Assembly: GCA_022562395.1 (NCBI GenBank)
Contig: JADFPI010000007.1
Location: 1 to 38,251 of the forward strand
DNA from: Patescibacteria group bacterium
GTDB taxonomy: Bacteria; Patescibacteriota; Microgenomatia; UBA8517
Direction of reading: 5' to 3'
Length of the DNA stretch: 38,251 bases
Every line of letters starts with the position of its first letter. The stretch's first letter is position 1. The translations under genes and the position numbers were made by a program. Below, one piece after another: positions 1 to 38,251 of the stretch. Under the pieces are notes generated by a model. The model was not told where the DNA came from. It searched no databases and saw only the letters and a program-made list of their open reading frames with translations.

Positions 1-265
1 CAAAATCTTTTCTTTTAACATCTTTGCTGAATTTTTCAGTAGGAAGGGTAATCTTTCCAAACCAAATAAGGCCGGAAAGGTCTCCTTTTTTATCTACCAA
101 AGTGTAAATACTTTTCTTCTCTTTTCTCCACTTCTCAAACGTCTTTTTGTCTTTGAAGCGGACAGGGTCAGAAGTGTATCTTTTAACTTGGGAATCGGTT
201 TTTGAGTAATGAAGAAGCTGTTTTATTTGACCTTGAGTTATTCCAGAAGCTACCTTGAAAGCCAT
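1..265 (-). CDS. Partial hypothetical protein (C-terminus beyond window), possibly acetyltransferase-like
   Basis: Minus-strand open frame from ATG at 265 to the window edge: MAFKVASGITQGQIKQLLHYSKTDSQVKRYTSDPVRFKDKKTFEKWRKEKKSIYTLVDKKGDLSGLIWFGKI... Not in the ORF track because it runs off the edge. Confidence 0.6.
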   Translation of the reverse strand, partial: MAFKVASGITQGQIKQLLHYSKTDSQVKRYTSDPVRFKDKKTFEKWRKEKKSIYTLVDKKGDLSGLIWFGKITLPTEKFSKDVKRKDF

Positions 266-280
266 TGGGGAATTGTAAAG

Positions 281-466
281 CTATCTTTCCTCCATAACTT
301 TACTCATCATAAATTCAAGAAGGTCGGCTCTGGCAATGATATAAACTCCATATTTACCGGCGAGTTTGGTGGCTTTTAGTTTTCGGGAGCGAATTAAACG
401 CCGTATTGTGGCAGGGTGTTTTTTAAAATATTTGGCAGCTTCTTTGACTGTGAGATAGTCCTTCAC
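281..466 (-). CDS. Excisionase-type helix-turn-helix DNA-binding protein
   Basis: MKDYLTVKEAAKYFKKHPATIRRLIRSRKLKATKLAGKYGVYIIARADLLEFM matches the MerR/excisionase HTH_17 pattern. Confidence 0.8.
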   Translation of the reverse strand: MKDYLTVKEAAKYFKKHPATIRRLIRSRKLKATKLAGKYGVYIIARADLLEFMMSKVMEER

Positions 467-510
467 AGAGCTTAATTATATCACAATATAAATCTGTATA
501 TCATCTATGC

Positions 511-843
511 TGCTGCGGGGCAGGGTATCACTTCGTTTCCAACTTCGGACTACCTTTGCTGCCCACTTGCCATGCACCGAATGGTGCGTGGCTGCGGGGC
601 AGGTCCCTAGATCCCGTAAAACTGGAGATTTACCGTGCACATTCAACACTTGCGCACCACTAAAGCACTACCCTTCAAGATACGTGTATTATTTGTATAT
701 TCCCTCGTGCTGCTGCACTCGCGATATTCGGCAACGTTTTGCCTCTAGCTGCGGGGCAGGGATTGCCTGACTCCTTCGGAGACTCCGCTTTTCCCTGCTC
801 CCTTGCTTCGCGAACTGCGTTTGCTTGCTGCGGGGCAGGGATT
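511..843 (-). repeat. Four copies of a tRNA-Gln 3'-end segment (GCTGCGGGGCAGG[GATT]) at about 79-bp multiples
   Basis: Copies begin near 512, 591, 748 and 827 (spacings 79, 157, 79). The last is the real 3' end of the intact tRNA-Gln. Confidence 0.75.
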
Positions 844-898
844 CGAACCCCGATTAGCGGCTCCAAAGACCGCTGTCCTACCATTAGACGACCCCGCA
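828..898 (-). tRNA. tRNA-Gln (anticodon TTG)
   Basis: Cloverleaf on minus: TGCGGGG-TC-GTCT...GGAC-A-GCGGT-CTTTGGA-GCCGC-...CGGGG-TTCGAAT-CCCTG-CCCCGCA-G; CCA not encoded. Confidence 0.93.
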
Positions 899-902
899 TC
901 AG

Positions 903-974
903 TGAGCCCGGGAGGACTCGAACCTCCAACCTGCTGGTTAAAAGCCAGATGCTCTACCATTGAGCTACGGGCCC
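903..974 (-). tRNA. tRNA-Lys (anticodon TTT)
   Basis: Minus: GGGCCCGTAGCTCAATGGTAGAGCATCTGGCTTTTAACCAGCAGGTTGGAGGTTCGAGTCCTCCCGGGCTCA; anticodon loop CTTTTAA. Confidence 0.93.
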
Positions 975-1044
975 TCGTCAAAACTAGCTCCACCTTTCGC
1001 AAACCGCTTCCGCTTTTTTGCTTACCGCTCCCTGTTTCTCCTCT

Positions 1045-1066
1045 CAAAATTCCTTCCGGAATTTTG
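1045..1066. terminator. Short perfect inverted repeat (CAAAATTCC-ttcc-GGAATTTTG), possible terminator or processing hairpin
   Basis: 9-bp perfect stem between tRNA-Lys and tRNA-Glu; no strong T tract on the minus strand. Confidence 0.35.
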
Positions 1067-1125
1067 TATTTAATTTACAGAATCACCCTTCGACACGCAC
1101 AGTTTACACTGAGCCTGCCGAAGTG

Positions 1126-1198
1126 TGACCCCACGGGGAGTCGAACCCCGGTTTTCGGGATGAAAACCCGATGTCCTAGACCACTAGACGATGGGGCC
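1126..1198 (-). tRNA. tRNA-Glu (anticodon TTC)
   Basis: Minus: GGCCCCATCGTCTAGTGGTCTAGGACATCGGGTTTTCATCCCGAAAACCGGGGTTCGACTCCCCGTGGGGTCA; anticodon loop TTTTCAT. Confidence 0.93.
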
Positions 1199-1268
1199 TC
1201 GAAAGCTCGAGGCTAGGACGTATTTTACCATTTATTTACCCTTGATGCTATAATATCTCAAGGCTAAC

Positions 1269-2135
1269 GTGTCAAACACCATGACTACCCCGGAAATCAG
1301 ACAAATAGAGCCAGAAGAAAAACCAGTTCAACTTGAAGGTATGTATTTAAATCACAACCTCCAAGAATTAGCAAAAAAACTTGGCAGACCGGTTGTTATC
1401 GCCAATTACATAACTGACTTAAATGATGTAATCGCAGTTAAAGATGTACGAGGTGCCCCTGAAAAACTTAAAAATCCTTCAGATTGGAGACTCTTTCAAG
1501 AGCTTACTGCCCAGGCTGATGTAATCATTACCGGCACAAGCTATATGAGTGAGTTTGCGGGAAAGGGTGAAAGTGGTCAAAACGTCCTCACTCAATTCGA
1601 CAAAGGTGGTACTTTTGAGGGTTTAGGAGATTGGAGAGATCAAAATAGTCTTAAAAGAAACCCCGACCTTGTGGTCGTAAGTAGGAGTTTGAACTTTAGT
1701 ATTCCCAAAACAATTTCCGAAAGCGGAAGAAAGATTTTTATATTCACCATCGATTCGATGCAAGATAGCGAGAAAGCCAAAGAGCTTAAAAAAGCCGGAG
1801 CCACGGTTATCGGGTCAGGGAAAGAAGGAGTTGATGGAACAGTGATGGTTAATCGCTTAGGCCAAGAAGGCTATAAAGTTATCAAATTGACGACAGGACC
1901 ACGTGTTCTTAAAATTCTTATGGACGCAAAAGTTCTCGACCGGCTCTATATTACAAGAGTTAATAGAACAATTACAGACGATCTAGCAAATGCAGTAACT
2001 GTCCTTAAAGACAAAAGAGTTGATGGCCTGTTAAATGAAGGGTTTAGGCGTATTAAAAGATATAGGCAGGATAAGGTTACGACAAACGACGGTTATACCA
2101 CTTCTCAAGAATTTCTAGTCTATGAAAAAGCTTGA
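1269..2135 (+). CDS. RibD C-terminal / dihydrofolate reductase-like (pyrimidine reductase) family protein
   Basis: RPVVIANYITDLNDVIAV..., DVIITGTSYMSEF, DLVVVSRSLNF, DRLYITRVNRTI: reductase-fold pattern. Confidence 0.75.
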   Translation: MSNTMTTPEIRQIEPEEKPVQLEGMYLNHNLQELAKKLGRPVVIANYITDLNDVIAVKDVRGAPEKLKNPSDWRLFQELTAQADVIITGTSYMSEFAGKGESGQNVLTQFDKGGTFEGLGDWRDQNSLKRNPDLVVVSRSLNFSIPKTISESGRKIFIFTIDSMQDSEKAKELKKAGATVIGSGKEGVDGTVMVNRLGQEGYKVIKLTTGPRVLKILMDAKVLDRLYITRVNRTITDDLANAVTVLKDKRVDGLLNEGFRRIKRYRQDKVTTNDGYTTSQEFLVYEKA

Positions 2136-2646
2136 CGCAAAAAAGCTTCGCAAGTCTGAACCGACTCCCGAGGAACTGAAAAAGATCAAAAGAAACCCTA
2201 TTTATTTTGTTTTAGATGAGATTTTGGATACTTTTAATGTGGGAAGCATGTTTCGTCTGGCAGATGCGGTAGCTGCAGAAAAAATTTATCTTTGCGGCAA
2301 GATGGAAACTCCCCCATCCTCAAGGATTCATAAAGCTGCAGTTGGAACCGAGGCTTGGGTGCAGTGGGACAAAGTAGATTCAGTGACTAAGTTAATTAAG
2401 CGATTAAGAAATCAAGGAACATATATAATTGCTGTTGAACAAGACCCACAAGCTATTAGCTATCAGAGCTTAGAGCCTAGGTTTCCGGTAGCATTAGTTT
2501 TAGGGCACGAAACAAAAGGGATATCAAAAAAAGTGCTAAAAGAGGCGGATGTAATTGTCGAGCTTCCTTTGCTTGGCATCAACAAATCCTTCAATGTCTG
2601 GGGCTCTGCAGCCGTAGTGGCATATAAAGTTCTTGAAGCTCTCTAA
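2122..2646 (+). CDS. TrmH/SpoU-family RNA methyltransferase
   Basis: DTFNVGSMFRLADAV..., VALVLGHETKGISKKVLKEADVIVELPLLGINKSFNVWGSAAVVAYKVL contains the SpoU motifs. Confidence 0.92.
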   Translation: MKKLDAKKLRKSEPTPEELKKIKRNPIYFVLDEILDTFNVGSMFRLADAVAAEKIYLCGKMETPPSSRIHKAAVGTEAWVQWDKVDSVTKLIKRLRNQGTYIIAVEQDPQAISYQSLEPRFPVALVLGHETKGISKKVLKEADVIVELPLLGINKSFNVWGSAAVVAYKVLEAL

Positions 2647-2670
2647 TTAACGAATTAACTAATCAACTAA

Positions 2671-3483
2671 TTAACTGCCTAAGGCCTCGTCAATTGTGAC
2701 TTTTAAAGAGTCGTAAGGAAGGGCCCCCGGTATAAACCAAGCCTCTCCTTTACTATTTACCACAAAGCTCCCAGGAGTACCGGTTACTCCTGAAGCCAGA
2801 CCACCCTGGTAATCTGCTTCAACACGTTCTGCATATCTTCCGCTATCAAGGCAGTCCTTAAAACTGCTTTGATTAAGTCCCACTTCCCCGGCTAACCCTG
2901 GTAAATCGTCCAGATTTAAACCGTTATTGGAAGGGGTGGCTTCGAATATTTTATCCAAAAGCGCCCAAAACCCATCGTCTCCCCCAAGTTCTCCTGCACA
3001 CTCAACTGCTTCGGCTTCCTTATCGGCCTTTGAATGAAGGGTGTCCAGAGGAAAATGTCGGTAAACCCAGGCAACTTGACCATCATATTCATCAACTGCT
3101 TGCTGTACAGTTGGGTGAAATCTCTTGCAAAAAGGGCATTCCAAATCCGAATACTCAATCAAAAACACTTGTGCGTCTCTTGAGCCTTTAACGTGGTCTT
3201 CGGCTGACACTGCCGGAATTTTTGATGCCTGGTCTTCTGGAAGTTTACCACCTGCAGTAGGAGGAGGAGCAGCTCCTTGATCACCAGTCCCTTGATCACC
3301 CGTGCCGGTTGTTCCAGTGGTTGTAATTGGTCCTGTCCCACCTTGCTCAAGTGACTTAACTTTCTGCAAAAGAGTTCCTACAAGAAATGCCAGACCAATT
3401 GAAAGAACTAAAAGAAATGGAACCATTTTCTCAAAAGCTGAAGACTTCTTTTTTGGGGATGTTTTCTCTACTTCTTCAGACAT
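2671..3483 (-). CDS. Membrane-anchored DsbA-family thiol oxidoreductase
   Basis: N-terminal TM, T/G/P-rich linker, YSDLECPFCKRFHP active site, VTGTPGSF cis-Pro motif. Start MSEEVEK (3483) preferred to 3600, which lies inside trxB. Confidence 0.88.
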   Translation of the reverse strand: MSEEVEKTSPKKKSSAFEKMVPFLLVLSIGLAFLVGTLLQKVKSLEQGGTGPITTTGTTGTGDQGTGDQGAAPPPTAGGKLPEDQASKIPAVSAEDHVKGSRDAQVFLIEYSDLECPFCKRFHPTVQQAVDEYDGQVAWVYRHFPLDTLHSKADKEAEAVECAGELGGDDGFWALLDKIFEATPSNNGLNLDDLPGLAGEVGLNQSSFKDCLDSGRYAERVEADYQGGLASGVTGTPGSFVVNSKGEAWFIPGALPYDSLKVTIDEALGS

Positions 3484-3515
3484 ACCCAACATTCTGCCTG
3501 CAAACTTAAAGTGTG

Positions 3516-4586
3516 TCAAGCACCTGCAGACTGTTTTCCTTGGGTTTCCTTTTCCCTCAACCCATCCAAATACTTTAAAACATCCATTGCTGCCATGCAA
3601 CCAAACCCTGCAGCAGTTACTGCTTGCTTGTAATGGTAATCATGAACGTCTCCTGCAACATAAACGCCCGGCAGGTTTGTCCTGGTGTGGTCATGAACTA
3701 CAACATAGCCTTTTTGGTCAAGTTCAATTGGGCCCTTGAAAACGTCAGTATCGGGCTTATGGCCGATGGCAACGAAAACTCCTTCAATCGGCATTTCCCA
3801 AAAAAGAAAGCCTTCTTTTTCCTCGATAATTTTACCTTTGTAATTATTAATTTTCCCGTCCTTAAGCTCCTGTGCCCGCCTTGAATCAAGTTTTGTCTTA
3901 AGACTAATTGCGGAAAGCTTTTCCTGTCCCAACACCTTAGTTACCTCGGTCTCCCAAATTACATCGACTTTTGCGTCAAAAATCTTCTTCTGCATCGCAG
4001 CTGATGCGCGAAATTCGCCTTTTCTGTGAACAATGGTTACCGAGGTCGCGTACTTTGTAAGAACCAGGGCTTCTTCCATTGCCGAATCACCACCGCCTAT
4101 CACCAGAACTTGTTTACCTTTGTAAAACGGAGCGTCACACGGCGCACAAGAAGAAACTCCCCTGCCAATTAGCTCTTTCTCCCCGGGGACTCCGAGCCAC
4201 CGAGTTAGGGCACCAGTGGCAATAATAACTGTTCTTGCAAAATACTTTTGTCCCCCGGCAGAAAGCTCGAATGGCTTTTTGTTAAAATCTACGTGCTCGA
4301 CACTTTTTTCAACAAACTCTCCACCAAAACGAGTTGCGTGCTCGCGCATCTTTTGCATAAGCTCCGGCCCCTGAATCCCGGGCATAGCCGGATAATTATC
4401 AACTTCTGTTGTTAGCATAAGCTGCCCTCCCCATTTTTCTCCCCCTAAAATAAGGGTTGAGACAGCTCCCCGAGTGGTATAGATTGCCGCCGTTAGAGAA
4501 GCTGGGCCTGAACCTATTATGGCAACATCCCAAGGTTCGCCTTCCTTGGGTTTTGGAGCAAATACTTCTTCGTCCATAAAAAACAA
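3516..4586 (-). CDS. trxB: Thioredoxin-disulfide reductase
   Basis: GSGPASLTAAIYTTR, CAPCDAPFYKGK redox motif, GGGDSAMEEALVLTKYA, GVYVAGDVHDYHYKQAVTAAGFGCMAA. Confidence 0.95.
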   Translation of the reverse strand: MFFMDEEVFAPKPKEGEPWDVAIIGSGPASLTAAIYTTRGAVSTLILGGEKWGGQLMLTTEVDNYPAMPGIQGPELMQKMREHATRFGGEFVEKSVEHVDFNKKPFELSAGGQKYFARTVIIATGALTRWLGVPGEKELIGRGVSSCAPCDAPFYKGKQVLVIGGGDSAMEEALVLTKYATSVTIVHRKGEFRASAAMQKKIFDAKVDVIWETEVTKVLGQEKLSAISLKTKLDSRRAQELKDGKINNYKGKIIEEKEGFLFWEMPIEGVFVAIGHKPDTDVFKGPIELDQKGYVVVHDHTRTNLPGVYVAGDVHDYHYKQAVTAAGFGCMAAMDVLKYLDGLREKETQGKQSAGA

Positions 4587-4628
4587 TTACTACTATCTCT
4601 CATTTTAGCTTAGCAGCACAGTCAAGGT

Positions 4629-4967
4629 TTAAGCGGTAGGTGTACCGCTCGGTGTTCCTGTTCCTTCCCCCTCCTCCGTTTCTTCGCTGCCAGTCCCTCC
4701 TGATGCATTTGGGTCAGGGGTTGTTGAGGCTGGCGAGTCGGTCGTTACGGGCTCTGAAGGAGCAGCCGGTGCTGCCGGATCCGGAGTTGTAGCAGCGGGT
4801 GGCTCAGTGGACGCAGCTGGTACGGCAGGAGCGGTTGGTTCAGATGGCGCAGGTGATGCTCCAGCCGCTGGTTCATCTCCTGTACCCGTAGTTTGACCAC
4901 CAGTACCGGTATCTTGTGCGGGTGGCGTACCAGTTGGCTGGTCTGTTGTCTTATCTTGATCGTCCAA
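4629..4967 (-). CDS. Low-complexity T/P/A/G/E-rich disordered protein
   Basis: MDDQDKTTDQPTGTPPAQDTGTGGQTTG...; located 2 nt after the trxA stop and before trxB; no signal peptide or TM. Confidence 0.6.
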   Translation of the reverse strand: MDDQDKTTDQPTGTPPAQDTGTGGQTTGTGDEPAAGASPAPSEPTAPAVPAASTEPPAATTPDPAAPAAPSEPVTTDSPASTTPDPNASGGTGSEETEEGEGTGTPSGTPTA

Positions 4968-4969
4968 AG

Positions 4970-5305
4970 TTAATCACCCCCTTCTTCTATTCCTTTTTTT
5001 ATAATATCCTCGAATGCTTTTTTTCCTGCAAATCCGATTTGTCGCCCAATTTCTTTTCCGCCTTTATAAAGAATTGTCGTCGGGATACTCATAACATCAT
5101 AGTCCTGGGCCGACTTTTGATTAGCGTCAACATCAAGTTTGGCTATCAATACTTTATCTTTATACTCTTCTGAAAGCTCCTCGAGCACAGGCTCGGCCAT
5201 TTTACAAGGGCCGCACCAGGCTGCCCAAAAGTCTACCAGTATGGGTTTTTCTGATTTTAAAACCTTTTCTCCAAAGTCTGCGTCTGTTACATCAAAGGTT
5301 GCCAT
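4970..5305 (-). CDS. trxA: Thioredoxin
   Basis: ILVDFWAAWCGPCKMAEPVLEELSEEY..., MSIPTTILYKGG; WCGPC active site. Probable ATG start at 5305 (ORF track start 5314 is GTG). Confidence 0.95.
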   Translation of the reverse strand: MATFDVTDADFGEKVLKSEKPILVDFWAAWCGPCKMAEPVLEELSEEYKDKVLIAKLDVDANQKSAQDYDVMSIPTTILYKGGKEIGRQIGFAGKKAFEDIIKKGIEEGGD

Positions 5306-5312
5306 GTTTTTC

Positions 5313-5342
5313 ACTATAGCTTCTTTGTCAAGTTTACGTCAA
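5313..5342 (-). promoter_or_regulatory. Putative trxA promoter (TTGACG-N18-TATAGT)
   Basis: -10 TATAGT at 5318-5313 and -35 TTGACG at 5342-5337, 7 nt from the ATG at 5305; implies a leaderless or near-leaderless mRNA. Confidence 0.5.
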
Positions 5343-6253
5343 CCCCTAAGTCCACTGATAAACTCATGCCAAATCTCAGGAACTTGTCTTGAATATCCCC
5401 CAGCAAAAAGTACTGCCATCGGTATTCTCTCCGGTTTGGCCTGAGCGAACGAAGCGAGTCGAAGGGCAATTTCTCCATAAGTTTCCATCTCCAAATTAAA
5501 ACCGGCCAGGGGGTCGCCTTTGTAAGTATCCGCACCAAAGACAATAACTAAGATATCAGGTCTAAATTCTTTGATTCTCTCCAAGGCTTCGTCCAAAACT
5601 GGCAAGTATTCTTTTTCAGTTGTTCCGGACGGTAAAGGATAATTTATGTTAAACCCTTTTCCTTTTCCCTCACCAATTTGGCCTGTGAAGCCTGTTCCGG
5701 GATAAAAAAAGGCTGGGTCCTGGTGAATTGAGATTGTCAAAACAGTTGGGTCGCTGTAAAAAATCTCTTGGGTTCCGTTTCCCGCATGAACATCAACGTC
5801 CAAAACCGCAGCCCTCTTAATCTTAGACTTAGACTGAAACTTCTTAATTGCTATTGCATGGTCGTTAAAGATACAAAAGCCTGAAGAATTGTTAGTTTCG
5901 GCGTGGTGAAGCCCTCCTAAAGTGTTGACCGCCAAACCATCTCTCAACGCTATCTCAAAGGCTTTTATTGTGCCTCCAACCGAGTAGTACGCAGCCTCAA
6001 GATTATCAGGATTAATTTGAGTATCAACGCTTAAATATCCCTTCTCTTTAGCAAGTTTTTTAACTCTTTGTAAGTATTTTTCAGTATGAACTAGTAAAAT
6101 GTCAGAATCTTTTGCTTTCGGTGCCTCAACTAATTGATAATTCAAACCTCTAACCTCTAATAAACTAATAAACTCTTTCGCCCTTTCCGGCCAAAAGGGG
6201 TGACCGGCCTCAAAGTGATATTTCAAATATTTCGAGCTATATATAATCTTCAC
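5339..6253 (-). CDS. Histone deacetylase / acetoin utilisation family deacetylase
   Basis: HPFWPERAKEF, GGLHHAETNNSSGFCIFNDHAIAI, AAVLDVDVHAGNGTQEIFY, VFGADTYKGDPLAGFNLE. Confidence 0.93.
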   Translation of the reverse strand: MKIIYSSKYLKYHFEAGHPFWPERAKEFISLLEVRGLNYQLVEAPKAKDSDILLVHTEKYLQRVKKLAKEKGYLSVDTQINPDNLEAAYYSVGGTIKAFEIALRDGLAVNTLGGLHHAETNNSSGFCIFNDHAIAIKKFQSKSKIKRAAVLDVDVHAGNGTQEIFYSDPTVLTISIHQDPAFFYPGTGFTGQIGEGKGKGFNINYPLPSGTTEKEYLPVLDEALERIKEFRPDILVIVFGADTYKGDPLAGFNLEMETYGEIALRLASFAQAKPERIPMAVLFAGGYSRQVPEIWHEFISGLRG

Positions 6254-6262
6254 CAGAAACTA

Positions 6263-6339
6263 TTATAACTTAACGCTACGAAGCCTTAGCGCATTGGCAA
6301 CAACAATAATTGAGAAGGCGGCAATGAAACTAATGCAAA
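6263..6339 (-). pseudogene. 3' remnant of a heavy-metal P-type ATPase
   Basis: Minus frame FCISFIAAFSIIVVANALRLRSVKL* resembles the conserved C-terminus of copper/heavy-metal P1B ATPases; no upstream ATPase sequence present. Confidence 0.55.
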
Positions 6340-6414
6340 AAGGCCGACAATAATAAGAACTGGTTTGTAAGTCTCTAAAAAGGCCCTTTTGTGTTCAGTT
6401 TTTGCAGTTTTCAC
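6286..6414 (-). pseudogene. 5' remnant of a small membrane-protein gene (MauE/DoxX-like guess) running out of frame into the ATPase remnant
   Basis: GTG-started frame MKTAKTEHKRAFLETYKPVLIIVGLFALVSLPPSQLLLLPMR*; the hydrophobic helix breaks off at the junction. Confidence 0.45.
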
Positions 6415-6417
6415 CGA

Positions 6418-6792
6418 TTAACCGACCTTTTCCCTCTCTGTCAATTTATTTTGTTGGGTGCTTTGCAGGACTTGAAGAATCATTGCCTTAGGAGGGTGTT
6501 CGTACATTTTCCTCTCCGAGCCAGAGGCTCTCTCCGCCGGAGGCCACAAGTAAAAACGGCAACCTTGAAAATGATAGTCGGAGACCTTAGAGGCAAGAGG
6601 GTCAATGTCTTTTCCGTCTATTAATATTTGAGGGGAACCAAAAAACCTATACTCCTTCGCCTTCTCGTCGTCTTCAACTACAACAATCTCATAATCGGCC
6701 GGCAACCCCGCCTCGCTTAAAACTTCTTTCAAAACTTTCTCGGCTGTCTCCCAAATGTGGCAGCCGTCATTTCTAATTAGTTGAATCTTCAT
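6418..6792 (-). CDS. Thioredoxin-fold protein of the type found beside merA/alkylmercury lyase genes
   Basis: MKIQLIRNDGCHIWETAEKVLKEVLSEAG..., EYRFFGSPQILIDGKDIDP: pattern recalled from small mer-operon thioredoxin-fold proteins. Confidence 0.6.
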   Translation of the reverse strand: MKIQLIRNDGCHIWETAEKVLKEVLSEAGLPADYEIVVVEDDEKAKEYRFFGSPQILIDGKDIDPLASKVSDYHFQGCRFYLWPPAERASGSERKMYEHPPKAMILQVLQSTQQNKLTEREKVG

Positions 6793-6816
6793 CTTGCTTA
6801 TCCTCTTAATATTTTC

Positions 6817-6933
6817 TCACCCCCTTTTATCGTTAACAGCAACAATATCAACTTCCGGCTACCCAAAAGCAATCTTAAAAAATTGTCTGCCAATCCTTCC
6901 AAATCCATTTATTGCAACTCTTGCTTTTCTCAT
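6817..6933 (-). pseudogene. 5' fragment of glyceraldehyde-3-phosphate dehydrogenase gene with internal stop
   Basis: Minus from ATG at 6933: MRKARVAINGFGRIGRQFFKIAFG*PEVDIVAVNDKRG*; INGFGRIGR...PEVDIVAVND is the GAPDH N-terminal Rossmann signature. Confidence 0.85.
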
Positions 6934-8333
6934 ATACAACAGCTTAATTTTGAAATATCCTTCCTAAAAGACACCGCAACAAGTTTAATTGCTTCTGAAA
7001 GCGTAGGGAACATCGGCAGAGAATTGATCACATCATCAATAGTGTTTTTGTTTTTAACCAGCATCATTGCTTCTGCTATTAACTCACTTGCGAGAGGAGA
7101 AAGAATGTGAACCCCCATTATTTCTGATGTTTCAGGGTGAATACTCATACTTATTAGTCCTTCTGTTCTTCGCAGTATTGCGGCTTTTGGAACATGCTCA
7201 AAAGAAACTGTACGACATGCACAAGTCTTCATTCTCTTCATTTGCTCATCTTCAGTAAGGCCAACCCCAGCAAGTTGTGGGTCAGTAAATATGGTGTAGG
7301 GAACAGTATCGTAATCAATAATATTTTTAGTGTTTTTGAGTGCGTTTTCAGCCGCCAATGTTCCTTCTCTTCCAGCTGTTGTCTCTAGTCTTAGTGGTAG
7401 TGCCGCTACATCCCCAACTGCAAAAACATTCGGGTTTTTAGTTTGAAAATTCTCATTTACGATTATTGACTTTCCACTACTTACTTCTACTTTAGCTTGC
7501 TCTAGACCCAAACCACCTGTGTTTGCAGTTTTTCCTGCTGCCAAAAGAATCTCGTCGCAGGATATTTTTTCTTGTTTACCATCTATTTCATAAGTGATAA
7601 CTTTTTTGTTACCTTCTTTTCTAACACTTTTGATTGGAGCATTAGTTTTGACGACAATACCTTCTTTGCTAAACACCTCAATTAGCCTCTTAACCAAATC
7701 TTTATCTCCTGCCCTAAAGATTGCATCACTTCTATGAAGCATTGTTACCTTTATCCCAAAGCGAGTGAACAATTGGGCAAATTCTAAGGCAAGGACTCCA
7801 CCACCTATCACAACCAACTCTTTTGGCTGTCTATCCAACTTCAAAGCTTCTATATGGGTTATATATCCTGCTTCTTTAATTCCTTCTATTGGAGGGACAT
7901 TGGCAGTAGAGCCACTGGCAATAATAAATTTGTCAGCCGTTAAACGCTCGCCATTTACCTCAACTTCTGTTTCGGATACGAATTTCGCTCTACCCTCTAT
8001 AAGTTTTACATTCTCAAGATTCTTAAGTACGCCTTCATACTTTTCCTGACGCATTTTTTCAACCAAAGCAAGCTCATCTGCTACAACTTTCTGAAAATTA
8101 AAGTTTTTGACCTCAAGTTCAATTCCAGGGATACCGTGGTGTTCGGCTAGGTGCAAGACCTCACCAGCATAAAGCAGCGTTTTTGAGGGAACACAGCCAA
8201 CATTCACGCAAGTCCCGCCCAAAGGAAGTCCTTTGTTAATCATGGCGGTTTTAGCATTTAATTCATTGGCCTTGATTGCGGCAGCAAAAGCCCCCGCTCC
8301 TCCACCAACTATGATTAAGTCATATTTATTCAT
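6930..8333 (-). CDS. merA: Mercuric reductase (without N-terminal HMA domain)
   Basis: GGTCVNVGCVPSKTLLYAGE active site and C-terminal vicinal cysteines SFRKDISKLSCCI; FAD/NAD-binding motifs. Confidence 0.93.
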   Translation of the reverse strand: MNKYDLIIVGGGAGAFAAAIKANELNAKTAMINKGLPLGGTCVNVGCVPSKTLLYAGEVLHLAEHHGIPGIELEVKNFNFQKVVADELALVEKMRQEKYEGVLKNLENVKLIEGRAKFVSETEVEVNGERLTADKFIIASGSTANVPPIEGIKEAGYITHIEALKLDRQPKELVVIGGGVLALEFAQLFTRFGIKVTMLHRSDAIFRAGDKDLVKRLIEVFSKEGIVVKTNAPIKSVRKEGNKKVITYEIDGKQEKISCDEILLAAGKTANTGGLGLEQAKVEVSSGKSIIVNENFQTKNPNVFAVGDVAALPLRLETTAGREGTLAAENALKNTKNIIDYDTVPYTIFTDPQLAGVGLTEDEQMKRMKTCACRTVSFEHVPKAAILRRTEGLISMSIHPETSEIMGVHILSPLASELIAEAMMLVKNKNTIDDVINSLPMFPTLSEAIKLVAVSFRKDISKLSCCI

Positions 8334-8911
8334 TATTCTTGTAACTGAGCTAACAACTCATCCAATAAATCTTCTGCCTGCTGATAATCTTGCTGGACAA
8401 TAGCTTGGTCAATCTTGTCAAACTGGCCTTGGTAATCTACAGGATTACTAAGCTGTGATACTATGCCTGCTGCATCTTGAAGTTTGAGCGCTAAAGCCTG
8501 AGGGAGATTGGTGGTCGACGGTGTTTTTGCCTGGCTACCGCCAGTATATGACACATCGCTTACTGATTGCTTACCATAAGCAGCGAGAATTTCGTTACCA
8601 AGTATTACATCTTTACCCACAATAGACGAGTCATAAATAACATCAACCTGTTTAGTGGCTAAGCTGGCGTTAACACTTTGCACACCATCGATAGCCTTTA
8701 GATATCCTTCAACAGAGGCAGAGCATCCAATACAAAACATTCCAGGAGCTTTGAAAGAAAGCAATCGTAAATTTTGATTATTGCCTATAACATCTGTGCC
8801 TGTGCTTAGCTTATCAAGCCTACTATTTAACAATATAATCCCTCCAATAAGCCCAACAACGACAATTATTGCTATGGGTAAAACGATAGATTTTACTTTA
8901 TTATCTGCCAC
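8333..8911 (-). CDS. Membrane-anchored heavy-metal-associated (MerP-like) domain protein
   Basis: N-terminal TM; FKAPGMFCIGCSASVEGYLKAIDGVQSVNASLATKQVDVIYD (CxxC HMA domain). Confidence 0.85.
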   Translation of the reverse strand: MADNKVKSIVLPIAIIVVVGLIGGIILLNSRLDKLSTGTDVIGNNQNLRLLSFKAPGMFCIGCSASVEGYLKAIDGVQSVNASLATKQVDVIYDSSIVGKDVILGNEILAAYGKQSVSDVSYTGGSQAKTPSTTNLPQALALKLQDAAGIVSQLSNPVDYQGQFDKIDQAIVQQDYQQAEDLLDELLAQLQE

Positions 8912-8925
8912 ATAGGCTCACCTCC

Positions 8926-9753
8926 TCACATTCCAGTTTTTACATAAAACGCTACTAGGAACAATGCTGTTGCAATAAGTATTGCCCCAGACAGTTTCTT
9001 GATAGTTTCAGCTTTTCCTGCAACGGTTTGCAGTAATTTCTGCTTACCTGAAGCTAGAATAAGGGTTGCAATGGTAAGCATGGCTGAAAGTGCTAGGCCG
9101 TAAGCAATAAAGGCTGAGAAACCAACAACGAATTTACCTGAAATAATGGGAATTAAAGCAATCGTGAGTATCACCGGTAAAAAGCAGGCTGCACCCGCAA
9201 TAGCATAAATAATCCCATATCCAAAGGCTCCCCAGTTTTTGAATCTTACAGATAGCTTATTTATCCACTTATCAAGAAAACCTGTTGGTAGTTGCTTACC
9301 TGTAAGCAGTACAAAGCCAAAAACAAAAATAAGCGCAATTACTCCCAGCTTAAGATAATTAGCGTAAAAAGCAAGTTGAGTACCAAAAAAGGCAAGAATT
9401 GCTCCTAAAATCACATAAAAACTAATAATGCCAGCCGATGCAGTGCCTGCAAAGCGCAAGGCTTGTTTCTTGGGTGAACCTTTCCCCTCTTTGCTTGCCA
9501 AGAAAAAGGCGGCGTAAGCTGGAAAAACAGCAAAAGGACATGGTGCAAAAAATGATAAAACACCAGCAATAATTGCAAACCCTACAACGCCTGCTAGGGG
9601 TAGTGTCGCTGCTTTACTGGCTTGAGGAATAACATATCCGTAAAATCCTTGCCACCCCAGGATGTAAATGAGAACAATTATTGTGAGTATTGCTGCACCC
9701 CACAGCCATAACGAGACTTTGTTTACTTGTGTTGTTTTAGCTTTTGTATTCAT
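8926..9753 (-). CDS. CcdA/DsbD-like multi-TM protein
   Basis: VLSFFAPCPFAVFPAYAAFF and second Cys AACFLPVILTIALIPI in hydrophobic helices. Confidence 0.82.
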   Translation of the reverse strand: MNTKAKTTQVNKVSLWLWGAAILTIIVLIYILGWQGFYGYVIPQASKAATLPLAGVVGFAIIAGVLSFFAPCPFAVFPAYAAFFLASKEGKGSPKKQALRFAGTASAGIISFYVILGAILAFFGTQLAFYANYLKLGVIALIFVFGFVLLTGKQLPTGFLDKWINKLSVRFKNWGAFGYGIIYAIAGAACFLPVILTIALIPIISGKFVVGFSAFIAYGLALSAMLTIATLILASGKQKLLQTVAGKAETIKKLSGAILIATALFLVAFYVKTGM

Positions 9754-9792
9754 TGAGTTTGAGGTGATTCATTGATTAAGTTTTTTTACGAA

Positions 9793-10695
9793 TTAACCAC
9801 CGAAAGCTTTCGGTCCTATGAAAAGTATCCAAAAGGTGATAGAAAATGCACCCAAAATAATAAGGCCGACACCGCTAATAAGATGAACCATCTCCCGCTT
9901 GCTTGAAATCAAGGCAACCATGCGCTGTGGGCTAACTTTTACGCTTGCTAAAAGTCCAAAGGCCGCCAGTGGTAAAATTCTTCCCAAAGCCAGAACTCCG
10001 CCAAGAAGAGCTCCATAAAATGGATTGCCAACCAATGCTGTCCAAAGGAGAACAGCATGGTAGGTGGGAAATGGGCACCCTACGCCCAAGGCTCCACCCA
10101 ATGTTGCACCAACTGTAAAAGACTTTCTGTAACCGCTCATCTTAAGACTTGATTCTTGAGCTTTGTGAAAAAGACCACTCAATAGACCTCGTTGGCGGAT
10201 AAACCCGAACTCAGCTAAGCCAAAATAAAGCACAATAAATCCAACAAGAGAAAATACTATCACTGCCGTTTGCAAGGCCGACTCGCTGAATCCTTTGAGT
10301 AATGAAATAACCTGTCCTCCTAAAAGACCCACAATTCCACCAACTAAGGCACCGACAAGAATGAGGCCGAGTGAGTACCAAAAAAGATTAATGAGCCAAT
10401 TCGGCTTTTTTATATTCGCATCGCTTGCCTTTGTCTGAATTGTGGGTGCAAAAGTAAAGAGAATTGGTAAAAAGCAAGGGGTAACCACCATTGAGATACC
10501 TATTGCAAAAGCGATAACAAGTGCCGGTAACGCCCCGGGAATTCCTTCAACGGCCGTGCTTGTTGTACCGGAAAGGAAAACTTGTATTGTGGTTGGCAAT
10601 TCCTTCAAAAATGGCAGTTGACTGAAAATCAATGCCAACCCAATACCTACAAGGATTGAGGTAATTAAAATTATGAATTTAGCTTTTGTATTCAT
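9793..10695 (-). CDS. CcdA/DsbD-like multi-TM protein
   Basis: MVVTPCFLPILFTFAPTIQ and GVGCPFPTYHAVLLWTALVG. Start at MNTKAKF (10695) preferred to 10737. Confidence 0.8.
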   Translation of the reverse strand: MNTKAKFIILITSILVGIGLALIFSQLPFLKELPTTIQVFLSGTTSTAVEGIPGALPALVIAFAIGISMVVTPCFLPILFTFAPTIQTKASDANIKKPNWLINLFWYSLGLILVGALVGGIVGLLGGQVISLLKGFSESALQTAVIVFSLVGFIVLYFGLAEFGFIRQRGLLSGLFHKAQESSLKMSGYRKSFTVGATLGGALGVGCPFPTYHAVLLWTALVGNPFYGALLGGVLALGRILPLAAFGLLASVKVSPQRMVALISSKREMVHLISGVGLIILGAFSITFWILFIGPKAFGG

Positions 10696-10960
10696 TGAGT
10701 TTATTTCTAAGCTGAGACTCGCTAGCTCCACCAACAAAAGCCAACTTGCCGTTGATAATCACGCCCGGGCTTGACATAATTCCGTATTTCTGCACCAGCT
10801 TCATTCCCTCTTCTTCAATCATGGATATTTCTTGTACTTTCATATCTGGAAATTCAGGAGCAAGTTTTTCTAGTAAGTCCTTTACCTGGCCACAGTGACT
10901 ACAATGCTCGGTTTTAACCAATTGAACATCAATGCTTCGACCTTGCTCACCACTAGTCAT
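10679..10960 (-). CDS. Small thioredoxin/glutaredoxin-like protein (CSHC)
   Basis: VQLVKTEHCSHCGQVKDLLEKL...YGIMSSPGVIINGKLAFVGG. Confidence 0.85.
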   Translation of the reverse strand: MTSGEQGRSIDVQLVKTEHCSHCGQVKDLLEKLAPEFPDMKVQEISMIEEEGMKLVQKYGIMSSPGVIINGKLAFVGGASESQLRNKLNEYKS

Positions 10961-12062
10961 GTCCGCCCACCTCCCTTGCCCCGCCGAAGCTATCTAGCGA
11001 AGGCGGGTCGTCGGTATGTACATCGTCAATTCCGTGCTTATGCTCTGCTTCTATTGTTCCACTAATCGCAAGGATTATAAGCCCAAACAAAAATGCCACA
11101 ATAAGCAAAGCCTTTTTCCTAGAAACCATTTTCTTAGAAGTTGCCCAGAGAATAGAAATTCCCACTAGTCCTAAAAATAGTGTCCAGCCCGCCCAAAAGG
11201 GAGCTACAAAAAGCCCTTGTGCAACAGGATGGCCTGGGGCTTCAGCCAGTTGTGGGGCAATATTAAATATAAACTTGTTCCACGAAGCGTGGAAGACCGA
11301 ATCTTCCCACCAAGGCATGCCAAAAACTCCATAAGTTAAGATAAACGACCCCACAAAAACTAAAGCCCAGCCCATTAGTTTGTCGACAACCTGTTTTTTT
11401 GTTGTTAAAAATCCAGTCGCGTTTACCCCAAGAATTCCCAGAATTGCCAAAAAGATAAGGGGTGTGGCTCGTCCAAGGCCGTGAACAAATCCCAACAGCC
11501 AGCCTGTACCTATCTCGCCCACGGTGGCTATATAGCCAAGCAAAACGTAAAAGGCAGGGTTGGGACAACCTACTCCTGCGTTGCCCAAGAAAAGACCCAT
11601 GGTAAATACACGTAGATACTCTCCCTGACGCTGAATAAAAGAAGGAAGGGCCCCCGAAAATGAGGGGACTGTCCATTTAATAAGTCTTAATTCCGAAATT
11701 CCAAACAATAAAGCTGCAGTTCCTGCGATGGTGAACATTATCCGGGTTGCGCTATCCAATCCCAAATACTGCCCAATCACGGCCATAAATACACCGTAAA
11801 ACGAGAGCGTGATTGATACACCGAGGCCAAAAAGAACTGCCATTATAATGCCCTTTTTAGGTTTTTCACCCATTGTCAAGGGCACTATGATGAAAGCCAA
11901 AGGCAGAGTGCAAGGCAAAAAGATCATTGACAATCCCGCGGCGTAGGCAAGAGTCAGGCTTACCGTTTGGCCTGATTTGGTTAAGTAAAAGAGCCCCAGA
12001 AGGATAATTGAAAAAAGAACAAAGGCAATACTAACTAGACTGACTTTTTCTTTATTACTCAT
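10953..12062 (-). CDS. CcdA/DsbD-like multi-TM protein
   Basis: MIFLPCTLPLAFIIVPLTMG and GNAGVGCPNPAFYVLLGYI; start overlaps the ArsR gene stop. Confidence 0.82.
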   Translation of the reverse strand: MSNKEKVSLVSIAFVLFSIILLGLFYLTKSGQTVSLTLAYAAGLSMIFLPCTLPLAFIIVPLTMGEKPKKGIIMAVLFGLGVSITLSFYGVFMAVIGQYLGLDSATRIMFTIAGTAALLFGISELRLIKWTVPSFSGALPSFIQRQGEYLRVFTMGLFLGNAGVGCPNPAFYVLLGYIATVGEIGTGWLLGFVHGLGRATPLIFLAILGILGVNATGFLTTKKQVVDKLMGWALVFVGSFILTYGVFGMPWWEDSVFHASWNKFIFNIAPQLAEAPGHPVAQGLFVAPFWAGWTLFLGLVGISILWATSKKMVSRKKALLIVAFLFGLIILAISGTIEAEHKHGIDDVHTDDPPSLDSFGGAREVGGHD

Positions 12063-12363
12063 GGTCGTCCTCCTTACAATTAACGCAGTACGTATTTACA
12101 TGCCTATCCATTAGCGCCAGTAGAGGCTGAATAGTTTTCTTGTTAAGGGAATAAACCCGCTCTTTACCATTTTGCTTTACCTCAACAAAATGGCATTCGT
12201 GAAGCCTTTTTAGGTTGTGCGATACAAGAGTCTGCTCTAGTTTTACACCTTCAACGATATCTGTAACATTTTTTGCGCCGCGCTCTTGTAAGAAGTGAAT
12301 TATTTTCAATCTATTAACATTTGCTAACGTCCTGAAGAATCTCTTGTATGACTTATTCATCAT
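12055..12363 (-). CDS. ArsR-family transcriptional regulator
   Basis: FRTLANVNRLKIIHFLQERGAKNVTDIVEGVKLEQTLVSHNLKRLHECHFVEVKQNGKERVYSL; C-terminal CVNC. Confidence 0.92.
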   Translation of the reverse strand: MMNKSYKRFFRTLANVNRLKIIHFLQERGAKNVTDIVEGVKLEQTLVSHNLKRLHECHFVEVKQNGKERVYSLNKKTIQPLLALMDRHVNTYCVNCKEDDHE

Positions 12364-12371
12364 ATGAAGTA

Positions 12372-12400
12372 ATTATCATACCTTAATTGAAGTATGTCAA
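12372..12400 (-). promoter_or_regulatory. Promoter and operator dyad of the ArsR/mer operon
   Basis: TTGACA (12400-12395), 17-bp spacer, GATAAT (12377-12372); imperfect dyad CATACCTTAATTGAAGTATG (12377-12396, 8/10 pairs) between them. Confidence 0.7.
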
Positions 12401-12516
12401 GCCAGACTCACTTTCTCTCCTCCTTTTACAGCCGCAATCCAAAAAGAAACAAGCGCCAGCACGCCGAGGATTCCAGAAATTACGGCGACTGCGTGTAATA
12501 TCGGCGACCACTTCAT
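12397..12516 (-). CDS. 39-aa single-TM small protein
   Basis: MKWSPILHAVAVISGILGVLALVSFWIAAVKGGEKVSLA*, preceded by a strong SD (AGGAGGTGATTGACATG); below the ORF-track cutoff. Confidence 0.65.
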   Translation of the reverse strand: MKWSPILHAVAVISGILGVLALVSFWIAAVKGGEKVSLA

Positions 12517-12528
12517 GTCAATCACCTC

Positions 12529-13242
12529 CTAACTTGTGGGTGTTTTACCGTAAATAATAATTCTGGTTCCGGGATTATGGTTAGTTACTTTTATTGATTG
12601 GTGTCCTTCCAACCCCGGCGCTGCCCAGTAATATAGCTTTTTTGCATCAGGGGTTTTTAAGTTAACACAGCCGTGGCTCATCGGATGGCCAAAATTATTG
12701 TGCCAATAAGTACCGTGAATGGCGTAGCCCTTCCACCCAGGAATTTTATCGTTTGAGAAAAACATCACAAAGGGCACGTTGGGCAAATCATAATAAGTTC
12801 CCAAAGCCCTACTCCCCCCTCTCATTCTGGTGTAGCGCAATTTAATCCAAGGCCTAAATTCACCAGTCGGAGTTGCCCACCAGGGTTTACCGGTAGAGAT
12901 GACAAAATCAAAAACTTTTTTATCACCCTCATAGGCATACAGCCTCTGATTTGTCAGATCTACTTCTATTCGCTTTCCCCTTAATGTTGCTTCTCCCAAA
13001 ACATCTGTTTGTATCAGTGTACCTGGGGTGGCATTAGCCAAAGCGATTGATCGGCCTTCAAAAAAAGCAGTTGCCAAGCTGCTATCAAAATTGCCTGCAA
13101 CATCACTAAAATCAATATTGTGTTGGCCAGTTCTAAGAAAAAACCCTCCTCTAGTATTTGTTAATCCGGCAGCAACTAACACTATTAGTGCAGCCAGACC
13201 GACAACTATTTTCTTGTAAGGAACTCTTTTCTTTCTACTCAT
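12529..13242 (-). CDS. L,D-transpeptidase (YkuD domain)
   Basis: IEVDLTNQRLYAYEGDKKVFDFVISTGK..., IHGTYWHNNFGHPMSHGCVNLKTPDAKKLY; catalytic HG...SHGC motif. Confidence 0.93.
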   Translation of the reverse strand: MSRKKRVPYKKIVVGLAALIVLVAAGLTNTRGGFFLRTGQHNIDFSDVAGNFDSSLATAFFEGRSIALANATPGTLIQTDVLGEATLRGKRIEVDLTNQRLYAYEGDKKVFDFVISTGKPWWATPTGEFRPWIKLRYTRMRGGSRALGTYYDLPNVPFVMFFSNDKIPGWKGYAIHGTYWHNNFGHPMSHGCVNLKTPDAKKLYYWAAPGLEGHQSIKVTNHNPGTRIIIYGKTPTS

Positions 13243-13424
13243 TTCTTACCTTTCATCATTCGCCGGTGTAAGAAATAATTGCTCATGGCAACGGCACCCA
13301 TTACGAACATGCCAAAACCCATTATTGAATTGCCTCGACTAAACCAAATGAAAGCAAGTAAGAAAAGAGCGGCACTACCCAAAAAGATTATTAACATAGC
13401 AACTTGATGAAGTACCTCGGGCAT
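13239..13424 (-). CDS. Small two-TM membrane protein
   Basis: MPEVLHQVAMLIIFLGSAALFLLAFIWFSRGNSIMGFGMFVMGAVAMSNYFLHRRMMKGKK; overlaps the LDT start by 4 nt. Confidence 0.7.
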   Translation of the reverse strand: MPEVLHQVAMLIIFLGSAALFLLAFIWFSRGNSIMGFGMFVMGAVAMSNYFLHRRMMKGKK

Positions 13425-13457
13425 ACTTCAATATACAACTAAAGGTAGCGTAATTTC

Positions 13458-13495
13458 TACTACAGCTTGTAATAGTTACTTCAAATACTTGTCAA
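13458..13495 (-). promoter_or_regulatory. Putative BlaI operator/promoter upstream of the L,D-transpeptidase operon
   Basis: TACTACA-gct-TGTAATA at 13458-13474; TTGACA at 13495-13490, 18 nt from TACAAG. Confidence 0.6.
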
Positions 13496-14567
13496 AAAAC
13501 TCAACGGACCGAGCCATTGCCAGGCCAAAGGCAGCTCCGGACAAGTTATGATCTGCTCCATCATAAGTGTAAAGCTCTACAGATTTACCTTCTTTCTCTA
13601 AAGCCTTTTTAAAACCCTCGGAGAAGGATAAAGGTACATGAATATCTCCTGTTCCATGGTGTAGTTGAACGGGTGTGTCAATATCCTCTAGGTATGTATA
13701 TGGGTCAATAGACTTCCAAAAATCAAGATTTTCTTCGTATGTTCCAAACTCATCCAGGAAGTTTTGTCTGCTTGGACCTTGATGCCTGTGTTCAGCTGAA
13801 GCCACCTGCCAACGCCTGGCTCTTGACCAATTATTGAGAATGTCTTCGTATGATCCAACCACTCCTGCCCAGATTACGGCCGCTTTAATATCATCAGATA
13901 GGACCAAGTTTCTCATTGTAATGTTTCCACCCATCGAGTGTCCCCACATGCCAATTCGATCGGCATTAACGATCGACCCCGAGCTCCCGGTCGAAGGGCC
14001 TGTCGAAGGGTTTTTAAGACGTTTAATTGAAGCCAACGCGTTTAGAACATCTACCGCATATCCTGGTGAAAAATAGTTGCCAGTGGCAATCCCTTGCGAA
14101 TTACCGTGACCCCGGTAGTCAGATTTAAATACAACGTATCCTCTCTTTGCAAAACCATCTAAGTAAGCCTCATAACGCTGCGTGGTTACATATTGGCTTG
14201 GAGGAAGATAGCCGTGATTAAAGACGATTGCTGGCCAACCTCCTTTTGGTTGCTCACCGTTAGGAATTGTTAATAGGCCAAATATTTTCAAACCGTCTGA
14301 TTTATATGAAGCAATATATCTTTTATAGTTTGAGCTATCGGCCAGCCTTTGCTCTACTACAATATCACTCCCCGGATATTCCCTTTGCCTTAGTGACTCA
14401 ATTGCCAAGGTGGGTAACGACGCCTCCGGGCCGCCCTGACTAACTTGGAATAGATTACTTACTACTCGCTTTTCGTCTAATATCAGACCGCCTCGAAATA
14501 TATAAAACGCAATCAAACTAAAAACTAATACAGACACCCCAATAAGGGGCACATAAAACTTTCTCAT
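13476..14567 (-). CDS. Alpha/beta hydrolase (prolyl oligopeptidase/dienelactone hydrolase-like), membrane anchored
   Basis: VFNHGYLPP, YRGHGNSQG, RIGMWGHSMGGNITM, QLHHGTGDIHVP, YDGADHNLSG. Confidence 0.9.
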   Translation of the reverse strand: MRKFYVPLIGVSVLVFSLIAFYIFRGGLILDEKRVVSNLFQVSQGGPEASLPTLAIESLRQREYPGSDIVVEQRLADSSNYKRYIASYKSDGLKIFGLLTIPNGEQPKGGWPAIVFNHGYLPPSQYVTTQRYEAYLDGFAKRGYVVFKSDYRGHGNSQGIATGNYFSPGYAVDVLNALASIKRLKNPSTGPSTGSSGSIVNADRIGMWGHSMGGNITMRNLVLSDDIKAAVIWAGVVGSYEDILNNWSRARRWQVASAEHRHQGPSRQNFLDEFGTYEENLDFWKSIDPYTYLEDIDTPVQLHHGTGDIHVPLSFSEGFKKALEKEGKSVELYTYDGADHNLSGAAFGLAMARSVEFFDKYLK

Positions 14568-14572
14568 AGCTA

Positions 14573-15094
14573 TTACTCTCCTTTAATGAAGTTAACCAAA
14601 GCTTCTTTGTCCAAAGAGTCAAATGTTTCAATCTTTCTAAATTTTGTGATTGCTAACTTCTCGGTCATCCCGGGATAAGGTGCAACGTAGACAAACTTAG
14701 GATATTGATTGGCTATTTCGGAAAGCTGATCAATCAAATCGGGGTTGCAGTCAAAGTCCTCACAGTTGTAATTAATAATCACTCCAGGTGGCCCGCTTCC
14801 GTCGGCATGCTCGAGCATGTGTTTCTGGACTAGTATAGGCATTGGCTTGTCAAGTACATGAGAAGCCGGGCTTTGCTCAACGTGGCCAGCAAAATCGGTC
14901 GGGGGTAAAACGTCACCACTAGTTAACCAATAATATCCCCCTCCCCCAACAACGACCAATACAATCAAACCAATACCCCAATTGCGCAATTTTCCGGCAA
15001 AAGCTTGGTGTTTCTCTTTCTGCTTTTTAAGCCCTTTTATCCTTTTCTTGCGTTCTCGTTTTGGTAGGTTGTCCCAATCTTCTGGATACTCCAT
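14573..15094 (-). CDS. Membrane-anchored conserved protein (DUF3105-like)
   Basis: N-terminal basic region plus TM; HVLDKPMPILVQKHMLEHADGSGPPGVIINYNCEDFDCNPDLIDQLSEIANQYPKFVYVAPYPGM. Confidence 0.55.
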   Translation of the reverse strand: MEYPEDWDNLPKRERKKRIKGLKKQKEKHQAFAGKLRNWGIGLIVLVVVGGGGYYWLTSGDVLPPTDFAGHVEQSPASHVLDKPMPILVQKHMLEHADGSGPPGVIINYNCEDFDCNPDLIDQLSEIANQYPKFVYVAPYPGMTEKLAITKFRKIETFDSLDKEALVNFIKGE

Positions 15095-15099
15095 GAAAC

Positions 15100-15849
15100 T
15101 TAATTTACGGTTAAGCTTCCTATCATACCACGCTCCTTATGACCCGGCACAGCACAATAATATTCAAAAGTTCCTGACTTTGACGGTGTAAACTCAACCG
15201 TGACAGAACCCCCGCTAAGTGACTCATTCACTCCAAGTTCGTCTATCGTAAAGGTGTGTGTACCGCTGTTTGCAAAAGTTATTTTTACCGGCTGGCCCTC
15301 TTTTAAGGTCAGGGTCTTAGGACTAAAAGAAAAGTTGCTCGAGCTCATGCTAATCTCTTTTGCGCCTTGCTCTGCCGCCCCCTCACTTATACTAAATTTA
15401 CTCAAAACAACCACTCCAGAGTCATCCTTTAAGGGAGCGTCCTCTCCTGGAAATTCATAAACTCCGTCCCCGTCGTCTGAATGAAGCATCGCGTATAGAA
15501 CTTCTTCTTCTAGGGTCGACCTACTTAGACTGACTACGACGTCACTATTTCTTCCGCTTAGCAACTCACTGTTTCCAATAACCGGCCCAGGTTTTCCACC
15601 GCCGTCTTCGTGCACAACAACATAGCCAGAATCGACAAGTTCCACACTGGCAACGGTCACGCTTTCTCCTGGTCCTTGATCGTTCGCAGTTACACTATTC
15701 TCTGTTATAGCTACTTCAGTCGTTGTTTCAGGCGGTTGAGTCGTCACGGGAGCCTGGTATCCTCCGCGTAAAAGGAAATACCCACCCACGCCGACGACCA
15801 ACAAAACGATAACCACCCACACTGTTTTATTGCTCATATACTTTATCAC
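15100..15849 (-). CDS. Membrane-anchored protein with DUF7282-like region and C-terminal cupredoxin domain
   Basis: FSFSPKTLTLKEGQPVKITFANSGTHTFTIDEL...GTFEYYCAVPGHKERGMIGSLTV: type-1 copper His, Cys, His, Met ligands. Confidence 0.87.
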   Translation of the reverse strand: MIKYMSNKTVWVVIVLLVVGVGGYFLLRGGYQAPVTTQPPETTTEVAITENSVTANDQGPGESVTVASVELVDSGYVVVHEDGGGKPGPVIGNSELLSGRNSDVVVSLSRSTLEEEVLYAMLHSDDGDGVYEFPGEDAPLKDDSGVVVLSKFSISEGAAEQGAKEISMSSSNFSFSPKTLTLKEGQPVKITFANSGTHTFTIDELGVNESLSGGSVTVEFTPSKSGTFEYYCAVPGHKERGMIGSLTVN

Positions 15850-15861
15850 CTCCCTCCTCTA

Positions 15862-15957
15862 CTAACTTTCAACTAAAACATTAATTTTTTCTGGGTGACC
15901 ACTAGCACAACTTGTCGCCACCGAGCCTATCTGGGTTGCCGTGAACTGAAAAGATAC
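15862..15957 (-). pseudogene. Possible cupredoxin C-terminal remnant
   Basis: Frame VSFQFTATQIGSVATSCASGHPEKINVLVES* preceded by an in-frame TAG and with no start codon; resembles a cupredoxin tail. Confidence 0.35.
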
Positions 15958-16006
15958 CTAACAATAATTTTTGTCCCATAAACATCCCCTTTCTTTTGAG
16001 CTTCGC

Positions 16007-16747
16007 TTACTGCTTGAGTTCTAATACAAAAGCGGCACTTCCAAACTTCTGCAAAAGAAAAGACGAGATAACAGAAAATTTCCCGGTAAACAAAAGTACT
16101 CCAAATATAATCATAATAACCCCGGCTATCTTGTTAAGTAGCGGTGCATAGCTATTTAGTTTTTTAAACTTTGAAGAAAACTTGTCGAAACCTAACCCTA
16201 TTAAAATAAAGGGGAGCCCAAGTCCCAATGAAAAAAGTAGAAGTAGTGGTACTGCTTGAGCGAAGGTTGTTTGAAAACCCACCCAAAATAATATCGCCGC
16301 CAAAACAGGGCCAATACAAGGAGTCCAAGCAAAACCAAAGGTTGTTCCGAGTAAAAATGCCCCAGTAGAAGTTCCCGCATTCCCCTTAAGAGACACTTGA
16401 TAAGTTCTACTTAGGAATGGAATTTGGATGAACTTTCCAAGATAAAGACCGAAAAAGACAAGGAATGCTCCAGCAATGCGCTCCAGAGTGGTGCGATAAA
16501 TAGCCAAACTTCTTGCAAAAGTGTTAACTGTTAGACCAAGTATCAGAAATACCAAGATAAATCCGGAGGTGAAAAGAAGAGCATTTTTCGTAAAAGTCAT
16601 TTTCTGTTTTCCATCAAGTTTTCCTGAAGAGCTTCCTGCGAGGAAACTTACATAAACAGGAGCGATTGGGGCAAGACAGCCTGCAAAAAAGGTTATGAAG
16701 CCTGCAGCAAAGGCAAGAGCAAGGTTAAGAAGCGTTAAAGGAACCAT
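16007..16747 (-). CDS. CcdA-type cytochrome c biogenesis/thiol transport membrane protein
   Basis: ITFFAGCLAPIAPVYVSFLAG..., FGFAWTPCIGPVLAAILFWVG: CcdA Cys motifs. Confidence 0.92.
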   Translation of the reverse strand: MVPLTLLNLALAFAAGFITFFAGCLAPIAPVYVSFLAGSSSGKLDGKQKMTFTKNALLFTSGFILVFLILGLTVNTFARSLAIYRTTLERIAGAFLVFFGLYLGKFIQIPFLSRTYQVSLKGNAGTSTGAFLLGTTFGFAWTPCIGPVLAAILFWVGFQTTFAQAVPLLLLFSLGLGLPFILIGLGFDKFSSKFKKLNSYAPLLNKIAGVIMIIFGVLLFTGKFSVISSFLLQKFGSAAFVLELKQ

Positions 16748-16753
16748 TGGTCA

Positions 16754-17539
16754 TTAGCTTTTAGCGAGCATTGCATCGATTGCTTGCTTAAGTTGTGGGT
16801 ATGGAACTGCTCCGGGAATTAGTTGACTATCCCCTGTTTTAGTATCAAGAAGAATGTTCCCGGGTGTCCCAGTTACGCCCGCTTTAGTTCCCGATTGAAA
16901 GTCGTCACTCACCTTCTGTGCCATTTCTCCAGAGTCTAAACAAGTTTGAAACGCGGATTTGTCAATCCCTACTCCAGCGGCTAAGTCAGGAAGTGTATCC
17001 ATATCAAGTCCGTTATTAGAGGGTGTCACTTCAAATATTTTGTCGGTCAGTGCCCAGAAGCCGTCATTACCCGCAAGCTTTCCTGCACACTCTACAGCCT
17101 CTGCTTGCTTGGGAGCCTTTGAATGTAATTGTTCGAGAGGAAAATGTCTGTATACCCACATCACGTCATCAGGATATTCATCAACGGCTTGTTGAGCCGT
17201 AGGATGAAATCTCTGGCAAAATGGGCACTCTAAATCCGAATACTCAATTAATGCGATACGAGCGTTTCTGTTTCCCTTGACATAGTCACTATCTGTAACC
17301 GGGTCAACTTCTCCTGCCGTTTGTGCTGCTGGCGGTGCCGCCTGAGAATTCCCACCGGTAGCACTGGTAGTACCCGTCACCCTAGTACCTCCACTCTCAA
17401 GATTTTGCACCTTTTGCCAAAGAGTCCCTACAAGAAACGCCAGGCCGATTGACCCGATGAGAAGTATCGGGGTTAAACTTCTTATTGAAGGGATAGTAAT
17501 TGTAACAGTTTTCCTTTTTTTGTTCTTCTCCTCCGCCAT
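16754..17539 (-). CDS. Membrane-anchored DsbA-family thiol oxidoreductase (paralog of 2671-3483)
   Basis: YSDLECPFCQRFHPTAQQAVDEY...GVTGTPGNILL. Start MAEEKNKKRKTV (17539), not 17596, because promoter elements lie between. Confidence 0.9.
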   Translation of the reverse strand: MAEEKNKKRKTVTITIPSIRSLTPILLIGSIGLAFLVGTLWQKVQNLESGGTRVTGTTSATGGNSQAAPPAAQTAGEVDPVTDSDYVKGNRNARIALIEYSDLECPFCQRFHPTAQQAVDEYPDDVMWVYRHFPLEQLHSKAPKQAEAVECAGKLAGNDGFWALTDKIFEVTPSNNGLDMDTLPDLAAGVGIDKSAFQTCLDSGEMAQKVSDDFQSGTKAGVTGTPGNILLDTKTGDSQLIPGAVPYPQLKQAIDAMLAKS

Positions 17540-17541
17540 GT

Positions 17542-17580
17542 TTACTACAGAGTGTAGTAATTTATTTACCTTCCTGTCAA
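17542..17580 (-). promoter_or_regulatory. Putative BlaI operator/promoter upstream of dsbA
   Basis: Perfect dyad TTACTACA-gag-TGTAGTAA (17542-17560); TTGACA (17580-17575) 18 nt from TACACT. Confidence 0.7.
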
Positions 17581-18500
17581 TAGGTAACGTTAACAAAAGA
17601 CATCGATGTCTGGCTACTCATATTCTCTTCCAAGCAGTCAGTTGAGCACTGATTATTATTACAGCTTTCTTCAGTAATACCACCTTTATTCTCTACTGCG
17701 TGACTTTGTATTGGAAAAAGAAAAAGTGCCAGGCCCACAAAAACTACCAAAGAAGAGATGACAACACTTGATTTTTTCACCTGGTGATTATTCCTTTTCG
17801 AAAAAGAAGGATAGAGTGAGAATTTATCTTGAGAAGTTATTTTTCTCAAAGCCAGGTTAAGATACCTACTGCTTCTTTGTTTATCCACGGTAAATTTGTC
17901 TGATTCTTCCTCTAACACAATCCTCATTTTCTTGGTTAAATCTTTCAAAAGTGGAACAAAAAACAAAGAGGATGATAAAACCTCTCCTATAATAAGCAGT
18001 AAGGGGTGCCTGTTTTTGGAGTGATAAGACTCGTGCAGGACAACCGCTTCAAGCTCGCGGTAGGTCAATTTCTTGATTAAACCTGAAGAAATGATAATCT
18101 TCGTGTTTGATAAATTGGCAGTAAAAGCTAAATCCTTCTTTGAATCAATGATTATCACACTGTCTTTTTGAATAAAGTTTTTAGCAAGAATTCTTTCAAG
18201 TTCAGAGGGTAAAACAAAAACTCTTCTTTTGAGAAGTTTTTTGAGCTTATTTCTAGTTTTGATATGAGAAAAAATGGCTTTTGAAAAAAATATCAGAATT
18301 ACGAGTGCGGCTATCAGGCTAAGCAAAAGCCCAGTATAGTGAGCCCCTGAAGACAACAAAGTTGAAGCGGCTTGCCGGCAGACTTCAAGAAAATGTCCCA
18401 AGGTCAAATATAAGTATTTCCTCAAAAGCATAAAAATACTCAAGATTGAAGCAGAAAAGATTATTGATATTGGAGCAAAATATCTAAGTTCTACTCTCAT
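17577..18500 (-). CDS. BlaR1-like M56 membrane metallopeptidase with short Cys/Met-containing extracytoplasmic tail
   Basis: LEAVVLHESYHSKNRHPLLL (HExxH) with N-terminal TMs; ends TM + EESCNNNQCSTDCLEENMSSQTSM; no penicillin-binding domain. Confidence 0.82.
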   Translation of the reverse strand: MRVELRYFAPISIIFSASILSIFMLLRKYLYLTLGHFLEVCRQAASTLLSSGAHYTGLLLSLIAALVILIFFSKAIFSHIKTRNKLKKLLKRRVFVLPSELERILAKNFIQKDSVIIIDSKKDLAFTANLSNTKIIISSGLIKKLTYRELEAVVLHESYHSKNRHPLLLIIGEVLSSSLFFVPLLKDLTKKMRIVLEEESDKFTVDKQRSSRYLNLALRKITSQDKFSLYPSFSKRNNHQVKKSSVVISSLVVFVGLALFLFPIQSHAVENKGGITEESCNNNQCSTDCLEENMSSQTSMSFVNVTY

Positions 18501-18868
18501 TTGGATTTCCTAAACCAGAAGGAAATCTTTCTCCTTCTTTTGGCAGAAATTTTACCAACTTCATCATTAAAAGCAGTAATAGCTTCTTCCCCAAACTGCT
18601 CCACTAATAAGTTTAATGCGCGCCCAACAATAGCCCTTGCAGCTTGCTTCTTGGTCTTTTTTGGAGAATAAACATATGCCCTGCCCTTCCTTTTTCTCTC
18701 TAGATAGCCTTTTTTGGTAAGCCTTGTCATTATTGTCATAACAGTTGTATAGGCAATTTTGCGCTCACGTCGCAAGCACTTGCAAACCTCTCTAACCGAA
18801 ACATTTCTCTCGCCCCACAAACAAGCCATCACTTCTTGCTCCAAAGGACCTAGCGAAAAACTTACCAT
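18497..18868 (-). CDS. BlaI/MecI/CopY-family transcriptional repressor
   Basis: LGPLEQEVMACLWGERNVSVREVCKCLRRERKIAYTTVMTIMTRLTKKGYLERKRKGRAYVYSP: canonical BlaI wHTH. Confidence 0.95.
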   Translation of the reverse strand: MVSFSLGPLEQEVMACLWGERNVSVREVCKCLRRERKIAYTTVMTIMTRLTKKGYLERKRKGRAYVYSPKKTKKQAARAIVGRALNLLVEQFGEEAITAFNDEVGKISAKRRRKISFWFRKSK

Positions 18869-18869
18869 A

Positions 18870-18908
18870 TACTACAGATTGTAGGAGTATTAAGGTATTT
18901 AAGCAATA
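18870..18908 (-). promoter_or_regulatory. Putative BlaI autoregulatory operator/promoter
   Basis: TACTACA-gat-TGTAGGA (18870-18886), 1 nt from the start codon; TTGCTT-N17-TACAAT promoter with -10 inside the operator. Confidence 0.65.
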
Positions 18909-18990
18909 GAAAGTTTAGCCCTTAAGGCGAAAAACCATCATGGTCGGGTTGCGATTAGCAGCGACAAAAAAACTTCTTTTTTAGCTACCT

Positions 18991-20508
18991 CTACTTTAGA
19001 TTATATATCTTGGAGTATTTTTTATTTATATAGTCTAAAAAGTGTTGAGGGTTTAAAGGTTTGCCGGTTACTTTTTTAATCAACTCATCTGACCGGTAAA
19101 GGCCTCCGTGTTGGTGAATATTGGCTCTTAGCCAGGATAAAATTGTGCCCAGCTCTCCCCTTTCAGCCAGGTCTTCTAAGTTAAGCTCTTTTTGCATTTC
19201 TCTTGTAAATTGGGCAGCATACAAGTTGCCCAAGGTGTAGGTCGGGAAATAGCCCATCGGGGCAGTAGACCAGTGGACATCTTGCAAAACTCCCTCGCGG
19301 TCGGTTTTAGGGGTAACTCCCAAATATCTTTTCATTTTAACTCTCCAGATTTCTGGTAAATCGGTTGCTTTTATTTTCCCATTCACCATTTTTTCTTCTA
19401 ATTCGAACCTAAGGGCAATATGAAGATTGTAAGTAACCTCATCGGCTTCCGTACGTATAAAACTTGGTCTCACTTGATTAAAAAGAGAAAAAAGAGTTTC
19501 TGCCCCAACCTCGGAAAGCTGTCCGGGAAAGAATGCTTGGAAAATCGGAGTAATAAACTTCATAAACTCAAAACTTCTTCCAACCTGATTTTCCCAAAAA
19601 CGAGATTGGGACTCGTGAATTCCCAAAGAAACCCCTCCTTCAAGAGGTGTTGCACTATATTCTTCTTTAACTCCCTGCTCGTAAAGCCCGTGGCCCGCCT
19701 CGTGCATGGCAACCATTAAGCCCTCCCTAAAATCCTTGACATTGTAGCGATTGGTAATTCTCACATCGAAGCGGCCAAGCTCGCTGGTGAAGGGGTGAGA
19801 AGGTGAAATATCGTCCATCCGGCCGGCTTCCAAATCATAACCCATACGGCGAAGAACAAAAAAACAAAGCTGCTCTTGAGCGTCTTTGGGATAATCCAGC
19901 TCGCCCTCAACCAAATAAGACTTCTCACTATAATTTTTGCTCTTCATAATTTTTTTCAAAATCTTCGTTAGTTCCGGTTGCAGTTTTCCAAATATTTTTT
20001 TGCACTCTATTGCTGTTAGATCCGGCTCGTATAAATCTAAAAGTGCATCGTAAGGATTATCTCTGTAACCTATGTGACCGGCGATAATTTGGTTTAGCTT
20101 TATTAATTTCTTAAGGTGCGGCAAAAATTCGCTAAATTTATCTTTTTTCCTAGCCTCGTCCCAGACAACGGTAGCCCTAGTTGTCGTTTCTGAAAACTCG
20201 ACAATTATTTCTTTTGGGACTTTGAAGTAAAATTTACCGGCGTGTCTTAAATTCCTTAATATTGCCTTCTCTTCAGGCTTTAAACCAGAAAGTTTTGTGT
20301 CTTCTACAAGTTTCTTAAACTCCGGATCCAGCCATTTCTCGGTAATAATCTTGGTCAAGTGAGCAATTTGGGCAGCGCGCCCTTCAACCCCCTTTTTAGG
20401 CAAATTAACCCTCAAATCCCAGCCCAAAACTGCCTCTGTTTTTCCAAGGAGGCTTATTTGCCTGTATTTTTCAAGAAGGTTTTTGACTTTCCTGTTCTTT
20501 ACTTTCAT
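18991..20508 (-). CDS. M32 family carboxypeptidase (Taq-type)
   Basis: LLGKTEAVLGWDLRVNLPKKGVEGRAAQIAHL, MVAMHEAGHGLYEQG, IHESQSRFWENQVGRS. Confidence 0.95.
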   Translation of the reverse strand: MKVKNRKVKNLLEKYRQISLLGKTEAVLGWDLRVNLPKKGVEGRAAQIAHLTKIITEKWLDPEFKKLVEDTKLSGLKPEEKAILRNLRHAGKFYFKVPKEIIVEFSETTTRATVVWDEARKKDKFSEFLPHLKKLIKLNQIIAGHIGYRDNPYDALLDLYEPDLTAIECKKIFGKLQPELTKILKKIMKSKNYSEKSYLVEGELDYPKDAQEQLCFFVLRRMGYDLEAGRMDDISPSHPFTSELGRFDVRITNRYNVKDFREGLMVAMHEAGHGLYEQGVKEEYSATPLEGGVSLGIHESQSRFWENQVGRSFEFMKFITPIFQAFFPGQLSEVGAETLFSLFNQVRPSFIRTEADEVTYNLHIALRFELEEKMVNGKIKATDLPEIWRVKMKRYLGVTPKTDREGVLQDVHWSTAPMGYFPTYTLGNLYAAQFTREMQKELNLEDLAERGELGTILSWLRANIHQHGGLYRSDELIKKVTGKPLNPQHFLDYINKKYSKIYNLK

Positions 20509-20531
20509 GATTAGAGTCGATTATATCAAAT

Positions 20532-21026
20532 ATGATTTACTATATCTTTAGACACGGGGAAACTCACAGTACAAAGTATAACGTCCCTTATGACGACAAA
20601 ACAGTCGTCTCTTCTAATATTCTCCCGGAGTCAAAACAAGTTATTAAAAGACTTGCTAACTATTTAAAAAACAAAAATACGGATTATTACGTATCTTCTC
20701 CGGTTAAGCGCTGCAGGCAAACTGTTGAGGTAATCAAAGAAGAAATTGATATATCTTTTGTTTTCGACAAAAGGCTGACCGAATTTTATAACGAACCACT
20801 TGATCAAATGGTTGATAGATTAAAAGATTTTCTAAGAGAAACCAAAGAAAAAGGGTTTAAAAGTGTCGCGGTTTGCAGCCACGGCGAGCCTGTTTCTGCA
20901 TTGGTTAATCTTCTCACCAAAGGCTCGTTCTCCGAAGCTGATCTTCATCAATTCCCGCCAACCGGGATATTACTTGAAGTATCAGATAAAAATACAAAAT
21001 TTATAGATTTTAACGAAAAAGTCTAA
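20532..21026 (+). CDS. Histidine phosphatase (phosphoglycerate mutase-like) family protein
   Basis: YYIFRHGETHS, YVSSPVKRCRQTVEVI, SVAVCSHGEPVSAL. Confidence 0.9.
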   Translation: MIYYIFRHGETHSTKYNVPYDDKTVVSSNILPESKQVIKRLANYLKNKNTDYYVSSPVKRCRQTVEVIKEEIDISFVFDKRLTEFYNEPLDQMVDRLKDFLRETKEKGFKSVAVCSHGEPVSALVNLLTKGSFSEADLHQFPPTGILLEVSDKNTKFIDFNEKV

Positions 21027-21044
21027 CTTTTAACAAGAACTTCA

Positions 21045-22025
21045 TCATATCTTCTTCGGCTGAAACTTAGGGTTTTGGCTTAAAACTTCCTCTAATTTCT
21101 CCTTTGTCAAAAGTCCTTTCTGGGCGCCGATGTGCTGGATAACAAAAGCCGCATTAACAGTCCCCCAGCGCATCGCTTCGGCCATATTATGCCCATAGGT
21201 AAGCGCGCCAATAAAACCGGTCGAAAAGCTATCCCCACTTCCGGTGCGTTCAACTATCGGAGCATCAAAGATGTCTAGGAAATAAGCTGTTTTACCGTCG
21301 AAGGCATATGAGCCTTTAGGACCATCAGAAATAACTACTATCTCTGGGCCTTCTTTTTTTAAGTCAGTAAGAAGCTTCTTTATATCTTTTGACTTACCCA
21401 CCAGTCTTTGGGCTTCTTCCCTATTGACAAGCAAGACCTCTGTTACCGTAAGAATAGGCCTTAACTTCTCTACGCCTTCTTTAAGCTGGAAAGTGCCGGG
21501 GTTAAATCCCAATTTAGCCTTAGTCTCTTTTACCAAAGCAGGGATTTGTGCGTGCAGCCTTTCGTGGCCGGCTGCAAGCGAGGAAAAGTATATCCACCGG
21601 CTTTTATCAAGCTTGGGGAGAGAATATTCCCTGTGTTCATGAAAGACTAAAATTGTGCGCTCTCCCTTAAAATTTATCACGGCTGAATAATTAGTTCCCT
21701 TATTCTTGTCAAACTGAATGTAGTCCGTGGCTACCCCTTCGGATTTTAGTTTTTCGAAAGCTTCCTGGCCAGGACTATCATCTCCCAAAATGGTGTAGAG
21801 GGCTGCTTTTAGGCCCAAGCGAGCGGAGCCGACAGCATTATTGGCAGCGTTTCCTACCGCAGGAACTTTAGTAACCTTGGTTACGGGAACTTTGTCGGCA
21901 TAATTGATACAAAGAACACAGGCCTCTTTGTCGATATTGCAAACCGCCGTCGCCTCGTCTATTTCCAAAAACATATCCAGGGTGGTATCGCCAATTGAGA
22001 TAATGTCAAACTTAGCTTCTGCCAT
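21045..22025 (-). CDS. PfkB-family carbohydrate kinase
   Basis: VPAVGNAANNAVGSARLG, VVISDGPKGSYAFDG, ERTGSGDSFSTGFIGAL. Confidence 0.92.
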   Translation of the reverse strand: MAEAKFDIISIGDTTLDMFLEIDEATAVCNIDKEACVLCINYADKVPVTKVTKVPAVGNAANNAVGSARLGLKAALYTILGDDSPGQEAFEKLKSEGVATDYIQFDKNKGTNYSAVINFKGERTILVFHEHREYSLPKLDKSRWIYFSSLAAGHERLHAQIPALVKETKAKLGFNPGTFQLKEGVEKLRPILTVTEVLLVNREEAQRLVGKSKDIKKLLTDLKKEGPEIVVISDGPKGSYAFDGKTAYFLDIFDAPIVERTGSGDSFSTGFIGALTYGHNMAEAMRWGTVNAAFVIQHIGAQKGLLTKEKLEEVLSQNPKFQPKKI

Positions 22026-22064
22026 ATTAATAGATTACCACGGATTTGCGCGGGAATATCATCG

Positions 22065-22310
22065 TCATAGCTTCGAAGGAACTTGCAACAAATAGCCAAT
22101 AATAATCAGGACTATTCCCAATATACCGATGTACCTTTCTCTCTTCATTTCGGAAAACACTTTCTCGTCAACTCTATGCTCCTTCCAAAAGCGATGATGT
22201 ACCCGAATTGCCGTGTAGGCAACCATGACCTTGCCAATCATATCCAGGGTTGAGCCGAGAAATTCCATTTTTGAAAAACTACAAGAAAAATGCGAAAAAC
22301 AAAAGCACAA
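22065..22310 (-). CDS. Small membrane protein
   Basis: Two hydrophobic segments; probable start MEFLGSTLDMIGKV. Confidence 0.55.
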   Translation of the reverse strand: MCFCFSHFSCSFSKMEFLGSTLDMIGKVMVAYTAIRVHHRFWKEHRVDEKVFSEMKRERYIGILGIVLIIIGYLLQVPSKL

Positions 22311-22812
22311 TTACATTCCCCACCCAGTAAAGGATATCTTTTTGCCTATCGACCACAAGTGGAAACTGACGAAACCAATTCTCAAGACTTCCCAAATCAA
22401 GAAAATCAACCAGTTGGTCTACTAAAAGATGCAGCCCTAGCCCCAAAACCAGCCCCCGACCGAATATACTTCCGGAAGAAGTTATGATAAGAAAGGTGAG
22501 GACAAGAAAAAGTAGCTGGAAAAGTACTGTGTGAAAAATCAGCTCACCCCTAGCCCTTCTTCCCTCAAACAAAGCCTTAATCGTAGAGGCAAATTTCCTT
22601 TTACTAATTAATTCTTTTATTCTTAAAGAATTAAGCTCTTCAGGTTTGATTAAATAGACATAGAGCAAGTGGTCAATATCAGGCAAAAATGTACCTAAAA
22701 TTCCCCCTATCCAAAGTGGATAAAAAGAAAAACTAAACCACCCTTTAGCAAGATGCATTAAGATGAAGAAAGTGAAAAGAAAAGATAAATGTATGAATAC
22801 TTCTTTTCTCAT
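22279..22812 (-). CDS. Multi-TM membrane protein (DUF457/YdjM-like)
   Basis: GGILGTFLPDIDHLLYVYLI, GELIFHTVLFQLLFL, GLHLLVDQLVDFLD. Confidence 0.6.
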   Translation of the reverse strand: MRKEVFIHLSFLFTFFILMHLAKGWFSFSFYPLWIGGILGTFLPDIDHLLYVYLIKPEELNSLRIKELISKRKFASTIKALFEGRRARGELIFHTVLFQLLFLVLTFLIITSSGSIFGRGLVLGLGLHLLVDQLVDFLDLGSLENWFRQFPLVVDRQKDILYWVGNVIVLLFFAFFL

Positions 22813-22855
22813 AACAGCCCCTTACAATTCATCATGCAATTTTCTGGCTAGTTAT

Positions 22856-23140
22856 TCAAGTTTCCGCAGTGGGTAGAATTCCAAAACCCTCAAACTCCCC
22901 GGTTGCTTCTTCCCAATTAATGTCTATATGTTTAACACCTGCTAGCATCGGGCCACGCTTGCATTTTTTAATCATATCTTCGACATCCTTTTTTGCTCCC
23001 TCAAAAACCGCCTCTACTCTCCCATCAGCCAGATTCCTAACCCACCCGGTCAGGCCTAAGCCTTGAGCATTTTTCCTCACCCAGTACCTGAAACCAATCC
23101 CATGAACTCGCCCTTCAATGAATACATGTGCTCGAATCAT
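22856..23140 (-). CDS. acyP: Acylphosphatase
   Basis: HVFIEGRVHGIGFRYWVRKNAQGLGLTGWVRNLADGRVEAVFEG. Confidence 0.95.
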   Translation of the reverse strand: MIRAHVFIEGRVHGIGFRYWVRKNAQGLGLTGWVRNLADGRVEAVFEGAKKDVEDMIKKCKRGPMLAGVKHIDINWEEATGEFEGFGILPTAET

Positions 23141-23195
23141 GCTGAATAATTACCAATAAATACCAATTTCCAATAAAACCAATAACCAATTAAGT

Positions 23196-23567
23196 TTATT
23201 TCTTTCGGGCTGATTTTCTACTAGCATTTGAAATAATTTTACTTACAATTGCAACTATCTCTTTACCTTCGCTCTGAAGTTCTTTCGCTCGCTTTTGCCC
23301 GCCCGGGTTTATCTCACCAATAAGACGAAGCCAAAAGTTCGTTTCTTTGCCTTCTTTTCTTACAATGCTGTAGCGGTGAACGAACTCCTTATTAGTCGCA
23401 GCACCATCGGCTTCCTGGTCATTCGCTCCCATTGAAGTTACAGATTTGAGAATTTGATTGATTATTACTTGGCTAGTTGGAGTTCGGGGCAAGCGTTCAA
23501 CGAATTTAATCACGCCTACAATAAATTTAAAGATTCTCTCGTGTATATCATATTTTTTATTTGACAT
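23196..23567 (-). CDS. Four helix bundle (S23/IVP-like) protein
   Basis: VIKFVERLPRTPTSQVIINQILKSVTSMGANDQEADGAATNKEFVHRYSIVRKEGKETNFWLRLI. Confidence 0.85.
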   Translation of the reverse strand: MSNKKYDIHERIFKFIVGVIKFVERLPRTPTSQVIINQILKSVTSMGANDQEADGAATNKEFVHRYSIVRKEGKETNFWLRLIGEINPGGQKRAKELQSEGKEIVAIVSKIISNASRKSARKK

Positions 23568-23601
23568 TGGTGCTCATTTGTATTTATTGGGTTATTGGTA
23601 C

Positions 23602-23925
23602 TTATTCCAATGGCTGCCAGAGGCAAGCCTCAATATCAACATGCATCTCATCTCTAAACTTTACACCTTCATCTAATAGCCTCCTTCTTTGTTCACGAGG
23701 TCCATCAACTGCAAAGTTGGCAGCTAGCTTGCCTTCTTTGTTTACGACACGATGACACGGACAATTGGGGTCGCGGTTAGCGTGCAGCGCCCAACCTATT
23801 TTTCTTGCGTCCCGCGTTCCAGCCATCTTGGCAAGCTGTCCATAGGTAACCACCTTCCCCTTGGGGATTTTTTTAATTATCTTGTAAACCTCTCCGAATA
23901 ATCCTTCTCTTTTTTGGTATTGCAT
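23602..23925 (-). CDS. MGMT-family DNA-binding protein (ATL/Ogt C-domain)
   Basis: IPKGKVVTYGQLAKMAGTRDARKIGWALHANRDPNCPCHRVVNKEGKLA; PCHRV with only the C-terminal domain. Confidence 0.92.
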   Translation of the reverse strand: MQYQKREGLFGEVYKIIKKIPKGKVVTYGQLAKMAGTRDARKIGWALHANRDPNCPCHRVVNKEGKLAANFAVDGPREQRRRLLDEGVKFRDEMHVDIEACLWQPLE

Positions 23926-23927
23926 AC

Positions 23928-24905
23928 CTAATCGGTAAATATCTGGACGAAAATCTTACCATAGACGCCGTTGTCGATTATTCCAATTCCAACACGGTTA
24001 AAATCGGTGGATAAAATATTTTTGCGGTGGCCTTCGGAGTTAATAAGACCCGTGTGGGCAGTTGAAACCGTGGGGGCGAGGGCTAAATTCTCTCCAGCAG
24101 CTAAAAAAGCTATACCGGCCTTGTCAAGCCTTCCTCCTAAGTCCTCACCTTCCGGCGATATATGACCAAAATAGCTTCTCTCCCACATATCGGTCGCATG
24201 TGCCCTGGCAACCGGCACAAGTTCGGGCCTCCATTCAAGCTCGTGTATTCCTCTGCTTTGCCTCTCATTATTTACCAGCTCAAAAATCTGGGCTTCAGAA
24301 GTCTCATCGACCGATAACTCTCTCTTTCCTACTGTGAGCTCAACCGTCTCTCTACTTTCCGGCCTAACAGTAAGGTAAGTTAAGCTATCCTCTATTACTC
24401 CTCCGAAAATCTCGTTAATTTTTGTCTCGGCCCCAGAAGTTTTTTGGACAATGAAACCACCAATTCGCGAGTCAGTTATATCTGATTTAACTTTCGGAGA
24501 AATTGGGAAGGCCAAAGCAAGAGTTAATATAAAAGCAACGACAACCAACCCCTCGCCTACCGCCGGAATCACTCCTAAAATTTTGTTAAAAATATTTTTG
24601 TGGAGTGTTTTGGGCAACCTAGTCACAAGATAGGTTAAAAGCTGGCCCAAAATTGCCTCAATTACTATTACGGCAAATAAAAATCCAACTGCGTTAGCAA
24701 CTGAATGACTCAAAGAAAAATTAGCCCTTAAAAATGCCGAAGCGAATTTGTATAAGCGAAGGGAGGCGGCAATAGAAATAGTAAAAGAAACAAAATCGGC
24801 CAAAAGAATCCAAAAGCCGTATTTAACCGCTCGGCTTACAAAAAAGACAAGAATTAAAATTACAACTAAATCAATCCAGTTTCCTTGGAGAAAGGGAATA
24901 TTCAT
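23928..24905 (-). CDS. CvpA-like membrane domain fused to CAP/SCP domain
   Basis: N-terminal TM region like CvpA; C-terminal FELVNNERQSRGIHELEWRPELVPVARAHATDMWERSYFGHISPEGEDLGGRL...AGENLA...HRKNIL. Confidence 0.88.
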   Translation of the reverse strand: MNIPFLQGNWIDLVVILILVFFVSRAVKYGFWILLADFVSFTISIAASLRLYKFASAFLRANFSLSHSVANAVGFLFAVIVIEAILGQLLTYLVTRLPKTLHKNIFNKILGVIPAVGEGLVVVAFILTLALAFPISPKVKSDITDSRIGGFIVQKTSGAETKINEIFGGVIEDSLTYLTVRPESRETVELTVGKRELSVDETSEAQIFELVNNERQSRGIHELEWRPELVPVARAHATDMWERSYFGHISPEGEDLGGRLDKAGIAFLAAGENLALAPTVSTAHTGLINSEGHRKNILSTDFNRVGIGIIDNGVYGKIFVQIFTD

Positions 24906-25246
24906 TTCTTTCTGGATTTAGCTTCATCTTTCAATTGCTTCAATCGCCACATGAACAGCTTCACCGGCGACTTAACATCTAATGCGTCTTTGACAAAATT
25001 CCTGGCGGCCTCAAGAAGTCCACGTGGGGTTTCTTTGGCGAGCTTGATGTAAAGACTTCTGTTCTTTAAATCTCCAAGTTCTTTGGCAAGCTCGTATCCG
25101 TATTTCTGAAACTCGTGAGAAATATATTTATCCTTGTCGCTTTTAAAATCTTTAAGAACGCCGGCGACAGAAGAAAATCCTCCGGCCTTATCTTGAGTTT
25201 TGTCATCATCACTTATCATGGATTCTCTTTTTGAATATCGCCACAA
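24902..25246 (-). CDS. Hypothetical protein
   Basis: Coding ORF overlapping the neighbouring start; basic helical sequence. Confidence 0.6.
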   Translation of the reverse strand: MWRYSKRESMISDDDKTQDKAGGFSSVAGVLKDFKSDKDKYISHEFQKYGYELAKELGDLKNRSLYIKLAKETPRGLLEAARNFVKDALDVKSPVKLFMWRLKQLKDEAKSRKK

Positions 25247-26411
25247 GCGGAAATGTGCTAAAAATTGCCGCTAAAACAAAACCGCCGGTCAAGTTTCCCC
25301 CAAAATAAATCCAGCCGATTAGAATCAAAAGCACCAAAAGTGCTCCCATTATCATCGTCGTTTCTCTAAAAAGTATGGCCTTTGCGCTTTCTGCTTCTAG
25401 CGCCTTTTTATAAGTTAGGGCGTTCAGGGGTAAATTGACCATTCTTTGGCCGAAATTCTCAAGACTGTCTGCTATTATAAAAACCGGAAAAGACTTGTTC
25501 AAAATCCTCAAAATCCAAGACAAGGCCGATAGCGGTGCCCCAAGCGCAATTATTGTCCTTTCTCCCTGTCTGTCAACCCAATCTCCAACAGCTATGGAAA
25601 AAATCGAGGCAACTAAGGCAGCAACCGAGACTATCGCACCCAAGGAAATAACCTGTCCAAAAAATAGAAATAGAAAGAGCGGCCAAATGGTCGAATATAA
25701 AACAGACTCTGCGGAGGAACCCATGTACGCAAGGGATATGGACTTGTGAGTCCTAATCAAGCCAAGAACTTCTTTAAACTTAATATCTCTTCTTTGACGT
25801 TTGTCGTGGTCTTTGCCCAAAAGTAGTAGGCCAGCAATCATAAAAAGCCCTGAGAAAATAAAAAGAGTATTAAAGCCGAAATAGGTGGTAATTAACGCGC
25901 CGACTATTGGGGCGAGAACCGAGGCGATAGTCTCCAGAAAATTTGCCTCACCCACGCCCTGGCCGAAGTGCTCGCTATCTTCTGTTTTTATAAAGTATCC
26001 GTGATAGCCCCACCAGAAAAACCCAGCGTGAATTCCCCAAGAAATAGCTGCCAGTAAAAAAAGATATGGGTATGAGGATGCAAAAACTAAAGAGACAATA
26101 AATACTAAGAAGGGAATCCCGGACAACCAAATTATTCCCTTAAAGCCTATTTTCCTACTTAAATCCTCGGAGATAGAAAAAGTTATGAGCTTGGTAGTTA
26201 AAATTAAAAAAAAGTAAGCCAAAACTAAGATGACGGATGTGCTTTTGGCTAGCCCAAGGCCTTGCGTAACTTGGTAAATGTAGATGGGAGAAAAAAGTGT
26301 TAAGAGTGCCACTCCAACGCGTCTGGCGACTCCTGCTAAAAAAAGGTGCATTAAGTCGGGCTTGGGGCGATGGAAAAAATTAAGATTTATCGGTAGATGC
26401 CAGGCGAGCAT
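25209..26411 (-). CDS. MFS-type membrane transporter
   Basis: About 12 hydrophobic segments; AVGDWVDRQGERTIIALGAPLSALSWILR and ISEDLSRKIGFKG loop motifs. Confidence 0.8.
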   Translation of the reverse strand: MLAWHLPINLNFFHRPKPDLMHLFLAGVARRVGVALLTLFSPIYIYQVTQGLGLAKSTSVILVLAYFFLILTTKLITFSISEDLSRKIGFKGIIWLSGIPFLVFIVSLVFASSYPYLFLLAAISWGIHAGFFWWGYHGYFIKTEDSEHFGQGVGEANFLETIASVLAPIVGALITTYFGFNTLFIFSGLFMIAGLLLLGKDHDKRQRRDIKFKEVLGLIRTHKSISLAYMGSSAESVLYSTIWPLFLFLFFGQVISLGAIVSVAALVASIFSIAVGDWVDRQGERTIIALGAPLSALSWILRILNKSFPVFIIADSLENFGQRMVNLPLNALTYKKALEAESAKAILFRETTMIMGALLVLLILIGWIYFGGNLTGGFVLAAIFSTFPLVAIFKKRIHDK

Positions 26412-26430
26412 GGGTTTAGTTAATTAGTGA

Positions 26431-26991
26431 TTAGAGATTAGTTAATTGGCTAAGATCCTTTATTATTCTATCAATTACTTGAGTGACTACCTTCAACTCG
26501 TCCTTTGTAAAATTCTGCAAAACGTATTGCTCGCCAGGAATTCTATCTTCCTGTTCACGGTTATCAACTCCTACTCTAACATGCCAAAAGTCAGAACTTC
26601 CTAACTCATTATAAATAGAAAGTAACCCTTTATGCTCTTTTGGACCTTTACCTTTTTGGATTTTATAGCTTCCTAAACGTAAATCTAAATCATCATGAAC
26701 TATATAAATATCATCGTGTTTTAATTCCGGGTGACTTTTGTATACATAAGCGATAGATATGCCCGATTTATTCATATATATTTGAGGCTTTATAAGTTCT
26801 AATTTTTCCCCTTTTATCTCAAACCAAATATACTGGAGTTTGCCTTTTGTACTTCCTTTCCACTCTTGCTGTAACCCGTAACCAGTAACCCGTAACTCTT
26901 CAACTAACCTATCAACCACCATAAACCCAACATTATGGCGACTATCTTTATACTTCTCCCCTGGATTACCTAGTCCTACAATTAGTTTCAT
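26431..26991 (-). CDS. pth: Peptidyl-tRNA hydrolase
   Basis: MKLIVGLGNPGEKYKDSRHNVGFMVVDRL, KPQIYMNKSG, IYIVHDDLDLRLG, GPKEHKGLLSI. Confidence 0.96.
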   Translation of the reverse strand: MKLIVGLGNPGEKYKDSRHNVGFMVVDRLVEELRVTGYGLQQEWKGSTKGKLQYIWFEIKGEKLELIKPQIYMNKSGISIAYVYKSHPELKHDDIYIVHDDLDLRLGSYKIQKGKGPKEHKGLLSIYNELGSSDFWHVRVGVDNREQEDRIPGEQYVLQNFTKDELKVVTQVIDRIIKDLSQLTNL

Positions 26992-27003
26992 AGCTGTTAG
27001 AGG

Positions 27004-27384
27004 TTAGCGCTTAGTGTTTCGAAAACTCGCTGTCGACTTTATCAAGCCATTCAACATCTTACCTATTTCGTCGACTATAGCTACTAGCCTTTCCAGGTTT
27101 TTCCTATTAATGTACTTTCTATCAAATGAGATATAAAGCAAACTTTTAACTTCGGATAGAGAACCTCTTGCATTTCTATAAAACATAATAGTCTCAGCCG
27201 TGTGGTAACGCGAAAATCCTTCTGCGATGTTAGACATAGTGGAAACTCCAGCTCTTCTTAACTGGTCAATTAGATTAAACCTCTCTTCTCTTGGAAATTT
27301 AGAAGTTACGTCATAAAGGAGATTAGTTAGCTTTCTCGCTTTCTGCCAAACTTTTAAATCTTCGAAGGATTCTATCTTCCCCAT
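27004..27384 (-). CDS. Four helix bundle (S23/IVP-like) protein
   Basis: FEDLKVWQKARKLTNLLYDVTSKFPREERFNLIDQLRRAGVSTMSNIAEGFSR...FYRNARGSLSEVKSLL. Confidence 0.93.
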   Translation of the reverse strand: MGKIESFEDLKVWQKARKLTNLLYDVTSKFPREERFNLIDQLRRAGVSTMSNIAEGFSRYHTAETIMFYRNARGSLSEVKSLLYISFDRKYINRKNLERLVAIVDEIGKMLNGLIKSTASFRNTKR

Positions 27385-27445
27385 CTAGTAAATGTTACTA
27401 TACTACTCTCCTAAGCTCTAATACCTAGCCTCTCATAGCTGAAAC

Positions 27446-28102
27446 TCAGTTGGGTTCTTCGATAAAAGGAACGAAGTGGAAAATTCCGTGTTCTTCTTTT
27501 TTGACCTTTCCGCTTTTTAACTTAATAAATTCTGTCATTTCTTTATTCTCTCCCTTCCCAACCGGCGCAACCAATACACCTCCTTTTTTTAATTGTTCAA
27601 ACAAGGCCGGCGGCACGTCTTCCTCCAATCCTGCCGTAATTAAAATTGCCTCAAACGGAGCTTTCGCGGGCCATCCCCACTCTCCACTTCCCATTCTCAC
27701 AGATACATTTTTGTATCCCAATTTTTTTAGCCTCTTTTTTGCTCTTTTGGCCAAAGACTCAAGAACCTCAAGCGAATAAACCTCTTTTGCTAAATGAGAT
27801 AAGACCGCTGCCTGATAACCTGAACCCGTCCCTATTTCTAAAACCTTCTCGTCTCCCTTTAGGTCTAAAAGATTTGTCATAAAAGCAACCGTATAAGGCT
27901 GACTCATTGTCTGGCCGTGCCCTATTGGAACAGGACCATCTTTATATGCCAAATGTTTATATACGCTCGGTGCAAATTTCTCTCTGGGAACTTGAAGCAT
28001 GGCCGAAAAGACTTCTGGGGCATCAAGGCCATATACCCTTTCTATTTCCCAAATCATCTTTTGTCTCTTTGAGGTTGTGCGAGATGGTCTAGGCTTTCTC
28101 AA
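27446..28102 (-). CDS. pcm: Protein-L-isoaspartate O-methyltransferase
   Basis: IGHGQTMSQPYTVAFMTNLL, VLEIGTGSGYQAAVLSHLA, PFEAILITAGLEEDVPPALFEQLKKGGVLVAPVG. Confidence 0.95.
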   Translation of the reverse strand: MRKPRPSRTTSKRQKMIWEIERVYGLDAPEVFSAMLQVPREKFAPSVYKHLAYKDGPVPIGHGQTMSQPYTVAFMTNLLDLKGDEKVLEIGTGSGYQAAVLSHLAKEVYSLEVLESLAKRAKKRLKKLGYKNVSVRMGSGEWGWPAKAPFEAILITAGLEEDVPPALFEQLKKGGVLVAPVGKGENKEMTEFIKLKSGKVKKEEHGIFHFVPFIEEPN

Positions 28103-28460
28103 TTAGCTGTTTAGCAATCTTACCTAAAAAAGGCACTTCCCATCTGTCTCCTTGCCAAGCTTTGTAGGTTAAAATTAGCCAAAGAATGACTCCTACTATG
28201 AAAACCAAGGGCGACACAATGGCAAGAAATATTGAAAAAATCAAAACCCAATTAAGTATATAAAGAGACAGAAAAACAACCAAGGATTGCATTGCGTAAA
28301 ATCTCACAAACGAATCTTTCTCGAGTAAGAGAAATAATACTGGGACGACTATGGTTGGGCCAAGTAAAGCCGAAAGAGCCGCGGCTGTTTCTTTCTTTAA
28401 TCCTGTACCTGATGCTGCTGCCATATTTATCACCACCCGTCGCTTACTTAATCTTTTCAA
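28089..28460 (-). CDS. DUF4870-like membrane protein
   Basis: LSALLGPTIVVPVLFLLLEKDSFVRFYAMQSLVVFLSLYILN...ILTYKAWQGDRWEVPFLGKIA. Confidence 0.75.
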   Translation of the reverse strand: MKRLSKRRVVINMAAASGTGLKKETAAALSALLGPTIVVPVLFLLLEKDSFVRFYAMQSLVVFLSLYILNWVLIFSIFLAIVSPLVFIVGVILWLILTYKAWQGDRWEVPFLGKIAKQLIEKA

Positions 28461-28492
28461 AAATCCCCCACGGGGTCAATAGGATTCTTTTT

Positions 28493-28547
28493 CCAACCAA
28501 AAACCCCTGCTTTTCTGGTGCAATTACCAGATTGCAGGGATTGTTGG
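28493..28547. other. 55-nt imperfect inverted repeat upstream of the 28573 ORF
   Basis: CCAACC...CCCTGC..TCTGGT-gcaatt-ACCAGA..GCAGGG..GTTGG nested arms; no T tract on either strand. Confidence 0.55.
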
Positions 28548-28572
28548 CTCGAAATGTTAGAATTTTGACGAT

Positions 28573-28782
28573 ATGAACAAGCGTGTATCTAGGCCGATTA
28601 TTAAACCCGTGGACTCTTGGAGTGAGTCAGTTGACGAAAGCAAACGAATTAAAACGGAAGGCAAGACTGTCATGATTCACTCAACCGAAGAGGGTATTTT
28701 GGTCCATGAGCTGAACGACGGTGACCTTCTCGCCTATGGCGCGCTACTTGAAAGAGAAAATTACAGTTTCCGAGTTTTATAA
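28573..28782 (+). CDS. Hypothetical 69-aa protein
   Basis: MNKRVSRPIIKPVDSWSESVDESKRIKTEGKTVMIHSTEEGILVHELNDGDLLAYGALLERENYSFRVL. Confidence 0.5.
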   Translation: MNKRVSRPIIKPVDSWSESVDESKRIKTEGKTVMIHSTEEGILVHELNDGDLLAYGALLERENYSFRVL

Positions 28783-28835
28783 TCGTTGGCAGAACATCCC
28801 GAGTCTGACTCGGGGGATGAATGCCAAAAACGATT
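28780..28835. repeat. 56-nt nested inverted repeat with GC-rich palindromic core
   Basis: AATCGTTGGCAgaaCATCCCGAGTCtGACTCGGGgGATGaaTGCCaaaAACGATT: three nested complementary arms. Confidence 0.7.
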
Positions 28836-28978
28836 ACAAAATTCCGAGAGGGAGATTATAGATAGAGTAGCTGAGAGTCCGCCAACTCATGTAAACTTGA
28901 AAAAATACCGAGGCCTCTTAGTCCTCGGAAGTTTATAGAAGAACCGGGCTTAAAGGTAAAGAAAGATAAAAAGTGCGC

Positions 28979-30286
28979 CTAGAAAAGCGTGGTTTGGTCG
29001 GCGGAAGCTTTTTCCTTTTTCATCTCTTCTTCCTTCCAAATCTTCACTTTTCCAAAAACTCCATCATACCCAGGCTCGATTACAATGTCTCCCGCTCGTA
29101 CCTTTTTTATCCCTTCGACTACCTTCTCATCGGCCACATTTTGCAATTCCTTTAGAGGAGTCTTGAGTAAAACATTAAACTCATTTCCGAAAGGGCCAAT
29201 CAATTGCTCGTAAGCAACCATAACTGTTTTAGTGCCTACTCCCATACCTCGAGCTTCTGCAATAATCTCTAGAAGTGGAACAAGCATCGCATAAGAAGGC
29301 CTCCTACCTTCCTTGTCCTTTATCCAACGTACACCAAATTCATCCATCTGGGACTCTGTGTCCACGTCATAAGAGGCCAAACTCTCTACCCTGCTCATTA
29401 CCCCAACCGTTAAGTTCTTGCCGCAAACTGGGCATGTAACTCCTTTCTTCCTTGTCTCTTTTGGAGAATAAACAACCTTGCATTTTCTGTGGCCCGTATA
29501 ATGATATTTTCCCTCCTCGGGATAAAACTCTAGCGTATATGCTATTTTTGAATTACCCTTGCCAACGATAGCCTCTCTTACACTTTCGTAGCTTATCTCT
29601 GGTAGTTCAAACACCGTTGCCTCACGACCCAATTTTTGCGGAGAATGTGCATCGGAAAAGGAAACAATTCTTCTTTCTTTTAGTTCCTCTATTCGCCAAT
29701 TCATTGCAGGGTCGGAAGACAGGCCTGTCTCAATTGCATAAATTGAGCCGGCCAAATCACCAAAACACTCGCTTAGGGAATCAAATCCACTCATAGAGCC
29801 GTAAAGAGAAAACCAGGGTGTCCAGGCATGGGCAGGGATTATAAGACACCTTTCGTCAACATCAAGTACTATTTGGGCAACGGTTTTGGCCGAAAGACCA
29901 ACAATCGGTCTTCCATCGGAAAGTAAATTTGCTCCCCTGGCCGCAAATTCCTTATTAATCTTCTCAACAACCTCGAAGCTAGGTGCAAAAATAAGCGTGT
30001 GAATTCTTCTTGTTTTTTCTCCCTGGGAATAAATTGAACTAACTTCGGTCGAAAGCAAGAAACGAGGTGCACCCTCACCTTCCCCTTTTACTTTGTAAGT
30101 TCCTTCCCCCGCCTCCTCCAAGTTTGCTTTGAGTTCCCGAAACCATACCGGGTGTGTCCAATCGCCAGTGGCCACAAGATCAATCCCTTTCTTTCTGGCC
30201 CACCGGCTAATCGTAGGAACAACCATCTTCGAAGATACCGCTCTTGCAAACCTAGAGTGAAGCTGTAAATCGGCAATAACTTTCAT
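28979..30286 (-). CDS. Endonuclease Q family / PHP-domain protein
   Basis: MKVIADLQLHSRFARAVS, GIDLVATGDWTHP, VSFSDAHSPQKLGREATVF, zinc-finger CPVCGKNLTVGVMSRVE. Confidence 0.88.
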   Translation of the reverse strand: MKVIADLQLHSRFARAVSSKMVVPTISRWARKKGIDLVATGDWTHPVWFRELKANLEEAGEGTYKVKGEGEGAPRFLLSTEVSSIYSQGEKTRRIHTLIFAPSFEVVEKINKEFAARGANLLSDGRPIVGLSAKTVAQIVLDVDERCLIIPAHAWTPWFSLYGSMSGFDSLSECFGDLAGSIYAIETGLSSDPAMNWRIEELKERRIVSFSDAHSPQKLGREATVFELPEISYESVREAIVGKGNSKIAYTLEFYPEEGKYHYTGHRKCKVVYSPKETRKKGVTCPVCGKNLTVGVMSRVESLASYDVDTESQMDEFGVRWIKDKEGRRPSYAMLVPLLEIIAEARGMGVGTKTVMVAYEQLIGPFGNEFNVLLKTPLKELQNVADEKVVEGIKKVRAGDIVIEPGYDGVFGKVKIWKEEEMKKEKASADQTTLF

Positions 30287-30348
30287 TGGGGCACATTATA
30301 TACCAATTTCGCTTAGTTTTCATTTAAAAATGAGGCATACCTGCCCGC

Positions 30349-30412
30349 AATCGGCTTAAACGATAGCTTTTGCAGGCGGGTACGAATACCTGGCTGCGCA
30401 GGCAGGCCTTAA
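30349..30412. repeat. Intergenic GC-rich palindromic elements
   Basis: TACCTGCCCGCAATCG...CGAT...TTGCAGGCGGGTA stem followed by CCTGgCTGCGCAGgCAGG. Confidence 0.6.
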
Positions 30413-30441
30413 TGCAAATTCGGGTAGTATGAGCATACCCC

Positions 30442-31413
30442 TTAGGTTAACTGGACTACAAGAAATGCGACATAAAGCAAAATAAGTACTACTCCCTCAC
30501 GCCTGTCCAATCTGTGTTTACTCCTAATGAATTGCCAAAAAGTAAGATAGATAACTACAAACGCCGCTGCTGCAAAAAAATATTTGTTTGTGTCAATAAT
30601 CTCTATCGGATGAATAACAGCGACCAAACCTAAGACCAAAGTAGAGTTGGCAATAGTTGAACCCAAAAGATTTCCGAAGAACATCGAGGGCTCGTGTTCT
30701 TTTATTGATCGAAAAGAAAAAGCAAGTTCGGGCAAAGAAGTGCCCACGGCTATAATAATAAGACCTATTACAAAAAGGGGTATATTGAAAGAGGTTGCAA
30801 GGGCCGAAGAAAGCTTTACTATCGCGTTGGCCGAGAACAGAAGGACGGCGATACCTACAAAAAGCCTCCCAAATTCTCTCTTTTTTTCGGTATCAATATT
30901 ATAAAACTTTCGAACAAAACGATAAATAAAATTTTCTTGCTTCTGTTCTTCTCCAATTTGTATAAACCTGGCTCTAAAAAAACTTGAGGCATAAGCAAAA
31001 TAAACAGCTAAAAGAATTAAGCCATCTACCCTGCTTAGCTTAGTGTCTAAAACTAAAATGAGCGGTAGGACTCCTGCCGCTAAGGCAATCCAAACGTCGC
31101 GCTTTAAGTAAGTTCCATGAACTCTTATTCTGCCAACAACCAGCGCTGTAACTCCGGCGACGAGAGAGATATTGGCGATATTTGAACCAATCACCACTCC
31201 CAAGGCTAGATTTGGCTTTCCCTCAATTGCCGAAGTTATCCCGACAAAAAGCTCGGGGAATGAAGTACCGAGGGCTAAAATAAGCGCAGAAATAGTAAAT
31301 GCTGCCGTTTTTGAATCCTTGCTAATTCTTCTTATGGCGACAATTACCCAGTCGGCGCTTTTTATAAGGAAAAGAGAAAATATGATGATTAAGAGAATTG
31401 ATCCGCCTATCAT
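30442..31413 (-). CDS. Calcium/sodium antiporter (CaCA family)
   Basis: ALILALGTSFPELFVGITSAIEGKPNLALGVVIGSNIANI and IAVGTSLPELAFSFRSIKEHEPSMFFGNLLGSTIANSTLVLG repeats. Confidence 0.95.
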   Translation of the reverse strand: MIGGSILLIIIFSLFLIKSADWVIVAIRRISKDSKTAAFTISALILALGTSFPELFVGITSAIEGKPNLALGVVIGSNIANISLVAGVTALVVGRIRVHGTYLKRDVWIALAAGVLPLILVLDTKLSRVDGLILLAVYFAYASSFFRARFIQIGEEQKQENFIYRFVRKFYNIDTEKKREFGRLFVGIAVLLFSANAIVKLSSALATSFNIPLFVIGLIIIAVGTSLPELAFSFRSIKEHEPSMFFGNLLGSTIANSTLVLGLVAVIHPIEIIDTNKYFFAAAAFVVIYLTFWQFIRSKHRLDRREGVVLILLYVAFLVVQLT

Positions 31414-33923
31414 GAAATTTCCAAATCTTTTGCCAGCCTTTTTCTAAATACCACCTTGGCAGCTTCAATTAGTACAAACATGACAAGCGCCGCTGTAAAA
31501 ACATAAAGCCAATGCAGGGCACTTAACTCAACTGTCCCAAAAAATCCCCTGGCTTTTTCAAATATAAAGGGTGTAACTTGTAAGGCCAGTCCACCTACGA
31601 CTGCGACATTTAGCCAAGGATTCGCCAGAGGATTTTCTACCCAAAAAGGCTGGCGCAGCGTCCTAACAGAAAATACGTAAACCAACGAATTCATCCCCAG
31701 TGTGGCGAAGGCAATCGACCGAGCGAGTAAAAGGTCGCCGGTAGTTTTGTAAAAGTATACAAAAAGGGCTAACGCTATCAGCCCGCCGGAGACAGAAACA
31801 ATCAAAATTAAACTTCTTACCCAAGAAGCAACGAGGGGTTCGCTAGGGTCTCGAGGAGGCCTCTTCATAAGACCCGGCCGCTTGGGGTCTACGGTCAGGG
31901 CTAGATGTGGAAAGCCGTCTGATACCAAGTTTATCCATAAAATCTGGGCCGCGGTAACAGGTAAGGGAAGACCCAAAAGAATGCTCCCGATAACGGCGAC
32001 TATTTCCGCGAAAGCATCGCTCATCAGATAAAGAATAATTTTTCTGATATTGTCAAAGATTCCCCTTCCCTCCTCGATGGCGGCGACAATCGTTTCAAAG
32101 CTTGAGTCAAGAAGGACGAGGTCTGCGGCTTCCTTAGCCACGTCGGTTGCATCTCCTACAACAATTCCTATATCCGCGCGCCTCAGAGCCGGCGCATCAT
32201 TCACCCCGTCTCCCATCATGGCAACTGTTTCTCCGTTTATCTTTAGGGCCTCGATGATTTTAAGCTTTTGCTGCGGCCGTGTTCTTGCAAAAAGCATTAT
32301 GCTATCTTTTTGTCCGGACTTTCTTTGTTTTAGTTTTTCTGCCACCTCGGAAACTGTCAACTTCTCAAGGTTTTCCCCCAAAACAATGTTTTCTTTTTTT
32401 ACTTCCATTCCCAGCTCCTTCATTACAAAAACGGCAGTTTGGGCATAGTCTCCAGTAATGACCATAATATTAATACCCGCCTTCCTTGTCTGCGCCAATG
32501 CTTCGCGAACCCCGGCTCTTACGGGGTCTGAAAAAACCAATAAACCAACCCAAGAAAGGTCTTCGACTATGTGTTTTTTAGACAGTTTTCTGACAGACAC
32601 GGGTGCTTCTTTTTTTGCCATACCTATTACTCTTTTCCCCTCACCGGTCAACTCTCTAATCTCTTTTTGTAATTTAATCTTCTGGTTATCTTCCATATTC
32701 GACCATTCGAGAAGAAGCTCGGGTGCTCCGTTTACTAAAATCAAATTTCCGCCAGCTGGTGTATCACCCCCACCCTTATTGAGGCTCGCAAAAAAGCGGT
32801 TCTGGGGAGCAAAAGGAATGCTGTCGAGGCGAACATGTTTGCGTTTCAGATGACCAATCTCGATTCCAATTTTCTCTTTCGCCCATTCAAGCGCTTGCTC
32901 CATTACCGGGTCGTCGCTTGTAAGAAATACCTGCTTTGCAACTTCCTGCCTATCGCCCAAAACCTCTACAACTTTTAATTTCCCATGGGTCAAGGTGCCA
33001 GTTTTGTCTACACAAATTGTAGTTACTCCCCCTAAGGTTTCCGCGGAAACGAGGTTTCTTACCAAACCGCGTCTCTTCAATATCCGCTGCATTCCTATTG
33101 CCAAAACAACGGTTAGAGCGACCAAAAGGCCTTCGGGAATAGCCGAAACAGCCAAGGCTACCGCGGTGGTAAATATGTCCACAATTTCTTTTCCAGTGAG
33201 CAGTCCTACTACAAAAACAAACCCCGTGAGCCCTAATACCAGCAAGGACAGCCGACGGCTAAATGTCCCCAACTGCCTTTTTAGGGGAGTGTCCTCGACG
33301 GGCTCTTGAATCTGCTCTGCAATTTTGCCGATTTGAGTTTTTGCTCCAGTTTCCTGCACCAAGAACCTACCTTGCCCAAACGAAACTATCGTTCCCATAT
33401 AAACCTCACCGCCACTGTTCTTTTTTACGGGCACTGATTCACCGGTCAATATTGCTTCAGAAACAGAAAGCCTGCTTGCCTCAATAAGTTTTCCGTCAGC
33501 CGGAATTTTGTCTCCCTGATAAAGAACCACCACGTCTCCGGGCACGATCGCTTCCAAATTTATCTGTCTCAATTTGCCGTCTCTAATCACTCTTGCTTTG
33601 GGGTGAACAAGCTCTTTTAATGCGTAGAGTGCACGACCAGCCTTTCTTTCTTGTAGAAACCCAAGGATTGTATTTATAAATACGGCAAAAAATATTATCA
33701 CGGCATCAGAGGACTCTCTCAAAAAAAGCGTAATTGCCCCGGCAACAACCAATACATAAACAAGCGGACTTTTGAGTTGAGAGGCAAATATATAAAAATC
33801 GCTTGGGGGCGGCTTTTCCGGCAACTTATTAGGGCCAAATCTTTCAAGTCGCCTTTTAGCCTCTTTTGAAGTCAAACCACCTAAAGCTTCGCTACGTGGT
33901 GAACCCATATCCTCAGCAGGCAT
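31410..33923 (-). CDS. Cation-transporting P-type ATPase (P2-type, Ca2+-like)
   Basis: LTGESVPV, VSAIPEGLLVALTVVLAIGMQRI, CVDKTGTLTHGKL, MMGDGVNDAPALRRADIGIVVG. Confidence 0.95.
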   Translation of the reverse strand: MPAEDMGSPRSEALGGLTSKEAKRRLERFGPNKLPEKPPPSDFYIFASQLKSPLVYVLVVAGAITLFLRESSDAVIIFFAVFINTILGFLQERKAGRALYALKELVHPKARVIRDGKLRQINLEAIVPGDVVVLYQGDKIPADGKLIEASRLSVSEAILTGESVPVKKNSGGEVYMGTIVSFGQGRFLVQETGAKTQIGKIAEQIQEPVEDTPLKRQLGTFSRRLSLLVLGLTGFVFVVGLLTGKEIVDIFTTAVALAVSAIPEGLLVALTVVLAIGMQRILKRRGLVRNLVSAETLGGVTTICVDKTGTLTHGKLKVVEVLGDRQEVAKQVFLTSDDPVMEQALEWAKEKIGIEIGHLKRKHVRLDSIPFAPQNRFFASLNKGGGDTPAGGNLILVNGAPELLLEWSNMEDNQKIKLQKEIRELTGEGKRVIGMAKKEAPVSVRKLSKKHIVEDLSWVGLLVFSDPVRAGVREALAQTRKAGINIMVITGDYAQTAVFVMKELGMEVKKENIVLGENLEKLTVSEVAEKLKQRKSGQKDSIMLFARTRPQQKLKIIEALKINGETVAMMGDGVNDAPALRRADIGIVVGDATDVAKEAADLVLLDSSFETIVAAIEEGRGIFDNIRKIILYLMSDAFAEIVAVIGSILLGLPLPVTAAQILWINLVSDGFPHLALTVDPKRPGLMKRPPRDPSEPLVASWVRSLILIVSVSGGLIALALFVYFYKTTGDLLLARSIAFATLGMNSLVYVFSVRTLRQPFWVENPLANPWLNVAVVGGLALQVTPFIFEKARGFFGTVELSALHWLYVFTAALVMFVLIEAAKVVFRKRLAKDLEIS

Positions 33924-33950
33924 AACAATATGCTATCACAAAAAAGCTTA

Positions 33951-35687
33951 CTAATTCTGTAATTTGAAGAGTCTTTTAACCTCGGAGAGTGTGGTAGCTT
34001 GATTAACTGACTTGTCATCACGGAATTTAATAAGTCGAGGGAATCTTAGGGCAAAACCGGCTGTGTGAGTTGGACTTTTGGTAATCTCGTCTGCCGCAAT
34101 TTCTACAACCAATGAAGGAGTAACCCAGGTGTCAGGCTCCAAATTTTTGTGAACTACAAATTCTTTTGGTTTTTTGCCAACCTCTATCCTCTTGAGTCTT
34201 TTTTTCAGTTCTCTGAACTGTTCGTCGGTTAAACCGGTTCCAACTTTTGTAACTGTCTTAATCTGGTCTTTTTCTCTCACGCCTACTAGAAATTGCCCTA
34301 CTCCAAATTCTGCCCTCCTCCCCCGCCCGGCAGAATAACCCATTACAACACAATCTATTGTATCTGCGAGTTTTGCATGTGCTTTTTCTTTCTCTTTCAT
34401 CTTCACCCAGCGCCAGCCGGTTCTTCCGGGAACATAACGGCTATCTGCCCGCTTAATAATTATTCCTTCTAACCCTTCTTTTACCTCGCGCAACATCTCC
34501 TTGGCTATAACCGAGGCATCTTTTGTTAACTGGTAGTCGACGACTTGAAAAACTCTTGAGTCTTTTACTGTTTTGGCAAGTTCTTTTCTTCTTTCAATAT
34601 AAGTTTTTCCCATAAAGTTTTTTCCGTCTTTGAATAAAATATCGAAAACATAAAACTTAATGGCTATTTTCCTCGCCGTTTCTTCAATTTCGTGCTTTCT
34701 GCGCCTTGTCATTGTTGTTTGAAAATTAGCCAGCGCTCTCGTTTTTTCATCCAGACCAACGGCTTCGGTATCTAAAATTACCTCACTAGCACTAATGAAA
34801 CTCCCTATTTTGGCAAGCTCAGGAAACATCCAAGAAGTCTCATTCATATTCCTTGTAAAAGCCTTAACGAAACCCGCCTCGCCTCGGCTCGCCTTCGCGA
34901 GTCGAGGCGGACCCTTTCTGTAGTGAATTTGAATGCGCAAGCCGTCGAACTTGGGCTCTACTCCAACTTGCCCCATTTTCTTAATCATTTCGGCTGGAGA
35001 TTTTAGCCTCTGGGCCAACATAGGAAGAACTGGCACCCCAACAACAGGCAAAGTATCTTTGGTTGCCTTACTTACTCCAAGTTGCTTAACTTTTTTAGCC
35101 AAAAGCCCAACGTCCGGTAAAACAAAATAAGCTGTCTCTAGCTTGCCTCTTAGACTTTTGTCTCCCTTCTTCATCCAACTTAGAGCGTCTATAACGGTTT
35201 TGTCGGAAAAACCCAATCGAAGCTTACCAATTGGAATTCGGGCCACGAAACGAACACTTAAGGGGTCAAGTTCGGACAAAAGTTTAGCCATTGCTTTTAC
35301 TTTCCTATCCTGGCTCCCTTCTCCCTCATCCTTGGCAACTTTAAAAAGCCTATCGTAAACCTCTGCCACACCTAAACCCTTTCCGCGTCCTGTAGCCAAT
35401 GAGGCCGCAACATCACCCAAATCTCCCTTTTTCTTGTAAATTGCTTTCACTTTTTTAGCATCTCGTGAATATGCCTTGGCGATTACCCGAACCATCATGC
35501 GTTCTGCCAAATTGAAAACTATTCCCTCATAGCTTGGTCCAAGCGAGCCAAGAAGAAGATAAACGGTTTTGTCAATCTCACCTTTATCGGTTTTTTTAAA
35601 AAGTTCAGCCAGAATTTTCGTAATTTCAATTCGTGAGGAGGTTTTTTCTAGTTGTTCTAAATAATTGGAAAGCTCGCTAAACTTCAT
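33951..35687 (-). CDS. ATP-dependent DNA ligase (archaeal LigB type)
   Basis: VGVEPKFDGLRIQIHY (K-DG motif), FTRNMNETSWMFPEL, LDTEAVGLDE, EGLEGIIIKRADSRYVPGRTGWRWVKMK. Start MKFSELSNYLEQ (35687) preferred to 35777. Confidence 0.94.
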   Translation of the reverse strand: MKFSELSNYLEQLEKTSSRIEITKILAELFKKTDKGEIDKTVYLLLGSLGPSYEGIVFNLAERMMVRVIAKAYSRDAKKVKAIYKKKGDLGDVAASLATGRGKGLGVAEVYDRLFKVAKDEGEGSQDRKVKAMAKLLSELDPLSVRFVARIPIGKLRLGFSDKTVIDALSWMKKGDKSLRGKLETAYFVLPDVGLLAKKVKQLGVSKATKDTLPVVGVPVLPMLAQRLKSPAEMIKKMGQVGVEPKFDGLRIQIHYRKGPPRLAKASRGEAGFVKAFTRNMNETSWMFPELAKIGSFISASEVILDTEAVGLDEKTRALANFQTTMTRRRKHEIEETARKIAIKFYVFDILFKDGKNFMGKTYIERRKELAKTVKDSRVFQVVDYQLTKDASVIAKEMLREVKEGLEGIIIKRADSRYVPGRTGWRWVKMKEKEKAHAKLADTIDCVVMGYSAGRGRRAEFGVGQFLVGVREKDQIKTVTKVGTGLTDEQFRELKKRLKRIEVGKKPKEFVVHKNLEPDTWVTPSLVVEIAADEITKSPTHTAGFALRFPRLIKFRDDKSVNQATTLSEVKRLFKLQN

Positions 35688-35733
35688 GCCGAACCTATTA
35701 TACCCCTGCTTGCTGAAAATTTGCTCTACAACT

Positions 35734-35937
35734 TCAGGTTTTCTGGCTAAGATACGTGGAGAAAAAAAGGTAGGCAAAAATCACCACGACAATAAAAATA
35801 AGGCCAAAAAAGATACTTATAAATCCATTGGACTCCTCATGCATTACTTTATTTAAACCGTCTCCAACCAAAGTAAGTCCAAAAAGAGACGGCAAAACTA
35901 AAATCATATATAGAAACTGAGGGTCTGTAGGCACCAT
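35734..35937 (-). CDS. Small membrane protein
   Basis: MVPTDPQFLYMILVLPSLFGLTLVGDGLNKVMHEESNGFISIFFGLIFIVVVIFAYLFF: two TMs. Confidence 0.6.
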   Translation of the reverse strand: MVPTDPQFLYMILVLPSLFGLTLVGDGLNKVMHEESNGFISIFFGLIFIVVVIFAYLFFSTYLSQKT

Positions 35938-35940
35938 AGT

Positions 35941-37029
35941 CTATTTTACAATTAAATAACGCGCTGCTTTTGTTCTTCCCTCTTTTTTGATTATACCTTT
36001 TTCAATTAGTCCTTTCAGGTCTCTTAAAATTGTATCCTCCGAAACCATGGGGAGAACCTTGGCCAAGTCTTGCATGGCGGTTATTCCTTTTTCTGAAAGA
36101 TACTCCACCAATTTCATCTGACGCTGGGTCAGGGCAATTTGTTCTCCAATTCTTGTTTTTAATCTCGAATCTATTGAGAGTTTTCTTACTGCTTCTTTTA
36201 TCTTTGTAAGCTCGACTGCGACCACTTCGGTGAAATATTCAAGCCAAAAAGTTAAGTCTCTTTTGGCAATATTGGGAGACTGCTTGTCTACCTTGGCTAA
36301 AGCATTGTAATAGCTTGCTAAATCGTAATCAAAGTGCTCCTCGAGAGCAAAAAATCGCTTGATATCGTAATTTTCTCTAAGCAAAATCAGGTTTGCAAAA
36401 GCACGAGCCGCTCTTCCGTTCCCCTCAACAAACGGGTGAATTGCCACTAGAATATAATGGGCAATTCCAGCAAGAAGAATCGGATGAATATCACCTGCCT
36501 CCTCGCTATTTAACCACTCAAAAAAATCCTCCAAAAGATACGACACCTCCACCGCCGGAGGAGGCCTGAGAATCACCTCCCCTTTCCCCTCTTCCCGAAT
36601 AATAACTTGCGTTTTCCTTACAATTCCAACTTTGTCTTCGGATACTATCTTTTCAACAGTTGCCCTGTGTATATCCATTAGCATTTCCAATTCATAGCCC
36701 CCTCTTTTTTGGGCAAATTCATCCAAAAGCACAACCACATTCCTATAGTTGATAACCTCTTGAATGTCTCTAGATTTTCCGACAACTTCCTCGCCTTCTA
36801 AGAGCTTTTTAGTTTGAGAAAGGCTTAGGTCGTTTCCTTCTATGTGGGTTCCGTGGTGGACTGTTCTGGCAACTGCGTCGGATTGAAATTCCTTTTCAAA
36901 AGCGGGCACTAAGGGTGCATTTTCAATTACCTCTTTTGCAGCCTCAATCCTACCTATATTTTTCAAGATCTTGTTGGATATATTAAACTTCGGCTGGTAC
37001 ATAACCAAAGTATACCACTTTTTCTGCAA
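35941..37029 (-). CDS. Fic family protein with C-terminal winged-helix domain
   Basis: Catalytic HPFVEGNGRAARAFANL; THIEGNDLSLSQTKKLL N-terminal motif; C-terminal wHTH. Confidence 0.93.
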   Translation of the reverse strand: MQKKWYTLVMYQPKFNISNKILKNIGRIEAAKEVIENAPLVPAFEKEFQSDAVARTVHHGTHIEGNDLSLSQTKKLLEGEEVVGKSRDIQEVINYRNVVVLLDEFAQKRGGYELEMLMDIHRATVEKIVSEDKVGIVRKTQVIIREEGKGEVILRPPPAVEVSYLLEDFFEWLNSEEAGDIHPILLAGIAHYILVAIHPFVEGNGRAARAFANLILLRENYDIKRFFALEEHFDYDLASYYNALAKVDKQSPNIAKRDLTFWLEYFTEVVAVELTKIKEAVRKLSIDSRLKTRIGEQIALTQRQMKLVEYLSEKGITAMQDLAKVLPMVSEDTILRDLKGLIEKGIIKKEGRTKAARYLIVK

Positions 37030-37063
37030 ACTTTGCGGAAAAAACTATTTTGAGTGTAGCGAA

Positions 37064-37145
37064 AAACAAGCTCTGCTTATTTCGAATTTACGAGAAACAA
37101 GCTCTGCTTATTTCGAATTTACGAGAAACAAGCTCTGCTTATTTT
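37064..37145. repeat. 31-bp tandem repeat, about 2.6 copies
   Basis: ACAAGCTCTGCTTATTTCGAATTTACGAGAA begins at 37066, 37097 and 37128; last copy overlaps the stop of the NnrD-like CDS. Confidence 0.9.
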
Positions 37146-37954
37146 GTTAGCCCTTGGAGAGTTTCCGGAATTTTGTCGGCTAAGTCGTCGGCATTGTAAT
37201 TTATGCCTACTTTTTCGCAAAGCTCAGCTGCGGCGGCTTTTGCAATATATGAAGCAGAACAAGCTGCCAAAAAAGGCTCATTTTTCGCCAAAAGTGAAAC
37301 TGTTAATCCGGCTAAAACGTCTCCCGTTCCCCCTTTTATTAACCCCGGGTTTCCGTTTTTTATCTCTACACACTCATTGGGAGAACACACTTTCGCCTCC
37401 GGTCCTTTCACTAAAATTGTGCAGTTGTGCCTCTTTGCAACAAGTTCGGGTTTTTGTTTCCCAAAAAGATACTGGAATTCCTTTTTATTCGGAGTGAGGA
37501 TGGCCCCGGCCGGAATCCACTCAGCCTTCATAATCTGCAAACTCCCTGCATCAATAACCCAACGCTTATTTGGAAACTTTTCTAAAAGTCTTTTGGTAAT
37601 CGTTTTAGTTTCCTTCACAACACTCCTATCTTTTTCGGAGCGGAAACTCATAAATCCTGGCCCAATCAGTAAAGCGTCAGATTTCTCAACGTAGGAATCG
37701 ACCTCCTCCCAGGGAATCCAGATAAAGGAAAAAAGTTTTGATTTAAACTGCTCGGCCACGTGCCCTACCGACTTCTCCGGTGTAGCAAAGAAAGCCATAT
37801 CAAGTATTCGAGAGGCCACTTTTAAAGACAAAAGAGGCGCGCCGTGGAAAAGTTTGGAACCGCCGATTATTGTCACCTGCCCGTTATCTTCATTACTAGA
37901 TTTGGAATCGGGTCTATACAAAGACTTTAGTTCGCTTTTATCAAATGTTCTCAT
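37139..37954 (-). CDS. nnrD: ADP-dependent NAD(P)H-hydrate dehydratase (YjeF C-terminal/carbohydrate kinase fold)
   Basis: GQVTIIGGSKLFHGAPLLSLKVASR, WVIDAGSLQI, ILTPNKKEFQYLFG, NPGLIKGGTGDVLAGLTVSLLA. Confidence 0.9.
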   Translation of the reverse strand: MRTFDKSELKSLYRPDSKSSNEDNGQVTIIGGSKLFHGAPLLSLKVASRILDMAFFATPEKSVGHVAEQFKSKLFSFIWIPWEEVDSYVEKSDALLIGPGFMSFRSEKDRSVVKETKTITKRLLEKFPNKRWVIDAGSLQIMKAEWIPAGAILTPNKKEFQYLFGKQKPELVAKRHNCTILVKGPEAKVCSPNECVEIKNGNPGLIKGGTGDVLAGLTVSLLAKNEPFLAACSASYIAKAAAAELCEKVGINYNADDLADKIPETLQGLTK

Positions 37955-38007
37955 TGAAAATTGAAAATTGTAAATTGGTAATTTATTTCTTTATACTATC
38001 ATTAACC

Positions 38008-38251
38008 ATGGCCACGGAAAAAGATATCGAAAAAAAAGAAAAACAACTGGAAAAGGAGCTGGAGAGGACAAAAAGGCTTCAAGATAGGCTAAAGAGCGAA
38101 GCTTCTGCCTTCAAAAAGCAATTTGCAGGCAGAACTCTGAAACTCATGACCTCCGGATTTGGACTAGTATCTGCACTCGCCTGGAATGAACTTATAAAAG
38201 AGCTTGTCAAAGCGTATGTAAAGCCGTTTTTTGGGGAATCGTCCGGGATAA
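38008..38251 (+). CDS. DUF5654-like small membrane protein (partial, C-terminus beyond window)
   Basis: MATEKDIEKKEKQLEKELERTKRLQDRLKSEASAFKKQFAGRTLKLMTSGFGLVSALAWNELIKELVKAYVKPFFG. Confidence 0.75.
   Translation, partial: MATEKDIEKKEKQLEKELERTKRLQDRLKSEASAFKKQFAGRTLKLMTSGFGLVSALAWNELIKELVKAYVKPFFGESSGI

What the first reader, a model, noticed from the sequence alone, without database searches (positions are those of the whole stretch)
13458..18908. Local BlaI regulon linking a BlaI/BlaR1 pair to DsbA-CcdA-cupredoxin genes and an L,D-transpeptidase operon, with no beta-lactamase in view
Three sites share one architecture: TACTACA-gat-TGTAGGA at blaI (18870-18886), TTACTACA-gag-TGTAGTAA at dsbA (17542-17560, perfect dyad) and TACTACA-gct-TGTAATA upstream of the 61-aa/L,D-transpeptidase operon (13458-13474). 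At each, the -10 (TACAAT, TACACT, TACAAG) lies inside the dyad and a -35 (TTGCTT, TTGACA, TTGACA) lies 17-18 nt away. BlaI/MecI/CopY repressors are known to bind TACA/TGTA dyads. Inference: this repressor controls envelope disulfide chemistry and 3-3 peptidoglycan crosslinking instead of, or besides, a beta-lactamase.
Basis: partly seen in the sequence, partly recalled or inferred. Interest (0 to 1): 0.78.

Follow-up and report, generated by a model that had tools for sequence, protein, structure and literature searches.

The report
Repressor–protease switch for envelope disulfide genes
In a group of tiny, mostly uncultured bacteria, a repressor–protease pair known elsewhere from penicillin resistance sits with, and very probably controls, disulfide-bond and copper-handling envelope genes, and its penicillin sensor is replaced by a short cysteine-bearing tail.

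Summary
Three TACTACA-N3-TGTAGTA dyads lie at the stated places; they are the only ones with at most one mismatch in the 0.92-Mb genome, and each overlaps the -10 of a sigma-70-like promoter. The arrangement is conserved. In Microgenomates-type Patescibacteria a BlaI–M56 pair is usually followed by the same dyad and then dsbA, often with TTGACA 17–18 bp upstream. A search of 384 genomes for that promoter–operator composite, made without reference to BlaI, gave 33 hits and none for the reversed pattern. Of 30 loci examined, 24 had BlaI or M56 within 1.5 kb and 16 led into dsbA; others led into copper-type genes. The L,D-transpeptidase link is weaker: its promoter carries the composite, and two Daviesbacteria place ykuD between M56 and dsbA. 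One correction: the 'BlaR1' has the zinc protease but no penicillin-binding sensor. It ends in a short tail with a near-invariant cysteine, and an invariant cysteine sits in the outer loop. The most likely mechanism is a BlaR1-type switch that senses envelope thiol redox state or copper, not beta-lactams. Repression is strongly supported by sequence; the signal is inferred; nothing was tested at the bench. New variant of a known kind.

The parts
18497..18868 (-). blaI: BlaI/MecI/CopY-family repressor, 123 aa
   Evidence: PF03965 E 2.2e-25; best solved relatives 2g9w and S. aureus BlaI/MecI; invariant F100 aligns with BlaI F102, the P1' residue of BlaR1 cleavage (PMC9834060)
18870..18886 (-). 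Operator 1 (TCCTACAATCTGTAGTA in gene sense), overlapping -10 TACAAT of blaI-M56
   Evidence: 24 of 78 oriented patescibacterial sites stand in front of blaI
17577..18500 (-). M56 (BlaR1-type) membrane zinc protease, 307 aa, HESYH at 156-160, third ligand E197, no penicillin sensor; invariant C41 in the loop between the first two TM helices and Cys tail C280/C285/C289 after the last TM
   Evidence: PF05569 E 6.1e-9; aligns to BlaR1 8exp only through the last TM; AlphaFold model pLDDT 83 matches 8exq E 2.5e-7; invariant columns; tail
17543..17559 (-). Operator 2 (TACTACACTCTGTAGTA), overlapping -10 TACACT of the dsbA operon; -35 TTGACA at 17580-17575
   Evidence: conserved between M56 and dsbA in relatives
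16754..17539 (-). dsbA: membrane-anchored DsbA-like thioredoxin (CPFC)
   Evidence: PF13462 E 6e-17, PF01323 E 6.9e-15
16007..16747 (-). ccdA: DsbD_TM/CcdA-type electron carrier
   Evidence: PF02683 E 1.3e-13
15100..15849 (-). DUF7282 + cupredoxin protein
   Evidence: PF23951 E 1.1e-21, PF13473 E 8.3e-13
14573..15094 (-). DUF3105 membrane protein, recurrent in the module
   Evidence: PF11303 E 1.3e-5; homologs next to dsbA in relatives
13476..14567 (-). alpha/beta hydrolase, last gene of the presumed dsbA operon
   Evidence: PF00326 E 4e-14
13458..13474 (-). Operator 3 (TATTACAAGCTGTAGTA), overlapping -10 TACAAG; -35 TTGACA at 13495-13490
13239..13424 (-). 61-aa small membrane protein, first gene of the ykuD operon
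   Evidence: ORF; no family match
12529..13242 (-). YkuD L,D-transpeptidase, the only one found in the genome
   Evidence: PF03734 E 6.1e-24; genome search found one copy

Best explanation
This is a BlaI-M56 repressor-protease switch for envelope thiol (and in relatives copper) chemistry. BlaI dimers bind 17-bp TACTACA-N3-TGTAGTA operators that contain the -10 hexamer of three sigma-70-like promoters, blocking RNA polymerase at blaI-M56, at dsbA-ccdA-cupredoxin-DUF3105-hydrolase, and at the 61-aa/ykuD pair. The M56 membrane zinc protease is the sensor. Instead of a penicillin-binding domain it exposes on the outer face a cysteine in its extracellular loop (C41) and cysteines in a short C-terminal tail (C280, C285, C289). 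A change in their state (reduction or oxidation, or binding of a thiophilic metal such as copper) is proposed to activate the cytoplasmic protease, which cuts BlaI before a conserved phenylalanine (A99|F100) and so induces DsbA, its electron partner and the L,D-transpeptidase. Shown here by sequence and statistics: operators, promoter overlap, conservation, protease motif, absence of the sensor domain, conserved cysteines. Inferred: binding, cleavage, outer location of the loop and tail, and the nature of the signal.
For: Only three <=1-mismatch sites in the genome, all in this 5.4-kb stretch. Among 97 related genomes (own included), 13 of 14 with BlaI have such a site versus 12 of 83 without (p 1.4e-8), and 26 of 30 sites in BlaI genomes lie near BlaI (about 0.06 expected). 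BlaI-M56-site-dsbA recurs in many genomes. Patescibacterial loci around BlaI: 80 sites in 586 kb, 0 for the reversed pattern. TTGACA (>=5/6) at 16-19 bp on the gene strand in 43/78 sites, 0/78 on the other strand. De novo composite search in 384 genomes: 33 hits, 0 controls; 24 of 30 loci near BlaI/M56; dsbA downstream in 16. M56 aligns to BlaR1 only up to the last TM and keeps H156, E157, H160 and E197 with the same 41-residue spacing as BlaR1 H201-E242 (PMC9834060). C41 invariant in 35 of 35 and C280 in 32 of 35. Tail with at least 2 Cys in 33 of 40 patescibacterial M56 and 0 of 44 others. Genes behind the operators in relatives are DsbA/thioredoxin-like proteins, heavy-metal P1B ATPases, multicopper oxidase and HMA-DsbD-cupredoxin proteins.
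Against: No binding, expression or cleavage data. The tail is predicted disordered (pLDDT about 42), so no C41-C280 contact is shown. Tail length and Cys spacing vary, and some members keep only one tail Cys. In non-patescibacterial short M56 a loop Cys and a C-terminal Cys also co-occur (29 both, 11 neither, 3 tail only, 0 loop only); this argues for function but means the cysteines are not unique to this regulon, and the comparison is not phylogenetically corrected. The ykuD link rests on one genome's site plus two syntenic genomes.
Confidence: 0.72

Rival explanations
1. Copper-specific switch: the M56 tail binds copper and the regulon is a cop system that has recruited DsbA, CcdA and cupredoxin for repair of copper-damaged disulfides (compare Scs systems).
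For: In several relatives the same operator fronts P1B ATPases with HMBD/HMA domains, multicopper oxidase or HMA-DsbD-cupredoxin proteins; the window operon has a cupredoxin; NCBIfam's best, sub-threshold hit for BlaI is CopY_TcrY; DsbA-like ScsC proteins act in copper tolerance (PMC5524982, PMC8900818).
Against: The most constant target is DsbA or another thioredoxin-fold protein (dsbA in 16 of 30 composite loci), with copper genes in a minority; BlaI lacks the CopY C-terminal CXC motifs; the Magasanikbacteria genes tested were GILT/thioredoxin-like or unassigned, none copper-type.
Confidence: 0.35
2. Beta-lactam or cell-wall stress sensor: a reduced BlaR1 controls YkuD so that 3-3 cross-links bypass penicillin-binding proteins.
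For: BlaI/BlaR1 homology; the only YkuD of the genome is under operator 3; YkuD sits between M56 and dsbA in two Daviesbacteria.
Against: No room for a penicillin-binding sensor domain in any of the 35 aligned M56 proteins; the genome's class A beta-lactamase-fold gene has no operator; the core target is DsbA, not a wall enzyme.
Confidence: 0.08
3. BlaI binds the dyads, but the M56 protein acts on other signals or substrates and the regulon is essentially autoregulated.
For: No experimental data; one locus (L119) has BlaI and sites but no M56 detected next to it.
Against: The protease site and BlaI F100 are invariant in the aligned sets; M56 directly follows BlaI in nearly all loci.
Confidence: 0.1
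4. Chance palindromes in AT-rich DNA.
For: With 3 mismatches allowed, 7 of 100 shuffles of the window reach 3 matches.
Against: At <=1 mismatch the genome has only these three, and conservation, the strand-specific -35 and the composite search exclude chance.
Confidence: 0.01

Closest known systems
Staphylococcal BlaI-BlaR1 / MecI-MecR1 beta-lactam switch
   Same: Winged-helix BlaI repressor with TACA/TGTA dyad; membrane gluzincin M56 with HExxH...E; conserved Phe at the known scissile site; adjacent repressor and protease genes with an operator at their own promoter.
   Different: No penicillin-binding sensor; tail of about 20-90 aa with cysteines; dyad half-sites 3 nt apart; targets are dsbA/copper-type genes and ykuD, not a beta-lactamase or PBP.
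CopY/CopR copper repressors
   Same: Same repressor superfamily; operator RNYKACANNTGTMRNY shares TACA/TGTA (PMC7253601); copper genes occur behind the operator in relatives.
   Different: CopY senses metal itself through C-terminal CXC motifs (PMC7253601), absent here; CopY operator has a 2-nt spacer; here a protease partner is present.
Mycobacterium tuberculosis BlaI (Rv1846c)
   Same: Closest solved relative appears to be this protein (2g9w, listed as conserved hypothetical protein; identity with Rv1846c from memory); a BlaI whose regulon extends beyond beta-lactamase, for example ATP synthase genes (PMC7924339, PMC12565901).
   Different: Targets and lineage differ; the mycobacterial operator was not compared directly here.
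Scs / DsbA-like copper tolerance proteins (ScsC)
   Same: Link between thiol-disulfide enzymes and copper tolerance (PMC5524982, PMC8900818, abstracts only).
   Different: Described in Proteobacteria; no BlaI-M56 control in the abstracts read.

Membership tests
BlaI/MecI/CopY repressors (PF03965) | Penicillinase_R winged-helix domain | tested here: met
   E 2.2e-25, 89.7 bits vs cut-off 22.6; PDB hits to BlaI/MecI
BlaI/MecI/CopY repressors (PF03965) | TACA/TGTA dyad operator at promoters including its own | tested here: met
   Three sites incl. own promoter; conserved in relatives; spacer 3 nt instead of the 2 nt of the CopY consensus (PMC7253601). Binding itself not tested.
CopY copper repressors | C-terminal CXC metal-binding motifs | tested here: not met
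   No CXC near the C-terminus of the window BlaI; TIGR02698 55 bits, below its cut-off of 122
BlaR1/MecR1 beta-lactam sensors | M56 zinc protease with HExxH...E | tested here: met
   H156, E157, H160, E197 invariant in 35 sequences; structural match to 8exq
BlaR1/MecR1 beta-lactam sensors | C-terminal penicillin-binding sensor domain | tested here: not met
   Protein ends 43 residues after the last TM; PDB alignment stops at the last TM
BlaR1/MecR1 beta-lactam sensors | Cleavage of BlaI on signal | not testable with these tools
   Only the conserved F100 at the position of the S. aureus N101|F102 site (PMC9834060)
bla/mec resistance operon | Adjacent, operator-controlled beta-lactamase or PBP2a | tested here: not met
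   None in the regulon; class A-like gene on contig 31 has no dyad at <=2 mismatches
cop (copper export) operon | Operator-controlled copper P1B ATPase | tested here: not met
   Not behind the three promoters of this genome; present behind operators in relatives such as L049, L052, L058, L139
DsbA (thioredoxin-fold oxidoreductases) | DSBA/Thioredoxin_4 domain with CxxC | tested here: met
   PF13462 and PF01323; CPFC in the sequence

The most novel reading that the evidence does not exclude
A one-step envelope redox sensor: a BlaR1-type membrane protease whose outer-loop cysteine (C41) and tail cysteine (C280) form or break a disulfide, or share a copper ion, according to the DsbA/copper status outside the membrane, and which then destroys the repressor of dsbA itself. 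This would be a direct feedback loop on disulfide formation, in a lineage for which my searches found no such regulator described.
Probability: 0.4. Interest if true: 0.78.

Novelty: new variant of a known kind. Interest (0 to 1): 0.62.

Why it matters
BlaI-BlaR1 is the textbook beta-lactam switch, and annotation pipelines label its relatives accordingly. Here the same repressor-protease core is attached to a different sensor and a different regulon in Patescibacteria, where transcriptional control is little studied. It gives a short, precise promoter-operator signature (TTGACA-N17/18-TACANNNTGTAGTA) with which the regulon can be read from sequence alone, and it makes a specific question testable: can a short cysteine tail replace a whole ligand-binding domain in a membrane-protease signalling system? 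It also warns that BlaI/BlaR1 annotations in such genomes need not mean antibiotic resistance.

Tried and rejected
Chance palindromes: rejected. Beta-lactam sensing by the M56 protein: disfavoured, no sensor domain. CopY identity: rejected, no CXC and below the NCBIfam cut-off. A scan with the broad M56 alignment failed for lack of conserved stretches and BlaI was used instead. Structure of the u173/u179 membrane proteins: AlphaFold confidence too low (mean pLDDT 69.9), so no fold search was made. An operator for the neighbouring ArsR gene: only a weak 70% palindrome at its start. Literature searches for a redox- or copper-sensing BlaI-M56 pair, or for BlaI in Patescibacteria, found nothing on point; the library lacks most subscription journals, so absence is weak evidence. 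Phage collection: only two distant BlaI-like hits, so no sign that the module is phage-borne.
Full report
Observation. In the 922,835-bp genome only these three sites match TACTACANNNTGTAGTA with at most one mismatch, and all three lie within 5.4 kb. In gene sense the half-site TACA plus the first spacer bases forms the -10 (TACAAT, TACACT, TACAAG). The dsbA and 61-aa promoters have exact TTGACA boxes 18 bp upstream; the blaI promoter has the weaker TTGCTT at 17 bp.

Genes. All run on the minus strand: blaI, an M56 protease, dsbA, a DsbD_TM/CcdA protein, a DUF7282-cupredoxin protein, a DUF3105 protein and an alpha/beta hydrolase; then a 61-aa membrane protein and a YkuD L,D-transpeptidase. YkuD is the only member of its family found in the genome. 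A second BlaI-type gene lies on contig 52. A class A beta-lactamase-fold gene (SLNK, SDN, KFG motifs) lies on contig 31 with no dyad at up to two mismatches.

Relatives. Of 97 genomes (own included) 14 have a BlaI hit; 13 of these have a dyad with at most one mismatch, against 12 of 83 without BlaI, and 26 of the 30 dyads in BlaI genomes lie near BlaI against 0.06 expected. Across loci of Woese-, Roizman-, Davies-, Levy-, Collier-, Gottesman-, WWE3- and Magasanikbacteria the order blaI-M56-dyad-dsbA (or another, often thioredoxin-like, gene) recurs; the loci hold 80 dyads in 586 kb and none of the reversed control pattern. These counts contain close relatives and are not fully independent.

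Promoter logic. When 78 dyads are turned toward the gene they precede, TTGACA with at least five matches stands at 16-19 bp (nearly always 17 or 18) in 43, and in none on the other strand; the middle spacer base is T in 62, completing TACANT as the -10. A composite pattern that does not mention BlaI, TTGACA-N17/18-TACANNNTGTAGTA, searched in 384 genomes of the class, gave 33 hits and no control hits; of 30 loci examined, 24 have BlaI or M56 within 1.5 kb, 16 lead into dsbA and 4 into HMA-DsbD-cupredoxin genes. Two of this genome's three promoters (dsbA and 61-aa/ykuD) are among the hits. A repressor sitting on the -10 would block RNA polymerase directly (inference).

The sensor. The M56 protein matches BlaR1 in sequence up to the last transmembrane helix and in predicted structure, with zinc ligands H156, H160 and E197 spaced as in BlaR1 (PMC9834060). 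It then ends after about 43 residues. Among 35 patescibacterial M56 proteins the invariant residues are C41, H156, E157, H160, P183, E197 and D201, and C280 is present in 32. C41 falls in the loop that I take as the equivalent of EL1, which in BlaR1 reaches the sensor domain (PMC9834060); C280 is the first cysteine of the tail. Tails with two or more cysteines occur in 33 of 40 patescibacterial M56 and in none of 44 others. In the other short M56 proteins a loop cysteine and a terminal cysteine still co-occur (29 both, 11 neither, 3 tail only). Many tails follow a signal-peptidase-like A-x-A motif (by eye); BlaR1 itself is cut by signal peptidase near this place (PMC9834060). The model does not resolve the tail.

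The effector. BlaI residue F100 is invariant in the alignment and aligns with F102 of S. aureus BlaI, the residue after the scissile bond (PMC9834060), so cleavage by M56 is plausible but not shown.

The regulon. DsbA or another thioredoxin-fold protein is the commonest target besides blaI itself. P1B ATPases with HMBD or HMA domains, multicopper oxidase and HMA-DsbD-cupredoxin proteins follow the same operators in several relatives.

Interpretation. The sequence evidence for a BlaI regulon at dsbA and at blaI-M56 is strong, for ykuD moderate. The beta-lactam framing fails on the missing sensor domain. The conserved cysteines together with a thiol/copper regulon make envelope redox state or copper the likely signal; which of the two cannot be told from sequence. 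Literature searches found no description of such a pair, within an open-access library only.

Noticed in passing
window 8926-12363 (-): Next to the regulon lies a second thiol/metal cluster: ArsR-type repressor (12055-12363), a DsbD_TM protein (10953-12062), a CxxC thioredoxin-like protein (10679-10960) and two further multi-TM proteins. Only a weak palindrome (12346-12381) at the arsR start was seen.
   Followed up: partly
L047:4900-5421, L058:8915-9454 and 11 others: A family of about 175-aa multi-TM proteins with invariant CxxC plus a third Cys stands in the place of CcdA after dsbA in many relatives; the members scanned match no Pfam or NCBIfam family. Candidate membrane partner of DsbA.
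   Followed up: partly
window 17543-17559 and 18870-18886; many relatives: The dyads end only a few bases before the start codon (window: 3 nt at dsbA, 1 nt at blaI), so transcripts should be nearly leaderless.
   Followed up: partly
G000:C31:33014-33616 (L061): Class A beta-lactamase-fold protein with SLNK and SDN motifs but KFG in place of KTG; true activity unknown.
   Followed up: no
G000:C52 (L055:5229-5960); also L054:4007-4777: A second BlaI-type DNA-binding domain fused to a hydrophobic C-terminal half, with no dyad nearby and no M56 neighbour detected.
   Followed up: no
L092, L118, L131 and other Bacillota loci: Short M56 proteins end in a terminal Cys after the last TM and are followed by FtrD-like genes (PF10080) and what look like MacB-type ABC genes: possibly another cysteine-sensing branch.
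   Followed up: partly
L115, L116 (Magasanikbacteria): The gene after the M56-proximal dyad is a GILT/thioredoxin-like protein, and the M56 loop and tail carry extra cysteines.
   Followed up: no
window 13502-13519 (-): A terminator-like hairpin whose T-run merges with the TTGACA of the ykuD-operon promoter, inside the end of the hydrolase gene.
   Followed up: no
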